A DNA stretch of 64,000 nt, taken from the NCBI RefSeq assembly GCF_034274695.1, contig NZ_CP128362.1, forward strand, positions 3,970,501 to 4,034,500, given 5' to 3'. The notes beneath the pieces were generated by a model. It saw nothing but the letters and a program-made list of their open reading frames with translations. It was not told the DNA's origin and did no database searches. Shown in pieces: positions 1 to 64,000 of the stretch. Each line of letters begins with the position of its first letter. Position 1 is the stretch's first letter. Both the position numbers and the translations under genes were made by a program. The stretch comes from Chitinophaga sp. LS1 (GTDB lineage Bacteria > Bacteroidota > Bacteroidia > Chitinophagales > Chitinophagaceae).

Positions 1-2
1 GA

Positions 3-101
3 GTGAGTTCATGCAGGGATGCTAAAAAGCAATTCCTGGAAAACTACAGGAAACCTTATCTGGAACAACAACAAATAAAAGATGGTGTACCTATAGTATA
101 A
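3..101 (+). CDS. C-terminal tail of a gene entering from the left
   Basis: Reading frame 3 is open from the window edge to a TAA at 99-101 and encodes about 32 residues ending in DGVPIV. The tail is charged and Gln/Lys-rich. It is followed after about 20 bases by a strong rho-independent terminator, which is where the end of a real transcript is expected. No family can be assigned from so few residues. The call rests on the open frame plus the terminator and could be wrong. Confidence 0.45.
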   Translation: MSSCRDAKKQFLENYRKPYLEQQQIKDGVPIV

Positions 102-122
102 TCATATAATTAAATTTAAAGC

Positions 123-154
123 AAAACCCGCTCATCGAGTGGGTTTTGTTTTTT
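123..154 (+). terminator. Rho-independent terminator
   Basis: A 10-bp stem (123-132 with 138-147, one G-T pair) with a 5-base loop is followed by a T-rich run. It ends the transcript entering from the left edge and separates it from the ThDP enzyme operon. Confidence 0.8.
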
Positions 155-307
155 ATAATCCTACCCGATTTTTTCAAACACCCCTAAACAATTGGAAGTG
201 AACAGTTGTTATTTCAGCAGTTAGCATACCGATACCCTATTTGTAATACCAAAATAAATTTTCCACAACAAGAAGCCCTTAAGAACCAAACTCCAAAATT
301 CCATTAT

Positions 308-2281
308 ATGACAACACAACAAATGGCTCAGGCTGCGCGCCAGGCCAGTGAAGATGTGATCGACCACGCGTTCGACCAGACCACACGCTGGACACGTGAC
401 TATGTATTCGATATCCTGAAAGATCTGGGTATCCATTACATTTTCGGTGTACCGGGCACCAATGAAATCCCAATTATTGATGGTACTTCTTACCCGGAGA
501 ATGAAGTGCGCTATATTGAGTGTCTTCATGAAAACATTGCCATTGGTGCGGCAATGGGATCCGCCCGGATGACAGGTAAACCAGGTGTATTGGTTGTTCA
601 CGTTACACCGGGTATTGCCCATAGTATAGGCAATTTGTTCAATGCTTACCGTTCTCAGGTGCCACTGGTGATCCTTTGTTGCCAGCAACAGAATGAACTG
701 GTCACCCAGGAACCGTTACTGGCATCAAATCTGGTAGACCTTGCCAGACAGTACACTAAATGGGCGCATGAAGTGCGTACCCCTGATGAAATTCCATTAG
801 TATTACAACGTGCATTTAAAGAAGCCATGGCGCCACCTAATGGCCCTGTATTCGTATCTATTCCATGGGATTTTACCATGGTGGCTATTGGAGATGAAGA
901 TAAGGTCAAAGGTGTGACCCGTATTTCCCCACATTTTACTGGAGATGATGCGTCTATCAAACAGGCTGCAGGTATTCTCGCGGCAGCTAAAAATCCAGTT
1001 ATAGTAGCCGGCGATGCAGTAGGGTATGCTGATGCCTGGACAGAATTGCAGGAACTGGCTGAACTGCTGGGAGCACCTGTCGTATTGCAAAGTTTTAGTA
1101 GCGTGGCTAATTTCCCTAATAATGACTATCACTGGCAGGGAGAACTACCCGGTAGTCAGGCGGGCGTACAGGGTGTGTTTAAAGATCATGATGTGGCATT
1201 CCTGGTTGGATTTGGGGCACAGGCACAGCTGGCTGTATATAAATATTCCGACGGACCACTATTCCCTCCTGCACTGAAACAGGTATACCTCACAAACAAT
1301 ACCTGGGATATTGCGAAGAACTATTACGGAGAATCAGCGATTTTCGGTGATATTAAAGCAACGCTGCCTATCCTGAATAGTTATATTAAACCAACTCCTC
1401 CCGCAGGTGCTGCCGCCAGAAATGAACGGATGCAGTTGTTGTCTGTAAAAAGAGCGGCCGACTGGGATAAATATCTGCTGGAAGCCATGGAGCAGGAAGA
1501 TATATGGTCTGTTGTAATCGCTAAAGCATTGAAAGAGGAAATTGAAGAAAGGAAACTGGTGGATAACTTCGTATATGTGCATGAAGCAGTATCCGATGGC
1601 GCTCCTTTTCAATATTATCTGCCATTCAGTAACAATGGTGCGAAACCGGTAAGCTATTACTGTGTAGCCGGAGGTTCATTAGGTTGGTCAATGCCGGCAT
1701 CTCTGGGCATTAAACTGGAAAATGCCTCCTCACAAGGTACAGGTACAAAACTGGTGATCAATGCAGTGGGAGATGGTTCTTCGTTATTCTATCCGCAGAC
1801 CTTCTGGACAGCTGCACATGAGCAACTACCTATTCTGTATATCATTACAAACAACCAGGAGTATCATACCCTGCAACTGGGTTTACAACAGGTAGTGGGT
1901 TCTTATGGCAGTGCACCCGGTTATGGCTGGAAACCCAAAACGATGGATCCTCCATACCTGCGTCTCGAAAGACCCAAACTTGATTTCGTATCACTGGCCA
2001 AAGCTTTTGGCGGTGAGAACGGAGAAATAGTGAAAACACCGGGAGCAGTGAAAGACGCGATCAGAAGAGGTATTGAGCATGTGCTCACGCAAACCACTTC
2101 TTATATCCTGGATATGAGAATCGCTGGCAATACGCCAACCGCTCCCACCACATCTGATACAATCACCGCATATTACAGCCAGCAACCGGTATTGGATTAT
2201 TTCCACCAGGATACAGTAAAAGCAAAACTGTTGTCTGTAGGTAATGCACATATACCATCCAACATTCCTTCAATCTTCTAA
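308..2281 (+). CDS. Thiamine diphosphate-dependent decarboxylase/acetolactate synthase-like enzyme
   Basis: This 657-residue protein has the three-domain layout of the ThDP decarboxylase/acetolactate synthase superfamily. The N-terminal PYR domain carries FGVPGTNEIP and the activating Glu in LHENIAIGAAMG (about residue 75). The C-terminal PP domain carries the metal/ThDP motif GDG (about 488-490) ending in NN about 26 residues later. An earlier in-frame start at 206 would add 34 residues that look non-conserved, so ATG 308 is preferred. The family includes benzoylformate, phenylpyruvate and indolepyruvate decarboxylases and carboligases; substrate cannot be read from the sequence. It lies 13 bp upstream of a flavin amine oxidase in the same operon. 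Inference: the oxidase makes a 2-oxo acid from an amino acid and this enzyme decarboxylates or ligates it. Confidence 0.85.
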   Translation: MTTQQMAQAARQASEDVIDHAFDQTTRWTRDYVFDILKDLGIHYIFGVPGTNEIPIIDGTSYPENEVRYIECLHENIAIGAAMGSARMTGKPGVLVVHVTPGIAHSIGNLFNAYRSQVPLVILCCQQQNELVTQEPLLASNLVDLARQYTKWAHEVRTPDEIPLVLQRAFKEAMAPPNGPVFVSIPWDFTMVAIGDEDKVKGVTRISPHFTGDDASIKQAAGILAAAKNPVIVAGDAVGYADAWTELQELAELLGAPVVLQSFSSVANFPNNDYHWQGELPGSQAGVQGVFKDHDVAFLVGFGAQAQLAVYKYSDGPLFPPALKQVYLTNNTWDIAKNYYGESAIFGDIKATLPILNSYIKPTPPAGAAARNERMQLLSVKRAADWDKYLLEAMEQEDIWSVVIAKALKEEIEERKLVDNFVYVHEAVSDGAPFQYYLPFSNNGAKPVSYYCVAGGSLGWSMPASLGIKLENASSQGTGTKLVINAVGDGSSLFYPQTFWTAAHEQLPILYIITNNQEYHTLQLGLQQVVGSYGSAPGYGWKPKTMDPPYLRLERPKLDFVSLAKAFGGENGEIVKTPGAVKDAIRRGIEHVLTQTTSYILDMRIAGNTPTAPTTSDTITAYYSQQPVLDYFHQDTVKAKLLSVGNAHIPSNIPSIF

Positions 2282-2294
2282 AACCATTAACCTT

Positions 2295-3965
2295 ATGGCA
2301 AACGAACAAATCGATATCGCTATCGTAGGTGGCGGTGTTTCCGGTGTATATAGCGCCTGGAAACTGAAAAAGCAATTCCCTGATCAGAGGATCGTTGTAT
2401 TCGAAGGCAGCGATCATATAGGAGGACGTTTACTATCAGTAAAACCACCTGAAATACCTAATATGACAGCAGAACTGGGTGGTATGCGTATCCTGGAAAA
2501 TACCCAGCACCTGATCGTAAACCTGATTGATACCCTCAATGGAGAATTACCACCTGCGGAAAAGATCACACTCTATGATTTTCCGGTAGATGAACCTCAG
2601 AATCTGGCATACCTGCGTGGTGAATACCTGCGTTTGGTTGACTTTGCAACAAGGCCTGATAAAGTACCTTACAATATGTCATTCCTGGAAAAAGGAAATG
2701 GTCCGGGTGCAATCATAGTGAACGCCATTGAACAGATAGTACCGGGTATCACAAATCCAGATCTGAAGGAAGAAGAACGTCGTGAAATGACAAAGGAAGC
2801 GTATTTTGATGGAGTACCTTTATACCAGTGGGGTTTCTGGAATCTGCTGTACAGGGTGATCAGCAGTGAAGGTTACCAGTTCAGTATGGATGCTGGTGGT
2901 TATGATTCTACACTGGTGAACTGGAATGCAAGTGATGCTATTCCCTGGTACCTATCAGACTTTGGTATGACGCCAAAATATAAAGGCTTTACCAATGGTT
3001 TCCAACAGGTGCCTATTGCGTTGGCAGAGCTGTTTGAAAAAGATAAAGGAGAAGTACGTCTGGAACGAAAACTCCGTGGATTTGAATATACAAACGGACA
3101 GTTTACACTCAATTTTAATGATGGACAAACTATTACTGCTGGAAAACTGATACTGGCTATGCCGCGTCGTGCCCTGGATCTGCTACAGCCTGAAAGTCCA
3201 CTGTTACAACAGATCCAGCCATTGATCAAAAGTGTGACACCAAGACCACTGTTTAAACTCTTCACTACTTATGCAAATCCATGGTGGAGAATAGCTGGGT
3301 TTACTGATGCGAATGGTAAATTCGTTCCGGTACAATCAGGTCGTTCTGTAACTGACCTGCCTGTAAGACAAACATACTACTGGCCAAACAGTGATGGTAC
3401 ACCAGCTGTGAATGGCAGAGCGATGTTGCTGGCTAGTTATGATGATGGTAATAATATTGGTTTCTGGGATGGATTAAGACCTCAACGGTCTGAGGGCTGG
3501 AAGGCTGGCCGTTCGCATTCAAAGGTGGTAGATCCATTTATCGGAGATGATGATAAAAATGAAAAGTCTGCATTACCAGCACAAGGACGGCTGAATCAGA
3601 CATGGGATGAATACCAGGCACCCCGTCGTATGGTGGATGAAATAGCCCGACAGTTGCAACAGATGCATGGATTGGATTATACGCCACTGGTGAAGAGTGC
3701 TGCTTTCCGTGATTGGGGTGAAGATCCATATGGTGGTGGATGGAATAGCTGGAATATCGGAGTGAAGAGCTGGGAGGTAAAGGACCAGATCACTAATCCG
3801 ATAGCAGGCACACCATTATACATTTGTGGAGAAGCGTATTCTGATGGACAGGGATGGGTGGAAGGAGCATTGCAGACAGCGGAGATCATGTTGGGAAAAT
3901 TTTTGCAGGCGCCAGTATCAAGTGCTAAGCAAACGAGTCATGTAAGTGAGCTGCAACCCAGCTGA
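2295..3965 (+). CDS. Flavin-containing amine oxidase / L-amino-acid oxidase-like protein
   Basis: This 556-residue protein opens with a Rossmann FAD-binding motif (IAIVGGGVSGVYSAWKL, about residues 5-21), followed by the acidic FAD-ribose residue and IGGRL. The ELGGMRI motif is typical of monoamine/L-amino-acid oxidases. A C-terminal FAD-closing segment reads LYICGEAYSDGQGWVEGAL. The ATG at 2295 is chosen because the earlier start at 2244 overlaps the upstream gene and gives a non-family leader. No signal peptide is seen, so it is probably cytoplasmic. It is the second gene of a two-gene operon that ends at a strong terminator. The likely reaction is FAD-dependent oxidation of an amine or amino acid to imine/2-oxo product plus H2O2; the exact substrate is unknown. 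Confidence 0.85.
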   Translation: MANEQIDIAIVGGGVSGVYSAWKLKKQFPDQRIVVFEGSDHIGGRLLSVKPPEIPNMTAELGGMRILENTQHLIVNLIDTLNGELPPAEKITLYDFPVDEPQNLAYLRGEYLRLVDFATRPDKVPYNMSFLEKGNGPGAIIVNAIEQIVPGITNPDLKEEERREMTKEAYFDGVPLYQWGFWNLLYRVISSEGYQFSMDAGGYDSTLVNWNASDAIPWYLSDFGMTPKYKGFTNGFQQVPIALAELFEKDKGEVRLERKLRGFEYTNGQFTLNFNDGQTITAGKLILAMPRRALDLLQPESPLLQQIQPLIKSVTPRPLFKLFTTYANPWWRIAGFTDANGKFVPVQSGRSVTDLPVRQTYYWPNSDGTPAVNGRAMLLASYDDGNNIGFWDGLRPQRSEGWKAGRSHSKVVDPFIGDDDKNEKSALPAQGRLNQTWDEYQAPRRMVDEIARQLQQMHGLDYTPLVKSAAFRDWGEDPYGGGWNSWNIGVKSWEVKDQITNPIAGTPLYICGEAYSDGQGWVEGALQTAEIMLGKFLQAPVSSAKQTSHVSELQPS

Positions 3966-3981
3966 TAAGAGATTATATTCT

Positions 3982-4022
3982 AACGGCAAAGCAGGTATTA
4001 ATCTGCTTTGCCGTTATTTTTT
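3982..4022 (+). terminator. Rho-independent terminator of the ThDP/amine oxidase operon
   Basis: A perfect 13-bp stem (3982-3994 with 4003-4015) with an 8-base loop is followed by TATTTTTT. It lies 16 bp after the stop codon of the amine oxidase gene. Confidence 0.9.
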
Positions 4023-4069
4023 AAGTTTCAGGGGGAGTTGTTTTTTATTTTTATCCTGTGAACTAGGTA

Positions 4070-5842
4070 TTAAGCTGCATCAATAGCCCCGAATGCTTTA
4101 TCTATCAACAGATCCATCCACCTGTTTACCTGCACAGGACTATATTCAGCAGAACACTGTAAACGATTTACTATCATTGCATCCGGCATTATCTTCAATA
4201 AACCTATAGTACACCCGGCATTGTCGGGTAAAAAGACAAGTAATTGACTCTTATTCTGCACACTCATATCAGCAAGATTCATCAGATCTGAAGTATGCTT
4301 TCTAAAATTCGTATTGTATGCAATTGTACTGATCACTGCCCATGGCTTATATAGTTCAGTCATTTCCCTGACTGTCAGGTAATCTATTTGATCTTGCCCA
4401 TGCATTGAAACCATCTGATAAGGAATTGCTCTCGATCTGCAACATGTAGCAAAGGCGTTTGATATATCAGTATCAGATTCAATTATTAAAACAGGTGCTA
4501 CCGGCTCATCATCCATTTCATCGTCGAAACCGGAAAGCACTAATTCGGATTGATATTGTAATAAAAACCGGTCTGCTCTTTTCCAGAAACCTGGCTTATT
4601 CAATAATGGTATATCATAGTTATGCCCTTTAATTAGACCTTTCATCATCGTACTTAAGGCTGTAGGTCTTAGTGTATTATTGCTTATATCAAAAACCCCT
4701 GATTCATAAAAATGATCATTCCGGGTCACAAGGCTATTCCAGTCAAATGAACCTAAAAGTGACCAAACAGTGATTGCCTTTATATCAATACCTTCAGTAT
4801 ATAATTGCTGCGCAGTTTCCCAGCATTCTTTTAACCAGCGTAACTGTTCTTCTCTATGGCCTCCCAGATGTACCTCTGTTATCGCAATTGGTAGCCCATA
4901 TCTGTTCCAAACCTCTTTTAATAATGAGTAGAGCTGGCAGGAGTCGATATCAGGTACCCTTAAAGCTTCCACATCTGCATAGCGCTGGTAGGAGTTACCA
5001 CCATGAAAGTGATCCGGATATAGACTAAGATTTTCATCCAGAAATCTGTTGCTGGTAAGGTAATGATTGATCCCTATTATTTCCGGCAGGCATATATTAT
5101 CAGTAAACCAGGTTAAGGTGTCCGGGAGAATATTATAGGATAAAAGTTCATCCCACATGGGATGGTTTTCGTCCACTTTCCCGCATAACAGATCAAAGCT
5201 CAACCATCGTCTGTCATTTTCAAACGCTGCCTGATAGGCAAGTATGGGGGTACTATAAATTTTGCAGAGATCTTCTGTTTGCACCAATTTTGCATCTGGT
5301 ATTGTTCTCCTGATGGCCTGCATGGAAAGTACAATGGCCTTACATTGGTTGATCAATGCGATGGAAAATATATTATTATCATGCCCATGAGGATACCAGT
5401 GACCATACAAACCACTAAATCTTGCAGTAGTTAAAGGTTCATTCACTGGTGTGTAATATTTAATCCACGGATACCTTGCTGCAAAGGCAGTTGCATATGC
5501 AGCCAGTTTAACCGGAAATTCAGGGTCTGTTAGATCTGTGTGTATCGGGCCACTGCCATGGTGCACGAACCCGATGATGGGACAAATTCCTAATTGACGC
5601 AATCTGTTCAGACGTTCATCTGCCCAGCTCCAGTCGGCGTCTTCCAGTTTACCCGGGGCTATCTGCTCCCATAAAATAGGGTACCTGATTGTTTTAATAC
5701 CTAATGCTGCAAATTTATCCAGGTCATCCAGTCTTTTTAAATGGCCACTTTTCTCCAGTTGCTGATGATAGACATTTCCGATACGATTAATAGTACATTC
5801 AATTCCGGCCCATATTTCCGGACCTGTATTATTGTGTTTCAT
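4070..5842 (-). CDS. GH1-like glycosidase domain fused to a degenerate C-terminal domain
   Basis: The protein has 590 residues. Residues 1-410 form a TIM-barrel similar to GH1 (clan GH-A): the acid/base Glu is in TPVNEP (E135) and the putative nucleophile Glu in ITEVHLG (E323). From about 435 to the end there is a short Rossmann-like segment starting APVLIIESD that resembles part of an RmlD/dTDP-4-dehydrorhamnose reductase-like domain, but it lacks a clear GxxGxxG. No signal peptide is visible, so it is likely cytoplasmic. It is the third gene of an operon with a glycosyltransferase and UDP-galactopyranose mutase, 8 bp after glf. This context suggests surface-glycan or glycoconjugate assembly rather than catabolism. 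Family similarity is clear; the role is inference. Confidence 0.7.
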   Translation of the reverse strand: MKHNNTGPEIWAGIECTINRIGNVYHQQLEKSGHLKRLDDLDKFAALGIKTIRYPILWEQIAPGKLEDADWSWADERLNRLRQLGICPIIGFVHHGSGPIHTDLTDPEFPVKLAAYATAFAARYPWIKYYTPVNEPLTTARFSGLYGHWYPHGHDNNIFSIALINQCKAIVLSMQAIRRTIPDAKLVQTEDLCKIYSTPILAYQAAFENDRRWLSFDLLCGKVDENHPMWDELLSYNILPDTLTWFTDNICLPEIIGINHYLTSNRFLDENLSLYPDHFHGGNSYQRYADVEALRVPDIDSCQLYSLLKEVWNRYGLPIAITEVHLGGHREEQLRWLKECWETAQQLYTEGIDIKAITVWSLLGSFDWNSLVTRNDHFYESGVFDISNNTLRPTALSTMMKGLIKGHNYDIPLLNKPGFWKRADRFLLQYQSELVLSGFDDEMDDEPVAPVLIIESDTDISNAFATCCRSRAIPYQMVSMHGQDQIDYLTVREMTELYKPWAVISTIAYNTNFRKHTSDLMNLADMSVQNKSQLLVFLPDNAGCTIGLLKIMPDAMIVNRLQCSAEYSPVQVNRWMDLLIDKAFGAIDAA

Positions 5843-5850
5843 TATCTGGT

Positions 5851-6981
5851 TTATGGTAATGTCTCTGCAATCGCCTCCCTTATCAGAGAATCATTGGTGA
5901 TAAGCTTTTTGTAAAGCGTGAGGGCCTGTGCTACTACCTGATCCATATTGTAATAACGATACGTTCCTAATCTGCCTGCAAAATGTACATCGGGAACTTC
6001 TTTGGCCAAAGCTGCATACTTACGATATAGTTCCTGGTTTTCTGATTTTGGAACAGGGTAGAACGGATCTCCATCCCAGCATGGATATTCGTAAGTAATA
6101 GAAGTTTGGGCATGTACCTGGCCGGTTAGATGTTTATACTCGGTGATACGTGTATATTCCTGCTCATTTGGATAGTTTACGACTGCTACACTTTGCATAG
6201 CTGGCTGGTCCAGTGTCTGATGTTTAAACTTTAATGAACGATATGGTAGCTTACCATAGCAATAATCAAAGTATTCGTCAATAGGTCCTGTAAAGATCAG
6301 CTGTTTATATACAATGGCATCCTTGATATCATGATAGTCGGTTTGTAACATGATATTGATATTAGGATGCGTCAGCATATTTTCAAACATACGGGTATAT
6401 CCATGTAATGGCATTACCTGAAACGAGTCTGAAAAATATCTATCGTCCCGGTTTGTGCGAACGGGAATCCGGGAAGTTACCATGGCACTTAATTCTGAAG
6501 GATCGGCATCCCATTGCTTGCGGGTATATCCACGGAAAAATTTCTCATACAGATCTCTTCCAATCTGGCTCACTATCACATCTTCAGAGGTATTAATGAT
6601 ATCAACATCTTCTGCTTTTTCAGCGAAGTAGGTAACAAGTTCTTCACTGGTGAGGTTGAGATTATATAGTCGGTTTACAGTATCCAGATTAATGGGCATA
6701 GGTAGTAATTGGCCATCTACAGCAGTTAAAACCCTGTGCTCATAACTCCGCCATTTTGTAAAATCAGATAAATATTTAAATATATCCGGGGAATTAGTAT
6801 GGAAAATATGAGGTCCGTATTTATGAATAAGTATACCTGCATCGTCGTAATAATCATATGCATTCCCGCCTATATGATTTCGTTTATCGATCAATAAAAC
6901 TTTCTTATTACCATCATTAGCGAGCCTTTCAGCAAGTACACTTCCTGCAAAGCCGGCACCGATTATCACATAATCATACAT
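5851..6981 (-). CDS. glf: UDP-galactopyranose mutase
   Basis: The 376 residues match the family length. The protein starts with an FAD-binding Rossmann motif (YVIIGAGFAGSVLAERLA) and has the family hallmarks IDKRNHIGGNAYD, YGPHIFHT and the C-terminal GRLGTYRYYNMDQ segment. The enzyme converts UDP-galactopyranose to UDP-galactofuranose, the precursor of galactofuranose in surface glycans. Its start overlaps the upstream glycosyltransferase by 8 bp, and the GH1-like gene follows after 8 bp, so the three are almost certainly co-transcribed and translationally coupled. Confidence 0.96.
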   Translation of the reverse strand: MYDYVIIGAGFAGSVLAERLANDGNKKVLLIDKRNHIGGNAYDYYDDAGILIHKYGPHIFHTNSPDIFKYLSDFTKWRSYEHRVLTAVDGQLLPMPINLDTVNRLYNLNLTSEELVTYFAEKAEDVDIINTSEDVIVSQIGRDLYEKFFRGYTRKQWDADPSELSAMVTSRIPVRTNRDDRYFSDSFQVMPLHGYTRMFENMLTHPNINIMLQTDYHDIKDAIVYKQLIFTGPIDEYFDYCYGKLPYRSLKFKHQTLDQPAMQSVAVVNYPNEQEYTRITEYKHLTGQVHAQTSITYEYPCWDGDPFYPVPKSENQELYRKYAALAKEVPDVHFAGRLGTYRYYNMDQVVAQALTLYKKLITNDSLIREAIAETLP

Positions 6982-8140
6982 ATATTTTAGTGTTTTTAGA
7001 ATGAGCCTCTTGGTTACCTTTAATTAAGTCAATGCCGATCAATGTGGCCATTTTTTTCCAGGTAAGATCCCATGAATTAGCAGCCAGATTTGCATCAACA
7101 GCTTTTTTCCATTTTTGATTGTTTGGGTTATCCATAGCTTTTTGAATGGCTACTATAAAAGTTTCTGCACTGGTAGCTATCTGTACAAGGTCTTTTACTC
7201 CATATGCTTTAACTACATCTGCAATTGGGGTAGATACAACTGGTTTGCCTGCTGCCAGATACTCAGGCGTTTTCGTAGGACTAATAAACCGGGTTGATTC
7301 ATTGAGTGCGAATAAGATTAATGCGACTTCCCAATTGCTAATATATGTTGGCAGCTGATCGTATGTCTTCATGCCCAGGTAGTGAATATTTGCATTATTG
7401 GGTAATGAAGCCGGATCGATTTTAACGATTGGTCCCAGCATAATAAAATGCCAGTGTGGCCTTTTATTAGCCATTTTCTTCAATAGTGAGATGTCAAATC
7501 TTTCATCTATGACACCGAAGAAGCCCATTCTTGGAAATGGGATATCACGCTGATCCTCGGGATCGGGAAGGGAAGACCGTGCTGATGAAAAGTGCTGAAA
7601 GTCTATGCTACTTGGAAATAAAAACACAGAATCATGCTGATTACGTTTGATCTGAAAAAGACTATCTCCGCCTGTAAAAACCATGTCGCACCGGTTTAGT
7701 AATTCATGTTCCCGTTGTTTTAGCTCCGGTGGTGAAAACTTAAAAGCAGACAATTCATCCATGCAATCAAAAATCATTTTTTCAGGTTGCAGGTTACGGC
7801 TATAATTCATGGCCATAGGAGTATAGTACCAACTAATAAATCTGGTTATTTGGTACGTTTTCATTAATTGCTCGATGAGTCCCGTTATGATATTTTTCTC
7901 TTCTTTAATTAAGTTTTCAGGTAAGTGTGGTGTGACAATCCAGAGATTTTCATCAATGTTATTCACCTGAAGAAAAGGGATCTCTACGTTATCAATTACA
8001 TATTCTTCTACATAAAATACGCGCATATATCCGGTAAATCTCGTCATTAGATGTTGTGGCCGCTGGAATACGAAATTCCAGCGCAGATGTGAAAAGCAAA
8101 TTAAGTCAGCCTTTGGCTGTCTATTTGGTAAATTATTCAT
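6974..8140 (-). CDS. Glycosyltransferase, group 1 (GT-B fold)
   Basis: A 388-residue protein with the start typical of a GT-B family found next to glf: DLICFSHLRWNFVFQRPQHL. The C-terminal half carries the nucleotide-sugar binding region (SPTKTPEYLAAGKPVVSTPI, about residues 300-320). There is no signal peptide or membrane span; it is probably a peripheral cytoplasmic enzyme. It leads the operon GT-glf-GH1-like. Because UDP-Galf is made by the next gene, a galactofuranosyltransferase role is attractive, but that is inferred from context only. Confidence 0.85.
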   Translation of the reverse strand: MNNLPNRQPKADLICFSHLRWNFVFQRPQHLMTRFTGYMRVFYVEEYVIDNVEIPFLQVNNIDENLWIVTPHLPENLIKEEKNIITGLIEQLMKTYQITRFISWYYTPMAMNYSRNLQPEKMIFDCMDELSAFKFSPPELKQREHELLNRCDMVFTGGDSLFQIKRNQHDSVFLFPSSIDFQHFSSARSSLPDPEDQRDIPFPRMGFFGVIDERFDISLLKKMANKRPHWHFIMLGPIVKIDPASLPNNANIHYLGMKTYDQLPTYISNWEVALILFALNESTRFISPTKTPEYLAAGKPVVSTPIADVVKAYGVKDLVQIATSAETFIVAIQKAMDNPNNQKWKKAVDANLAANSWDLTWKKMATLIGIDLIKGNQEAHSKNTKIYV

Positions 8141-8464
8141 ACGTAATTATTTATAATGATAGTGTTCCTGGAGACTCGTGAAGGCGTGAAATAAGAAAAA
8201 TTATGTTTTAGCACTTACATAGTTAAAAGGACATATCCAAAAAATATACCCGGTTTAAGCTACAGTGATTATTTTAAAGCATTAGTTTGATAGGCGTGCA
8301 TTTACAGGAAGTGAGAGAAAATGGCGCAGGACTGAATAAATCCCTGAATTCCCGTTTTGGGCAATAATAACAGCGACATTACTGCGAAATGTATCTATAT
8401 AAAAATATAATTGACCCCTGTTTTATTTGCCAGGTTGTCTATAGGCAGGCTTCTTCACTGACTG

Positions 8465-8503
8465 GTTCCCCATTATTCTGAGTGTAAGTAATAATGGGGG
8501 AAC
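8465..8503. repeat. Hairpin in the intergenic region 8141-8548
   Basis: Arms at 8465-8477 and 8490-8503 pair over 13 bp with a single bulge around a 12-base loop. There is no T-run on either side, so it is not a classical terminator. It lies between the divergent glycosyltransferase operon and a short plus-strand ORF. I see no other gene in 8141-8548. Confidence 0.5.
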
Positions 8504-8548
8504 GATATTGGGGGCATTATATATAAGTTCACAATAAATTTTATACTT

Positions 8549-8749
8549 ATGTTTTACCAGAAAAAGGACTTTAGATTGCATAGAATGCCATCGCGATCTG
8601 TTGCCATTGCTATTGAATTGCCTGAAAGGTATAGGGGGAGCATTGGACCATATGCTGACGTAATAAGATATTTTGATAGGGTGTTATTGCCTGCCATCTT
8701 TTTGCGGATAAATACTATATGCTCTTTTGCATCGAAAGGGAGAATTTAA
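8549..8749 (+). CDS. Possible small protein, 66 residues
   Basis: A short basic ORF (MFYQKKDFRLHRMPSRS...) with no recognisable motif. The only support is its position: it follows a hairpin at 8465-8503 and is itself followed 31 bp later by a terminator-like hairpin (8781-8816). It could equally be a chance ORF in a non-coding transcript. Confidence 0.2.
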   Translation: MFYQKKDFRLHRMPSRSVAIAIELPERYRGSIGPYADVIRYFDRVLLPAIFLRINTICSFASKGRI

Positions 8750-8780
8750 TTACTGAGGATATAGCAATTCTTAGTAGAAG

Positions 8781-8816
8781 AAAAAGAGGCCGGAATTATT
8801 TCTGGTTTCTTTTTTT
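8781..8816 (+). terminator. Terminator-like hairpin, possibly bidirectional
   Basis: A 15-bp stem (8781-8795 with 8800-8814, several G-T pairs) with a 4-base loop is followed by T residues on the plus strand. The 5' arm begins with five A, so it could also end minus-strand transcripts from the DUF892 gene that stops at 8908. Confidence 0.6.
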
Positions 8817-8907
8817 ATAATTGGTTTATCAGGAGCAAAAAAGAAGCCTGTACCATTGTTTGATACAAGCTCCGGGAGTAACGCTATATTTTATAAAATA
8901 ATGTTCC

Positions 8908-9486
8908 TTATTCTTCGCTGGCAGTTTCGTTAATACTTGCTTCTGCTATTTCAGTCAGTGCAACGTCTGTCGCTTTTTCATTTTCCAACGTCTGTTGTAA
9001 TAAATCTTCGACATCTGTATTACCCATGTTCTGAGCGAAAGCTCTTAGTGTTCCATAAGTAGCAATCTCATAGTGTTCTACTTTTTGCGCTGCGAGAATC
9101 AGACCCGCATCTCTGATCATAGTATCCTTATCGGTATCATCAATTATTGAATTTGCTTCAGCTAAGAGGCCTTCCATTGCATCACATTTTTTCGTCGCTG
9201 GTTTTTCTCCTAATAGGCTAAATACCTGTTCCAATGTTTCGATGTGAGTTTGTGTCTCTTGTGTATGCTTTTCGAATGCACTAGCCAATTCAGTACTGGT
9301 AGCTGCTTTTTTCATTTTAGGTAAAGCTTTTACAAGATGTTTTTCTGCCCAGTAAATATCTTTTAGTTCGTCAACAAAGAATTTATGGAATTCGTTATTT
9401 CCCATTTTTTCATTTTTGCCGGTAGACTTTGCTAAGGACTTATTGTCTTTTTCAGTTGTAGGTTTTCCACCTGTGGTATTTGCCAT
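8908..9486 (-). CDS. DUF892/YciF-type ferritin-like protein
   Basis: The protein has 192 residues from ATG 9486; a start 13 codons earlier is possible but gives a less natural leader. The N-terminal 35 residues are polar, Lys/Thr-rich and probably disordered. The rest is the DUF892 ferritin-like bundle: FFVDELKDIYWAEKHLVKAL, then KHTQETQTHIETLEQVF, then AAQKVEHYEIATYGTLRAFA, with metal-ligand-type Glu/His in each helix. The family (YciE/YciF) is stress-induced in enterobacteria; iron or oxidative-stress roles are proposed but not proven. It stands alone on the minus strand. Confidence 0.87.
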   Translation of the reverse strand: MANTTGGKPTTEKDNKSLAKSTGKNEKMGNNEFHKFFVDELKDIYWAEKHLVKALPKMKKAATSTELASAFEKHTQETQTHIETLEQVFSLLGEKPATKKCDAMEGLLAEANSIIDDTDKDTMIRDAGLILAAQKVEHYEIATYGTLRAFAQNMGNTDVEDLLQQTLENEKATDVALTEIAEASINETASEE

Positions 9487-9682
9487 AAATTTTTTTTGAT
9501 TATTATTTACAACTGAATGAGCCAATATTCATGCCCTCATTGGTAAAGTCACTGCCAGATGGAAAACGGGGCTTTTTTAGGGTTTTGTTTTGTGTAGATA
9601 ACCTTGCCCATAAGGAGAATAAAACCATCTAATGTAAAAGGAATTGATTGGAGGTTTGCTTGAAATTTGTAGATAATATGGC

Positions 9683-10158
9683 TTATTTTTTAAAAGAGAA
9701 TAACCATGGCAGAAGATTGGGCTCTGCAAAAGCATTCACCCAGCTATTGTGGTATACGCCTGGATATTCAGTGTATTTCACGTTTTTAGCCCCATGATCT
9801 TTTAATGATTTATACAGTTCTCTATTAGGGTTAACAGGAATTACATTATCTACCTCACCGTGAAAGATCCATATGGGAACATGGCGTGCCTTTTCTGTAA
9901 ATAATTTGATGTTGGCTTGTCCGCAAATGGAGAATGCCGCTGCAAAATAATTTGGGTGTCATTCCCTCTTTCGCCGGCTCCATGAAGGAAAATGACTAAA
10001 GGGTAGGAGTGTTCTTTATAATTTTCAGGGTATAAAATTCTGTAGCGTAATGTATCAGCACCATGAATAAAAACATGTTTTTGATATGCGCCGAAATCTT
10101 GTGCTTGTAAGCAATGCGTGTATATCATTAGTGCAAGTAGAGATAAGAGCTTTGCCAT
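9683..10158 (-). pseudogene. Esterase/phospholipase (alpha/beta hydrolase) with an internal deletion
   Basis: The 5' part (ATG at 10158) encodes a signal peptide (MAKLLSLLALMIYTHCLQAQ) and the oxyanion-hole motif LVIFLHGAGERGND. The reading frame then runs into unrelated sequence and stops at 9850. In another frame, 9683 to about 9950 encodes the expected C-terminal end of the same family: AAAFSICGQ, VPIWIFHGEVDNVIPV (acid region) and YPGVYHNSWVNAFAEPNLL (catalytic His region). The middle, which should contain the GxSMGG nucleophile Ser, is missing. This is an internal deletion with a frame change, so the gene is dead. It was once a secreted COG4099-type esterase. Confidence 0.8.
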
Positions 10159-10318
10159 ATGGAATTTTTGGGAGTAAATATTTGAGTGCTGAATGCTTTT
10201 TAGACAACAACTAAATGTAGACTTTTAAAGTTTCAAAAAGGAATGGTATCATGTAATTGAAAATACTCATATAGTTATCAATTACTTATGAAAATTATCA
10301 TGACAAAGTATGGATTTG

Positions 10319-10350
10319 TTGCAGTTTTATGACAAATAGGCTTACTTTTA
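10319..10350 (+). promoter_or_regulatory. Bacteroidota-type promoter
   Basis: A -33 TTG (10319-10321) and a -7 box TACTTTTA (10343-10350, 7 of 8 to TAnnTTTG counting the free positions) are separated by 21 bases. It lies about 85 bases upstream of the membrane protein gene starting at 10434. Confidence 0.45.
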
Positions 10351-10433
10351 CATCCGAAGACGGAATACTCCAATAGATGAATTACTCCACTCATCTCCCC
10401 GTTTTTTCTATCAGAAAGCATAATTAAATAATA

Positions 10434-11282
10434 ATGAAATACTTGAAAAGATTCACGGGTCTGCTGGCATTCCTGACTGTTTTACTCACTATGCCTCTTG
10501 GACATGCCCTGATGATTGTAATGGAGAAAACCTTTGGTCATGCACATGTTTACCTGGCTGCTTTCCTGCTCGGATTCGCAGGATTACTGCTCCTTATCAT
10601 CGGTAGCAGACTGAAAACGGAGAATAAAGGTACATTTGCCGGACTATTTGCCGGCTTATTCATTTGGACAGGCTGGATAGAATTCGGTTTCGTTTACATT
10701 GCACACCGGTACAATGTACAACCCCTCATTGAAAACGGAAAAGTAGTTACCAAACCTGAGTACCTGATCATGCCTGCATCAGCGGGATTTCTTGTGATCA
10801 TGATATTGCATTACCTGTTCAGCGCAAAAACAGGATGTGTATTCTTCTCCTGGTTACAGACACATTTAAGGATACCTGTTCCCCGTAATCAACCCATTAA
10901 AGCACAAAAGAACTTTGCTGTTATTACGACAGTAGAATTAATAGCATTACTCTGGACATTCTACCTGGTATTATTATTCTCTTATGATCATACTTTCTTG
11001 GGAGATCGTCATCCCGTAACATACCTGATTGCCTTCGGATCATTGTTATGGTCGTTATTCCTGATCCGCAATTTATTCAGGGTAAAGCAAATGGGTTATG
11101 CCATCCGATATGCTATCCCAACGGTAATAATATTCTGGAATTTCGTGGAGATAATGGGAAGATGGAATGTTCTGGATGAGATATGGGTTAAACCTTACGA
11201 GTACTGGTTGGAGATGAGTTTAACATTGGGGATATTTGTGGCACTTTTTGGGGTATCGCTACTGGAGAAGCGGACAACCTAA
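10434..11282 (+). CDS. Polytopic membrane protein of unknown function
   Basis: A 282-residue protein with about seven hydrophobic segments (roughly residues 9-30, 38-57, 68-85, 112-130, 160-182, 196-212, 227-243 and a final one at 258-277). The loops are rich in His and aromatic residues. I do not recognise the family and see no catalytic motif. It is a single-gene unit with its own promoter-like sequence; the neighbours on both sides run on the opposite strand. Confidence 0.8.
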   Translation: MKYLKRFTGLLAFLTVLLTMPLGHALMIVMEKTFGHAHVYLAAFLLGFAGLLLLIIGSRLKTENKGTFAGLFAGLFIWTGWIEFGFVYIAHRYNVQPLIENGKVVTKPEYLIMPASAGFLVIMILHYLFSAKTGCVFFSWLQTHLRIPVPRNQPIKAQKNFAVITTVELIALLWTFYLVLLFSYDHTFLGDRHPVTYLIAFGSLLWSLFLIRNLFRVKQMGYAIRYAIPTVIIFWNFVEIMGRWNVLDEIWVKPYEYWLEMSLTLGIFVALFGVSLLEKRTT

Positions 11283-11457
11283 ATTTATATATTTAACTGA
11301 AATCCACCTATGTTTGTGATCTCCTGAATAAAGCATGTATGTTCCGAAAGGAGCTTTTGCAGTGAACGAGCTTATGGTTTCTAATATTGAAAAAATTGTG
11401 TTGACAGGGATTGCAACCATCGGTGTGGTGCGTATTGTTTCGTAGCTTTTAATAATT

Positions 11458-11946
11458 TCAGAAGAGGTACATTATTAGAATATAGATCACTGCAAAGGGA
11501 ATGATAATGGTTCTGGCTATTTGTCTATACCCAACATAGGCGCCAAAATATTCGGCTAGCGGATCTATGCATAAGCAATAAACAAAGAATCCCCTTATCA
11601 TTACTGGTATCAGAAAGCCGCTGATGCTGCCATTGCCTGTGAAGTAACTATATGCCATTCCTAAGTGAATGACCAGAGAGAACAGTTGTTCAGCATAAAT
11701 GTAGATCCAGCCCCACAGTTTCTTCGGTTTTGACAGTTTATAGAAGGCACAGGGTATGTAGAACAGTGAAAAGAATTTCAGGAATAAGTAGAGGCCAAAA
11801 TGGCAACTTTTACATTGTAAATAATCGACTACTATATTGAGTGTGCTGGCAATAGACCATGCATAGAAAATAACAAGGAGAATCAGCAGAAATTTTACCC
11901 ATATTATAGGGTTCTCTTTTTTAATTGGATGTATAAAAGGCTTCAA
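11458..11946 (-). CDS. Small membrane protein of unknown function
   Basis: A 162-residue protein with four or five membrane spans (about residues 16-36, 52-66, 86-104, 108-128 and 143-161). A Cys pair in YLQCKSCHFG precedes the second span. No known family was recognised. In the gap between this gene and 11282 there is only a 36-codon open frame (11335-11445, plus), which I do not consider a supported gene. Confidence 0.65.
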   Translation of the reverse strand: MKPFIHPIKKENPIIWVKFLLILLVIFYAWSIASTLNIVVDYLQCKSCHFGLYLFLKFFSLFYIPCAFYKLSKPKKLWGWIYIYAEQLFSLVIHLGMAYSYFTGNGSISGFLIPVMIRGFFVYCLCIDPLAEYFGAYVGYRQIARTIIIPFAVIYILIMYLF

Positions 11947-11958
11947 TATTGAGGTGTT

Positions 11959-11982
11959 AAAGCCTTAAAGGTAAGGCTTTTT
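11959..11982. terminator. Perfect hairpin with a short T-run
   Basis: A 9-bp perfect stem (11959-11967 with 11972-11980), 4-base loop, T5 on the plus strand. Genes on both sides run on the minus strand, so its orientation does not fit a simple terminator of the upstream GH16 gene. It may still stop that transcript, since the hairpin lies about 90 bp past its stop. Confidence 0.35.
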
Positions 11983-12070
11983 ATGTATTATTTTCTATTT
12001 TCATAAGTATTGGAGCGCTATTTTCTGCAAATTGCACTAACAGTAAAAAGCAATGTCCCCCCAAAGCACA

Positions 12071-15000
12071 TTATTGACGGATAAATTTCAATATCCGTGT
12101 TTCACCTTTATCATTTATTACCTGCAGTATATACATACCATTTGGCAATTGGCTTACATCTGCGGTGAATGTTTGCTGTTTCACAGCTACTACTTTACCA
12201 TTCACATCCATCACCCGCAGTAGTTTAGGAAGCTGGGTACTTTTTACCTGCAACTGATCGCCTGTTACCGGGTTGGGATATATGCTCACCTGCCATGCCG
12301 TTGCTGCTTTGCTGTAGGTAAGAGCGCTGGCTGTGTGCAGACTACCATATACCTCCAGTTCATAAATGGAATAGCCATACACCGTAATTCTGCTGGTACC
12401 ATATACCCGCAGGTATCGTCCATGACCTGATAAACCGGTGAGGTCATTATTCAATGTGGAGTTTCCGGTGACTGTTTTTATGGTATCCCAGTTGTTCAGA
12501 TCTGTAGAAGCGAGTATCAGGTAATTCTGTGCCGCTGCTGCTTCCCATTTAATTTTCACTTCCCTGATGTTGTAATCAGCTGCTAAGTCAACAGTAATAT
12601 ATTGCGGATCAGCGAAGGTACTGGACCAGCGGGTGGTAGTATCACCATCGACTGCATTTGCACCTGTAAACAGATCGTTTTCCAGAGAAGATACAGTCAC
12701 CTGTTTATTCAATGCAAGATTATCGCCACTTACTTCATTTTCTGTGGTGGTATAATAAACATTGTCGATGTAAAAATCAGCAGCCGTTGCAGGCGCATCA
12801 CCAGAGAAGGTAAATGCCTGTGTAATAGCGGTGAGATCGATACCACTCAGACTGCTCACAGGTATTGTTACTTCATGCCATTGTCCATCACGAATCAGTC
12901 CGAGTTTCTGTTCCCCGGCTGCATATTCAATGGCGGCACTTGCGTTTGAAGCAATGATAGTAAAGCGGAATGATCCTGAATAGCTGGTCTTAAACCAGAA
13001 TTTCAGGTAGCCGTTCGTGAAATGAGACAGGTCTCTCAGGTCATTGGCTACACCAAGTCCGAACCAGTTGCCTGCTGCCGCTGTAAATGCCATGACATCG
13101 GTACCTTCATAAGGAGTCGCGTTGCTGATGGTAGTAAGGTTATTCCAGACATACAGATTGGCATCCTGTCCGAAAGTCAGTTTGGTGGCAATACCGGCAT
13201 CATTGGTGTAAATACCGTATTTATCAGCCGTGATGACATTACTCTGGACCGTAAATGTAACTGGAGCGGATAGGGTGCTCAGTTTCCCGTTATCAAAGGC
13301 TTTTGCTGTAATGGTATAAGTACCTTGTGCAACATCACTCCATGTGAATGAATAAGGCGCTTTGTCGACTGTACCTAATAATGTAGTACCATTATAAAAT
13401 TCCACTTTATAGATAGTACCGTCATCAGATATAGCTGTGGTGATGGTTACATCTGCAGGTTGTATCAAAGCGGAATTAGCTGTAGGAGCTGTGATACTGA
13501 TAGCAGGTGGTGTGTTGCCCGGTGCAGCAATGAATACGGTGACAGGTTGGGAGGTAGTCAGTTTCTGCTGATTGTCTGTAGCTTTGGCAATCAGTGTCGC
13601 TACCTGTTGTGTACTGGTCTGCCATGTAAAGCTGAAAGGCGCAATGCTGTCTGTACCCAAGTAATTTTCACCATTATAGAAATCTACTTTACTTACACCA
13701 CCATTGCTGTCATTGGCATTGGTAATGATAGGAATGGCAGCAGGTGTGGTGAATAGGGTATCGTTGCTCAGGTTCGTGATAGCTACGGTAGGAGCGGGGT
13801 TGTCAGATACGCCGCCGGTATAGTAGATGTTGTCAATATAAAAATCGGCATCTGTAGCAGGTGCGTCGCCGGAGAGCATGAATAGCTGATTTACTGTCAT
13901 GAGGTCGATGGCAGTACCAAAGTCACTGACAGGTATTGTCACTTCATGCCATTGTCCGTCGCGTACCAATCCATGTTCGTTTGTGCCATTGAATTGTATC
14001 CAGCCTTCTGCTGCTTCAGTAGAAATGCCGACTTTAAACGTGCCGGTATAACTGGTCTTCATGTGAAACTTCAGGCTACCACTGGTTGCGTAGTTGGCCA
14101 TATTCCTGTTGTCATTGGCTACCCCCAGTCCGAACCAATTGCCGGCGGCGGCATGTAAGCCCCAGACATGACTGCCTTCGAAAGGAACCGGGTTGGGGAT
14201 GTTGGTAATATTATTCCAATAATAAAGGTTGGCATCCTTGCCCAGGGTGACCTGATTGTTTACAACCGTGTTGTCAGTAAAAATACCAAAATTGCCTTCA
14301 GGGGCATCATTGGTACCCAAAATCAGCTCATCTCCTTTGGTGATGTCCTGATAAAGCCGGATGTAATCAACCTCCATATGGCCTGGTAATGGGGCTGTAA
14401 CGTCATTTTCAGAATAGATACCGGGGTAATTGCCACCTACTGCCAGATTGAGTAGTATATAAAATGGTTGCTGAAATGCATCCAGTCCATTGCCGCCATT
14501 AATCCCGATTTTGTAAAAAGGGTTGCCATCCAGGTAAATGGTCAGGAAGGCGGTGTCCCATACCAGTTTATACAGGTGGTAGTCATCGTTGAGATTGGTG
14601 CCTTGCGTAACGGTATCTTTGGCATAGGTTGCGTGGCCGGTATAGCCACCCGGATTTTCCGTCCACCAATGGGTCGCGGAGCTGAGAGTACTGTTGGGTT
14701 TTCCTGCTGCAATGGCGCCGGCAAATCCCATTTCCAGGATGTCTACCTCTCCATTGTGTGGCCATTCGCCACCTGTGCTACCCAGCATCCAGAAGGCTGG
14801 CCAGAGGCCGTTACCTACCTGAGGTACTTTGATTCTGGCTTCCAGCGTGCCGTAACGGAAGGCCACGCGTCCGTTGGTTTTAATTCTGCCGGAGGTAAAT
14901 GGTTTGCCTCCCACAGCTTCCCGGCGGGCTTCAATGACGAGGTGACCATTTTCCACTCTTACATTGTTGGTACTACTGGTGTAATATTCGAGCTCGGCAT

Positions 15001-15169
15001 TGCCCCAGCCGCAATTGCCTTTGGAACAACCATCGCCGGTCTCATAGGTCCAGTTGAGTGGATTAAGGGTGGTGCCGTCGAAATTTTCTTCCCAGACCAG
15101 TTTTTGCTGGGCCAATAAAAGCATGGGGGTCAGGATAAGACATGCCAGCATGCACATAGGTGTTTTCAT
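12071..15169 (-). CDS. Secreted GH16 beta-glucanase with duplicated modules, CBM32-like and T9SS sorting domains
   Basis: The protein has 1,032 residues from ATG 15169, which is followed directly by a signal peptide; the start 23 codons earlier is rejected. GH16 spans about 22-285 with the catalytic signature GEVDILEMG (about 139). A galactose-binding-like module (about 290-455) is repeated at about 645-815: both contain NWFGLGVAND and GQWHEVTIPVS. Between them lie two Ig-like repeats (about 460-550 and 560-640, each with KVEFYNG/KVDFYNG and PFSFTW/PYSFTW). An F5/8 type C (CBM32-like) domain covers about 820-950, and the last 75 residues form a type IX secretion sorting domain (IYPNPVTGDQL...). 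Predicted: extracellular or surface endo-beta-1,3(-1,4)-glucanase, probably on laminarin-like substrates. Confidence 0.92.
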   Translation of the reverse strand: MKTPMCMLACLILTPMLLLAQQKLVWEENFDGTTLNPLNWTYETGDGCSKGNCGWGNAELEYYTSSTNNVRVENGHLVIEARREAVGGKPFTSGRIKTNGRVAFRYGTLEARIKVPQVGNGLWPAFWMLGSTGGEWPHNGEVDILEMGFAGAIAAGKPNSTLSSATHWWTENPGGYTGHATYAKDTVTQGTNLNDDYHLYKLVWDTAFLTIYLDGNPFYKIGINGGNGLDAFQQPFYILLNLAVGGNYPGIYSENDVTAPLPGHMEVDYIRLYQDITKGDELILGTNDAPEGNFGIFTDNTVVNNQVTLGKDANLYYWNNITNIPNPVPFEGSHVWGLHAAAGNWFGLGVANDNRNMANYATSGSLKFHMKTSYTGTFKVGISTEAAEGWIQFNGTNEHGLVRDGQWHEVTIPVSDFGTAIDLMTVNQLFMLSGDAPATDADFYIDNIYYTGGVSDNPAPTVAITNLSNDTLFTTPAAIPIITNANDSNGGVSKVDFYNGENYLGTDSIAPFSFTWQTSTQQVATLIAKATDNQQKLTTSQPVTVFIAAPGNTPPAISITAPTANSALIQPADVTITTAISDDGTIYKVEFYNGTTLLGTVDKAPYSFTWSDVAQGTYTITAKAFDNGKLSTLSAPVTFTVQSNVITADKYGIYTNDAGIATKLTFGQDANLYVWNNLTTISNATPYEGTDVMAFTAAAGNWFGLGVANDLRDLSHFTNGYLKFWFKTSYSGSFRFTIIASNASAAIEYAAGEQKLGLIRDGQWHEVTIPVSSLSGIDLTAITQAFTFSGDAPATAADFYIDNVYYTTTENEVSGDNLALNKQVTVSSLENDLFTGANAVDGDTTTRWSSTFADPQYITVDLAADYNIREVKIKWEAAAAQNYLILASTDLNNWDTIKTVTGNSTLNNDLTGLSGHGRYLRVYGTSRITVYGYSIYELEVYGSLHTASALTYSKAATAWQVSIYPNPVTGDQLQVKSTQLPKLLRVMDVNGKVVAVKQQTFTADVSQLPNGMYILQVINDKGETRILKFIRQ

Positions 15170-15425
15170 ATGTATGGTATTTAATGAACGTGGTTCCTGG
15201 ATGATAGTGCAGCAATAACGGATCAACAAACAAGTCATAATAAAGGTAACAAAAAACCGGGAAGTCCTACTTTGGTTACCGATTTAATTATTTTATTAAA
15301 AATGTTGTATTTGCAGTAGTTCTATACTATACGTGGAAAGATTGCTGCAATACCTGATCCTGGTCATGCAGGCGATGGATAATTGCAGGCTTTTTATTTC
15401 TTTTGTGGAAGGCATTATAACTTTA

Positions 15426-16037
15426 TTAAACTTTTTGCAAACACCAGGTGGTCATGCACCGTAGGTTTTGCACATTGGTAGTTTTTATAGGTTCATGGAG
15501 TCGGGCGTTGAGGTTTTCGGTATATTGAAGCAGCAATTGCTGGTTCACCAAAAAACGTTCGCTGCCATCGGGCAAACGATAGCGACCATTGCCTATGCTA
15601 TGCACCAGCGTTTCAATCCCGATATCCGATGCAAGTCTTACAAATAAATAGCCGCCGGGTTTCAGCACCCGCCACATTGAGTGGATCATATTATCAAAAT
15701 GTTCAGGCGTGTTGGCGAAGTGCAACACTGCGCTACTGATCACCAGGTCAAAATAATTATCATCAAAAGGCAGGTTTTCAGCCGGAGCAACTACAAAATT
15801 CTCTTTAGGGTTAGTATGGGACAGTATTTGTGATAATTCTTTAACAGCTGATATCGCATTGGGATTAGGATCAATGCCATATACATCATAGCTGTTTCTT
15901 AAGAAATAAATCAGGTTACGTCCGCCTCCGCAGCCTGCATCAAGCACCTTTTTACAATTATCATAAGTACCTTTAAGTAGTTGGTCGAAGAGGTAGATAT
16001 CTATATTCCCGTAAAGGTCCTGAAGTTTTGATTGCAT
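15426..16037 (-). CDS. Class I SAM-dependent methyltransferase
   Basis: A 203-residue protein with motif I VLDAGCGGGRNLIYFL (about residues 32-47), motif II acidic residue in YGIDPNPNAI, and LPFDDNYFDLVISSAVLHFA followed by LKPGGYLFVRL, the standard order for methyltransferase domain family 11. No substrate domain is present. The substrate is unknown. It is a single gene, opposite to the VOC gene on its right. Confidence 0.87.
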   Translation of the reverse strand: MQSKLQDLYGNIDIYLFDQLLKGTYDNCKKVLDAGCGGGRNLIYFLRNSYDVYGIDPNPNAISAVKELSQILSHTNPKENFVVAPAENLPFDDNYFDLVISSAVLHFANTPEHFDNMIHSMWRVLKPGGYLFVRLASDIGIETLVHSIGNGRYRLPDGSERFLVNQQLLLQYTENLNARLHEPIKTTNVQNLRCMTTWCLQKV

Positions 16038-16208
16038 GGATCAAAGTTAGAGGATTAGCCTTGAATATCAAGACTGACTGATCCGGGGAAGGCAATGATT
16101 ATTATTACAATACAATATAACCCCGCCATATTAAAATAAATAAATCTTTGCACTGCTGACATAGGGTTGTCACTACCCTGTATTTCCTTTGTGTCATAAA
16201 ATAAAATC

Positions 16209-16736
16209 ATGAAAAAAGATATCAAGAGCATACCTGATCATTACACAGCTGTAACGCCATGGATCATATCTCCATCATCGGCTAAATTAATTGAGTTTTT
16301 AGAAGCTGCTTTTGATGCGCAGGAAATTCCAAACAGCAGGATAGTGAATGCTGATGGCATGATCATTCATGTGGTGGTTAAGATAGGAGATGCGATGGTC
16401 ATGTTGTTTGATGCAAGAGCAGGCTGGGCGCCTACGCCGGTTTTTCTGAGTTTATATGTGGAGGACATTGAAGCAACCTGTCAAAAAGCAATCAGGCTGG
16501 GCGCTACATCAGTTACTAACATTACCAGTTTATGGTTTGGCGAAAAGGTTAGCAGAATTTTAGACCCGTTTGGTAATCTTTGGTGGATTAACGAACGCGT
16601 TGAAGATGTGGACTTTACCAATCCTGAAGAAGTTGGAAAGCGGGCTTCCACGCCAGATGCTGTAGCCGGTATAACCTATATTCAGCAATCGCTGGACGAA
16701 GCACTGAAAGCGCAGAGGGCATTTTTAAACTATTAG
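16209..16736 (+). CDS. VOC family (PhnB/glyoxalase-like) protein
   Basis: A 175-residue protein with the paired beta-alpha-beta-beta-beta units of the vicinal oxygen chelate fold: VTPWIISPSSAKLIEFLEAAF at the start and VSRILDPFGNLWWINERVED near 117-136. It is closest in feel to PhnB-like proteins used as bleomycin-resistance/glyoxalase homologues. The role is not defined. A hairpin shared with the convergent TonB receptor gene follows the stop. Confidence 0.87.
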   Translation: MKKDIKSIPDHYTAVTPWIISPSSAKLIEFLEAAFDAQEIPNSRIVNADGMIIHVVVKIGDAMVMLFDARAGWAPTPVFLSLYVEDIEATCQKAIRLGATSVTNITSLWFGEKVSRILDPFGNLWWINERVEDVDFTNPEEVGKRASTPDAVAGITYIQQSLDEALKAQRAFLNY

Positions 16737-16747
16737 TCTTCCTGATC

Positions 16748-16780
16748 AAAAAAGAGGGGCTGACCATTATGGTCAGCCCC
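16748..16780 (-). terminator. Terminator between convergent genes
   Basis: An 11-bp perfect stem (16756-16766 with 16770-16780) with a 3-base loop. On the minus strand it is followed by T6 (16748-16753), so it terminates the siderophore receptor gene. It may also help stop the convergent VOC transcript. Confidence 0.85.
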
Positions 16781-16804
16781 TGATATTGTTTATGAGTAGT
16801 TCTT

Positions 16805-19174
16805 TTAAAACTTGAAGGTCATGCTACCCGTAACACGAGTAGGATTTTGCGCCGCCAGACGATATGACCAGTACTTTTCATTGGTCAGATTATCCACCTT
16901 TAACCCAATTCTGTAGCTCGGTTTGTCATAGAAAACAGCCGCATCCAACACTGTATAAGATGGGATACTAAACTTAAAAGAAGCGGTATTTGTCTGGTAA
17001 TATTCACTGGCATAGATGCCCCCAAAACCGAAACCAAGTCCTTTAGCTACTCCGGAAGCCAGACGGTAGCTGATCCACAGATTCCCTACTTTAGGAGGAC
17101 CGGCTGTTGTGGGTCTCAGTCCCAGTATAGAAGCATTGGCCTTTGTGTATTTACTATCATTGTAAGTATAACCAGCTATAATGTTTAGACCTTTTATCGG
17201 ATTCGCAATTACTTCTACCTCATATCCTTTACTTAACTGTGTACCATCCTGAATGGAGTAGGTAGCATGGTCTGGATCATCACGGGTAACATTAGTAACA
17301 GAAATATTATAGTAGCTCAATGTTGCACTCACTTTGTTGAGGTCTAATTTCACCCCACCTTCCCATTGATTAGCCTCCGTTGGCTTAAAAGTGTTACCCT
17401 CAAAGTCAGATCCCGAAACGTTGTTGAACCCGTTCATATAGTTACCGAAGATGGAGACCTTATCTTTAACAATCTGGTATACAGCACCGAATTTGGGCGA
17501 CAGCGCTGTCTGATTATAATTCCCTGCTGTTGAATCCTGAGCAGGATAATAAGAACCTTTGTTCATATACCTGTCCACCCGCAGGCTGGCCATTACCAAT
17601 AATTTATCAGTAATGTTCAGTACATCAGATACATAAGAGCTATAGGTTTCTTCTCTTCCGGATACAAAATTGGTATATGTAGCATTTGCAAAGAGCGGCC
17701 TTACCTTTTCACGTGTAAAGTTATTATATCCTGTACCGGGCTTTCTGACATCAATAGGGGTCATGTTTACAGTAGCATCATTCCGGTTTGATGTGAGGCT
17801 GTAATAATCCAGACCAGCAACAATCCTATTCCTTAATCTGCCAATTTTAAAGTCGCCGATGAAATTCTGCTGAATATCGGTTCCATAATAAGGATAATCC
17901 TGGTTAGTGACAGACTGGCGTACTGTTGTATCTGATGTCATTGTTAGTTGCACAACATATCCTTCAGAAGAAGATCGTGTTCGCGAAACAATTGTCTGAG
18001 AAGTCCAGCTTTTGGAAAGTATATATTTCGCTTGCGCAAAGATGTTATACTGCTGGCTGTTATAGTTGATAGTATTATTCGCAAAAGAAAGCTTGTAAGG
18101 AATATGGTAGTCCACAATGCTTTTAGCCGTTCCATTGGCATAAGGCGCCAGACGGGTAGGAGAAGTGGCTTTATTTAAACCGAATTCTATATCCAGGGAA
18201 AGCGTCAGTCTGTCGTTCACTGCATATGAGAAACTGGGTGCTATCAGAAAACTTCTGGTGAAGCCTGCATCCTGGAAACTATTCTCACTATGTAAAGCTG
18301 TATTTACCCTCAACAATGCGGTTTTCTCTTTATTTAGCGGGGAATTGATATCCATAGTGAGACGGTTCAGGTTCCAGCTCGCACCAGAATATGAAACTTC
18401 CCCCCAGAAATTCTCAAAAGGTTTTTTTGTTACCCTGTTAAACAGGCCTCCGAAAGAAGATACAGTACTACCAAACAATGTAGCAGATGGTCCTTTGATC
18501 ACCTCTATACGTTCAAGATTTACCGGATCAATAGTTGTGTAGGTAAAGCTGCTTACACCATTACGTACGAGCTGAGGTGTCGCAAAACCTCTTGAAATAA
18601 AGGTTGTTCTACCCTGGTTTCTTATTTCTGCGATACCGGCGCCTGGTACATTCTTAAAAGCGCTGTTATAGTCAGTGATCAGCTGTTCTTTCATCAGCTC
18701 TTTGCTTACAACAGTATATACCTGTGGGTTCTCCATATTGCCGAGTGGCATTTTGGAAACATCCATGCTTTCCTTTCTTCCAAAACGGTTACCACCACTG
18801 GTTACCACCACTTCTTCCAGCTTTTGTGAAGAAGCACCTAATACAATTTTAATATGGTTTTCCCGGCCTTCTTCAGCCTTCACTTCTACCACAACAGCCT
18901 CCAAACCTATTAATGATGCTTTCAGATGATAGGTACCGCCCCGGATATTTTTGAAATAAAACATACCATTTTCATTGGTAATCGCCCCTTTTGATAGTTC
19001 CTGAATAATAACTGTTACTCCCGGAGCAGGTTCTCCATTATTAGTAACAACGATACCAGAAATACCTGTTGGCTTGTCGTCTATATCATTTCCATAGCTG
19101 GCAGACTTATTAAATAAGAAAAATGATAATATTAGCGCAAGAACTGAATACAGTTTCCTCAGATGCATTCCCAT
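16805..19174 (-). CDS. TonB-dependent siderophore receptor
   Basis: A 789-residue outer-membrane receptor. After the signal peptide there is a carboxypeptidase-regulatory-like (CarbopepD_reg_2) domain (about 35-115), a TonB-box/plug region (EEVVVTSGGNRF, then ELITDYNSAFKNVPGAG, ERIEVIKGPSATLFG), and a 22-strand barrel ending in VTGSMTFKF with a terminal Phe. The plug resembles ferric-siderophore receptors of the FhuE/FecA type. It lies 90 bp downstream of an AraC regulator on the same strand, which probably controls it. The ligand cannot be read from the sequence. Confidence 0.9.
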   Translation of the reverse strand: MGMHLRKLYSVLALILSFFLFNKSASYGNDIDDKPTGISGIVVTNNGEPAPGVTVIIQELSKGAITNENGMFYFKNIRGGTYHLKASLIGLEAVVVEVKAEEGRENHIKIVLGASSQKLEEVVVTSGGNRFGRKESMDVSKMPLGNMENPQVYTVVSKELMKEQLITDYNSAFKNVPGAGIAEIRNQGRTTFISRGFATPQLVRNGVSSFTYTTIDPVNLERIEVIKGPSATLFGSTVSSFGGLFNRVTKKPFENFWGEVSYSGASWNLNRLTMDINSPLNKEKTALLRVNTALHSENSFQDAGFTRSFLIAPSFSYAVNDRLTLSLDIEFGLNKATSPTRLAPYANGTAKSIVDYHIPYKLSFANNTINYNSQQYNIFAQAKYILSKSWTSQTIVSRTRSSSEGYVVQLTMTSDTTVRQSVTNQDYPYYGTDIQQNFIGDFKIGRLRNRIVAGLDYYSLTSNRNDATVNMTPIDVRKPGTGYNNFTREKVRPLFANATYTNFVSGREETYSSYVSDVLNITDKLLVMASLRVDRYMNKGSYYPAQDSTAGNYNQTALSPKFGAVYQIVKDKVSIFGNYMNGFNNVSGSDFEGNTFKPTEANQWEGGVKLDLNKVSATLSYYNISVTNVTRDDPDHATYSIQDGTQLSKGYEVEVIANPIKGLNIIAGYTYNDSKYTKANASILGLRPTTAGPPKVGNLWISYRLASGVAKGLGFGFGGIYASEYYQTNTASFKFSIPSYTVLDAAVFYDKPSYRIGLKVDNLTNEKYWSYRLAAQNPTRVTGSMTFKF

Positions 19175-19264
19175 TACAAAATTAAATTAGAATGCAAAAG
19201 TGCACAGGCCGCCGGAAATAATTATATCCAAAGTGGAAACTTTTTAATCGGATCGGGAATTTTT

Positions 19265-20200
19265 TCATCCTTTTCTATTTAAAACCTGTTTTGCCTGTGA
19301 GGGATTGTTATCCTTACGATATACAGATGGTACCACGCCTTTGTACTTTTTAAATATTCGATTCAAATGGCTTTGGTCGGTAAAGCCAAATTCGAAGGCA
19401 ATTTCATTTATTCGCATATCGGTAAGCCGCAGGCGGCTTTCAATTAATTTTATTTTATACAGCGTAATGTATTGTTGCAGGCTTTCGCCCGTATGCTTTT
19501 TAAAATATTCACTGACATAATTAGGCGATAGATTGAATTTTGCTGCAATTTGTTCAATTTTTAATTTCTCAGGTTGAAATATAAACTGGTGCAGATAATT
19601 TATTACCGGCATTACATTGGTTATATTTCCGTTAAGAACTTCTATTTCCTGTAAGGTAAGGTTACGGGCAGCAAAAGAGATAATGGTATTGATAAGCTGT
19701 TGTATGATCTGTTCCTGGTGGGGAGATTTGGTTTCTTTTTCCCTGATCAATGCTTCAACGGTCGCTCTAATGAATGGTTTATCTGTAATAGTTTTTAGTA
19801 TGCAGCCCGGCAAGTGATTATAACTGTTGAAAATATATTCCAAATCCTTAATGTTTTGACTCGTTTGTAGCTTTAGATAGTCATTACTGAATCGGATAAA
19901 GAAAAATCGGCTATAAGAATCAACTTGAAAACTATGTTGATCCTGCGGGAAAATGAGAAACAACTTATTAGGTGCATAAGGAAGTTGATGCCCATTGATC
20001 ATTTGGATTCCGGTACCATCCAGCACAAATACCATCTCGAAAAAGGTATTTTTATGTGCCCTTGCGCTGTAATTGTAAGTTTCTAATAATTCCAGATCGT
20101 ACGTAGTATATAAGTTCTTTGTTTCCACACCTGCAATTTTACAATTTTTTCCTGCATATATCCTTGTTCCGGGCGGGCTTTTTAGTTGAAATTTGTACAA
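19265..20200 (-). CDS. AraC family transcriptional regulator
   Basis: 311 residues if translation begins at the TTG at 20200. An in-frame stop lies just upstream, and the only other early candidate is a GTG 24 codons in. The N-terminal part is a cupin-like sensing domain and the C-terminal 100 residues hold the double HTH (NLSPNYVSEYFKKHTGESL and INEIAFEFGFTDQSHLNRIF). It precedes the TonB receptor gene on the same strand, suggesting local control of iron uptake. Its 5' end is only 11 bp from the start of the divergent doxX-like gene. Confidence 0.88.
   Translation of the reverse strand: MYKFQLKSPPGTRIYAGKNCKIAGVETKNLYTTYDLELLETYNYSARAHKNTFFEMVFVLDGTGIQMINGHQLPYAPNKLFLIFPQDQHSFQVDSYSRFFFIRFSNDYLKLQTSQNIKDLEYIFNSYNHLPGCILKTITDKPFIRATVEALIREKETKSPHQEQIIQQLINTIISFAARNLTLQEIEVLNGNITNVMPVINYLHQFIFQPEKLKIEQIAAKFNLSPNYVSEYFKKHTGESLQQYITLYKIKLIESRLRLTDMRINEIAFEFGFTDQSHLNRIFKKYKGVVPSVYRKDNNPSQAKQVLNRKG
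20164..20195 (+). promoter_or_regulatory. Possible promoter of the DoxX/deacetylase operon
   Basis: TTG (20164-20166) and GAAATTTG (20188-20195, near TAnnTTTG) are spaced by 21 bases and sit just upstream of ATG 20206/20212. It lies inside the first codons of the divergent AraC gene if that gene starts at the TTG at 20200. Confidence 0.3.
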
Positions 20201-20211
20201 AAATTATGTTT

Positions 20212-20607
20212 ATGACTGATTTATGTTATCTCCTGTTACGCCTGGTGGCTGGTGTAAGTCTTTTTGGGCACGGATTAGTTAGGCTACCCAAACTTGCTGG
20301 ATTTAGCCAGTGGATGACCGGTACCTTTGCAAAATCAATGTTACCTCAAAGCCTGGTTATGCCCTTTAGTTATATGTTACCAATAGCAGAATTTATAATA
20401 GGTCTTCTATTGATTCTTGGTCTGTTTTCCAACAAAGCCATTCTAGCGGGCGTAATCGTGATGCTGCTACTAATATTTGGTACTTGTATGATTGAAAACT
20501 GGGAAGCCCTTCCTTCTCAAATTATTCATGCGCTTGTACTCATTATGCTGTTGCAGTTTATAGCCAGCAACAATATTTCTCTCGATAAATTTTTAAGCAA
20601 ATACTAG
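20212..20607 (+). CDS. DoxX family membrane protein
   Basis: 131 residues from ATG 20212 (ATG 20206 is also possible; the start at 20119 would lie inside the opposite gene). It shows the DoxX opening LLLRLVAGVSLFGHGLVRL and four membrane spans, with LLLILGLFSNKAILAG typical of the family. DoxX proteins are small quinone/redox-linked membrane proteins of uncertain function. The stop is 4 bp before the deacetylase gene, so the two are an operon. Confidence 0.85.
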   Translation: MTDLCYLLLRLVAGVSLFGHGLVRLPKLAGFSQWMTGTFAKSMLPQSLVMPFSYMLPIAEFIIGLLLILGLFSNKAILAGVIVMLLLIFGTCMIENWEALPSQIIHALVLIMLLQFIASNNISLDKFLSKY

Positions 20608-20611
20608 AATT

Positions 20612-21574
20612 ATGAATAGTAGAAGAACATTTATTCGACAAAGCGGATTACTCACAACTGCGGGTTTGCTGGCTGGCGTCGTTCCGTTGTCTGCTGTAGC
20701 ACAACCACAAACAAATTCAGATACCGCAACTCAACCGAAAAGATCAAAATGGTCAGATGGTTCCAGGTTAGTGATTTCGGTTTCTATGCAGTTCGAAGCT
20801 GGCGGGCAACCTGAAAATGCTGAAAGTCCATTTCCTCAAAATATGCAGAAAGGTTACAGGGATCTGCCATCTGAAACATGGTATCAATATGGATACAAAG
20901 AGGGAATTCCCCGCATGTTGGACAATTGGGACAAATTAGGTGTCAAAGTTACTTCGCATATGGTTGGTAGTGCTGTACTTAAAAATCCTAAGCTCGCAAA
21001 AGAAATTGTTGACCGGGGCCATGAAGCTGCAGCACATGGTATGAACTGGTCAACCCAATATACAATGTCTTATGAAGAGGAGAAAAAGTTCATCAAAGAC
21101 GGTGTAGATGCAATTAAACAGGTAACAGGTTTTACTGCGGTCGGTTATAATGCAAACTGGCTTCGCCGGGGCGAAAACACACTAAAGATTTTACAGGAAT
21201 TGGGGTTTTTGTACCATATTGATGATTTGAGCCGTGATGAGCCTTTTATACAAAAGGTAAACGGAAAAGATTTTGTAACAGTTCCTTACACACTACGGTG
21301 TAACGATATCCAATTAATCGAGGGGAAGAATTTTTCGACAGAACAATTTCTAAACCAGGTGAAAATGGAGTTTGATCAGCTATACGAAGAAGCCGAAAAT
21401 AATCGCAGACAGATGTCTATCAGTTTTCACGATCGTATCGGTGGCACTCCCCAAATGGTACAGGCGACCAAAGAATTATTTACTTATATGAAGCAACACA
21501 ATGGTGTGAGCTTTAAACGCAAAGATGAAATTGCACGCCAATCGATGGAAGACAAAACAACCATTAGAGAATAG
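20612..21574 (+). CDS. Tat-exported polysaccharide deacetylase family protein
   Basis: A 320-residue protein with a twin-arginine signal (NSRRTFIRQSG followed by a hydrophobic stretch and AVAQ). The rest is a NodB-homology barrel of the variant in which the substrate is not obvious: GVKVTSHMVGSAV, KEIVDRGHEAAAHGMNWS (metal His region) and MSISFHDRIGGTPQM. It is closer to PuuE/allantoinase-like deacetylases than to peptidoglycan deacetylases. It is co-transcribed with the DoxX gene. Predicted periplasmic. Confidence 0.82.
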   Translation: MNSRRTFIRQSGLLTTAGLLAGVVPLSAVAQPQTNSDTATQPKRSKWSDGSRLVISVSMQFEAGGQPENAESPFPQNMQKGYRDLPSETWYQYGYKEGIPRMLDNWDKLGVKVTSHMVGSAVLKNPKLAKEIVDRGHEAAAHGMNWSTQYTMSYEEEKKFIKDGVDAIKQVTGFTAVGYNANWLRRGENTLKILQELGFLYHIDDLSRDEPFIQKVNGKDFVTVPYTLRCNDIQLIEGKNFSTEQFLNQVKMEFDQLYEEAENNRRQMSISFHDRIGGTPQMVQATKELFTYMKQHNGVSFKRKDEIARQSMEDKTTIRE

Positions 21575-21627
21575 CGTAATTGGGACTATTTATCCTTACA
21601 GTTTCAGGCATTGTTATATAGACTATA

Positions 21628-21692
21628 AATCTTTTATTTCTTTTGAAATCCCCTTCGGACTTTGGGAGGGGATTTCAAAAGAAATAAAGATT
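21628..21692. repeat. Long hairpin between convergent genes
   Basis: Arms 21628-21654 and 21667-21692 are complementary over 26 bp with one bulged T and a 12-base loop. It lies between the deacetylase gene (ends 21574) and the convergent DUF1826-like gene (ends 21750). It may act as a bidirectional terminator although neither side has a clean T-run. A mobile palindromic repeat is the alternative. Confidence 0.7.
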
Positions 21693-21749
21693 CAAATAAG
21701 CGTCAGATGGAGTCTAAGCCACATTATGCTAGCTGTCGGAGTATTTGTG

Positions 21750-22448
21750 TCAACAGATCATCAACAACCTATTCTGCCCGGATTTTTCCTTTGGCGCACG
21801 GTGAAGACAAGGAGGAACCTTACTTTCAGGATGATCAACCGCCAACCTCCATAGGTTACCAAGGCCTAAGCTTATTATACGCGCATCAGGTTCAGCCTGA
21901 TAGTGCAGATCAAAGAAATGTTCACTTAAGAATGAATCAAAACCTTCATCTGGTCCATGATATAGTTTTTTGAGTTCATCGCGTATTTCTGGAATAAGTA
22001 CTTTCTTTTTGCCTTGTGAATTTGGCAATATTTCACTTGACTCGCCATAGTAAGTGCATAAAAAGGTATTGGTTGGTATAGGAGAACGATCTACATGAAA
22101 AGAATAAACATCTGTTGGAAAAAAAGGGTAGGAGTCATCCCGATCATAGTAGTTAATTACATTAAGGATTGGCGATGCGCCATGAGCTTTCAATAACTTC
22201 AGGTCATTTAAAAGAATTTCACGGGCAAGTTGTCCTTGTTCACTCAACTGAAGTTCACAAAGGTCCTCTTGTTCAATGACCGTTATATTTTCGTTTAGCG
22301 TTACCTTTTTAACAATCTCAGAAAAATCACCAATTAGTTTACGAGTCCAGCAGATGGCATTAACTTCTCCACTAAATGGCGTAGCAACGAGGTCTTGAAA
22401 ATTCGAGACACGGTGAATTTGATTCTCAGTATGAGATAAGTCTATCAT
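21750..22448 (-). CDS. DUF1826-like protein
   Basis: 232 residues from ATG 22448; the start 39 codons earlier would add an unconvincing hydrophobic leader. The core holds FHVDRSPIPTNTFLCTYYG and, near the C-terminus, CLHRAPKEKSGQNRLLMIC. The HxD...H arrangement and CTYxG are those I associate with DUF1826 proteins, which may be cupin/2-oxoglutarate oxygenase-like. Assignment from memory of the motif only. Single gene, convergent with the deacetylase operon. Confidence 0.6.
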   Translation of the reverse strand: MIDLSHTENQIHRVSNFQDLVATPFSGEVNAICWTRKLIGDFSEIVKKVTLNENITVIEQEDLCELQLSEQGQLAREILLNDLKLLKAHGASPILNVINYYDRDDSYPFFPTDVYSFHVDRSPIPTNTFLCTYYGESSEILPNSQGKKKVLIPEIRDELKKLYHGPDEGFDSFLSEHFFDLHYQAEPDARIISLGLGNLWRLAVDHPESKVPPCLHRAPKEKSGQNRLLMIC

Positions 22449-22834
22449 GGTACAATTCTTTGATAACGAAGTATGCGGATAACAGCCAGTTGATTGAAAT
22501 TTTTTTGATGAAGATAATAACAAAAAATGAGAGATAATCACTAATAATAGGTGGCAATAAGTCAACAGTATGTAGGGCGTTTAAAAGAAACATTACTAAA
22601 CGATGAGCTGGAGCTAAAGTCTACATTGCTGTCCTTGCCCAGGAGAAGACAGACTTAAGGTATAATGAAAAGCATAAACTTATTGTATTTTCATTTGATC
22701 TGAAGGAGCAAGCCCGGAAAAAGATGATGATAGAAAATTTAGTCCTGAATTCATCTCATCTCAGTGGCGTAAGGATGTGGCCCTGGGTGTATCCTATGTA
22801 TAGTTTTATATAAAAGGGTTTCCATAATTATTTT
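22449..22834. other. Intergenic stretch with possible decayed coding sequence
   Basis: No supported gene. The plus strand has two short open runs without proper starts (about 22564-22656 and 22611-22811). The second reads like protein (KVYIAVLAQEKTDLRYNEK...), so it may be a remnant. I could not assign it. Confidence 0.35.
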
Positions 22835-23239
22835 TTAAATGATATAATTGAGGATTTTTTCAGCGATCAGAAAATACCCCGAGTAGTGGTAAGGCTTTTG
22901 GTAGTAATTGATCGCACCGTTGTTCATACATTCTTCTCTGATTGTAATGTCTGTTCCTGTACTCCAGATTATCTTAGGTATGCCTATTAGATTATTCTGG
23001 TCTTTTAGTCTTTTTAATACCTCCACACCAGTATAGAAAGGCATATTGTAGTCGAGAATAATTAGTGATGGCTTATCATCATTGTCGTTCTCGTTTATTT
23101 TGTTCATAAAATTTTTTCCATTATCAAAAACCTGCATTTTAATGCCTGGGTTGAGCGCATTAATAACTGCTATCAAAATTTCCTGATCATCTGAATCGTC
23201 ATCTATAATATAAATTAATTTTTTTTCTTCTTTTTGCAT
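22835..23239 (-). CDS. Single-domain response regulator receiver (CheY-like)
   Basis: A 134-residue receiver with all key residues: acidic cluster D13-D15, phosphoacceptor D63 in LIILDYNMP, T94 in STGTD and K115 in YYQKPY. There is no output domain. This kind of stand-alone receiver in Bacteroidota is commonly phosphorylated by hybrid kinases and works by protein contact. No kinase lies beside it. Confidence 0.92.
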   Translation of the reverse strand: MQKEEKKLIYIIDDDSDDQEILIAVINALNPGIKMQVFDNGKNFMNKINENDNDDKPSLIILDYNMPFYTGVEVLKRLKDQNNLIGIPKIIWSTGTDITIREECMNNGAINYYQKPYHYSGYFLIAEKILNYII

Positions 23240-25272
23240 TGTGGTAAAAATTAAAAATAAGGAATGATGAATTAATAAATAACAGTTTCAAAGATGTCAT
23301 AATCTAATTTGCCAGATGGCGTGTCTCTGTAAGGAGAACAAGCTTGGATCTGTTAGTCCCATCCGGTTGGCCAGTTGATAAGCTTAGGAACAATCAGCCG
23401 GCCTTAAAAATATTTAACCCAGGTTCATCCTGTGCGCTAAATAATAATATAAAGTGTTTGATTTTTTTTTTCAGGCTTAGTCTGCAATATTGCGGGAAAT
23501 GTGATAATAACAGGTATGAGTGATTTTTGCTCATTTATAGATATTGGGTAAAAGGTATTAGGTTTAGTTGGACCATTTCATCCGCCTACATGTATAGTTG
23601 GATAGTGGAAAGATTATTCATACAACTTTCGATTTATCTGGTTCTCTGGCGAGGTTGTATTTATAAATATCCTTCATTTTGGCACGACCTCCAATTACGT
23701 AGAAATCGATTACTATTTGTATCTGGGTGTAGGTTCGCATTCTCTTATGGTAAAATTCTATTTGAATTTTTGTTAAAATCAATATTGTAATTAAGATCTT
23801 CATCAGGTAATGTTTAAATCTTTTGCAAAGAAGATAATTAAGTCATTCTTGTGAGGTTAGTATGAACACCTGGTAAAACCAGTGAAGATTTTAACAACAT
23901 TGTATAATTTATTTGTGCCTTAATTTGGATCATTATTGGTGGCTTAAATAGAAGTAAGCCTTTTTTATTAGGTTACAATTGTCAGAAATTTGAGGTACAT
24001 GAACAAGATTTTAACTAGCGTCAGGGATCGAAAAAGAAATAATATAAATATTTTTTTATCTGTGTACAAGATAGTATCCAGATGGCCGACGAATCAATGA
24101 TATTTGTCAACCAGTGCGGTGATGTTGAATGAGAAATGATAATAAATATGAGTTAAATTATTCAAATTGCCCATGGTGTGCTCGATTTGCTTTGGAGAAC
24201 AAGGGAGTTAAAAGGAAGTGGAATTATAAATATTAATAGGACATATGATGAATGTTATTTTTTTATATTGATTCCAGAAGATTTATATATGTCGGGAAAA
24301 CTATAGTAGGAATATTGGGAAATTATTTTTGACTCAAAAATCACCTTTAGTATTAATTTGATAATAGTAAAAGTACTGCCATTAGTTCACTGGTATAGAT
24401 GAAAATGATTGGCTCTGCCCTGATATTTGGAGGCTGGGGGTGAAATTAATATTGCCGGGCCAGGATTTCTGGAAGCAGTTTTACATCATTTTACTTACCT
24501 GGTATTTATTTAGATCCAGCTTTTCTGATTAACCAGGAGTACCTGGATACCATTAGGGGATAAATCAATTGTAATTAATGCTTGTCGCTCTTTTTCTTCT
24601 AAGGATAAAATGCTGCTTACTGCCAATAATAGATAATGGGGTGGCTAATCATAAATGAATTGTATTCTAGAAGAATTGACCTGCCGGAATGAAGCATGGA
24701 ATAAACCGGATGTTAATTATAAGAGATCAGCATCTTTAATCAATTTTAATAAATTTTTTTGGAATTTAGTAGATATACAGTTTTTTTTGGTTGCTTTTAT
24801 TATATTTGTATTCATTAACCACAGTCTAAAGAAGAATTACTATGTAAAAACGCAATAATATCTTGCGATATAAACAGCTATGATTGTTGTAAGACGTAGT
24901 TTAAATGAATCCTCCCAAAAATTAAAATGTAATAATTCGTCTTTCTCATTTTAAAAACTAAGTTTACCTCAAATTTATTCATATGAACAAAAACCTATTA
25001 AAGCGTATTTTATCTTTGACTTAACGTCGTATTTGTAACATCACCTTTTTATTAATAAAAAATAGCAGATTCAAAACAACAAGAGGGCTCTGTTTGATTT
25101 CTGCTTTCCGATATCTGCAATAGCCATCCAAGCTTAGCGAAAGGATGGTGTGGATAAGGTGTTTTTTCTAAATGACTGTATAGCTTCAATTTTATTTTCC
25201 TGATTATTGAATTAGGGATTGATATTTTATTGGAAAGTTATTTGCTATTTATTCTGATAATACCGCATTAGT
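23240..25272. other. AT-rich gene-poor region
   Basis: About 2 kb without a convincing gene. Open frames are short: 23527-23790 (+), 24655-24858 (+, one membrane-like segment) and fragments such as about 24154-24306 and 24388-24534 (+, no start codon) that look protein-like but are interrupted. Composition is strongly AT-rich with many poly-A/T runs. It may be decayed coding DNA upstream of the receiver-Crp genes, or may hold regulatory RNA. Confidence 0.4.
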
Positions 25273-26337
25273 ATGCCTACAATACTTGTTATCGATGATA
25301 ATAAAACGAACAATGAAAATTTAGTTGAGATACTGGAGTTTGCAGGTTATAACGTAATTGTTTCGGAACATGGCAGGCAAGGTTTACTTGTGGCCGAGAC
25401 ATCACAACCAGACCTGATCCTATGCGATTTATCCTTTTCAATCCTGGATGGATTTGTAGTGCTTCAAATGTTAAGCCGTAATCAATTCTGTTGTAGAATT
25501 CCTTTTGTTTTTCTTACCAGTAGAACAGAGCGTGAGGATATACGAATAGGAATGGATTTGGGTGCGGACGATTATATAACAAGACCATTCGATCCATCGG
25601 AGTTGCTTAGTTCAATTGAATGTCAAATCCGGAAGGGTAATTCGACTGGATTGTCCGGTTTGAACGGGTTGAACAAAATTGTGCAGGAAATTACTACCCC
25701 ACCAGTCGAAAGTGATTTCCCACTAAAGGTATTGGCTAGAGACCGAGTGGTTAATTTTTTTAAAAAAAAGCAGGTTATATATCATCAGGGAGGATATCCA
25801 TCCTGTTTATATTTTATTTTGAAAGGGAAAGTTAAAACCTATATTCTTGATGAAGATGGAAAAGAATTTATAACTGATTTGTATGTAGAGGGAGATTTTT
25901 TTGGTTATGCCTCGTTGTTATATCAAAAACGTTATGTTGAAACAGCTGAAGCAATTATGGATGTTGAGGTTTCAGTTATACCGCGTAATGAATTTGAAGG
26001 AATTCTTTCAGAAGATAGTAGTTTCAGGAAACAAATTATGAAACTATTAGCGCAGGATATTAATGAAAGGGAAAAGCAATTGTTAAAATCGGCCTATGAT
26101 TCTCTCCGTAAAAAAACCGCTGATGCTTTACTAATTTTATATGGTAAATATAATCAATCAGGGCAGTGCCAGGTCGGAATAAAATTTACACGCAGTAATC
26201 TTGCCGCTCTTGTTGGCGTAGCTAAGGAATCGATGGCCCGTACTTTAGCAGAGTTTAAGGATGAGCATCTTATTGATGTAAGGAACGGAGCCATTTTTAT
26301 TCTTGATATGGATAAGATGATCAGGATGTGTAGATAA
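25273..26337 (+). CDS. Receiver-Crp/Fnr fusion transcription regulator, copy 1
   Basis: A 354-residue protein in three parts: receiver (1-120), cyclic-nucleotide-binding/Crp sensory barrel (about 145-265; LYFILKGKVKTYILDEDGKE, VEGDFFGYASLL) and a C-terminal winged HTH (about 300-345; FTRSNLAALVGVAKESMART). The receiver keeps D8/D9 and the phosphoacceptor D52, but the conserved Lys of the (T/S)KPF motif is Arg (R104). Most Crp/Fnr proteins have no receiver; Bacteroidota have such fusions. No Fe-S Cys cluster is seen. It is followed by a close paralogue 442 bp downstream. Control by phosphorylation as well as ligand is an inference. Confidence 0.88.
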   Translation: MPTILVIDDNKTNNENLVEILEFAGYNVIVSEHGRQGLLVAETSQPDLILCDLSFSILDGFVVLQMLSRNQFCCRIPFVFLTSRTEREDIRIGMDLGADDYITRPFDPSELLSSIECQIRKGNSTGLSGLNGLNKIVQEITTPPVESDFPLKVLARDRVVNFFKKKQVIYHQGGYPSCLYFILKGKVKTYILDEDGKEFITDLYVEGDFFGYASLLYQKRYVETAEAIMDVEVSVIPRNEFEGILSEDSSFRKQIMKLLAQDINEREKQLLKSAYDSLRKKTADALLILYGKYNQSGQCQVGIKFTRSNLAALVGVAKESMARTLAEFKDEHLIDVRNGAIFILDMDKMIRMCR

Positions 26338-26476
26338 AGTTTTGGTTGTAATGATGAGCATTAGTTAAAAAGAATATAACCTTGTGCTTTAAGTTGTGAT
26401 ACAATTGCATGACCCAAAATATAAATGGTTTATTTTTTCGCCGGTCAAATAATTTAGCAAGTTAGTTGCTTTTTTA

Positions 26477-26501
26477 ATACGCTTTTACGAGCGTGTTTTT
26501 T
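26477..26501 (+). terminator. Likely terminator after copy 1 of the receiver-Crp gene
   Basis: A 7-bp stem (26477-26483 with 26490-26496) with a 6-base loop and a T6 tail, about 140 bp after the stop at 26337. It implies that copy 2 has its own promoter in the following 280 bp; the remainder of 26338-26779 shows no gene. Confidence 0.55.
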
Positions 26502-26779
26502 GTAATAATTGCTTATTCCTAAATAGGCGAAAATAAAATATTGACAGTATGATATTGATAGAGATGTGTGGTAGTCTGCTGTTTAGAACCGTTTTATATT
26601 AATAGAGTCAAACATTTACCTTTTTTGCTAAAAAAAATATAGAAGTAAGCTTATTGACAATTGTCATAAATATAAGAGTAAACTGAAGTGAGGATGTTGA
26701 TTGGTATCAATTTTTTTGACTTTAATGTTACGTAGTTTGTTCTAAAATAGAAATCTCTTTTTTGCAAATCACTGTTAAT

Positions 26780-27841
26780 ATGCCCAACATTCTTGCCATT
26801 AGCAATAATAATGACATTCTTAGTTCCATTGTAGATATTTTAAAATTGGCTGATTATAATGTTTGGGAGGCCGATAATGGCAAGGACGGAATTATAAAAG
26901 CAAGGAATTTGCATCCAGACCTGATTGTTTGTGCCCTGGATTCTGATATAATTGATGGCTACGTTGTGTTAAAAATTATAAGGGAACATGAGGCGTTAAG
27001 TTTCATTCCATTTATTTTTGTTACTGAAGATGATACTCCGAGGAATGTCAGGATGGGTATGAATTTGGGTGCAGATGATTATATAACTAAACCTTTTAGT
27101 CCTTCTGAATTGCTTAGTGCTTTGGAATGCCGCCTTAAAAAAGCTTTCAAACAACAAAAGTATCATATCGGACACGTAGCTACTGGAGTCAACGAGTCTG
27201 AAAATAGTATTTTGCCCTTTTCCATGTCTTCCTTTATTGGAAATCGTAATAGCCGTTATTTTAGAGATAGGCAAAAAATATATGAGGAAGGCGAAATTCC
27301 TCTTAACCTTTACTTTATAATAAAGGGGAGGGTAAAAACTTTTAAATCCGTTGAATATCGAAGAGAATTTATTACAGGGCTACAAGGGGAAGGTGATTTT
27401 CTTGGTCATATCGCTTTATTAAACGGAGGAAATTATAATGAAAGTGCTGAAGCCATTGGTGATGTTATATTGGCAATTATACCTGTGTCGAATTTTGAGG
27501 AGATTATCTCGGTCAGTAGTCATGCACGTCGATATTTTATTCAATTGCTAGTCCGGAATTTAGAAAAAAAGGAAGCACAGTTACTTAGTATTGCTTTCGA
27601 TTCACTTCGTAAAAGGATTGCTGACGTTTTATTAGATCTGAATAAAGTATTTAATTATGATGGTATTAAATTTAGCAGGAGTAACCTGGCTGCATTGGTA
27701 GGAGTGCCAAAAGAATCCTTTGTTCGTATGTTGTCCGAAATGCGCGATGAACGCATTGTTGAAATCAGAGATGGTATCATTTATATAATTGATAATGATA
27801 AATTATTAGCGTTGCAAAATGATCGTCGAGATAATATTTAG
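26780..27841 (+). CDS. Receiver-Crp/Fnr fusion regulator, copy 2, with degenerate receiver
   Basis: 353 residues from ATG 26780 (a TTG at 26762 is less likely). It aligns end to end with the upstream copy and has the same three parts: receiver (1-120), Crp barrel (LYFIIKGRVKTFKSVEYRRE, QGEGDFLGHIALL) and winged HTH (FSRSNLAALVGVPKESFVRML). At the phosphorylation site the two acidic residues are S8/N9 and the phosphoacceptor position 52 is Ala (LIVCALDSD), while TKPF keeps Lys. It cannot be phosphorylated in the usual way. It may act as a constitutive or ligand-only version, or form heterodimers with copy 1. Confidence 0.87.
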   Translation: MPNILAISNNNDILSSIVDILKLADYNVWEADNGKDGIIKARNLHPDLIVCALDSDIIDGYVVLKIIREHEALSFIPFIFVTEDDTPRNVRMGMNLGADDYITKPFSPSELLSALECRLKKAFKQQKYHIGHVATGVNESENSILPFSMSSFIGNRNSRYFRDRQKIYEEGEIPLNLYFIIKGRVKTFKSVEYRREFITGLQGEGDFLGHIALLNGGNYNESAEAIGDVILAIIPVSNFEEIISVSSHARRYFIQLLVRNLEKKEAQLLSIAFDSLRKRIADVLLDLNKVFNYDGIKFSRSNLAALVGVPKESFVRMLSEMRDERIVEIRDGIIYIIDNDKLLALQNDRRDNI

Positions 27842-28171
27842 CAACATTAATGCATTCAATAAATTGCATATGCTGTGTCCTTGTTAAGCAAGTTTTTATT
27901 TTTGATAGTTACTTCAATGCTAATAGGATGGGAGCTTTTTCTTTCTGTGATTCATTGATCCTATAAAATTTATATTTACAAGGTTCTTTTATCGTCAAAA
28001 TTTATTTAAATATCAGTGTCAGGCGGCATTTTTTTGGTTGCTGGCATTTGAAAATTTTAGAATGGTGATCAATGTTACCACATATTGTGACGATTCTTGT
28101 TTTTCTTCAACCATCTTTTAATGATCTTTACTAAGCTTTAGCTGAATAGGATTTTCAATTTCTGGAAATAG

Positions 28172-28402
28172 TGTTGTGTTAATTCCGATAAAGCTGCCAG
28201 AGGCTGGATAGATGAAATTAAAAATACCATAAAGAATCGTGAGAATAATAATTTCATAGACTGGCTATCTACTTCAATAATAATACATCAATTCTTCAAA
28301 TTCAGAACCCAGATTCGCGAAGGTGGTTTTTTTCTTTGGGTACAGGGGAACTCGGACATTGTTGACGGATTGACAATAGGAGAATTAGATTACTTTATTT
28401 AA
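28172..28402 (+). pseudogene. Possible gene remnant, 76 codons without a start
   Basis: Open from a TAG at 28169 to a TAA at 28400-28402 and reads plausibly as the C-terminal end of a protein (ARGWIDEIKNTIKNRE, FFLWVQGNSDIVDGL). There is no ATG or GTG at its beginning. Family unknown. The only support is its protein-like composition. Confidence 0.22.
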
Positions 28403-28573
28403 GATTAACCCTTGGTATTCCTGGTTTCCAGACCAGGAATGCGTGAATGCATCATTTATTTATAGTTTAAGAAGACATATCCTTTTTCAAATATTATTTT
28501 GGAATGCAAATAGCAGGTTAGTTAAGTGTATGTAACACACAATACCTTTATAACTCTCACTGTGAATGGCCAC

Positions 28574-28604
28574 AACCGTCTCAATTTATATTGAGGCGGT
28601 TTTT
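28574..28604 (+). terminator. Rho-independent terminator without an upstream gene
   Basis: A 12-bp stem with one G-T pair (28574-28585 with 28590-28601), 4-base loop, T-run. The nearest annotated plus-strand gene ends 730 bp upstream, so it may end a small RNA. Confidence 0.75.
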
Positions 28605-28870
28605 ATTTTATCTGTCGCCGTAATACCTGAAGATTGAAATTATTTTCCTGGCAGGCATCTATTGCGTATGCTTTTTAGTCTTTTGTGGGATTTTAGTTAC
28701 TTGTTGTGGTATGCCATTTTGAAAATATTTTGGAAACTATTAGTGTTCGATAAAATTGACTTGGGTCGTATGACGACTATTAATGTTTTTGTTGCTAATG
28801 TGTGTTTAATTTGTGTAGTAGTACAAAGCAAAGTATAAATGGACAAAAAACTTGTCCCAGTCCAATAGAC

Positions 28871-28896
28871 AAGCGGGAGGAATACTCCTTCTGCTT
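28871..28896. repeat. Hairpin in gene-poor DNA
   Basis: An 11-bp stem with two G-T pairs (28871-28881 with 28886-28896) around a 4-base loop, followed by TAATTTAAAA, not a clean T-run. Confidence 0.45.
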
Positions 28897-28982
28897 TAAT
28901 TTAAAACTTTAATACAGAAAGTACCTGGCAATGGATATAAGTGCTTTAAGTAGACAGAAAAAAGTCATATTATTTTAAAAGG

Positions 28983-29013
28983 ACGGGCGGAATCTTCCGC
29001 CTGTTTATTTTTT
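28983..29013 (+). terminator. Second terminator without an upstream gene
   Basis: A 9-bp GC-rich stem with one G-T pair and a 4-base loop (28983-29003), followed by TTTATTTTTT. About 90 bp after the hairpin at 28871-28896. Confidence 0.7.
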
Positions 29014-29145
29014 CAGATACAGTGGATTATTGAAATTATGCAGACGGTTGTCATTAGTACCTGGTTTTTAAGAATACATAACGCAGGTCTATATGACTTG
29101 ACGATGAATTTACCGCGAACCTAGACAGCCTAAAACAAGAAAGAA

Positions 29146-29169
29146 GGTGTATCATAAGTTAGATACACC
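29146..29169. repeat. 8-bp hairpin
   Basis: Perfect arms 29146-29153 and 29162-29169 with an 8-base loop. On the minus strand a T-rich tract follows, so it may stop transcripts of the aldo/keto reductase gene that ends 330 bp upstream on that strand. Confidence 0.35.
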
Positions 29170-29496
29170 CTATTTTAATCCAGATACCTGATGGATCCCG
29201 ATCCCATTTTATGCGTTTCTCAGGAGTTTTATTTATGATAAACTTTCTTTCGCCTTTGTGCTCACTGCCGGTAAGTTTTCGAACCAAATATTATTGATTA
29301 TTGACAGATTGTCTCAAGTAGATCGATAATTATAATTTTAACTTAGGAGACCGGATCTGGACTTCCCGTTCTGGTAATGATAAATTTTAACTGTAGTGAA
29401 TTCAATAATTGGAGTATACAAATAAACTTCCACGATAGAAAAATTACAATGAAGTTTACGAAGTTTTATTACTTGCTTCCTATTTTCAAACGTCTT

Positions 29497-30330
29497 TTAA
29501 ACATGATAAATTAGTCCACTACCTTTATCTAGCGATTTGATAGTTGTCATATCATCGGAAGACAACTCAAAGTCAAATACATTGAAATTTTCATTTATCC
29601 TTTTCATATTTGCTGATTTCGGAATAACCACAACTTCTTTTTGAATTAACCATCGTAGCACCACTTGGGCAATACTCTTATTATATTTGCTTGAAAGCGC
29701 TTTTAAAAGTTCATTATTAAAAAGATTGTTTTTACCCTGAGCAAAGGGAGCCCATGACTCCAACTGGATGCCTTGAGATTTCAAAGCTTTCTGCATTTCT
29801 GTTTTTTGGGAAAATGGATGTGTCTCCACTTGATTGACTGCTGGTATCACACTATGCTGCGTAAGTAAATTCTGAATCTGATTCATATTGAAATTACTTA
29901 CACCTATAGCTCTTACTTTACCTTCTTTATATAATTCTTCCATTGCTGTCCAGCAGGAATTTACGTCTCCCTGCGGGATATGAATCAAGTACAGATCAAT
30001 ATAGTCAAGACCCAATTTTTTTAGTGATGTTTCAAAGGCGCGCTTTGATTTTTCATCCCCGGGATCCGCTGGCAAAAATTTTGTGGTCACAAAGATTTCT
30101 TCTCGTTTGACATTACTTTTTTTAATCGCTCTGCCCACCGATTCCTCATTATAGTATGCTGCAGCTGTGTCGATCAGTCTGTAGCCAATATTTAAAGCAT
30201 TTAGTACAGAATGCTCACACTCTAAACCGTCTCGAAGCAAGTAAGTGCCAAAACCGAGCAGCGGCATTTTTATGCCGTTATTTAATGTTATGTTCATCAC
30301 TTTATAACTATCGGTATGCTGTTTTTCCAT
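29497..30330 (-). CDS. Aldo/keto reductase (2,5-diketo-D-gluconate reductase-like)
   Basis: A 277-residue NADPH-dependent (beta/alpha)8 oxidoreductase. The catalytic tetrad is visible: Asp in RLIDTAAAYYNEE, Tyr a few residues on, Lys in VTTKF and His in YLIHIP. AIGVSNFN and the C-terminal VVIPKSANMKRINEN bind NADP(H). Start ATG 30330 or the Met 11 codons later (MNITLNNGIKMP). It lies on the same strand as a second reductase, separated by 232 bp containing a long hairpin, so the two are probably separate units. Confidence 0.9.
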   Translation of the reverse strand: MEKQHTDSYKVMNITLNNGIKMPLLGFGTYLLRDGLECEHSVLNALNIGYRLIDTAAAYYNEESVGRAIKKSNVKREEIFVTTKFLPADPGDEKSKRAFETSLKKLGLDYIDLYLIHIPQGDVNSCWTAMEELYKEGKVRAIGVSNFNMNQIQNLLTQHSVIPAVNQVETHPFSQKTEMQKALKSQGIQLESWAPFAQGKNNLFNNELLKALSSKYNKSIAQVVLRWLIQKEVVVIPKSANMKRINENFNVFDFELSSDDMTTIKSLDKGSGLIYHV

Positions 30331-30482
30331 ATATTTTTAATAACATGAAGTGGGTTGAAGATTGATGAGCGTCCATGCCCCGTTTTTGGGCCTGTACTTC
30401 TGCAAAAATTAACCTTTTACCTCAGGATAAAGGTTAGAAACTCAAATCTACCTGAGCTGTCGGTATTGGTGTAGCTTAGTTG

Positions 30483-30528
30483 CAATCCCGGTAGCCGGCT
30501 CTATTCGTAGAGCCGGCTACCGGGATTG
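30483..30528. repeat. 21-bp perfect hairpin with a TTCG loop
   Basis: Arms 30483-30503 and 30508-30528 are perfectly complementary over 21 bp with loop TTCG on the plus strand (CGAA on the minus strand). It begins 34 bases past the stop of the second aldo/keto reductase gene on the minus strand. There is no T-run, so it may be an mRNA-stabilising or processing hairpin, or an unusual terminator. Confidence 0.8.
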
Positions 30529-30562
30529 ATGGAAATCGCCATCAGGGTGATTGAACAATCGT

Positions 30563-31558
<996 letters not shown>

Positions 31559-31672
31559 TTACTGCTGCAAAATTGCAGAAGAAGGGCGAGCCGTTTTGTA
31601 TACAGATTACGGGTTTTCCTACCAATATTACTGATTGGGAAGGCAGGTATTAAAAGGGATTGCCGGAACCTG

Positions 31673-31680
31673 TAATTTTG
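31673..31680 (+). promoter_or_regulatory. -7 element of the AraC gene
   Basis: TAATTTTG is an exact match to the Bacteroidota -7 consensus TAnnTTTG and lies 21 bases before the ATG at 31701. No good -33 TTG is seen at the expected distance. It supports the start at 31701 over the one at 31635. Confidence 0.45.
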
Positions 31681-31700
31681 TAGCGATAAAAGAAGAAGGT

Positions 31701-32597
31701 ATGGAAGAGATTATAAAAATTGGCAGCATCGCTCAATACAATACCATGCGGGGCTTAACTACCAAACATCCTCTGGTTGCGGTGATTGACCTCTCGAAAG
31801 CACAATCGATGCCCGCCAGATCATTCAACTTTGGTTTGTATGCGGTGGCGTTGAAAGAACTGAACTGTGGCCAATTGCGCTATGGAAGAAGGCACTATGA
31901 CTATCAGGAAGGAAGCATGGTATTTGTAGCGCCCGGACAGGTAGTAGGTGTGGAACCCGGCATTGAACCATTTGCCCCGAAAGGCTGGACATTGCTCTTT
32001 CATCCCGACCTGATAAACGGTACTCCGCTGGGCAAACACATTCAGGATTATTCTTTCTTTTCGTATGATGTAAATGAAGCGCTTCACCTATCGGATAAAG
32101 AGCGGAGTATTGTGATTGATTGCTTCTCAAAAATCGAGTATGAACTCGATCAAAATATAGACAAGCACAGCAAAAGACTGATTGCATCCAACATCGAGTT
32201 GTTGCTCAATTACTGCATCCGTTTTTACGACCGCCAGTTCATTACGCGCGACAATGTAAACAAAGGAATCCTGGAACGGTTAGAATACTTGTTGAAAGGC
32301 TATTTTTCATCCGATAAACCGCAGAGCGAAGGTTTGCCTTCTGTAGCTTATTGCGCCGAATCGCTACATTTATCACCCAACTATTTTGGTGACCTGGTGA
32401 AGAAAGAAACCGGCAGATCTGCTCTGGAATACATTCAGTCAAAGGTGATAGATGTGGCGAAAGAGAGAGTGTTTGACATGAATAAATCGGTGAGTGAAAT
32501 TGCCTACGAATTGGGCTTTAAATACCCGCAGCATTTCACCCGTTTATTCAAACAAAAAACAGGCGTTACGCCTAATGATTACCGGATGATGAATTAA
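31701..32597 (+). CDS. AraC family transcriptional regulator
   Basis: 298 residues from ATG 31701; the earlier start at 31635 lies before a perfect -7 box and is rejected. A cupin-type sensing domain (VAPGQVVGVEPG) is followed by the AraC double HTH (LHLSPNYFGDLVKKETGRS and VSEIAYELGFKYPQHFTRLF). Divergent from the GC-rich aldo/keto reductase, a common regulator-enzyme pairing. Inducer unknown. Confidence 0.9.
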   Translation: MEEIIKIGSIAQYNTMRGLTTKHPLVAVIDLSKAQSMPARSFNFGLYAVALKELNCGQLRYGRRHYDYQEGSMVFVAPGQVVGVEPGIEPFAPKGWTLLFHPDLINGTPLGKHIQDYSFFSYDVNEALHLSDKERSIVIDCFSKIEYELDQNIDKHSKRLIASNIELLLNYCIRFYDRQFITRDNVNKGILERLEYLLKGYFSSDKPQSEGLPSVAYCAESLHLSPNYFGDLVKKETGRSALEYIQSKVIDVAKERVFDMNKSVSEIAYELGFKYPQHFTRLFKQKTGVTPNDYRMMN

Positions 32598-32861
32598 ATG
32601 GACTCATTTGAAATTTCATTTTTAGGGGTTTTGAAACATATGTGCCAGCCCGATCATTACCCATTGTTGGTGAATAACATTAACAAGGAAAGCGAATTGT
32701 CTCACCAACCAAACATAACCAGCACACAAAAAATGGGCTCGCCTTTCCCGCGAACCCTTGCAATATCATATTAACTATAATCTCTTAACTAAACGCTTCC
32801 TTCCGCCAACTATTACAATTTATGACTTCCAACATTAACTCATGTTAACATAAACTAAAAA

Positions 32862-34571
32862 TTAATGCAGGTCTCTGATCACTTTAGATCCTGAACCATT
32901 TCGTAATATATCAAGGTCTGCACCGAGGTGTGCCTGTTGTACGTGGTCAATATAAAATTTTACATACCCACGGGTGGCCATAGGAAGTGGTGCCTGCCAG
33001 CTTGCTTTACGTGCAGCCAGCACTTCTTCACTAATATCAAGATGCAGCTTTCTTGCAGCCACATCCAGCTCGATCATATCGTCATTCTTTACCAATGCCA
33101 ATATACCTCCTATTGATGATTCAGGCGATACATGTAAAATCACGGTACCACCTGCTGTACCACTCATGCGACCATCAGAAATGCGCACCATATCTTTGAT
33201 ACCTTTTTTCAATAATTTCATTGGCAGATCCATGTTTCCAACTTCAGGCATACCGGGGTAACCTACCGGGCCAACTCCTTTCAAAACCATCACACATTGT
33301 TCATCAATATCCAGATCCGGATCATCAATTCTGGTAAGATAATCTTCTATACTTTCAAATACGATTGCACGGCCGCGATGCTTTAATAAATGAGCAGAAG
33401 CTGCAGCAGGTTTAATAACAGCTCCCTGCTCGCATAAATTGCCTTTTAACACTACCATACCGGCTTTCGGCTGAAGGGGTTTCTGCAGCGTTGCGATTAC
33501 ATCTGTATTATAGCAGGGGGAAAAAAGGCAATTGGCGCTGAGACTTTTTCCATTGACAGTTAAGACATCCGTTTGCAGATAAGATTCCATTTCGCGGATA
33601 ACGACAGGTAGTCCGCCTGCATAGTAAAAATCTTCCATCAAAAATTTACCGGATGGTTTCAGGTTTACTAACAAGGGAATGCTGCTGCCTATGGTGTCGA
33701 AATCTTCCAGTGAAAGCGGAACCCCAATACGACCTGCAATGGCCAGTAAATGAATGATGAAATTGGTAGAACCACCAATCGCGGAATTGATGACAATAGC
33801 ATTTTCAAAAGCATTCCGGGTAAGTATGCGAGAGAGTTTGAGATCTTCCTTTACCATCTCTACAATACGACGACCACTCAACTGAGCCAGCAATTTCTTG
33901 CGTGCATCTACAGCTGGAATGGCAGCAGCACCGGGTAATGTCAATCCGAGGGCTTCTGACATACAGGCCATCGTACTTGCAGTACCCATGGTCATGCAAT
34001 GTCCCTGGCTACGCGCTACTCCCGTCTCTACTTCCTTAATGTCCTGTGCAGTGTAATCTTCCACACCTTGTTTTTCCTTTATCATCCAGTTAAAAGTACC
34101 ACTGCCAATGCATTCTCCACGAAAACGACCGTTGAGCATTGCTCCACCGGGTACTACGATCGTCGGGAGGTCTACACTGCAGGCCCCCATAATGCTACTT
34201 GGAGTGGTTTTATCGCAACCCGTGAGCAACACCACTCCATCAAGAGGATTGGCACGGATGGTTTCTTCTACATCCATACTGGTCAGGTTACGAAACAACA
34301 TGCTTGTTGGGCGCATGACCGTTTCTCCGAGAGATGTAACAGGAAATTCAAATGGTATGCCTCCGGCTTCCAGTATTCCACGCTTTACCACTTCAGCTAT
34401 TTCACGTAGGTGTGCATTGCAGGGAGTCAGCTCACTCCAGGTATTACAGATGCCGATGACAGGTCTGTTCATGAAATAGTCATCGGGATAACCCTGTGTA
34501 CGGAACCATGACCGGTGTACAAATCCCATTTTATCCTGTTTCCCGAACCAGTCTGCGCTTCTTAACTTCAT
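32862..34571 (-). CDS. IlvD/Edd family sugar-acid dehydratase (L-arabinonate/xylonate dehydratase-like)
   Basis: A 569-residue dehydratase with the Fe-S cysteine motifs of the family: GICNTWSELTPCN (about 40-52), LTGCDKTTPSS and QGHCMTMGTASTM. The Ser-containing C-terminal segment ISDGRMSGTAGGTVILH is present. Length and motifs fit the L-arabinonate/D-xylonate branch better than IlvD itself. It removes water from an aldonic acid to give a 2-keto-3-deoxy acid. It follows SusD by 11 bp, so it belongs to the SusC-SusD-dehydratase operon. Confidence 0.9.
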   Translation of the reverse strand: MKLRSADWFGKQDKMGFVHRSWFRTQGYPDDYFMNRPVIGICNTWSELTPCNAHLREIAEVVKRGILEAGGIPFEFPVTSLGETVMRPTSMLFRNLTSMDVEETIRANPLDGVVLLTGCDKTTPSSIMGACSVDLPTIVVPGGAMLNGRFRGECIGSGTFNWMIKEKQGVEDYTAQDIKEVETGVARSQGHCMTMGTASTMACMSEALGLTLPGAAAIPAVDARKKLLAQLSGRRIVEMVKEDLKLSRILTRNAFENAIVINSAIGGSTNFIIHLLAIAGRIGVPLSLEDFDTIGSSIPLLVNLKPSGKFLMEDFYYAGGLPVVIREMESYLQTDVLTVNGKSLSANCLFSPCYNTDVIATLQKPLQPKAGMVVLKGNLCEQGAVIKPAAASAHLLKHRGRAIVFESIEDYLTRIDDPDLDIDEQCVMVLKGVGPVGYPGMPEVGNMDLPMKLLKKGIKDMVRISDGRMSGTAGGTVILHVSPESSIGGILALVKNDDMIELDVAARKLHLDISEEVLAARKASWQAPLPMATRGYVKFYIDHVQQAHLGADLDILRNGSGSKVIRDLH

Positions 34572-34582
34572 GCCGGTTATTT

Positions 34583-36106
34583 TTATTGTTTATCCCACCA
34601 GATCCTTGTACTCAATTTATCAGGTCCCTGTCTGGAAATGGCCTCGTTCACATTTTCGCTATTCACACTCAATTCGGAAGTAGGATAGGTAAGTCGCCTG
34701 ATAAAAGTGCCATTGGGCACATCCGGATTATTAGGTTGCCCGTATGGGTTAGGAGTGAGCGTAGGGAAACCACTTCTCCTGAAATTAGCAAAGGCTTCCG
34801 GACCATTCAGAAAGGAGGCAATCCAGTATTGGGTGTTGATCTGCTCCAGTTCATTGCCGGCTGTAAGCGGATTGGCGGCTATGTAAGTATCACGGGCTGC
34901 TGTACTAACAGCAGAATTCATATCATAGACTACCATTTGGTCCATATGGGCACTAATACCGTCAGCAAAATATTGAGCAGCGCTGCCGGTGTTGATCCAG
35001 CCCTGGAAACGGGCTTCTGCCAGTAAGAGGTTGGTTTGTGCGGCAGTCACCAGGAACACAGGAGAAGAAATTTTGAGCATTCTGCGACGGTCAACCTGAC
35101 TATAATCATAAAAGCTGGCCAGACCATCAGCTGCGGCGGCGGCAACAATGGTACCGTTGTCATTGCCAATAGGCATACCAATTTGTTTGGTGGGGTCCGT
35201 AGTGCCTACTGCTACCGTTTGTCCGGCGCCGCTGGTAGCACCAACATACCTGATAGCTATGGCCGTTAGTCGTGGGTCGGCCGTGTTCTTCAGCTGATCT
35301 GCAAATGGTTTGGCAAGGTAAAAATTGGCCGCCTCACCTCCATTCAGTGTATTGCCAATGGGTTGAGTGTAATTGGCATCATGTCGTATATATGCATTGT
35401 CGGCATTAGCAGTAATTACCCCGCCAGCTACAGCTGCCTGCACAATACTTTGTGCCTGGGTGGGATCTACCTTACTCAATCGCATACCAGCTCTCAGCAA
35501 CAGGGAATTGGCAAATTTTTTCCATTTATCCACATTGCCGGCATACAATATGTCGCCGGTTTCAATAACAGCCGTTGTGTTAAGTGCTGCTGCGGCTTCT
35601 GTCAGCTCCTGAATGAGTAATGGGTAAATATCCTGCTGTCGGTCATATTTGGGAAACAGAGCGCCTTTAACTAACCCTGCACCACCATCGGTATAAGGGA
35701 TGTCTCCATATTCATCTGTCAGGATCATAAACACGTAAGTCTGGTAAATGCGCGCCATGTTGTACATATTGCTCCTATTCGGCAGATCTTTAGATCGGGT
35801 AAGGGCATCATAGGTATTTTTGATCACGCTTTGATAGTAAGCAGTCCACAGCGGTTGTGTGGTTATATCGCGACTATCCTGGTTAAAATTGGCACCCGCC
35901 AGCACACCACCATTAGGTGATATCATTTGCTGTACAACTCCAATATCGAACACCAGGGATTTCACCGGGAAAGAGGTATTGATAATGGCCTGGTTCAGTA
36001 ACAGGGCAGGGTCGAGTGAAGTGGAATTTGTTCCATTTATATTCAGATCGCTCAATCCCTTTTCACAGGAAGCGAAGAAAAATATTGCAAAGATGATTTT
36101 TTTCAT
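34583..36106 (-). CDS. SusD/RagB family outer-membrane lipoprotein
   Basis: A 507-residue protein with a short lipoprotein signal and lipobox (FFASC, Cys about residue 14). Its helical SusD-like repeats include VFMILTDEYGDIPYTDGG and FLNGPEAFANFRRSGFPTL, the latter near the C-terminus as in SusD-like_2 members. It caps the SusC barrel and binds the substrate glycan at the cell surface. The ATG is 2 bp after the SusC stop. Confidence 0.92.
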   Translation of the reverse strand: MKKIIFAIFFFASCEKGLSDLNINGTNSTSLDPALLLNQAIINTSFPVKSLVFDIGVVQQMISPNGGVLAGANFNQDSRDITTQPLWTAYYQSVIKNTYDALTRSKDLPNRSNMYNMARIYQTYVFMILTDEYGDIPYTDGGAGLVKGALFPKYDRQQDIYPLLIQELTEAAAALNTTAVIETGDILYAGNVDKWKKFANSLLLRAGMRLSKVDPTQAQSIVQAAVAGGVITANADNAYIRHDANYTQPIGNTLNGGEAANFYLAKPFADQLKNTADPRLTAIAIRYVGATSGAGQTVAVGTTDPTKQIGMPIGNDNGTIVAAAAADGLASFYDYSQVDRRRMLKISSPVFLVTAAQTNLLLAEARFQGWINTGSAAQYFADGISAHMDQMVVYDMNSAVSTAARDTYIAANPLTAGNELEQINTQYWIASFLNGPEAFANFRRSGFPTLTPNPYGQPNNPDVPNGTFIRRLTYPTSELSVNSENVNEAISRQGPDKLSTRIWWDKQ

Positions 36107-36108
36107 GA

Positions 36109-39100
36109 CTAGAGTTTAATATTCAGATTCAATCCAAGGCTACGGGAGGTAGGTAATCCGGGAGATTCAAGCCCTATCTGGTTGTCAGAGCCAAAGCCAA
36201 ATGTTTCCGGATCAATATTATCAACCCACTTCTTTAATAGCAATACATTGTTGGCTACAAGGTCAAGTTTTACACCTTTAATGGGCCATCTGACCGGAAT
36301 ATGTTTGGTAAGATCATAACCCAGGGACACCTGCCGCAATTTCCAGTAACCACCGTTGTATACAACAGGAGCGATGATCTGTTGTGAACGAAGGTGTTCC
36401 CAATAGGTTTGCACAGCTGCCACGGCATTATTGGGATTGCCACCAGCATCTACACCCACACCTTTTACGCCGCCCTCACGTCCTTCCAGCGTCATTTTGT
36501 GCAGTCCATGCCGCACAGCATTGAAGTTGGTACCCGACAGCATTTTATTACCAAGTTTGTAGTCTATGAACACGCTTAGTCTAAATCCTTTGTAATTGAC
36601 AGTATTCAAAAAACCACCTACCCATTTTGGCAGAGCGCTGCCATATAACATAAAGTCGGAGCTACGCTGTGGCAAACCGTTTGATTGAAATATTTGCTGG
36701 CCTTTTTCATTATACGCATACCCATAGCCGGCAATCTGCCCTATTTCCTGCCCTACTACATGCCTGGTTTCTCCATTAAATACATGTGTACCGGTGGTGA
36801 TGCGTTCGCCTGGTTTGTTAGTAATAATGCTGAGTACTTTGGTAATATTGTAAGAGGTATTGGCGGTAAATTCCCAGCTCCAGTCAGCGCTTTTAACTGG
36901 TACCAGGTTCAGCATAGCTTCAAAGCCATGGTTACGGCTTTTACCACTGTTGATTGGCGTGTTCAGATAACCAGATGCATCGGAGATCTGCACAAGTACA
37001 ATCTGGTCGCTGGTAATCTTGCGGTAAACTGCCAGATCAATATTTACACGGTTGTTGAAGAGCCGCATTTCCAAACCGGCTTCTACTTCTGCTATACGGC
37101 TAGGTTTCAGATTAGCATTAGGTAAGGTAGTGCCGGTCACATTATTACTGATAGCACTGGTCCCAACAGGTACTGGCTGTCCATTAGGGTTGTTAATGAA
37201 ATTGGCATTAGGAGTATAAAACAATTGGTTGGAATACGGAGCTACATCGCCATCGCTGCCCACTTCGGCATAGCCTAGCCGGAGTTTACCAAAATTCAAC
37301 CATTTAACATGAGTCAGGTGTTCAGAAAAAATATAACTACCGGAAACAGATGGATACATAATACTTCTGTTCTCCGGTGAAAGCGTAGAAAACCAGTCGT
37401 TGCGAAGGGTACCGGTCAGGTAGTAAGTTTGATTAAAGTTCAATTCAGCAGAACTATACAGAGAGTTCACACCCTGTTCTATCAATGTATACACCGGGTC
37501 TTTGGATCGTCCGTTTTGTACGGTATATATTCCCCGGGTAATAAAATCGGTTACAACTACATTGTTGGCGTCAGTCCGTTTGCGCATGCGGTTACCACCG
37601 GCATTCAGGTTCACTTCCACCACACCGAATTTTTTATTTGCATTTACCAGGTAGTCAAGGTTGGTTTCCCGGAAACGGCGGGACTCCTGCGTATATAAGC
37701 CATTCACAAAACCCGGTGGTGCGGCCGCCCTGGAAGCCTGACCGGTAGGGAAGTTGTTTACGTCTTCATCCCTGGACCAGTAGTCCTGCCCAAACCGCCC
37801 CTGCACACTCAGCCACGGGCGTAAGTTGTACTTCAGGGTTACATTACCGAAAATACGATCCCGTTTTATATTGTGGAATTGTTCTGCCAATACCCAATAC
37901 GGATTGGTGCGGTTGGTGAACCTTGACCAATTGTATTCATCACCTGCTGCATTGTATTTGTTTTCATCCAGCACATGCAATGGCATAGACGTAGACATCG
38001 CCATCAGCGTAGTGGGAATGGAATTATCCTGGTTAGCAATATTTGGAGGGTTTGTATTGATTTCCCGTGAATAATTTACGTTACCTGATATCAGAAATTG
38101 TTCAGACAGATTGTAACTAAAACCGAGGTTCATGGATTTGCGGTTAAACGTATTATTGGGCATAATGCCCTGATTACTGGTATTGTTTAATGACATCCGG
38201 AAACCACCTTTATCGCTGCTGCTTTCAAAGGCAATCGTATTGGCAATATTTTGCCCATGGCGATAAAATTCTTTTATGCGGCTGCCCTGTGGTGTATAGG
38301 GGACAGTTAAATTATTAAAAAGGATTTGCGTCATACCTGGCTCAAATTTTTCACCAAACGACCATTGGCCTGAAGTAGGGTTGGGTGCTGTAGGACGAAC
38401 ACCGTTTTCACCCTGACCGTATTCATGCTGGTAATCAGTGTAATCAAGAGGTGTATCGTTAGTATAATTCAGGTTATAAGTAACACCGATTCCTTTGGTT
38501 TTCCCTTTCGTTTTTGTCGTGATCATGATCACCCCATCTTTGGCACGTGACCCATAAAGGGCAGATGCCGGAGCCCCTTTTAAGATGGTCATGTTTTCAA
38601 TGTCGTCAGGATTAATGCTTGACAATCCATCTCCACCATCTGCAAACACACCACCACCTTTTACACCAATGGTATTGTCGTTAAAATTGGTATTGTCAAC
38701 CGGAACACCGTTTATAACGATCAGCGGATTATTCTGCCCTGAAATTGATGACTGGCCGCGGATGCGGATCTTTGAAGTACCGCCAGGGCCTGTGCCCAGA
38801 GAGGAGATATTTACTCCGGCCACCTTACCCTGCAATGCATTCATGACATTACTGCTGCGGTTTACACTTATTTCTTCGGGTTTAACGCTGGTTGCAGCAT
38901 ATCCGAGACTACGTGCCTGTTTTTTAATACCCAGGGCGGTTACGACCACCTCACCCAGGTTCTGGTTATCAATAATCATGGATACATCTATCGCCGTGCG
39001 GTCCGCAATTTTCACTTCTGTTGTTTTAAATCCTACAAAACTGAACACGAGCGTAGCATTAGGAGAAGCATGAATGCTGTATCTGCCGGTGTTATCAGAA

Positions 39101-39279
39101 GTGGTTCCCAGCGAGCTGCCTTTTACTGTCACTGAAACCCCGGGCATTTTTGTTCCCTTATCATCCGATACAATGCCTGTAATATTTTGTGCATACGTAA
39201 CAGAGCAGATTAAATTGAAAATGACAAACAGCCAGCACCTCGCAAAGCGGGATGCTCTACAGTAGAAATATTTTTTCAT
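36109..39279 (-). CDS. SusC/RagA family TonB-linked outer-membrane transporter
   Basis: A 1,056-residue transporter with signal peptide, CarboxypepD_reg domain (GIVSDDKGTKMPGVSVTVKG), TonB box and plug (VTALGIKKQARSLGYA, IRGQSSISGQNNPLIVINGV, ILKGAPASALYGSRA) and a long barrel ending in LNLNIKL. It imports a substrate held by the SusD partner immediately downstream. It heads the operon with SusD and the dehydratase and faces a divergent AraC gene 176 bp away. The two-part locus points to uptake of a sugar acid or sugar-acid-containing glycan. Confidence 0.95.
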   Translation of the reverse strand: MKKYFYCRASRFARCWLFVIFNLICSVTYAQNITGIVSDDKGTKMPGVSVTVKGSSLGTTSDNTGRYSIHASPNATLVFSFVGFKTTEVKIADRTAIDVSMIIDNQNLGEVVVTALGIKKQARSLGYAATSVKPEEISVNRSSNVMNALQGKVAGVNISSLGTGPGGTSKIRIRGQSSISGQNNPLIVINGVPVDNTNFNDNTIGVKGGGVFADGGDGLSSINPDDIENMTILKGAPASALYGSRAKDGVIMITTKTKGKTKGIGVTYNLNYTNDTPLDYTDYQHEYGQGENGVRPTAPNPTSGQWSFGEKFEPGMTQILFNNLTVPYTPQGSRIKEFYRHGQNIANTIAFESSSDKGGFRMSLNNTSNQGIMPNNTFNRKSMNLGFSYNLSEQFLISGNVNYSREINTNPPNIANQDNSIPTTLMAMSTSMPLHVLDENKYNAAGDEYNWSRFTNRTNPYWVLAEQFHNIKRDRIFGNVTLKYNLRPWLSVQGRFGQDYWSRDEDVNNFPTGQASRAAAPPGFVNGLYTQESRRFRETNLDYLVNANKKFGVVEVNLNAGGNRMRKRTDANNVVVTDFITRGIYTVQNGRSKDPVYTLIEQGVNSLYSSAELNFNQTYYLTGTLRNDWFSTLSPENRSIMYPSVSGSYIFSEHLTHVKWLNFGKLRLGYAEVGSDGDVAPYSNQLFYTPNANFINNPNGQPVPVGTSAISNNVTGTTLPNANLKPSRIAEVEAGLEMRLFNNRVNIDLAVYRKITSDQIVLVQISDASGYLNTPINSGKSRNHGFEAMLNLVPVKSADWSWEFTANTSYNITKVLSIITNKPGERITTGTHVFNGETRHVVGQEIGQIAGYGYAYNEKGQQIFQSNGLPQRSSDFMLYGSALPKWVGGFLNTVNYKGFRLSVFIDYKLGNKMLSGTNFNAVRHGLHKMTLEGREGGVKGVGVDAGGNPNNAVAAVQTYWEHLRSQQIIAPVVYNGGYWKLRQVSLGYDLTKHIPVRWPIKGVKLDLVANNVLLLKKWVDNIDPETFGFGSDNQIGLESPGLPTSRSLGLNLNIKL

Positions 39280-39455
39280 AACGCAACTTGGAGTGGTGAG
39301 GAATTCTTAAGGCTACAAATTATCTGGTATTACATTTAAAAACTTCCAAAATAGAACGGAGGTGAATTTTGTACGTGCAATTAGAACAAATTTCTTTTCT
39401 TTATAGAAGCCTATACAGCGAATTAAAATTCCATGACAATTTGTATATAACCCAT

Positions 39456-40340
39456 ATGAATCAATTTGTGCTACAACATGGTAAATCGGCAGAAATGCTT
39501 CTGTTTCCGCATATTCTGGAGTTGGGCATGAAGAAGAATGGCTCCATCCAGCTGAATATGTTTCCTACCACGATTATGGAAGGATTACGTATATATCATA
39601 TAATAGAGGGGCGGTTTGAGTGGCACATCAACCATCAACCATATGTTTTTTATCCCGGTGATGTAGCGCTGATAATGCCTGATATCCCATTTGGTTGTGA
39701 CAATGACGTGCTGAAGATCGGTTCTTTTACCTGGATACATCTGGCCTTACCTAAGAAGGATGGACATATACAACCCGGTAAATGGAGTGGGTTGTCTGAT
39801 AGTGAGGCTGCCGCCATCGGGAAGATCTTATCATTAAACAATTTGCCTGCATTGAGTCGCTTCAACGAAGTAGGCAGGATTATTAAATGTATTTATACGG
39901 AATTATCAGAGATGGAAGTGGCATTTCAGGCTCGTGTCAATCACCAGATCGATGAATTACTGATACAGATTACCCGTAAAATGACTCAACAAACACATTC
40001 TACCCGTGATTTCCCTAAAACTTTTACACAGCTGGAAGTATTGTTACGTCAGGATCTGGCGCATCAGTGGACCGTAGAAGAAATGGCTGGTCTGGTAGGT
40101 ATGGGCACAACGTTGTTCACAGAAAAAGTAAAAAGCTATTCAGGTTTTTCACCTATTAATTACCTGATTAATATCCGCATTTCAGAGGCTATTAAATTAT
40201 TAAAGCGGGTAGATATTACGGTAACTAATATAGCGCTGGATACGGGATTTTATTCATCCCAACACTTTTCAACTACTTTTAAAAAGCTAACTGGTTACCG
40301 TCCCAGCGAATTCAGAAAAAATCATTTGCGTAATATATAA
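39456..40340 (+). CDS. AraC family regulator of the sugar-acid locus
   Basis: 294 residues from ATG 39456 (a TTG start 29 codons earlier is less likely). A cupin sensing domain (IIEGRFEWHINHQPYVFYPGD) precedes the AraC HTH pair (WTVEEMAGLVGMGTTLF and VTNIALDTGFYSSQHFSTTF). It diverges from SusC and precedes a kinase gene by 11 bp. It probably controls both operons; the ligand is presumably the sugar acid or a derived sugar. Confidence 0.9.
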   Translation: MNQFVLQHGKSAEMLLFPHILELGMKKNGSIQLNMFPTTIMEGLRIYHIIEGRFEWHINHQPYVFYPGDVALIMPDIPFGCDNDVLKIGSFTWIHLALPKKDGHIQPGKWSGLSDSEAAAIGKILSLNNLPALSRFNEVGRIIKCIYTELSEMEVAFQARVNHQIDELLIQITRKMTQQTHSTRDFPKTFTQLEVLLRQDLAHQWTVEEMAGLVGMGTTLFTEKVKSYSGFSPINYLINIRISEAIKLLKRVDITVTNIALDTGFYSSQHFSTTFKKLTGYRPSEFRKNHLRNI

Positions 40341-40351
40341 TATCCAGTAAT

Positions 40352-41896
40352 ATGGAATGCATCATAACAATTGAGTTAGGAACAAATGGGATACGGGTAT
40401 TTGCCTATGATCTCCGTGGCTGCATCATTGGCTCTATGAAGGGCTTCTATCCTACATTTCATGCCGAACCTGATCACAGTGAGCAGGACCCCGAACAGAT
40501 CTTTATTACAACTTTATATGTACTAAAGAATATTCTGAACGAATATATACACCCGAAAAAATACAAAGTGGCCAGTATATGTTTCTGTGCATCCATGCAC
40601 AGCGTACTGGCTGTCGATAAGAATGGGAATCCAATCGGCAACGCTATTACCTGGGCCGATAACCGGGCCAAAAAAGAAGCGCAGGAGTTACGTGATTCGC
40701 AGCTGGGGAAAAAGCTCTATGAGTTAACGGGTACGCCTATTCATCCCATGTCGCCTCTGGTGAAAATAGCCTGGATCAGAAATCGTGATGCAGAGCGCTT
40801 CAGGCTCACCAGCAAGTTCCTGTCCATCAAAAGTTACGTTATTCATCAGCTTACCGGCGAGTATATGATAGATTACAGCATTGCTTCTGCCACAGGTTTA
40901 TTGAATATTCATACAGTGCAATGGGAAGATGATGCATTACAATACGCAGGTATTACCGCAAATCAATTAGCTATGCTGGTGCCTGTGTTTACAAAAGCAG
41001 GTAAATTGAAAAACGCGTATCAGCAATCATTACGGTTGTCTGCAGAAACGAAGATACTTATTGGTTCCAGTGATGGTTGCCTGGCTACTTTAGGCGACGG
41101 CATTGTAAAAGGAGAAGAGAAAGCCAGCATAACAATTGAAGACAGTGGCGCTGTAAGGGTAATGGGGCCAAATATATTAAAAGATGAACAAATGCGGTTC
41201 TTCAATTACCTCCTTACTGATAATTGTTATGTATCAGGTGGACCTACGAATAATGGCGGAAATATTTTTGAATGGTTCACCCGGCAATTCGGAGAATTTA
41301 CTAATCCGTTTGATATGGAGAACAGTATACAACAACTGATGGAAGAAGCCGCTAATGTGCCAACGGGATCAGATGGATTGTTGTTCCTGCCTTATCTTTT
41401 AGGTGAACGTGCGCCCATCTGGAATGCGAATGCCCGTGGCGCTTATTTTGGACTTAACATTAAACATGAACGCAGGCATTTTATAAGAGCTACAATAGAA
41501 GGTATTTTGTATGAAATCTACAGCATCGGTAAAACGCTGAGCGAACAGCAAACCATCAACAGTCTTTCAGTAAATGGTAGTTTTGGTACGATTCCTTTTT
41601 GCAGCCAGCTGATTGCTGATATATTCAGTAAGCCAGTGCAGGTAAGGCAACAATTTCATAGCGTAAGCTTTGGTGCCTATTTGTTAAGTGCTACCGAAAT
41701 GGGAATTTATACATCACTGGATAATGTAGCACCAGTGGCTGAAATTCCCAATGTTTTCAAACCGAATAAACAGCATCATACAATCTATGCTGATTACTTC
41801 TGCATATTTGAAAAGTTAAGTGCCAAATTGTTCGATGAATTTGAAGCAATCGGCAATCTGCAGCAAAAATATGCTCATCCAATAAAACACCTGTAA
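40352..41896 (+). CDS. FGGY family carbohydrate kinase (gluconokinase-like)
   Basis: A 514-residue ATP-dependent kinase with the N-terminal signature IELGTNGIRVFAYD, the substrate-loop DHSEQDPEQIF, NAITWADNRAKKEAQEL and the C-terminal ATP-binding stretch GSDGLLFLPYLLGERAPIW. The features resemble the gluconokinase subgroup (GntK-type FGGY). It phosphorylates a sugar acid or ketose in the cytoplasm. It lies between the AraC gene and the exported dehydratase gene; the latter starts immediately after its stop codon. Confidence 0.87.
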   Translation: MECIITIELGTNGIRVFAYDLRGCIIGSMKGFYPTFHAEPDHSEQDPEQIFITTLYVLKNILNEYIHPKKYKVASICFCASMHSVLAVDKNGNPIGNAITWADNRAKKEAQELRDSQLGKKLYELTGTPIHPMSPLVKIAWIRNRDAERFRLTSKFLSIKSYVIHQLTGEYMIDYSIASATGLLNIHTVQWEDDALQYAGITANQLAMLVPVFTKAGKLKNAYQQSLRLSAETKILIGSSDGCLATLGDGIVKGEEKASITIEDSGAVRVMGPNILKDEQMRFFNYLLTDNCYVSGGPTNNGGNIFEWFTRQFGEFTNPFDMENSIQQLMEEAANVPTGSDGLLFLPYLLGERAPIWNANARGAYFGLNIKHERRHFIRATIEGILYEIYSIGKTLSEQQTINSLSVNGSFGTIPFCSQLIADIFSKPVQVRQQFHSVSFGAYLLSATEMGIYTSLDNVAPVAEIPNVFKPNKQHHTIYADYFCIFEKLSAKLFDEFEAIGNLQQKYAHPIKHL

Positions 41897-43168
41897 ATGA
41901 AAACCCATCATTCAAGAAGGTCTTTTATAACTCATACCGCCATTGCCGGCGCGCTGGCTCCCCTATCCATTTTCGGCCAGGTTTATGAAACAGCAATTGA
42001 CCGTACCCCCAAAGCGTCCTCACCTTCTGATCTGAAGATCACAAAAGTAAAATGCGGTTATATTAGAGGTAGTTTGTTTGTAAAGATTTACACCAACCAG
42101 GATATCTGGGGTTGTGGAGAAGGAGTGGATGCTATTGCCGGCACATATTACCTGGTAAAGAATTTTGGCGAACGCATAGTTGGGAAAAGTCCGCTGAATG
42201 TGCACCGCTTGTTTGAAGACATCCGTAAATCAGGCTTTTTTCAGGGTGCTCAGTCAGGAATGTATGTAGCAGTATTGTCGGCCATAGAAACAGCGTTGTG
42301 GGACCTTGCAGGCAAAGCTCTGCACCTTCCCGTTTACCAGTTGCTGGGTGGTAAGTTCCGTGATAAAGTACGCGTATATTGTGATACCGCGCTGTATCAA
42401 CGTAATTTGCCTACACCCAATGATTTTGCGGAAGCAGCCCTAAACGCCAGGAAAATGGGATTCAATGCCATCAAGTTCGATCTTGATCAGGTAAACGATC
42501 CCAATAAGTATGATTTATATAACTGGACAGCCAGCCCGGCAGAGCTGCAACGTATGTATGATCAACTGGCAGCTGCCCGTCAGGCAGTAGGCCCGGACAT
42601 TGATATCTGTGCAGATATGCATGGTCGCTATGATGCAGTCACTGCCCGCACCATTGCCAAACGACTGGAACCCCTGAACCTGATGTGGCTGGAAGAACCA
42701 GTACCGGCTGAAAATGTAGAAGCCTATAAATTAATTGCTGATTCCACCAGTACACCTATTTGCGTTGGCGAAAACCAATATCTGGCTTATGGGTTCAGAA
42801 GAATGCTTGAGACAGGTGCGGTAGATATCGTTATGCCTGACCTGCAAAAATGTGGTGGGCTAGGGGAAGGCCAACGGATTGCGAACCTGGCTAACCTTTA
42901 CTATGTGCCGTTTGCACCACATATGGTAGCATCTTTTCTTGGCGCTATGGCTTCAGCACATGTCTGCGCTGCTGTACCTAATTTCATGATTTTGGAATGG
43001 CAGAGTTATTTTCATACACAACCTATGTTTAAGGAAATCGTATCCTATGACGGCGAATGGGTGGATAACGGTTTCATCACTGTTTCAGAAAAGGCTGGTA
43101 TAGGTGTAGAGATTAATGAAGAAGGAATGAGAAAGTATGCGATAGCGGGGATGCCGTTTTTTGAGTAA
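41897..43168 (+). CDS. Tat-exported enolase-superfamily (MR/MLE) sugar-acid dehydratase
   Basis: A 423-residue protein whose N-terminus is a twin-arginine signal (SRRSFITHTAIAGALAPLSIFG). The mature part is an enolase-superfamily enzyme: capping domain, then barrel with CADMHGRYD (Asp ligand and DgoD-type His), WLEEPVP and VGENQ (Glu ligands) and FAPHMV (second catalytic His). This His-on-strand-3 pattern fits the D-galactonate/D-mannonate dehydratase branch. Export means it would act in the periplasm. The ATG directly follows the kinase TAA. Confidence 0.88.
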   Translation: MKTHHSRRSFITHTAIAGALAPLSIFGQVYETAIDRTPKASSPSDLKITKVKCGYIRGSLFVKIYTNQDIWGCGEGVDAIAGTYYLVKNFGERIVGKSPLNVHRLFEDIRKSGFFQGAQSGMYVAVLSAIETALWDLAGKALHLPVYQLLGGKFRDKVRVYCDTALYQRNLPTPNDFAEAALNARKMGFNAIKFDLDQVNDPNKYDLYNWTASPAELQRMYDQLAAARQAVGPDIDICADMHGRYDAVTARTIAKRLEPLNLMWLEEPVPAENVEAYKLIADSTSTPICVGENQYLAYGFRRMLETGAVDIVMPDLQKCGGLGEGQRIANLANLYYVPFAPHMVASFLGAMASAHVCAAVPNFMILEWQSYFHTQPMFKEIVSYDGEWVDNGFITVSEKAGIGVEINEEGMRKYAIAGMPFFE

Positions 43169-43193
43169 GGATTTAGCTGATATAAAAAAGGGG

Positions 43194-43222
43194 AGGCCGG
43201 AGATTATATATCCGGCCTTTTG
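43194..43222. terminator. Bidirectional terminator
   Basis: An 8-bp GC-rich stem (43194-43201 with 43211-43218) with a 9-base loop. T4 follows on the plus strand; on the minus strand CCCC then T6 follow. It ends the dehydratase operon and would also end a minus-strand transcript covering 43248-43472. Confidence 0.75.
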
Positions 43223-43247
43223 TACCCGGTAGCTACGTCGTGGTTGT

Positions 43248-43472
43248 CTACAGCACTATTGAGTGCTGATATTCATGCATGGCATTTACTAAACGTATGC
43301 CATCACAAACAGGAACGTTTAGCAACTTGTCAAACAATTCCCTGCTGTACAGAACAACGCCGATACCATTGGGAGTCTGATGCTGATATACCACCATTAT
43401 TTCAAGGGCTTCTGTCACGCTAATGATGCTGCCGATTTTGCTGATGTTGGCAAGAAAGAGTTGTTTTTTACG
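43248..43472 (-). pseudogene. Possible small protein or gene remnant
   Basis: The minus strand is open from 43472 to a stop at 43248-43250. It reads like protein (ANISKIGSIISVTEALEIMVV, VVLYSRELFDKLLN, AMHEYQHSIVL). The only ATG is 25 codons in, giving about 50 residues. A terminator with a T6 on this strand lies 26 bp past its stop. I recognise no family. It may be the surviving end of a larger gene. Confidence 0.3.
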
Positions 43473-43659
43473 TAATCATAAACGGAAATTATGGGAGGGG
43501 ATTATAAATAAGCGAGATCAGGATGCGGACAATAAGGAGGGCAGGCCAACGTACTATCCCCGGTAGGGAAATCAATGAAAAGCATACCTGCATTTGTTGT
43601 TAGCTGACACTTAGCAATAGCATGATGCATAGCATGCATCATAAGTTAATATAAAGATT

Positions 43660-43689
43660 TTGAAAATTGGACAATTGCTTCTATTTTCG
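43660..43689 (+). promoter_or_regulatory. Promoter of the RDD protein gene
   Basis: A -33 TTG (43660-43662) and -7 box TATTTTCG (43682-43689, one mismatch to TAnnTTTG) are spaced by exactly 19 bases, the usual Bacteroidota distance. It lies about 50 bases before ATG 43740. Confidence 0.55.
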
Positions 43690-43739
43690 AGTTGTATGCT
43701 ACCTTTTCTATACACCTTACTAACTGATAATCAATAAAT

Positions 43740-44657
43740 ATGACCGGGCAAAAAGAAGTAAACGTTGGAACAAGACTTGGCTCAATGATATTTGACCATT
43801 TCATTATGACTATGATAGCAATGGTATTCTTTATACCAATGATGATAAAAAGCTTTTTCAATGCCTTTACAATTACACACGAACAAACAGAAATGGATTT
43901 TGGCGGACCATTATTGTATGTTGCACTTTTCGGATTTGCATTGTATTTCTGCAAGGATATTGTAAATGGACGCAGCATAGGAAAAAGAACTACCCAAACG
44001 CAAGTAGTTGACAACAATACAGGGCAAGTTGCCTCACCCTTAAAATGTTTTATCAGAAACATATTTTGCGTTATTTGGCCAGTTGAAGTTATCGTAACGC
44101 TAACCAATCCAAGCAGAAGAATTGGAGACAGAGTAGCGGGAACAAAAGTTGTTCCTTATGACCCGATAAATGTTGAACAGCCAAAATTTGATATTAAGAA
44201 AGCTATACTACCTCTTGCAATTTCATACGGGATTTTGCTGCTTTTTATGCTGCCTTTTCAAGCATTAAAACCAGCATTTTCAAAAATCGGTTATATTGAA
44301 ACCAGCTACAACAGTAAAGAAAGTAAGGAACTTGAAAAATTATTTGCAGACAGTTTGGGACAAAATTTAAACGCAAGCGTGAAGGTGTATGACAAAATTC
44401 AAAATCAAAATTTGAAGTACATTTCTGTCATCTATATGTTGAAGGAAAATTATTTAGCTGATGAGAGTTCATCGAATCAACTACGACAGGTGACTGACCA
44501 ACTTTTATATTCAAAATACCCAAAAGAAACATTTACTGGACAAGCAAAATATGTATTTAAATCAGACGGAAATATGCAAGTAAGTAGCAACAGGATTGGT
44601 ACAAAAATTAGCAAAACAAAAAAATATGGCAGCACACAACAAACAGTTTTGCAGTAG
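43740..44657 (+). CDS. RDD family membrane protein
   Basis: A 305-residue protein. Residues 1-140 form an RDD domain: GTRLGSMIFDHF (Arg and Asp of the motif), two or three membrane spans, and GRSIGKRTTQTQVVDNNTGQ. A further span lies at about 158-178, followed by a soluble C-terminal part of about 125 residues with no known domain, predicted outside the cytoplasm. RDD proteins are putative ion transporters or membrane scaffolds. Single gene with its own promoter. Confidence 0.85.
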   Translation: MTGQKEVNVGTRLGSMIFDHFIMTMIAMVFFIPMMIKSFFNAFTITHEQTEMDFGGPLLYVALFGFALYFCKDIVNGRSIGKRTTQTQVVDNNTGQVASPLKCFIRNIFCVIWPVEVIVTLTNPSRRIGDRVAGTKVVPYDPINVEQPKFDIKKAILPLAISYGILLLFMLPFQALKPAFSKIGYIETSYNSKESKELEKLFADSLGQNLNASVKVYDKIQNQNLKYISVIYMLKENYLADESSSNQLRQVTDQLLYSKYPKETFTGQAKYVFKSDGNMQVSSNRIGTKISKTKKYGSTQQTVLQ

Positions 44658-44777
44658 TGCGGCTGACGGACATAGGCTCAACCTAAGTAATCCTATTTGA
44701 GTATTGGGAGAAAAGGGAAAGGGATTTATTAAATCAATAATTTTCTGAAAAAGTAAGGTGTTCTTCTATCGTTACAC

Positions 44778-47495
44778 TCATGTATTCATTTTTGACACTA
44801 ATTTCTTAAGCACAGCAGAAGATTCCCATACCTTCAGCCGCTCTTTTACTATAGGATGAGTAACGGAATGTCCATTCACAGCCAGCACTTCTGTATAAAT
44901 CTCTAACAATGTTTTCAGGTTTTTTACGGGCATGTCCGGTAATAACTCAATACAGGCAGATAATAGTATTTCCAGCGCCTCGTTATGCTGTTTACTAACC
45001 TGCATCATATGTTCGTTAATCAGGTCTGTAAAGCGTTTTAGTGGCGCCCACTCCACACTTTGATGGATACCTATAATCCGTCCGATTTCATCACTATTCA
45101 GTCTTTTATAACTGACACCTGTTATCCAGCATTCTGCTGCTAATGCACGAATCGTTTTATCCGGATGTAACATGCAGGTGGCAATGAATAATTTTGCTGT
45201 AGCTGTATAAGGTAATAGAAAGTCTTTCAGGTAGATAATTGCCGCAGTAATTGCAGTCGTTTCATTCACCTCATAAGTAGCAGATAAAGGCATATAAGAT
45301 TTTATGATATTTGCCAGTACCAGAGAAGGATTAGCAGGTGTCAACGATAGCATTTTGGGTAAATCTGCTGCTGATAGGCGAAAATACATTGCCCGGTTTA
45401 CCAGGTATTCCTGTAGTAATGGCGCTGTTTCGTGCAACGGCTCCACGGCAGGAAATTTAATTAAGATGGATGTACGAAATGATGGTACTCTGTTATAATC
45501 ATTGGTTTCTCTATTATATGTTCCATAAGCGAGATAAGGCTCCGACTCTGTACTCCAATTGAAATTACCATGCAAATAGACAGGTGGTATTTTACCAGTT
45601 GGTAAATCAATTCCTTTTCTATTGGCCGCCTGTGTCCATGCGTTTCCATCTTTGACAGAGACAGCTGATTTATCCAACAGAAATAGTAACAGATCCCTGT
45701 ATTCTCCGGTCAATATTTGCTTCGTTAAAGCAATGGCTGCTGTTGTATCTTCTAAAGCACAACGACAAATAGCTATCTGCAAATCCAGATCATCCGGTTT
45801 TTTATCTTTATACTGTGATAAACGGTTTACCAATACTACAGGGTCTATCCAGCCAGGAGTATGCGTAGGAGTAGATAATAAAGGCACTGTATCTTTAGCT
45901 TCCAATTTTTCCAGCGCGTATTGCCATAGTAAAATATAAGGATTAACAATCGCTTCTTCAATTTTTCTGGGCCCAACATAGCCCGGCCGCTTAAAATAGC
46001 GCAGAAAGAAATTTGTAAGCTGATAATCCAACTGACCCATATTATTTGTTGGGCGTGCATGCAATTTTTCAGCCCTTTTAAGCGCAGGCATCAACTGTAT
46101 TAAAACATCCTCAGTAATTTGATCCTGTAAATTGATTAAAACTGCAGGTAATAATTCTGCATGATGCGGCTCGTTATTTTCAAAAGCCTGACTGGCAAAA
46201 TATATCAGCTCTTCTACAGTATTGACAGGTTGAATAAGATTATGTTCTCCGATTAATGGTATTTTATCTGGTAGTTCTTCATCAGCTAATATAACAGTTA
46301 CAGGATTTGTCAACAACAATGGGCGAACGTCTGTTAGCATAGTATCTGAGAACAACTGTAATTGGTGCTGCAAAGTCTCAGAAGCAGGAAAGCCATAAGT
46401 AGTAATAATTTTAGCTGCTTTCAACTGAATAGCCTTTTCTTTATTTAAAAAGATCTGACAAAGATGGGTACAAACAGGTTGCCTAACTTCATCGTGCTCC
46501 TTACAAATAGTTTCTGATAGCTGTAGTGCAGTAATCAGGATCGATTTCGTACCTGATAAAATTATCTGCGAAAGGTGTGTGATGAATGTATTATAGTCAA
46601 GTTCTTTAAACTGTTTAAGAAAGTTCAATGCCAGGCTCACTGAGATAGTCTGCTTTGCATCCAATAGCGTCATCAGGATAGGTTGTAATGTCCGTAGTTC
46701 TTCTTCGGAGGGCTTTAGTGAGATGAACAGATCCATAAACCAGCCAACTAATACTTTATTAAAATTACGGTTAGCCGTCAACAGACTTTCCCGTAAAATA
46801 CGCATTCTGTCCAGCCGGCCTTCTTCTGCAAATTTTAGTATGAAATCTTTCCAACCGGTAGGTGTTTCACTATAACGGTTAAGGGTATGGATGGCTGTAG
46901 GATATTCGAAAATATACCAGAAATGCTTATTAAGTGTATCTGGATATCTCAGCAGAAATTCTCCTTTTGCGGTGTATGCTCTTTGTTCAATAAAATTTGT
47001 CCCGTAGATGAGAGCAGGTAAATGAGTCGTAATTAATTCCGGAGAAGGGGTGAAATATCCTGTTGTTTCCAGTTGCATGATAAGGTCATAATCAAGCCTG
47101 TAACTGTTTCCTGTATTAATATCTTCAAGTAGCTGTTTAAACCAGGAAGGTACATACCAGGGTAGTATCTGATCGAGGATATCCTGTTTCATCATGCCAG
47201 CAGGAAAATAACTTTTTTCAAACCCCTTTTTATCCAGACAAATAAAAGATGCAATTGATAGTGCAGTTCCCTGTTCACCACGGGCGCGAGATCCATATGA
47301 ATGACCTACCTGCCACTGTTTATCAGATTTAGCCATTGTGGTAAGATCCACGAATTCTGTGTAATAAACATTTAACTCTTTCAAAACAGTTATCAGACTT
47401 TTCCGCTCACCCTCACTCAATCCTTTCAAAAAAACGATGATTTCATTACTTAATCCCTTTTCAATGAGATCCTTTAGCTTATCTATTATCGTCAT
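44778..47495 (-). CDS. DUF6493-like large HEAT-like protein
   Basis: A 905-residue protein almost entirely predicted alpha-helical with leucine-rich helical pairs resembling HEAT repeats (LQPILMTLLDAKQTISVSLA and others). No catalytic motif is seen. Its ATG overlaps the stop of the SWIM zinc-finger gene by 4 bp, so the two are translationally coupled. I associate the pair with the DUF6493 family found beside SWIM proteins, and related gene sets elsewhere also carry MoxR AAA and VWA proteins. Those partners are absent here. Function unknown. Confidence 0.65.
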   Translation of the reverse strand: MTIIDKLKDLIEKGLSNEIIVFLKGLSEGERKSLITVLKELNVYYTEFVDLTTMAKSDKQWQVGHSYGSRARGEQGTALSIASFICLDKKGFEKSYFPAGMMKQDILDQILPWYVPSWFKQLLEDINTGNSYRLDYDLIMQLETTGYFTPSPELITTHLPALIYGTNFIEQRAYTAKGEFLLRYPDTLNKHFWYIFEYPTAIHTLNRYSETPTGWKDFILKFAEEGRLDRMRILRESLLTANRNFNKVLVGWFMDLFISLKPSEEELRTLQPILMTLLDAKQTISVSLALNFLKQFKELDYNTFITHLSQIILSGTKSILITALQLSETICKEHDEVRQPVCTHLCQIFLNKEKAIQLKAAKIITTYGFPASETLQHQLQLFSDTMLTDVRPLLLTNPVTVILADEELPDKIPLIGEHNLIQPVNTVEELIYFASQAFENNEPHHAELLPAVLINLQDQITEDVLIQLMPALKRAEKLHARPTNNMGQLDYQLTNFFLRYFKRPGYVGPRKIEEAIVNPYILLWQYALEKLEAKDTVPLLSTPTHTPGWIDPVVLVNRLSQYKDKKPDDLDLQIAICRCALEDTTAAIALTKQILTGEYRDLLLFLLDKSAVSVKDGNAWTQAANRKGIDLPTGKIPPVYLHGNFNWSTESEPYLAYGTYNRETNDYNRVPSFRTSILIKFPAVEPLHETAPLLQEYLVNRAMYFRLSAADLPKMLSLTPANPSLVLANIIKSYMPLSATYEVNETTAITAAIIYLKDFLLPYTATAKLFIATCMLHPDKTIRALAAECWITGVSYKRLNSDEIGRIIGIHQSVEWAPLKRFTDLINEHMMQVSKQHNEALEILLSACIELLPDMPVKNLKTLLEIYTEVLAVNGHSVTHPIVKERLKVWESSAVLKKLVSKMNT

Positions 47496-48817
47496 AATTT
47501 TATCTTTACTGCCAGTATATGTTTACATGGTCCGCGTTGTCCCTGGTTCTTCGCATACCAGGTACAGGTACAACGGGCTTTGTCATGATCGATAATCACC
47601 GTATGCTGCACCCCGCTTCCTTCTATGCGCGCCTCTGTACGGTTGTTGTCACTTTGTAAAATGACTACTTTATCCTCTTCCAGTAACTTCTCAGCATCCC
47701 TCATGCGCGGATTCAATTGCAAAATCCGGCTTTGCTTAAAAGGTAACCGGCGATAAAAAAAGTTCCTGTCATCCAGATCGTAACCTAATAAGCCCATCGC
47801 AGCCATTCTACCAGTCAGATTGTCAACTTTATCAAAACCAATATTTTCTTCGACGGCCAGTAAAGCAGGATTGAATTCCTGATTGGCATAACTGTATTTA
47901 TTCATAGCGTCCAGCCATGCATCAGGAACGTCTGCTACTAACGATTCCAGTGCAGCGCCCTCTCCGGAGAAGCCTCGCCAGCATTCTCTCGACAACGAAA
48001 AGCTAAATCGTACATTTCCAAAATATAACTGCCAGGTGGTTGATTGCATATTCGGTCCGGCAAAGACTTTCAGCTCATTCGCCAGAGGCAATAGTGGCTC
48101 CAGCAGTTTAAGCCGGTGTACACCACCTACACATAAGACATTGGTCTTCTTAGCCGGGGAAAACACTAGTTTATTGCCTCTTCTTATCAGGTAATAGTCT
48201 GTTTTGGGTTGTCCGGTAGGAATGCTTTGAAACAACTGCATGGCCTGCAATTGATTAAATGTATACACATTTTCTGCGGCCGATAAGAACATTTGTACAG
48301 TTGTTAACCCCTTTATCCATTTCAGCGGCAAAGGTACCTTGCGTTCTACAACTTTTTCTGTTACCGACGTCTGCATACTGATTTCCTTAGCTCCGATATT
48401 CAGCATTATCTGCCCCTGTCTGCGAACACCTCCCAATGCATTAATCATCGGCTGGTTAAAATCCACGTTTACCGTTCCATTGGCCGGAAATTCCCCGTCA
48501 ATAGCCCCCGGCAATATATCAACCCTTGCATACACACCTGCACAGTGAGAAAAGCCTTCAAATCTAATCTTTTCATTGCCGGCAGTAGCAATAGGATCGC
48601 GCATCATAGCCATTTGAAAAGGAGACAGATTAAAACTGGATTTAACGATATTTGATAAAGTGATCAGACAGCGGGAAACAATATATGGCTCTGTAAGAAA
48701 ACCCTGAAAAAAACAGGATGCAGGCTGTATTTCGCTGTAACCAGACAATAGTAATTGTTGCTGGTCCAGAATTGAGCTGTGATTATATTGATAGTTGATA
48801 ATGTCTGAGGCTGCCAT
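47492..48817 (-). CDS. SWIM zinc-finger protein
   Basis: A 441-residue protein whose C-terminus holds the SWIM signature CxCx(n)CxH: CTCTWYAKNQGQRGPCKH (about 415-432). The upstream 400 residues are not assigned; they contain internal beta-rich segments such as VNVDFNQPMINALGG. SWIM domains are thought to bind nucleic acid or protein. It leads a two-gene operon with the DUF6493-like gene. E. coli YehQ is the comparison I have in mind for a SWIM protein in a MoxR/VWA gene set. Confidence 0.8.
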   Translation of the reverse strand: MAASDIINYQYNHSSILDQQQLLLSGYSEIQPASCFFQGFLTEPYIVSRCLITLSNIVKSSFNLSPFQMAMMRDPIATAGNEKIRFEGFSHCAGVYARVDILPGAIDGEFPANGTVNVDFNQPMINALGGVRRQGQIMLNIGAKEISMQTSVTEKVVERKVPLPLKWIKGLTTVQMFLSAAENVYTFNQLQAMQLFQSIPTGQPKTDYYLIRRGNKLVFSPAKKTNVLCVGGVHRLKLLEPLLPLANELKVFAGPNMQSTTWQLYFGNVRFSFSLSRECWRGFSGEGAALESLVADVPDAWLDAMNKYSYANQEFNPALLAVEENIGFDKVDNLTGRMAAMGLLGYDLDDRNFFYRRLPFKQSRILQLNPRMRDAEKLLEEDKVVILQSDNNRTEARIEGSGVQHTVIIDHDKARCTCTWYAKNQGQRGPCKHILAVKIKL

Positions 48818-48973
48818 AATCTTTATAAGAAGTTATATGTTGACATTAAATTTGAGTTCGGGAGCTAAAAATAGGTTCATTATGTGTGAAATTTGACAAT
48901 AAATTGTATTACTGCATTTTGTGGCGCACTGGAGTTCTATTGGATTTACCAGTTAGATAAACTTGTATAGCAC

Positions 48974-49405
48974 TCATAGTTTCAATGAAAGACTGTTTTC
49001 GTCAAATGTTAATTCACGTAAATACTTGTATTCTCCATTTTCTTGTAGGAAAACGCATTGCTCCCAGAAGCTATCATCGTCCAGCGTGCATGAAGAATGA
49101 AAGTAACTATAACTATCCCAGTAAGTGACAGTCTTTAACTGGTTAATAACAGATTCTGCATCATGAAAGCTGTTAACTCCAGGAGGAAAGTATTCCCACT
49201 CGTAAATGCTTCCCTCCTCCGGAATATACAGGAGATATTTGATGGTATAGTCGTTTTCTGCCAGGCCCTTGGTCCCGGTCACAAGCAGCACAAAACGTTT
49301 GTGTACCGGGAATATGCTTGAAAAATGTTCAGATCCATACATGCCTACCATATTGTCATACTTATATGAATAGTGCATCCGCAGTTTTTCTGCTAATGAC
49401 TCCAA
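48974..49405 (-). CDS. Hypothetical protein, possibly 5'-truncated
   Basis: A 143-residue acidic, aromatic-rich protein (YIPEEGSIYEWEYFPPGV, YWDSYSYFHSSCTLDDDS). The composition resembles immunity-type or SMI1/KNR4-like small proteins but no family can be asserted. The reading frame begins with TTG at 49405, only about 10 bp from the end of the IS21 remnant, and the in-frame stop upstream lies in the IS end. The gene may therefore have lost its original 5' end; the first ATG is at codon 10. Confidence 0.5.
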   Translation of the reverse strand: MESLAEKLRMHYSYKYDNMVGMYGSEHFSSIFPVHKRFVLLVTGTKGLAENDYTIKYLLYIPEEGSIYEWEYFPPGVNSFHDAESVINQLKTVTYWDSYSYFHSSCTLDDDSFWEQCVFLQENGEYKYLRELTFDENSLSLKL

Positions 49406-49521
49406 TAAAGCAATTGTCTATTACGGTGATACTGGTCCGGCCCAAACGGAGGATATGGGGCCAGGGTTAACGGAGTCATTGGGCCACTTTCCATTGCAAT
49501 ATTACGGGTATTGATTAAAAA

Positions 49522-50259
49522 TTAAGCAGTAAGTTTCTTTTTCTTTCTCAAAGATTCCCCTGTCAGTGATATTCTGTGTGAAGAGTATACTAGTCTGTCT
49601 AGTATTGCATCAGCCATGGTACTTTCTCCTATTAGGGGATGCCACTGTTCCACTGGTATCTGAGTAGATATAATAGTAGCCCCTTTCTCATAACGTTCTT
49701 CGATTACGTCAAGTAAGGCTGCGCGGGCTGCCTGATCTACTGGAGTCAATAAAAAATCATCTATAATTAGTAAGGGGAGCTTTCCAAGTGTACGTAACAT
49801 CTTGGAGTAGGATCCATCCAGTCTGGCTAATTTGACTTTGTCAAGGAAGCGTGTGGAAGGGTAATAATGAGTACGGTTAAGCATCTGACAAGCTTTTACA
49901 CCGAGGCATTGTGCGAGGAAGCTTTTGCCACAGCCTGTAGGACCGGTTATAATAATGTTCTCGGATTTCTCCAGGAACTGTAGATTAAGTAATCTTTCTA
50001 TCACATTCTTGTCGAGATTACGATTAGTCAGATAGTCAATATTCTGTGGTGATACGACCTGTTTAAACCCAGCCTGCCTGATCAGGCTTTCAATACGGTT
50101 TTTCTGACGATGTTCCCATTCAGCATCCACCAACAGTGTCAGTAGTTCATCTGCTGTATAATGTGCATAATGTTGGTCAGTAAGACTTTGATGATAAAGA
50201 CCTGCCATTGCGATTAGATGCATTCGACGTAATTTTTCTACGGTGTTGTTTTCATTCAT
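49522..50259 (-). CDS. istB: IstB-like ATP-binding helper of IS21
   Basis: A 245-residue AAA+ ATPase with Walker A GPTGCGKS (about 105-112), Walker B PLLIIDDFLL, and the arginine-finger region SHRISLTGESLRKKK near the end. It assists the IstA transposase in target capture. It follows the istA fragment by 36 bp. The frame is intact, but its partner is broken. Confidence 0.95.
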   Translation of the reverse strand: MNENNTVEKLRRMHLIAMAGLYHQSLTDQHYAHYTADELLTLLVDAEWEHRQKNRIESLIRQAGFKQVVSPQNIDYLTNRNLDKNVIERLLNLQFLEKSENIIITGPTGCGKSFLAQCLGVKACQMLNRTHYYPSTRFLDKVKLARLDGSYSKMLRTLGKLPLLIIDDFLLTPVDQAARAALLDVIEERYEKGATIISTQIPVEQWHPLIGESTMADAILDRLVYSSHRISLTGESLRKKKKLTA

Positions 50260-50295
50260 TATGATATGTTTTATAGATAATTGTGGAGGAATAGA

Positions 50296-51084
50296 TTAGC
50301 GGTACTCCGAAGCTCCACGGATGTTAGTATGCTCTGGGATAGTGGGTAGCTCTGTAAGAAGTTCTTCTAACTGGTCAAGCCCAGCCTTCAAAATGCGTTC
50401 GATGGTATGATAGCCTGCTTTATGATATTCCAGTGCACGATGACATGCCTGTTCCAGGCGTTGTATGCCATAATCTTTTCCTAATGCCAGTATGCCCTGG
50501 CATTGCTTATAAGCGATTTCAGGATAATTATACTGAGCTAATAGCCTTTGTATATAGAGAAGAGTATTATTACCTACCAGAGCTGCTTTATCCTCAAAAA
50601 ACTGAGGGCTCCAGCCATTATATACCTGATGAGTGGAGGGCATATGTTCGCTGACTGTGGTATAGTGCCCTGAAGTAAAACAGCGACGGTGACTGGCTAT
50701 GCGGGTGTGATTATAAAAGATCTCTACTGATAATTGATTATACTGCACCTCCACATGCAGGCCCTGATATCGATAAGGTACGCTATAGTAGTTACGGTTT
50801 TCACTTAAGAAGATATAGCTTGTCTTCTGCACCTTGGCACGTCTGTATTGTCGTAGATGATAACGCCCCTGAGGTAATGGTTGCAACCATTCCTTTTCAG
50901 TGTCAATAAATTGTTGCCGGCGGGTAGTACCTCCATGCGCAAACAGGTAATCATTATAAGTTAAAAGCATATTGCTGATCTCAACATTGATCTCGTCGAG
51001 GGAAAAGAAGGTATGACGGGATAGCGGATAATAAATACGCTGATACACCAGCTCAACTGAACGTTCGACTAACGCCTTATCCTG
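50296..51084 (-). pseudogene. istA: IstA transposase, C-terminal fragment
   Basis: From QDKALVERSVELVYQRIYY onward this is the C-terminal part of IS21 IstA, including the catalytic-Glu region (DKALVERSV) and the beta-strand C-terminal domain. The reading frame begins at the RIT element junction at 51084/51085 and continues in frame from the fragment at 54590-54971 when the RIT element plus one 6-bp repeat is removed. It could be translated only as a fragment from an internal Met (51048). Confidence 0.9.
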
Positions 51085-51085
51085 C

Positions 51086-51105
51086 TTATGTAAATATTTA
51101 CATAA
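51086..51105. repeat. 20-bp perfect palindrome at the left RIT junction
   Basis: TTATGTAAATATTTACATAA is its own reverse complement and contains two copies of the TTATGTAAA core found in the other RIT end repeats. It has no counterpart at the right junction. Confidence 0.85.
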
Positions 51106-51109
51106 ACAC

Positions 51110-51141
51110 GATTATGGAAACAAATATGTTATGTAAACTTT
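51110..51141 (+). repeat. Left 32-bp inverted repeat of the RIT element
   Basis: Identical over 32 bases to the reverse complement of 54558-54589. It ends in TTATGTAAACTTT, a probable recombinase-binding half-site. Confidence 0.95.
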
Positions 51142-51180
51142 GCGACTAAGATCCACTGTTTACAGCCATATCCTGCACTA

Positions 51181-51193
51181 AAAGTTTACATAA
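51181..51193 (-). repeat. Subterminal half-site, left
   Basis: AAAGTTTACATAA, inverse of the 13 bases at 51129-51141, with 39 bases between them. The right end repeats this arrangement with 40 bases between. Confidence 0.8.
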
Positions 51194-51245
51194 TATTATC
51201 TTCTACATGGGTTAGTAATGTCACTTCCCCTTAAAAGATAATATT

Positions 51246-52505
51246 ATGACTAAAGTTTACCGCTCTTATGGAGCTTTAACAAAGGCGGCTTCTGGATATC
51301 TTAAAGACATAGGTAGAAGCGAATCTACTATATCTATGTATAACTGGATCTGGGGGAGGATTAAAAAGTACATGGATATTAACAAGATTGTTCATTGTTC
51401 CTCAACAACAGTCGCCGATTATATCAACGCCACCTATGGTTTGCGGCCAATACCATCATTAACGCATCACGAAAAGCATTCCCTGCGGTGCGCCTTATGT
51501 TTAATACAATTTGCAGAGACAGGCAGGATGATTGAAGTGATACGTCGCAGGGAATGTGTAGTACTTTCTGGAGAAATTGGTAATGAAATTGCAGCTTATG
51601 TCGAATCCAAAAGAAAATTGAGGTTGAATGTCAAAACATTGCACAGTTACTCCTATTATCTATACCAGTTTTTAAAGTACTTAAATGCAAGTGAAATACA
51701 CGCCTGCAATACAATATCTTCACTCGCCCTGATGAAGTACACGTCAAACTTACTGCCTGAAGCTGCGGGAGCTAAACATCTTGCCTTGTCCATAATCAAA
51801 GGTTTTTTGAGATATCTGTATGAACAAAATAAGACAGCCAGAGACTTTTCTGTAATTGTTCCTAAAGACAATTATAAAAAGCAACCAAAGCTGCCATCGA
51901 CCTATACAAAAGACGAAGTACGTACGATATTAAACTCTATCGATAGAAGCACCGCTTTGGGAAAGAGAGATTATGCTCTGCTAATCCTGGCAGTACGCTT
52001 GGGAATGCGAGCTTCTGACATTAGCCGGCTTAAGTTTGAAAATATTCGATGGACTGAGAATAGTATATCTTTTAATCAGTTTAAAACAAATGAAAAAGTG
52101 GTGCTTCCGTTAACCACAGATGTTGGCGAAACCCTCATAGATTATATCAAATATGCAAGACCAACCTCCAATGATGCGCATGTTTTTCTTGAAAAGCAGT
52201 TCCCTGTTATACCGATTAGTGCTAAGAGAGTGTCATTGACGGCGAGCAGGAATATTACAAAGTCAGGAGTCTTTATTGGTGAGCGAAAACATGGTTCACA
52301 TGCATTACGACATACAATGGCCAGTTTCTTACTAGAGCAGAAAACGCCCTTACCCGTTATATCAGAATTGCTCGGGCATGCCAGTACACAAACCTCGATG
52401 TGCTATTTGCGCATAGATATGGAATCGTTACGCCAATGTGCGATGGAAGTGCCGGTTGTTTCTGAAGCGTTTTATACGCAAAAAGGAGGAGCATTTTATG
52501 AATAA
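51246..52505 (+). CDS. Tyrosine recombinase 1 of the RIT element (RitA-like)
   Basis: A 419-residue recombinase with an N-terminal SAM-like core-binding domain (about 115-215) and a C-terminal catalytic domain. Visible active-site motifs: Arg I in GMRASDISRL, HALRHTMAS (His-x-x-Arg), LLGHAS and the nucleophile Tyr in CYLRID. It is the longest of the three, with an extra N-terminal region (about 1-110). Its end overlaps the next gene by 8 bp. Confidence 0.95.
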   Translation: MTKVYRSYGALTKAASGYLKDIGRSESTISMYNWIWGRIKKYMDINKIVHCSSTTVADYINATYGLRPIPSLTHHEKHSLRCALCLIQFAETGRMIEVIRRRECVVLSGEIGNEIAAYVESKRKLRLNVKTLHSYSYYLYQFLKYLNASEIHACNTISSLALMKYTSNLLPEAAGAKHLALSIIKGFLRYLYEQNKTARDFSVIVPKDNYKKQPKLPSTYTKDEVRTILNSIDRSTALGKRDYALLILAVRLGMRASDISRLKFENIRWTENSISFNQFKTNEKVVLPLTTDVGETLIDYIKYARPTSNDAHVFLEKQFPVIPISAKRVSLTASRNITKSGVFIGERKHGSHALRHTMASFLLEQKTPLPVISELLGHASTQTSMCYLRIDMESLRQCAMEVPVVSEAFYTQKGGAFYE

Positions 52506-53472
52506 TAAATATAAGAACCCTGGTATACTGGCGCCTATTGTTCAGGAGTATATCAATATGAGAAAGAACCTTGGCTTTAGATCTGAAGCTCAGAAGTATA
52601 GTTTGTTTGCTTTTGATGCTTTTGCTTGCAAAGAAGGACTTTCTTCCGTAACCATTACAAAAGAACTGGCTGAAAAATGGTGTAACAGGCGCCCTGATGA
52701 AGCTACAGATACCTGGAGCCACAGAAACTGCTTTTTACGTCAGTTTGCTATCTATTTATCTAATCTTGGATATGATACTTATATTCCCTGTAAGGTATTT
52801 ACAAAACATGACAACTTCATTCCTTATATATTTTCTGATGATGAACTAGGAGCTATCTTTAAAGCCTGCGACACACTGGATCTTTATGATAAGCATGCCA
52901 GAAGCAACCTTTTTGTACTACCGGCTTTTTTTCGAATGCTGGCAGGAACTGGTATTAGAATCGGTGAAGCGTCGGCATTATTGAACAAAGACGTTAATCT
53001 TGATCAAGGGTATATCGTTCTACGCAACTGTAAAAACGGTAAAGACCGGATGGTGCCCTTATCAGAATCGCTGGTCGAAGTCTGCAGGCAGTACAGGAAA
53101 TACAGAGAACTGCTTCCTCATCACAGTGATTGCTTCTTTGTTAAGATGAATGGCTGCCCTTGTCCACCAAATAGCTTCTTTCATTGGTGGACTAAGATAC
53201 TAAAAGCGGCCTCTATACAACGTCGTGGAAAAACAGTTGGTCCGAGGATACATGATCTTCGACACACTTTTTGTGTTAAATCCATGGCTTCCCTGGCAAA
53301 GGAAGGAAAAGATCTGTACTATATACTTCCCATACTGTCTACCTATATTGGCCATCAGTCTATAGCAGCAACTGACAGGTATGTAAGAATGACTTCGGAA
53401 ATGTACCCTGATCTAATAAGTCAGACCGATAGCATCTGCTTATATATCTTTCCTCACCTCAAAAGCCAGTAA
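52498..53472 (+). CDS. Tyrosine recombinase 2 of the RIT element (RitB-like)
   Basis: 324 residues from ATG 52498, which overlaps the preceding recombinase gene; the start at 52438 lies too far inside it. Catalytic motifs: GTGIRIGEASAL (Arg I), IHDLRHTFCV, YIGHQSIAAT and Tyr in RYVRM. The stop is 4 bp before the third gene. Confidence 0.95.
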   Translation: MNNKYKNPGILAPIVQEYINMRKNLGFRSEAQKYSLFAFDAFACKEGLSSVTITKELAEKWCNRRPDEATDTWSHRNCFLRQFAIYLSNLGYDTYIPCKVFTKHDNFIPYIFSDDELGAIFKACDTLDLYDKHARSNLFVLPAFFRMLAGTGIRIGEASALLNKDVNLDQGYIVLRNCKNGKDRMVPLSESLVEVCRQYRKYRELLPHHSDCFFVKMNGCPCPPNSFFHWWTKILKAASIQRRGKTVGPRIHDLRHTFCVKSMASLAKEGKDLYYILPILSTYIGHQSIAATDRYVRMTSEMYPDLISQTDSICLYIFPHLKSQ

Positions 53473-53476
53473 TCGT

Positions 53477-54496
53477 ATGAAACAAACTCAATTTGCCAAA
53501 TACTTAACCTACTTTATGGTGAAATATCTCGTTGGAGAAAGAGGTTGCTCGAAGAATACCGTTGCTGCTTACCGGGATGCAATAAGCCTTTTTATTATCC
53601 ATATGCGCGATAATCACTACATAAAAGTGGATCATCTTGAATTTATAGACATAACACAGGAGCGTATCGTTGGTTTTTTAGAATGGCTTGAGACCGAAAG
53701 GAAATGTAGTATATCCACCCGAAATGTGCGTCTGGCTGCTATCCATGCTTTTGTCCGCTTCCTGATATATAAGTCTCCGGATTATATGGAAGAATGGCAG
53801 CGGATACTTGCTATCAAAGTGAAACGAGCCCCCAAAGCAACAGTAGTTTATTTAGGTGCTGACGGCATGAAACTATTATTGGCCCAGCCGGATACATCTA
53901 CTCCTAAAGGAAGGCGGGATCTGACGCTCTTGTCGCTTATGTACGATTGTGCCGGACGGGTTCAGGAAATAGCTGATCTGGTTCCCGCCAGAGTCAATTT
54001 TGGAAAACCAACTTTGTTAAGGGTAACGGGAAAAGGAAATAAAACGCGGCTAATCCCATTGTCAGATCAGGCGACAGCCTCGTTAAAGATATATATGCAG
54101 GAAAACAGGCTTTTAGAAGGGAAGGCCACTGAGTACCCCTTGTTCAGTAATGGAAGAGGAAGCAAACTAACACGAATGGCTATTACCATGATACTGAAAA
54201 AGTATAGTGCGGCTGCTAGAAAAATAAACCAAGCCTTAATACCTGCCAATGTAAGTCCACACTCCTTAAGGCACAGCAAAGCTATGATGCTGCAACAGAA
54301 CGGCGTGAACTTAATATGTATACGAGACTTTTTAGGTCATGAGTCAGTGACTACGACCGAAATATATGCCAGAATCGACAACAGGCAGAAACGAGAAGCG
54401 ATAGAGAAAACAAGTCTTTCTCCAGATCTTTCTGAGGATCCATCCTGGCAAAAAGACAAAGGGCTGTTGAACTGGCTGGAAAGCCTTGCCAAATAA
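53477..54496 (+). CDS. Tyrosine recombinase 3 of the RIT element (RitC-like)
   Basis: A 339-residue recombinase with N-terminal SAM-like domain and catalytic motifs DCAGRVQEIADL (Arg I), SPHSLRHSKAM, FLGHESVTTT and Tyr in IYARID. A C-terminal extension (QKREAIEKTSLS...) follows the nucleophile. The right-end half-site begins 8 bp after its stop, so the gene fills the element to its edge. Confidence 0.95.
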   Translation: MKQTQFAKYLTYFMVKYLVGERGCSKNTVAAYRDAISLFIIHMRDNHYIKVDHLEFIDITQERIVGFLEWLETERKCSISTRNVRLAAIHAFVRFLIYKSPDYMEEWQRILAIKVKRAPKATVVYLGADGMKLLLAQPDTSTPKGRRDLTLLSLMYDCAGRVQEIADLVPARVNFGKPTLLRVTGKGNKTRLIPLSDQATASLKIYMQENRLLEGKATEYPLFSNGRGSKLTRMAITMILKKYSAAARKINQALIPANVSPHSLRHSKAMMLQQNGVNLICIRDFLGHESVTTTEIYARIDNRQKREAIEKTSLSPDLSEDPSWQKDKGLLNWLESLAK

Positions 54497-54504
54497 GTGA
54501 AGTG

Positions 54505-54517
54505 TTATGTAAACTTT
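54505..54517 (+). repeat. Subterminal half-site, right
   Basis: TTATGTAAACTTT, 40 bases from its inverse at 54558-54570. It mirrors the pair at the left end of the element. Confidence 0.8.
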
Positions 54518-54557
54518 TGAGTAAGGAAAGTCTTGTAAGTACTCGGGTTAAGCGTCA

Positions 54558-54589
54558 AAAGTTTACATAACATATTTGTTTCCATAATC
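54558..54589 (-). repeat. Right 32-bp inverted repeat of the RIT element
   Basis: Perfect inverse copy of 51110-51141. The outer base lies 3 bp from the end of the repeat ATCCTG. Confidence 0.95.
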
Positions 54590-54971
54590 CTGAGGGTGAT
54601 ATGGGCGAGCAGGGTCTACCGCGCAACTATAAAAAAGAGCAAAATCGGCCAATGTTTTATTGATCAGTGGAGCATATTTATGAGCTTTACTTACTGCGCT
54701 TTTGAGATTATCAGATACAATAGCTTGTGGGACTCCTCCAAGCCACTGCAGGCAGGAAGATAAACAAGAGATCAGATCTTCCCTTTTCTGTGAAGATACA
54801 GCTCTTACAAAGGTGTATTGGCTGCAAGGCAGCACTGCCACGAACACCTCTACTGCTATGAGTTCTCCTGTAGTTTTATCAACATAGGAAAGCTTATCTC
54901 CACAAAAGTCTACATACAGCTTATCGCCGGCCTTATGTAGCAGTTTTCCACCTGGTGTGGTTCTTTTATTC
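54590..54971 (-). pseudogene. istA: IstA transposase, central (DDE) fragment
   Basis: The frame reads RTTPGGKLLHKAGDKLYVDF (first catalytic Asp) and AIVSDNLKSAVSKA (second catalytic Asp), ending CAVDPARPYHPQD at the RIT junction. The N-terminal HTH region is missing because the sequence is cut at the IS66 left end (54972). The catalytic Glu is on the fragment at 50296-51084. Confidence 0.9.
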
Positions 54972-55003
54972 GTAAACCTCTAACGTTGGGAGTCATTGAT
55001 AAT
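54972..55003 (+). repeat. IS66 left terminal inverted repeat
   Basis: Begins GTAAACCTCTAACG and matches the inverse of 58263-58294 at 25 of 32 positions. Confidence 0.85.
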
Positions 55004-55043
55004 AAAAAAAAACTCCTATCAAAATGTCAACATCTGATAGGAG
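55002..55043 (-). terminator. Terminator after the IS66 passenger gene
   Basis: A 9-bp perfect stem (55013-55021 with 55035-55043) with a 13-base loop is followed on the minus strand by T9. It lies 18 bp past the stop of the passenger ORF, just inside the left IS end. Confidence 0.85.
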
Positions 55044-55060
55044 GATTATTATTGCTACCA

Positions 55061-55582
55061 CTACTTCGCAATAATCTCGTCAAAACATTTTATAAGGGTA
55101 ATGTATCCTGCGTATACGGCACCTCCTGACTCACGATTTAATCTATGTAGTATTTTATTCTCCCGGCACTCCGATACTAACATTGCATACAGAGATTTAG
55201 AATAAAAACTATTTAGATCATCATCTATCATTTTATTTTTTGCAGCTGTAGATATATTTGTTTCATACTTTTTCAGCATTTCTACAAATCTGGATTCCTG
55301 CTTACTATATTGTTGCTCCGTGATTTGTACCTTACGAACATTCTTCTTGTCTCTGTAAAAAAGCCAGATCAGCACATATAAATTAATCAGGTCCGGTAAG
55401 TCTTCCATGGGAACATCCATCTTATATCCCATTATTGTCGATAGTATAAATGGCTGATAGCGGAACAATTCATCAGTTATATTATTTGCATAATCAAAAT
55501 CATTCATTCTGCTTTCTATTTCGGCTTTGATCGCAGCAATCTGCTTAACATCAGTTTGTTCCTGTGTTGATATTTTATCCAT
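55061..55582 (-). CDS. IS66 passenger protein of unknown function
   Basis: A 173-residue, mainly helical, charged soluble protein (QTDVKQIAAIKAEIESRMND, YVLIWLFYRDKKNVRKVQI) with no signal peptide or recognisable catalytic motif. It is inside the IS66 inverted repeats, on the transposase strand, 82 bp downstream of tnpC and followed by its own terminator. I do not recognise the family. It could assist transposition or be a cargo/regulatory gene. Confidence 0.7.
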   Translation of the reverse strand: MDKISTQEQTDVKQIAAIKAEIESRMNDFDYANNITDELFRYQPFILSTIMGYKMDVPMEDLPDLINLYVLIWLFYRDKKNVRKVQITEQQYSKQESRFVEMLKKYETNISTAAKNKMIDDDLNSFYSKSLYAMLVSECRENKILHRLNRESGGAVYAGYITLIKCFDEIIAK

Positions 55583-55664
55583 GTTGATAATTGGATTTAA
55601 AGAGTGATTTCCTTTTACAAGATTAAGGATTTTGGAGAAAAAAGAAAGCGGCCTAATCTAAGAT

Positions 55665-57482
55665 TCAGGCACGTGCCGGTTTCCAGTATTGGGGTAAGAG
55701 TTCTATAAACTTATCTTTGGGGTGCTCACTTATTCTGCGCAGTACATCATCGAGCCAATGGATAGGATTGATACCCTGCAACCTGCAGGTGGCCAGCAAG
55801 CTATAAATAATTGCAGCATGTTCTGCACCATTATGAGAACCGGCAAACATAAAATTGTGTCTGCCCAGGGCAATAGGGCGGATCTGCGCTTCAAGTAAAT
55901 TATTGTCAATTGATAAAAATCCCTCAGTAGTGTATACTATAATGCCTTCAAAATTAGATAATGCATAATTGATGGCCTGATAAATGGGAGTTCCCGGTAT
56001 TGTAAGCGGCAACTGTTGCTGAAGCCACTGTTTAAAAGCATTTAATATGGGTACCGCTTTTTGTTGTCTCTCCTGTTTAATTTCATCATAGTCCATATCA
56101 GCAGCTTTGCATTTTGCTTCCAGCTTATAAAGTGGTCCAAAGAAGTTATCCAGTGCATAAGCGGCCAGCTGTCTGTCATTATCCAGGGCCCGCATAAAAT
56201 ATCTTCTTATATGGGCCATACATTTTTGATGTATAACACCTGGCTGCTGACCATATTTAGTGTATACACCATAAGCATCTGTCAACAGATATCCTTTGTA
56301 TCCGCTTAAAACATCTGCAATATCTTTTTTCCCTCTTCCCCGCTGATAAAGGAAACAGGCTATTCGCTGGATAGGGGACAATATTGCCCACTGCCAGCCT
56401 ATATGAGATTTTTTACCCTTTTTTTTAGTATCATCCAATACTTTGTACGACGACTCATCTACATGAACAATTCCACTTCGGACGACTTCCAGGTATAGCA
56501 GTTCCCACAATGGTCTTAGCACTTCGCAGATCCTGTTCACATAATAAACGAGTGTGCTATATGGCAGGTTTACTCCATACTGAATAAAACGTTTCCATTG
56601 ACGCCCTACCGGGAGATGATATAAAAACTTATCTGTTATCAGCATGATCAGTATGCTGATATCTACTTTACAACGAGGGATAGGATGTGATGGCAGCGGC
56701 GCTGATACCTTCTTAGCATATAATCCATCTTCAGATGCAACGATATAAACTGGTCGTCTGGTCACTTTAATATACCACCGTAATGGAGAACAGGCCAGTT
56801 GTCGCTGCTCATCTATCCTTACTAATTTGGCGCCCAGTGGAAGAGGATCTACATCCAGAGTAGTAATTTCTTCCTCCAATCCCTTAGGCAGATCATTACG
56901 ACCACCTCTTGTCTTAGGGCTTATCTCTACTGTCTGTCTTATATGTTCTGCAATTACTTTACGGGAACTGATCTGGCATACTGCATATTCATCCGCATCT
57001 AAGCTCAGCGTACCTTGTACAATTTGCCCCTGTTCCGTAATGTCGGTTTGTAATGGCCTCCTTTCACTTCTTATACCATGGACCCATTTTTTCAGGGCTT
57101 TCAACTCATGACGGCTTCTAAGCAAACTATTTATTACTTTATGCTGTTTTGTAACTTCTTGTTGTAAAGTGATTATTTCTTTATCCTGGTTTTTAATCAG
57201 GTTATCATATTGCGTAAGCTGAGAGTCAAGTTGCAGAATGGTTTGTCTACCAACTTCCAGTTGTTCATCTTTTTGCAGTAGTAATTGTTGTTGATAACAT
57301 ATCAGCTGGTCCTGATCAAATAGGATGGCATCTTTCGTTTCACGTTCCAGTTGTAAAACCAGTAATTGTTCCTGTTGAACAAACATTTGCTCCTGCTGCA
57401 TTGATATAATACGCTGCAATGCTGCCTGTTGTTGCAGACAAGCAGTATACATGGCTTTATATGAAGTGGCAGATTTTTTCAT
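55665..57482 (-). CDS. tnpC: IS66 transposase TnpC
   Basis: A 605-residue DDE transposase. A long Gln-rich coiled coil (about 10-125) precedes the IS66 zinc-binding/linker region (about 195-250) and the DDE domain (GIVHVDESSYKVLDD, GYLLTDAYGVYTKYG, FLSIDNNLLEAQIRPIALGRHN). The C-terminal motif ending LDDVLRRISEH is typical. The frame is intact. Confidence 0.96.
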   Translation of the reverse strand: MKKSATSYKAMYTACLQQQAALQRIISMQQEQMFVQQEQLLVLQLERETKDAILFDQDQLICYQQQLLLQKDEQLEVGRQTILQLDSQLTQYDNLIKNQDKEIITLQQEVTKQHKVINSLLRSRHELKALKKWVHGIRSERRPLQTDITEQGQIVQGTLSLDADEYAVCQISSRKVIAEHIRQTVEISPKTRGGRNDLPKGLEEEITTLDVDPLPLGAKLVRIDEQRQLACSPLRWYIKVTRRPVYIVASEDGLYAKKVSAPLPSHPIPRCKVDISILIMLITDKFLYHLPVGRQWKRFIQYGVNLPYSTLVYYVNRICEVLRPLWELLYLEVVRSGIVHVDESSYKVLDDTKKKGKKSHIGWQWAILSPIQRIACFLYQRGRGKKDIADVLSGYKGYLLTDAYGVYTKYGQQPGVIHQKCMAHIRRYFMRALDNDRQLAAYALDNFFGPLYKLEAKCKAADMDYDEIKQERQQKAVPILNAFKQWLQQQLPLTIPGTPIYQAINYALSNFEGIIVYTTEGFLSIDNNLLEAQIRPIALGRHNFMFAGSHNGAEHAAIIYSLLATCRLQGINPIHWLDDVLRRISEHPKDKFIELLPQYWKPARA

Positions 57483-57555
57483 TGGAACAATTACTATAAC
57501 GAAAAAAGCAGATCATTGTTTTGATCTGCTGCTGGTAATTTTAAAATTATTTTGT

Positions 57556-57915
57556 CTAATCTGAAGGAGGCTTATTGTTATCATTATGCCGGTAAAATGT
57601 GAGCCCTTTTACCAGTGCTATCACCTCCGAAGCACTTAATTTCAATGATTCCGAAGCACTCCCTGCCTCAGGCTTTTTAAAGCGTCCTTTATCAAGTTTG
57701 CGACATAATAATGTGAATCCTGATGATTCATGCAACAATAACTTTAAATGAGTAAAATCACGATTCAAAAACACAAATACATCATTATCTGAAATAGATA
57801 GTTGCATAACATTATTTACAATTCCACATAGCCCGGCAAATGATTTTCTCATATCTGCTGCCTGTGTATACAAAAAATAACGATGACGATCTGTCAACAC
57901 AATGATAGCACTCAT
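57556..57915 (-). CDS. tnpB: IS66 accessory protein TnpB
   Basis: A 119-residue IS66 Orf2 protein: FLYTQAADMRKSFAGLCGIV and VFVFLNRDFTHLKLLLHE are family hallmarks. Its start overlaps the tnpA stop by 4 bp (ATGA). Needed with TnpA for transposition in IS66 family members. Confidence 0.94.
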   Translation of the reverse strand: MSAIIVLTDRHRYFLYTQAADMRKSFAGLCGIVNNVMQLSISDNDVFVFLNRDFTHLKLLLHESSGFTLLCRKLDKGRFKKPEAGSASESLKLSASEVIALVKGLTFYRHNDNNKPPSD

Positions 57916-58229
57916 GATATCAGGGCTTTTAAATAAGCAGCGCTTACAGGTTGATAAATCCTGATACCTCTGAATTCGGCAAATATACCACCTGTACTAA
58001 GCGGAACCTCAGCATTCGGAGCTGAGGTTATTAGTTCTATAAAGCTACTGTTGTTCACGCTCCTGCTCAAATATCGCTTGCGCCAATTGAAAAAAGTGGC
58101 CTGACTGATACCTTTATCAGCACAAAACTCCTTTAAACTTACATTGTCCCGGTCAAATTGGTCCAACATAGTGATAATTTCCTCAGAAGAGTACCTGGAA
58201 TGGGAGGCCTTTTTAGTTTTATTGTTCAT
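57912..58229 (-). CDS. tnpA: IS66 accessory protein TnpA
   Basis: A 105-residue protein with an N-terminal HTH (VSLKEFCADKGISQATFFNW) as in IS66/IS3-type OrfA. The C-terminal part (STGGIFAEFRGIRIYQPVSA) is typical of Bacteroidota IS66 Orf1. First gene of the IS66 operon, 34 bp inside the right inverted repeat. Confidence 0.9.
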   Translation of the reverse strand: MNNKTKKASHSRYSSEEIITMLDQFDRDNVSLKEFCADKGISQATFFNWRKRYLSRSVNNSSFIELITSAPNAEVPLSTGGIFAEFRGIRIYQPVSAAYLKALIS

Positions 58230-58262
58230 ACTTTTTTAAGGCAAGGTAAATCAGCATAGAAG

Positions 58263-58294
58263 ATTGACAGCGACTCCCCTCGTTATAGGTTTAC
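58263..58294 (-). repeat. IS66 right terminal inverted repeat
   Basis: Read on the minus strand begins GTAAACCTATAACG; pairs with 54972-55003. Confidence 0.85.
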
Positions 58295-58450
58295 TTTCTG
58301 CCAGCTCGGCCAATGTCATCTGTTCTTTTAAGGCTTCGATAGCTACTTTCGCTTTAAAGGCTGCATTGAACTTTCTTCTTCCCTTGTTCATATTGTAAAT
58401 TTAAGATGTTTTTCCACTTAAACTTACTGTCCGTTTTGTGGGGAGTATTA
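58295..58450 (-). mobile_element. IS3-family remnant: left end and first 32 codons of orfA
   Basis: On the minus strand, ATG 58391 starts an OrfA N-terminus (MNKGRRKFNAAFKAKVAIEA, then LKEQMTLAELAE) that is a standard IS3 HTH. It is cut by the right end of IS66 at 58294. The approximately 55 bp upstream look like an IS3 left end (CTCCCCACAAAACGGACAGT). The remaining IS3 body is absent from the window. Confidence 0.8.
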
Positions 58451-58671
58451 TAAATAGTCATATCGGCATAATAATTATGACGGCTTGTTAGGTGTAAAGA
58501 ATTGTAGAATCAATGGTCAGCCATTGATACATGAAAGCCTTCTAGTGGCGTGTGATGGTGAGTTCATAATTCATATCGGGTAGCGAATGTTAATTGGTAA
58601 AGAATCGGACCCGGACATGGAATCGAACTACTATAGTTTGAAGATGAGAAAGGTATTAAAAAATACAAAAT
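58451..58671. other. Intergenic DNA between IS3 scrap and tRNA terminator
   Basis: Nothing identifiable. A TTCGATTCC-like stretch on the minus strand near 58605-58630 recalls a tRNA T-loop but has no complementary stem. Confidence 0.4.
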
Positions 58672-58707
58672 TAGCTAAAATAAGAAACCCGCAACTAGTG
58701 CGGGTTT
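58672..58707 (-). terminator. Terminator downstream of tRNA-Leu
   Basis: A 9-bp perfect stem (58685-58693 with 58699-58707), 5-base loop, followed on the minus strand by a CTTATTTT tract. Begins 10 bases after the tRNA 3' end. Confidence 0.8.
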
Positions 58708-58717
58708 TAATATTAGG

Positions 58718-58801
58718 TGCCCAGAACTGGATTCGAACCAGCACACCCTTGCGAGCGCTGCGACCTGAACACAGTGCGTCTACCAATTTCGCCATCTGGG
58801 C
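58718..58801 (-). tRNA. tRNA-Leu (anticodon CAG)
   Basis: An 84-base gene with a 7-bp acceptor stem (GCCCAGA with TCTGGGC), D-loop AAATTGGTAGACGC, anticodon loop TTCAGGT giving CAG, a long variable arm (class II) and T-loop GGTTCGAATCC. No CCA is encoded. The mobile DNA at 49.4-58.45 kb lies downstream of its 3' end. Confidence 0.96.
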
Positions 58802-58863
58802 AACTGATTCCGTGTTAAGGGATTGCAAAAGTACGCACTTTTTCTTTTCCTCCAAATTTTTCC

Positions 58864-61710
58864 TCAGATATTTTCTGGAATCAACATCGCTACTGGGAAG
58901 TTTTTTAACGCTACATCCGCTCCTATATTGCCTTTAGCCTCAATCACATCCTCTGAAAAAATATTTTTCCAACGCTCCGGTGCACCCGTAGGTAATAAGA
59001 TCGAAGCAACTACCGGCTGTAAATCGGGGAGGGGAATAATCACAATCACCCATTCCTGCCGGTATACTCTCGCAAATGCCAACACATTTGACTCACTACT
59101 TTGTAATGGGAGATAATCACCTTCTAAAAAGAGATTGGGAAAGTACTTCCTGCAATGCAACGCTTTGTAAGTAAGAAAGAGTTTCTCTACACCCTGTTTA
59201 CGATGACTTTTCAAATAGTCAAACAATGCCGTACCAGAAAGATCTTTTAATGATTTTAAAAGTTCAATGCGTATTCCATAATCCACAGGCCGGCGGTTAT
59301 CGGGGTCTACATAGCTGTAATCCCATAACTCTGTACCCTGATAGGTATCCGGTATCCCAGGGGCTGTTAGCTTCACCAGTGTTTGGGCCAGTGAACTGGT
59401 ATATGCAAAGTTATCCAGCTTTTCTATAAAGGGTACCAGGGTGTCTAAAAAGCGCTTATTTTGCAATATCCTGGAAATGAAATCAGTCGCATTCCGCTCA
59501 TACTCCTCATCCGGCGAAGCCCAGCTTGAATTCACTTTTCCCTCTCTAAGGGCTTTGATCACATATTGCTGCAGCCTTTCAACAGAGATCCCATCTGAAT
59601 ACCCACTGATAATACTCTGATAAATAAAATACTCGTCATTCAATAACGGTGCAGGCTGATTGATTTCCCGCCATTGCCCGATCAGTTCCTTCCATTCCTC
59701 TACAAACAAAGTCAACATATTCAGCCTGATCCGCCCATCTTCTCCTCGCTTTGTATCATGCGTAGCCGTTGTATTCAATGAATGCGGCGTCTGCTGCTGA
59801 CGGAAAATCATTAATTGATGGAAGTTGACAGGCACAGCAACCGGGCTATCACCTACTTCGTTATGCGACAACAACGCATTGTACACATAAAAAGTCGTAT
59901 CCTCCACACCTTTCGCCGTCAATGGCCCCGTAAACTGCATCAATCGCATTAAAAACGGCAGCTTATTTTGCTCCCACCATTGTTCCAATAATAATATCGC
60001 CGATTCAGCAGATCTGTTCAATGAACGCATGCGCGCAAATGTAAAAGCGACCTGTTCTGAAAGGGATGCATCTCCCTGGCCTGAGTCTGAGCCATAACCT
60101 GATCCATACCCTGAAATAGCCCCCGAGCCATAACCTGATCCATAACCCGAACCGGCTCCAAAACCAGCAAAACCAGCACCCGAACCACTACCAGAACTAC
60201 CACTTGACCCAAAACTACCGCCAAAACCCAAGCCACCTCCCGAACTACCACTCGAACTTCTACCAAAACCACCACTTGATCCAAAACCCCCACCAAAGCC
60301 AAACCCACTCCCTGAACTACCACCCGAACCCGAACCTCCACCAAACCCATAACCACTACCTGGCCCCAAATACAACCTATACACCGGCAAACAAATCATA
60401 AACAACCCAATCGCCTGCTTCAATAAATCCCTGTTAACCCTCGCATCCGCCAATTTTAGCGTATAACACAATCGAACAAGATTTTCCAATTCCCCACCCA
60501 TATATCGCTCCAAAATCAGCCTCTTTTTCTCCAAAACCAACTCCTCATATTGCCCCGGCACCAGCGTCTGATAAAATTGCTGCAACGCCAACACCCCCTC
60601 CCGGTTACTCAACAAATGATTCGTAAATGAAAGAAACTCATACCCCGTCGTCCCCTGCAATGCCCATTCCCTCGGCAAACTCTCCCGTTCCTCCAATATC
60701 TTCTCCGCTATCACGTAACATTTACTCCCAAACAACTGCTGCAACCTGTCTATATACCCCCCAGGATCCTGCAATCCATCAATATGATCAATCCTCAACC
60801 CCTGCACCAGATTCTCCCTATACAAACGATGCAGAAATGTATGATACTCATTAAACACCTCAGGCGTCTCCATCCTCAACGTAATCAACTCATTCACCGT
60901 AAAGAACCGCCTGTAATTGATCGCCTGATCCGCATCCCCCCAATACGTCAGCCGATAATATTGTTTCCCTAAAATTTTACCCAATAGCCCCAGGTTATTA
61001 TTCACCTTATCCATCAATGCCTGCAACATCGAGAGATCCCGTACCTCCGCCATCAATGCCAACTTCTGATTGCTCCAGTCATCAAGTGACGTTCCCGCCG
61101 TAGCCCGCTGATACAATGATGAAAACAACTTAATCAACGGCAATGCATCGCTGTCAGCAAGCTGCTCACTAATCAGATCATACGCCGTCACCGATAACGG
61201 AAACACTTGTTCAAAATACTTCACCGTAAACCCTGCCGAAGATACCCCCAACTTTATCTCCCCATCACGAATACAATCCTCTAAAGGCTTTCCCAAAAAA
61301 GGTGTCATCAGCTTGCCCGCAAAATCAGGATGATGCCAGTCAATATCAAAATAAGCGTAGTAAGGAGAAAGCGGCCCTCGCTCCATCACATCATACAATC
61401 GCGTATTCTCTGCATGAAAAGCCATGTGATTCGGCACTATATCCTGCAGCCAGGTCATACCATGCTCCCGCAAAAGCACATGAATTTCACGTAACTCATC
61501 TATCGTTCCGATAGCCGGATTGATACAATGCGGATTCGTCACATCATACCCATGCTCACTACCCGGCGCCGCTTTGAAGATAGGCGATGCATATATTGTC
61601 GATATACCCAGCGCATGCAAATACGGTATGATCTCTTTCAATTGCTTAAATGTAAACCCCGCATGAAACTGAATACGATACGTAGCGGTTGGCGGATTAT
61701 ACGATCTCAT
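58864..61710 (-). CDS. treY: Malto-oligosyltrehalose synthase with a Gly/Ser-rich insertion
   Basis: A 948-residue GH13 enzyme, longer than usual. N-terminal signature TATYRIQFHAGFTFKQL and IYASPIFKAAPGSEHGYDV; catalytic barrel GLRIDHIDGLQDPGGYI; GTTGYEFLSF; C-terminal GIPDTYQGTELWDYSYVDPD. It rearranges the reducing-end alpha-1,4 bond of maltodextrins to alpha-1,1. Residues about 447-545 are an almost pure Gly/Ser/Phe/Tyr stretch, with family sequence resuming at SEQVAFTFARMRSLN. The start overlaps treZ by 14 bp. Confidence 0.95.
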   Translation of the reverse strand: MRSYNPPTATYRIQFHAGFTFKQLKEIIPYLHALGISTIYASPIFKAAPGSEHGYDVTNPHCINPAIGTIDELREIHVLLREHGMTWLQDIVPNHMAFHAENTRLYDVMERGPLSPYYAYFDIDWHHPDFAGKLMTPFLGKPLEDCIRDGEIKLGVSSAGFTVKYFEQVFPLSVTAYDLISEQLADSDALPLIKLFSSLYQRATAGTSLDDWSNQKLALMAEVRDLSMLQALMDKVNNNLGLLGKILGKQYYRLTYWGDADQAINYRRFFTVNELITLRMETPEVFNEYHTFLHRLYRENLVQGLRIDHIDGLQDPGGYIDRLQQLFGSKCYVIAEKILEERESLPREWALQGTTGYEFLSFTNHLLSNREGVLALQQFYQTLVPGQYEELVLEKKRLILERYMGGELENLVRLCYTLKLADARVNRDLLKQAIGLFMICLPVYRLYLGPGSGYGFGGGSGSGGSSGSGFGFGGGFGSSGGFGRSSSGSSGGGLGFGGSFGSSGSSGSGSGAGFAGFGAGSGYGSGYGSGAISGYGSGYGSDSGQGDASLSEQVAFTFARMRSLNRSAESAILLLEQWWEQNKLPFLMRLMQFTGPLTAKGVEDTTFYVYNALLSHNEVGDSPVAVPVNFHQLMIFRQQQTPHSLNTTATHDTKRGEDGRIRLNMLTLFVEEWKELIGQWREINQPAPLLNDEYFIYQSIISGYSDGISVERLQQYVIKALREGKVNSSWASPDEEYERNATDFISRILQNKRFLDTLVPFIEKLDNFAYTSSLAQTLVKLTAPGIPDTYQGTELWDYSYVDPDNRRPVDYGIRIELLKSLKDLSGTALFDYLKSHRKQGVEKLFLTYKALHCRKYFPNLFLEGDYLPLQSSESNVLAFARVYRQEWVIVIIPLPDLQPVVASILLPTGAPERWKNIFSEDVIEAKGNIGADVALKNFPVAMLIPENI
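60075..60370 (-). repeat. Gly/Ser-rich low-complexity coding insertion in treY
   Basis: About 98 codons made of GFGGG, GSSGS and GSGYGSGYGS-like units, encoded by imperfect 6- and 9-base repeats. The reading frame is kept. Periodicity suggests replication-slippage growth. It sits between the regions LFMICLPVYRLYLGPG and QGDASLSEQVAF. Confidence 0.9.
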
Positions 61711-63517
61711 AAATTATAGCTGAGTATGGTTGTAAAGTAATAGCAATACCCTCCTTAACTTCATCCGGCGCCGTAGGCCCAGGCCCCTGCCAGATAGCAA
61801 CTGAAGAATCAAACTTTTTATGTAATAAATGAGGACGATTATGCACAAACACTGCCTGCTCTTCACTGCAATTAAACAGTAACAACAAACGGTCATCATT
61901 GCCCGCGCGTTCTACTGATAATATAACATCTCCGGGTTGCGGCATGTTCACCCATATATTATCTCTTTCTGTATTCAACAATGCCCTTCTCGTCTTCCGC
62001 AACGCGATCAGATAACGATAATATTCTAATAGCGGCCCCGGCGCTGGCCACGAAAGAATGGACTGCGAGAATGTATGATCTGACTGTGGATCAGGTACAT
62101 CGCCCGCCCATGAAAATGCTTTAAATTCATTTTTACGCCCCTCACTCACCGCCCTGGAAAGATCCTCATCCCCATGACTCGTGAAATACAAAAACGGCCG
62201 CTTCTCCCCATATTCCTCCCCCATAAACAACATCGGCGTATGCGGAGATAACAGCAACATCGCTGCCGCCAGTTTATTCGCTTCCAATGGTAATTTTGCT
62301 GCCAACCGGTCTCCTGACATTCTATTACCTACCTGATCATGATTTTGTGTAAACACAATAAACCTGTCATAAGGTATCGCATGTGGCACCACACCAAACT
62401 TCCGCTTTCTGTGTGGAGAATATTGCCCCGTATACACATAACTATCTCTCCATGCTTTCGCCAGCGAAGGCAATCCGTCAAAGTCTTCATAATACCCATC
62501 CTTCTCTTTCGTCAGCACCACATGCAGCGCATGATGAAACTCATCTACCCATTGCCCATGCATGCCATATCCACATTGATCTGTTGGCGTGATATACCTT
62601 GGATTGTTGAAATCTATTTCTGCTATTAGAATTTTTTTCCTGCCTGTGGCATACGACAATGCCGTCACTGCCTCACCCAGTTCTTCTGTAAAATGCTTCG
62701 CACTGCTATCCCAGATGGCATGCACCGCATCCAGCCGCAATCCATCTATATGATACTCTTCCAGCCACATCAGCGCATTGCGGATGAAGTAAGCCCTCAC
62801 CGCATCTGAATACTGATCATCAAAGTTGATCGCTGCACCCCACGGTGTTCTGTATTTCTCCGTATACCACGGACCAAAATCTGAAAAATACGCTCCCTCC
62901 GGCCCCAGATGATTATATACTACATCAAGTATCACTGCAATCCCATATTGATGTGCAGCGTTTACCAGCGCCTTCAGTTCATTCGGTGTACCATATGTAT
63001 TATGCACTGCATAAGGATATACACCATCATACCCCCAGTTACGATGACCGGGGAACTGAGCAATGGGCATGATCTCGATGGCATTTATCCCCAATGAGCG
63101 GAGATAACTGAGCTTTGAAAGCACGCCCTTGAAATTCTGCAACGGTGTGAAGGTGCCTGTATGCAATTCGTAGATAATCATCTCGTTCAGGTCGCGTCCT
63201 TTCCACCCTTCGTCGGACCATTTGAAATTGTCCTCTACCAATGCTGACGGCCCATGTACACCTTCAGGCTGATAACGCGATGCAGGGTCAGGACGTTTCA
63301 GCTGTCCATCCAGTATATAGTTGTAAGTCATACCCGGTGAAACCGAAGGCACCACTACCTGCCAATAGCCATCGTCATCCCGCTGCATGGGGATTGTGGC
63401 GGACTCCGGTGTTATCACAGACAATGCAACAGACTCTCTGAAGGGCGCCCAAACACTAAATAACCCGGCTCCATTGTCAAGAATAGTAGATCCGGTAAAT
63501 GTATATGCTGTTCTCAA
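61697..63517 (-). CDS. treZ: Malto-oligosyltrehalose trehalohydrolase
   Basis: A 606-residue GH13 enzyme with an N-terminal CBM48-like domain (VWAPFRESVALSVI). Catalytic motifs: WGYDGVYPYAVHNTYG, DVVYNHLGPEG, GLRLDAVHAI (nucleophile Asp), LIAEIDFNNPRY (acid Glu) and FTQNHDQVGNR (stabilising Asp). It releases trehalose from the product of TreY. First gene of the treZ-treY operon and divergent from a GH13 alpha-glucosidase gene. Confidence 0.96.
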   Translation of the reverse strand: MRTAYTFTGSTILDNGAGLFSVWAPFRESVALSVITPESATIPMQRDDDGYWQVVVPSVSPGMTYNYILDGQLKRPDPASRYQPEGVHGPSALVEDNFKWSDEGWKGRDLNEMIIYELHTGTFTPLQNFKGVLSKLSYLRSLGINAIEIMPIAQFPGHRNWGYDGVYPYAVHNTYGTPNELKALVNAAHQYGIAVILDVVYNHLGPEGAYFSDFGPWYTEKYRTPWGAAINFDDQYSDAVRAYFIRNALMWLEEYHIDGLRLDAVHAIWDSSAKHFTEELGEAVTALSYATGRKKILIAEIDFNNPRYITPTDQCGYGMHGQWVDEFHHALHVVLTKEKDGYYEDFDGLPSLAKAWRDSYVYTGQYSPHRKRKFGVVPHAIPYDRFIVFTQNHDQVGNRMSGDRLAAKLPLEANKLAAAMLLLSPHTPMLFMGEEYGEKRPFLYFTSHGDEDLSRAVSEGRKNEFKAFSWAGDVPDPQSDHTFSQSILSWPAPGPLLEYYRYLIALRKTRRALLNTERDNIWVNMPQPGDVILSVERAGNDDRLLLLFNCSEEQAVFVHNRPHLLHKKFDSSVAIWQGPGPTAPDEVKEGIAITLQPYSAIIYEIV

Positions 63518-63630
63518 TTAAGTCAGTTTTAACAACTTACTGAAAATAATATGCCAGCGGGTTTACGATGTTATATTTCTACAGTATGACCGGCTTAAAA
63601 ATTGCATCTTCATCAGGAAAAATCATTTCT

Positions 63631-64000
63631 ATGTGGTGGAAAGAAAGTATCATTTACCAAATATATCCCCGTAGCTTTAAAGACAGTAACAATGACGGAA
63701 TCGGTGATCTGGCGGGTATTATATCGAAACTGGATTATCTTGAAAGCCTGGGTATAGACACCGTATGGCTCAACCCGATTTTCGGTTCTCCTAACGATGA
63801 CAATGGCTATGATATCAGCGACTATTATGATATCATGAAAGAGTATGGCACCATGCAGGAGTTCGATATCTTATTGCAAGGACTGCATCAACGAAAAATA
63901 AAATTGCTGTTGGACCTGGTAGTAAATCATACCAGTGATGAACATCCATGGTTCAAAGAAGCCCGTCTGTCAAGAGAAAATCCTTATTACAACTATTACC
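63631..64000 (+). CDS. GH13 alpha-glucosidase/oligo-1,6-glucosidase-like protein, N-terminal part
   Basis: Runs off the right edge; 123 codons are visible. It opens MWWKESIIYQIYPRSFKDSN and continues DGIGDLAGIISKLDYLESLG, TVWLNPIFGSPNDDNGYDIS and LLLDLVVNHTSDEHPWF, which is conserved region I of oligo-1,6-glucosidase/alpha-glucosidase type GH13. ATG 63631 is preferred over the in-frame ATG 63586 because the family starts at MWWKE. Divergent from treZ, it probably supplies or recycles short maltodextrins. Confidence 0.93.
   Translation, partial: MWWKESIIYQIYPRSFKDSNNDGIGDLAGIISKLDYLESLGIDTVWLNPIFGSPNDDNGYDISDYYDIMKEYGTMQEFDILLQGLHQRKIKLLLDLVVNHTSDEHPWFKEARLSRENPYYNYY

Follow-up and report, generated by a model that had tools for sequence, protein, structure and literature searches.

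A Gly/Ser-rich coding minisatellite, predicted to be disordered, in the trehalose enzyme TreY of a small Chitinophaga clade

The malto-oligosyltrehalose synthase TreY encoded in the analysed 64,000-nucleotide stretch of the Chitinophaga sp. LS1 genome (the window) contains a repeat tract rich in Gly, Ser, Phe and Tyr, which makes one inter-helix loop longer by about 92 residues. The tract is built of in-frame repeats and varies in length between genomes, its bearers form one group in the TreY tree, and its codons are depleted in replacement changes. It is quite probable that the tract is a slippage-grown in-frame minisatellite which persists as a flexible, inert bristle on a TreY that still works.

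Composition and setting of the tract

The treY frame is open across all its codons, and its product scores 765.9 bits against the family model (cut-off 498.65) in two matched stretches, the best of which ends at residue 449. The TreY fold is present along the whole chain of the structure model and is intact despite the tract. Residues D308, E336 and D652, which we take to be the GH13 catalytic residues, are invariant in 46 sequences. The treZ gene overlaps the start of treY by 14 bases (Table 1), and the two genes probably share a transcript. The fold, the motifs, the invariant catalytic residues and the adjoining treZ are the same as for the solved TreY structures (6lcu/6lcv, 5zcr, 1iv8, 3hje); the difference from known TreY lies in the extra residues, predicted to be disordered, in one inter-helix loop of one small clade. 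In G046, another genome of the genus (L222), an HD-domain protein ORF adjoins treY in place of the IS66 element. Open frames of 1,332-1,421 aa contain TreY in 11 of the 46 matching genomes of the family (L289 of G082 and ten more), and their size hints at fusion with a further domain.

Table 1. Features of treY, its repeat tract and its neighbours, in window coordinates
Feature	Position	Strand	Remarks
IS66 element (HTH_Tnp_1, TnpB and DDE transposase genes)	55665-58229	-	downstream of treY
tRNA-Leu(cag)	58716-58801		between IS66 element and treY
treY, malto-oligosyltrehalose synthase (GH13), 948 aa	58864..61710	-	TIGR02401
Gly/Ser/Phe/Tyr-rich repeat tract, 101 residues	60067..60369	-	codons 448-548; predicted disordered
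Two exact 20-base direct repeats, 36 bases apart	60089..60144	-	tract offsets 225 and 261; codon alignment
72-base tandem repeat, 2.1 copies, inside tract	60177..60330	-	TRF 80% matches, score 208
treZ, malto-oligosyltrehalose trehalohydrolase	61697..63517	-	TIGR02402, 708.2 bits (cut-off 538.8)

Gly and Ser contribute 47 and 27 of the 101 tract residues, followed by Phe (9), Tyr (5), Ala (5) and eight others; the other 847 codons of TreY hold 93 Gly and Ser in total (47 + 46). Gly is encoded by GGT in 26 of 47 cases and by GGC in six. Aromatic residues occupy 14 of the 101 positions, and 12 of the 14 have Gly on both sides. The four tract-bearing sequences contain 12-17 aromatics each (13-14%), mostly with a Gly on either side, and 3-4 charged residues. 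The tract is modelled as disorder, with pLDDT of about 25, and would occupy a surface position outside the folded core. The sequence-only reading had described a frame-preserving, possibly flexible Gly/Ser segment of about 100 residues at 60075-60370, unusual for TreY. Its limits agree to within a few bases with those found here, the open frame and the composition bear out its nature, and its flexibility stands as a structural prediction; its oddity is supported by the five longest loops among 214 measured TreY rows, all of which belong to the tract clade.

Among 1,240 ORFs of at least 100 aa in 81 stretches that cover 1.664 Mb, or about 19%, of the 8.67 Mb of this genome (with 12,500 bases N and the window included on purpose), the tract has the highest Gly/Ser density, 25 of 30 residues, followed by 19, 18 and 17. 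The tract of G046 likewise ranks first (27 of 30, next 16) among 306 ORFs in a 0.4 Mb sample chosen to include treY. Third in density among the ORFs sampled here is a 250-aa ORF with 14-residue HEGGGPGWNGGGRG repeats (L221:18850-19599, plus strand).

Repeat units, distribution and selection

Shorter arrays of 12, 18 and 24 bases are also reported by TRF in the tract. The tract matches itself best at periods divisible by 6 bases, namely 12, 72, 36, 48 and 18 here and 60, 12, 18 and 36 in G046, a pattern of larger units superimposed on a Gly-X register. The conspecific genome G053 is without exactly 36 bases, one repeat plus spacer, equal to the spacing of the 20-base direct repeats. By eye, G046 and the metagenomic protein P0001 have three copies of a GFGFGGGFGSSGG-like unit against two here. 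Tract lengths across the four assemblies are 89, 101, 115 and 121 residues, all in frame, and none of the four sequences contains a stop or a frameshift. With its in-frame tandem units, and a copy difference between conspecific genomes at direct repeats, the tract has the makeup of a coding minisatellite (in-frame VNTR), and the repeat anatomy points to growth by slippage and unequal exchange. The slippage expansion considered in the sequence-only reading fits the repeat periods, the 36-base difference at direct repeats and the in-frame length changes; the comparison of repeat number between strains, also suggested there, reveals differences, including one within the species (36 bases between this genome and G053).

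A search of 79 genomes of the genus returned matches at E <= 1e-3 in 58, and TreY (E below 1e-130) in 40, counted by hand. The tract is present in three of the 30 genus loci read (L001-L030): those of this genome, of G053 and of G046. In the other ten genomes, examined by hand, just 54-153 bases of contig separate the two matched TreY halves, too few to accommodate the tract. The loop sequence of [Flexibacter] sp. ATCC 35208 (L032) is the same as that of G053, and the two are probably one strain. The eleven closest database proteins were read; P0001 (962 aa) has the tract and the other ten have none. In 209 TreY rows the YRxY and MQFTGP motifs are separated by 40-97 residues, and in the five tract rows, two of which apparently represent one strain, by 131-163; these 214 rows were measured out of 230 sources (120 proteins and 110 loci, some genomes twice), 221 of them with a frame. 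A different repeat, of QPGNEA type, lies in a neighbouring second TreY loop of P0069, immediately ahead of the MQFTGP motif, and P0088 has one related unit. A family sample of 244 genomes contains 46 with a TreY match at E <= 1e-60. The match of this genome is broken at the loop, and 44 of the 45 others run through it and, over their full extent, exceed the query stretch by no more than 56 residues (by hand); G158 stops short of the loop, and G137 is broken elsewhere.

In a tree of 19 chosen rows, computed with the tract removed and rooted at the midpoint for drawing only, the four tract rows group together with 100/100 support. Alignment with relatives, which had been proposed as a check, finds the tract in G053, G046 and P0001, and a short loop with GAGASSDALLSEE at the tract site in the nearest sister, P0002 (85% identical). 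Other sisters have GSGDVSLEEQ or GPGDVGSNE at this site. Such Gly-containing short loops are plausible seeds of the tract, which appears to have a single origin among close relatives.

Replacement changes in the tract are few. Between this genome and G046, 97 aligned codons display 22 synonymous and 13 replacement changes (dN 0.087, dS 0.358, ratio 0.24); G053 and G046 differ by 23 synonymous and 14 replacement changes over 85 tract codons, and this genome and G053 by two and one over 89. With dN/dS at 0.24 against 0.10 in the enzyme body, the tract is under constraint, if weaker than that on the body. In 180 simulated neutral tracts, realigned alike, the mean replacement fraction was 0.74-0.76 and never fell under 0.54, against 0.37 observed, under a simple mutation model with no indels and no copying between units, and with small observed counts. 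The 36-codon 3' block, which shows no length change between this genome and G046, has six synonymous changes and one replacement (P = 0.004 under neutrality). Replacements are thus fewer than the neutral simulation allows, which indicates that tract composition is constrained, although the constraint can mean merely the removal of bad residues.

On the account we favour, a short Gly-containing inter-helix loop like those of the sisters would have grown a single time, in the common forebear of a small Chitinophaga clade, by replication slippage followed by unequal exchange involving larger units, and the copy number would still vary by multiples of three bases. The resulting loop would be disordered and lie outside the folded core, leaving the enzyme able to fold and still under selection, with its activity presumably retained. 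Selection would hold the loop to Gly, Ser and a few aromatics. The likeliest effect would be that of an inert flexible bristle on active TreY, presumably with no specific partner and with little effect on catalysis.

Alternative explanations

Against the inert bristle it can be held that the depletion of replacements could mean positive function rather than mere tolerance, and that the depletion perhaps stems in part from copying between repeat units, unmodelled in the simulation, with a small count in the 3' block (1/7, P = 0.004). Insertions in another lineage also bear on it. The TreY of C. silvisoli (P0008, L033; L242:8067-10757) has no tract and carries a short Gly/Ser-rich insertion in each of two inter-helix loops elsewhere in the enzyme, ASEGGSNSSSGMAS and SGYAGSGNSGSGYSGSSEMS, at sites close to residues 385 and 704 of the TreY studied here; one chance expansion does not explain these. 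Across 307 ORFs sampled from that genome (G049), the second insertion leads all 18-residue stretches in Gly/Ser density (13 of 18, next 11), and none of the 30-residue windows of these ORFs reaches 16 Gly/Ser. The occurrence of Gly/Ser loops in one gene in two lineages is suggestive. It appears improbable that treY is a hot spot in this Chitinophaga clade, one in which disordered Gly/Ser loops have emerged repeatedly (at three inter-helix positions in two lineages) and selection retains them as arms holding the enzyme on glycogen or beside TreZ, their length tuned by repeat number. A functional disordered arm in the present TreY is somewhat less doubtful, if still unlikely: the aromatic Gly/Ser loop would bind glycogen or maltodextrin, tether TreY to TreZ or drive self-association of the trehalose enzymes, and would be kept by selection. 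This agrees with the presence of the tract, with its mostly Gly-flanked aromatics and few charges, in all four tract-bearing sequences, with its constrained composition and with the separate loops of C. silvisoli. The tract also has the aromatics within Gly/Ser spacers that mark condensate-type sequences, and an aromatic-rich, charge-poor Gly/Ser tract resembles keratin glycine loops or FG-type domains. Some condensing domains have evenly spaced aromatics, but the spacing in the four tracts is no more even than expected by chance, 18-34% of shuffles being as even or more so. The tract is, moreover, less constrained than the enzyme body, close sisters manage without it, and its length varies even within the species.

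A strictly neutral expansion, drifting and eventually to be lost, would be compatible with the slippage anatomy, the length variation, the predicted disorder and the weaker constraint relative to the enzyme body. It sits poorly with the intact frames of the four sequences and with a replacement fraction lying under all 180 simulated neutral cases. The neutral option of the sequence-only reading, taken as pure drift, is disfavoured because replacements are depleted relative to the simulation, though constraint stays below that of the enzyme body, and we consider it very improbable. An inserted mobile or dispersed in-frame element might account for Gly/Ser insertions at three different TreY loops in two lineages, but the tract protein matches itself alone in this genome (four candidates scored), and of the 79 genus genomes this one, G053 and G046 alone give strong matches to the tract DNA, the next best being 41 bases in G016 (E = 1.8e-4). 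No second strong copy was found in this genome, of which about 19% was read directly, and complexity filtering may hide copies. With the P0001 tract region as query, P0001 alone was returned among 7,995 scored candidates from the protein database, a search made uninformative by the low-complexity words that flood the candidates. The likelihood of a mobile element appears negligible. Equally negligible is that of an assembly or sequencing artefact, the outcome that would have undone the sequence-only reading: repeats are hard to assemble, but four assemblies carry the tract in different in-frame versions with ordinary synonymous divergence, and two of these are single-contig (G000 and G046).

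Strand bias was also considered as the cause of the tract. The skew of G over C at third codon positions is 0.62 in treY and 0.48 in treZ, with a mean of 0.04 over 884 sampled ORFs; the treY value lies above all 194 ORFs of the first sample and between the 95th (0.48) and 99th (0.69) percentile of the 884. Strand bias was rejected as the cause, being not extreme in the larger sample and shared by sisters that lack the tract (the 7 rows of the clade range over 0.58-0.63) and by the tract-free L025 outside the clade (0.59); of 61 rows 51 were measured, and the other 10 lacked a readable frame. The bias may predispose to the tract without explaining it.

Relation to known low-complexity sequences

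Low-complexity regions of prokaryotic proteins, in the part of the source available, have Gly among their most enriched residues, slippage as a named origin and flexible linkers as the classic reading, with GGC as the prevalent Gly codon and Phe and Trp among the rare residues (PMC6821194). The tract resembles the regions described there in being Gly-rich, slippage-type and linker-like, and departs from them in being GGT-led, in its 14% of aromatics and in interrupting the catalytic region of a metabolic enzyme. Conserved enzymes of Plasmodium likewise have low-complexity insertions in their coding sequence, as far as the accessible portion of the report goes (PMC11260460); the present tract, in contrast, is bacterial, Gly/Ser-rich and limited to one gene among those sampled. 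Like Periscope proteins, bacterial proteins whose length changes with repeat number, TreY varies through its repeats, but according to the section of that work at hand those are surface proteins with folded domains (PMC8201768), whereas in TreY, which belongs to glucan metabolism, the repeats form a loop predicted to be disordered. Both low-complexity regions and coding minisatellites are already known kinds; among the open-access matches listed, by their titles and the beginnings of their abstracts, no publication deals with low complexity in TreY, Gly-rich tandem repeats in Chitinophaga or this insertion.

This TreY is a clean case in nature of a bacterial metabolic enzyme whose catalytic region tolerates an insertion that is large, still changing and predicted to be disordered, with tract-bearing and tract-free sisters at hand for comparison. 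If the loops are functional, repeat number would act as a tuning knob on trehalose synthesis.
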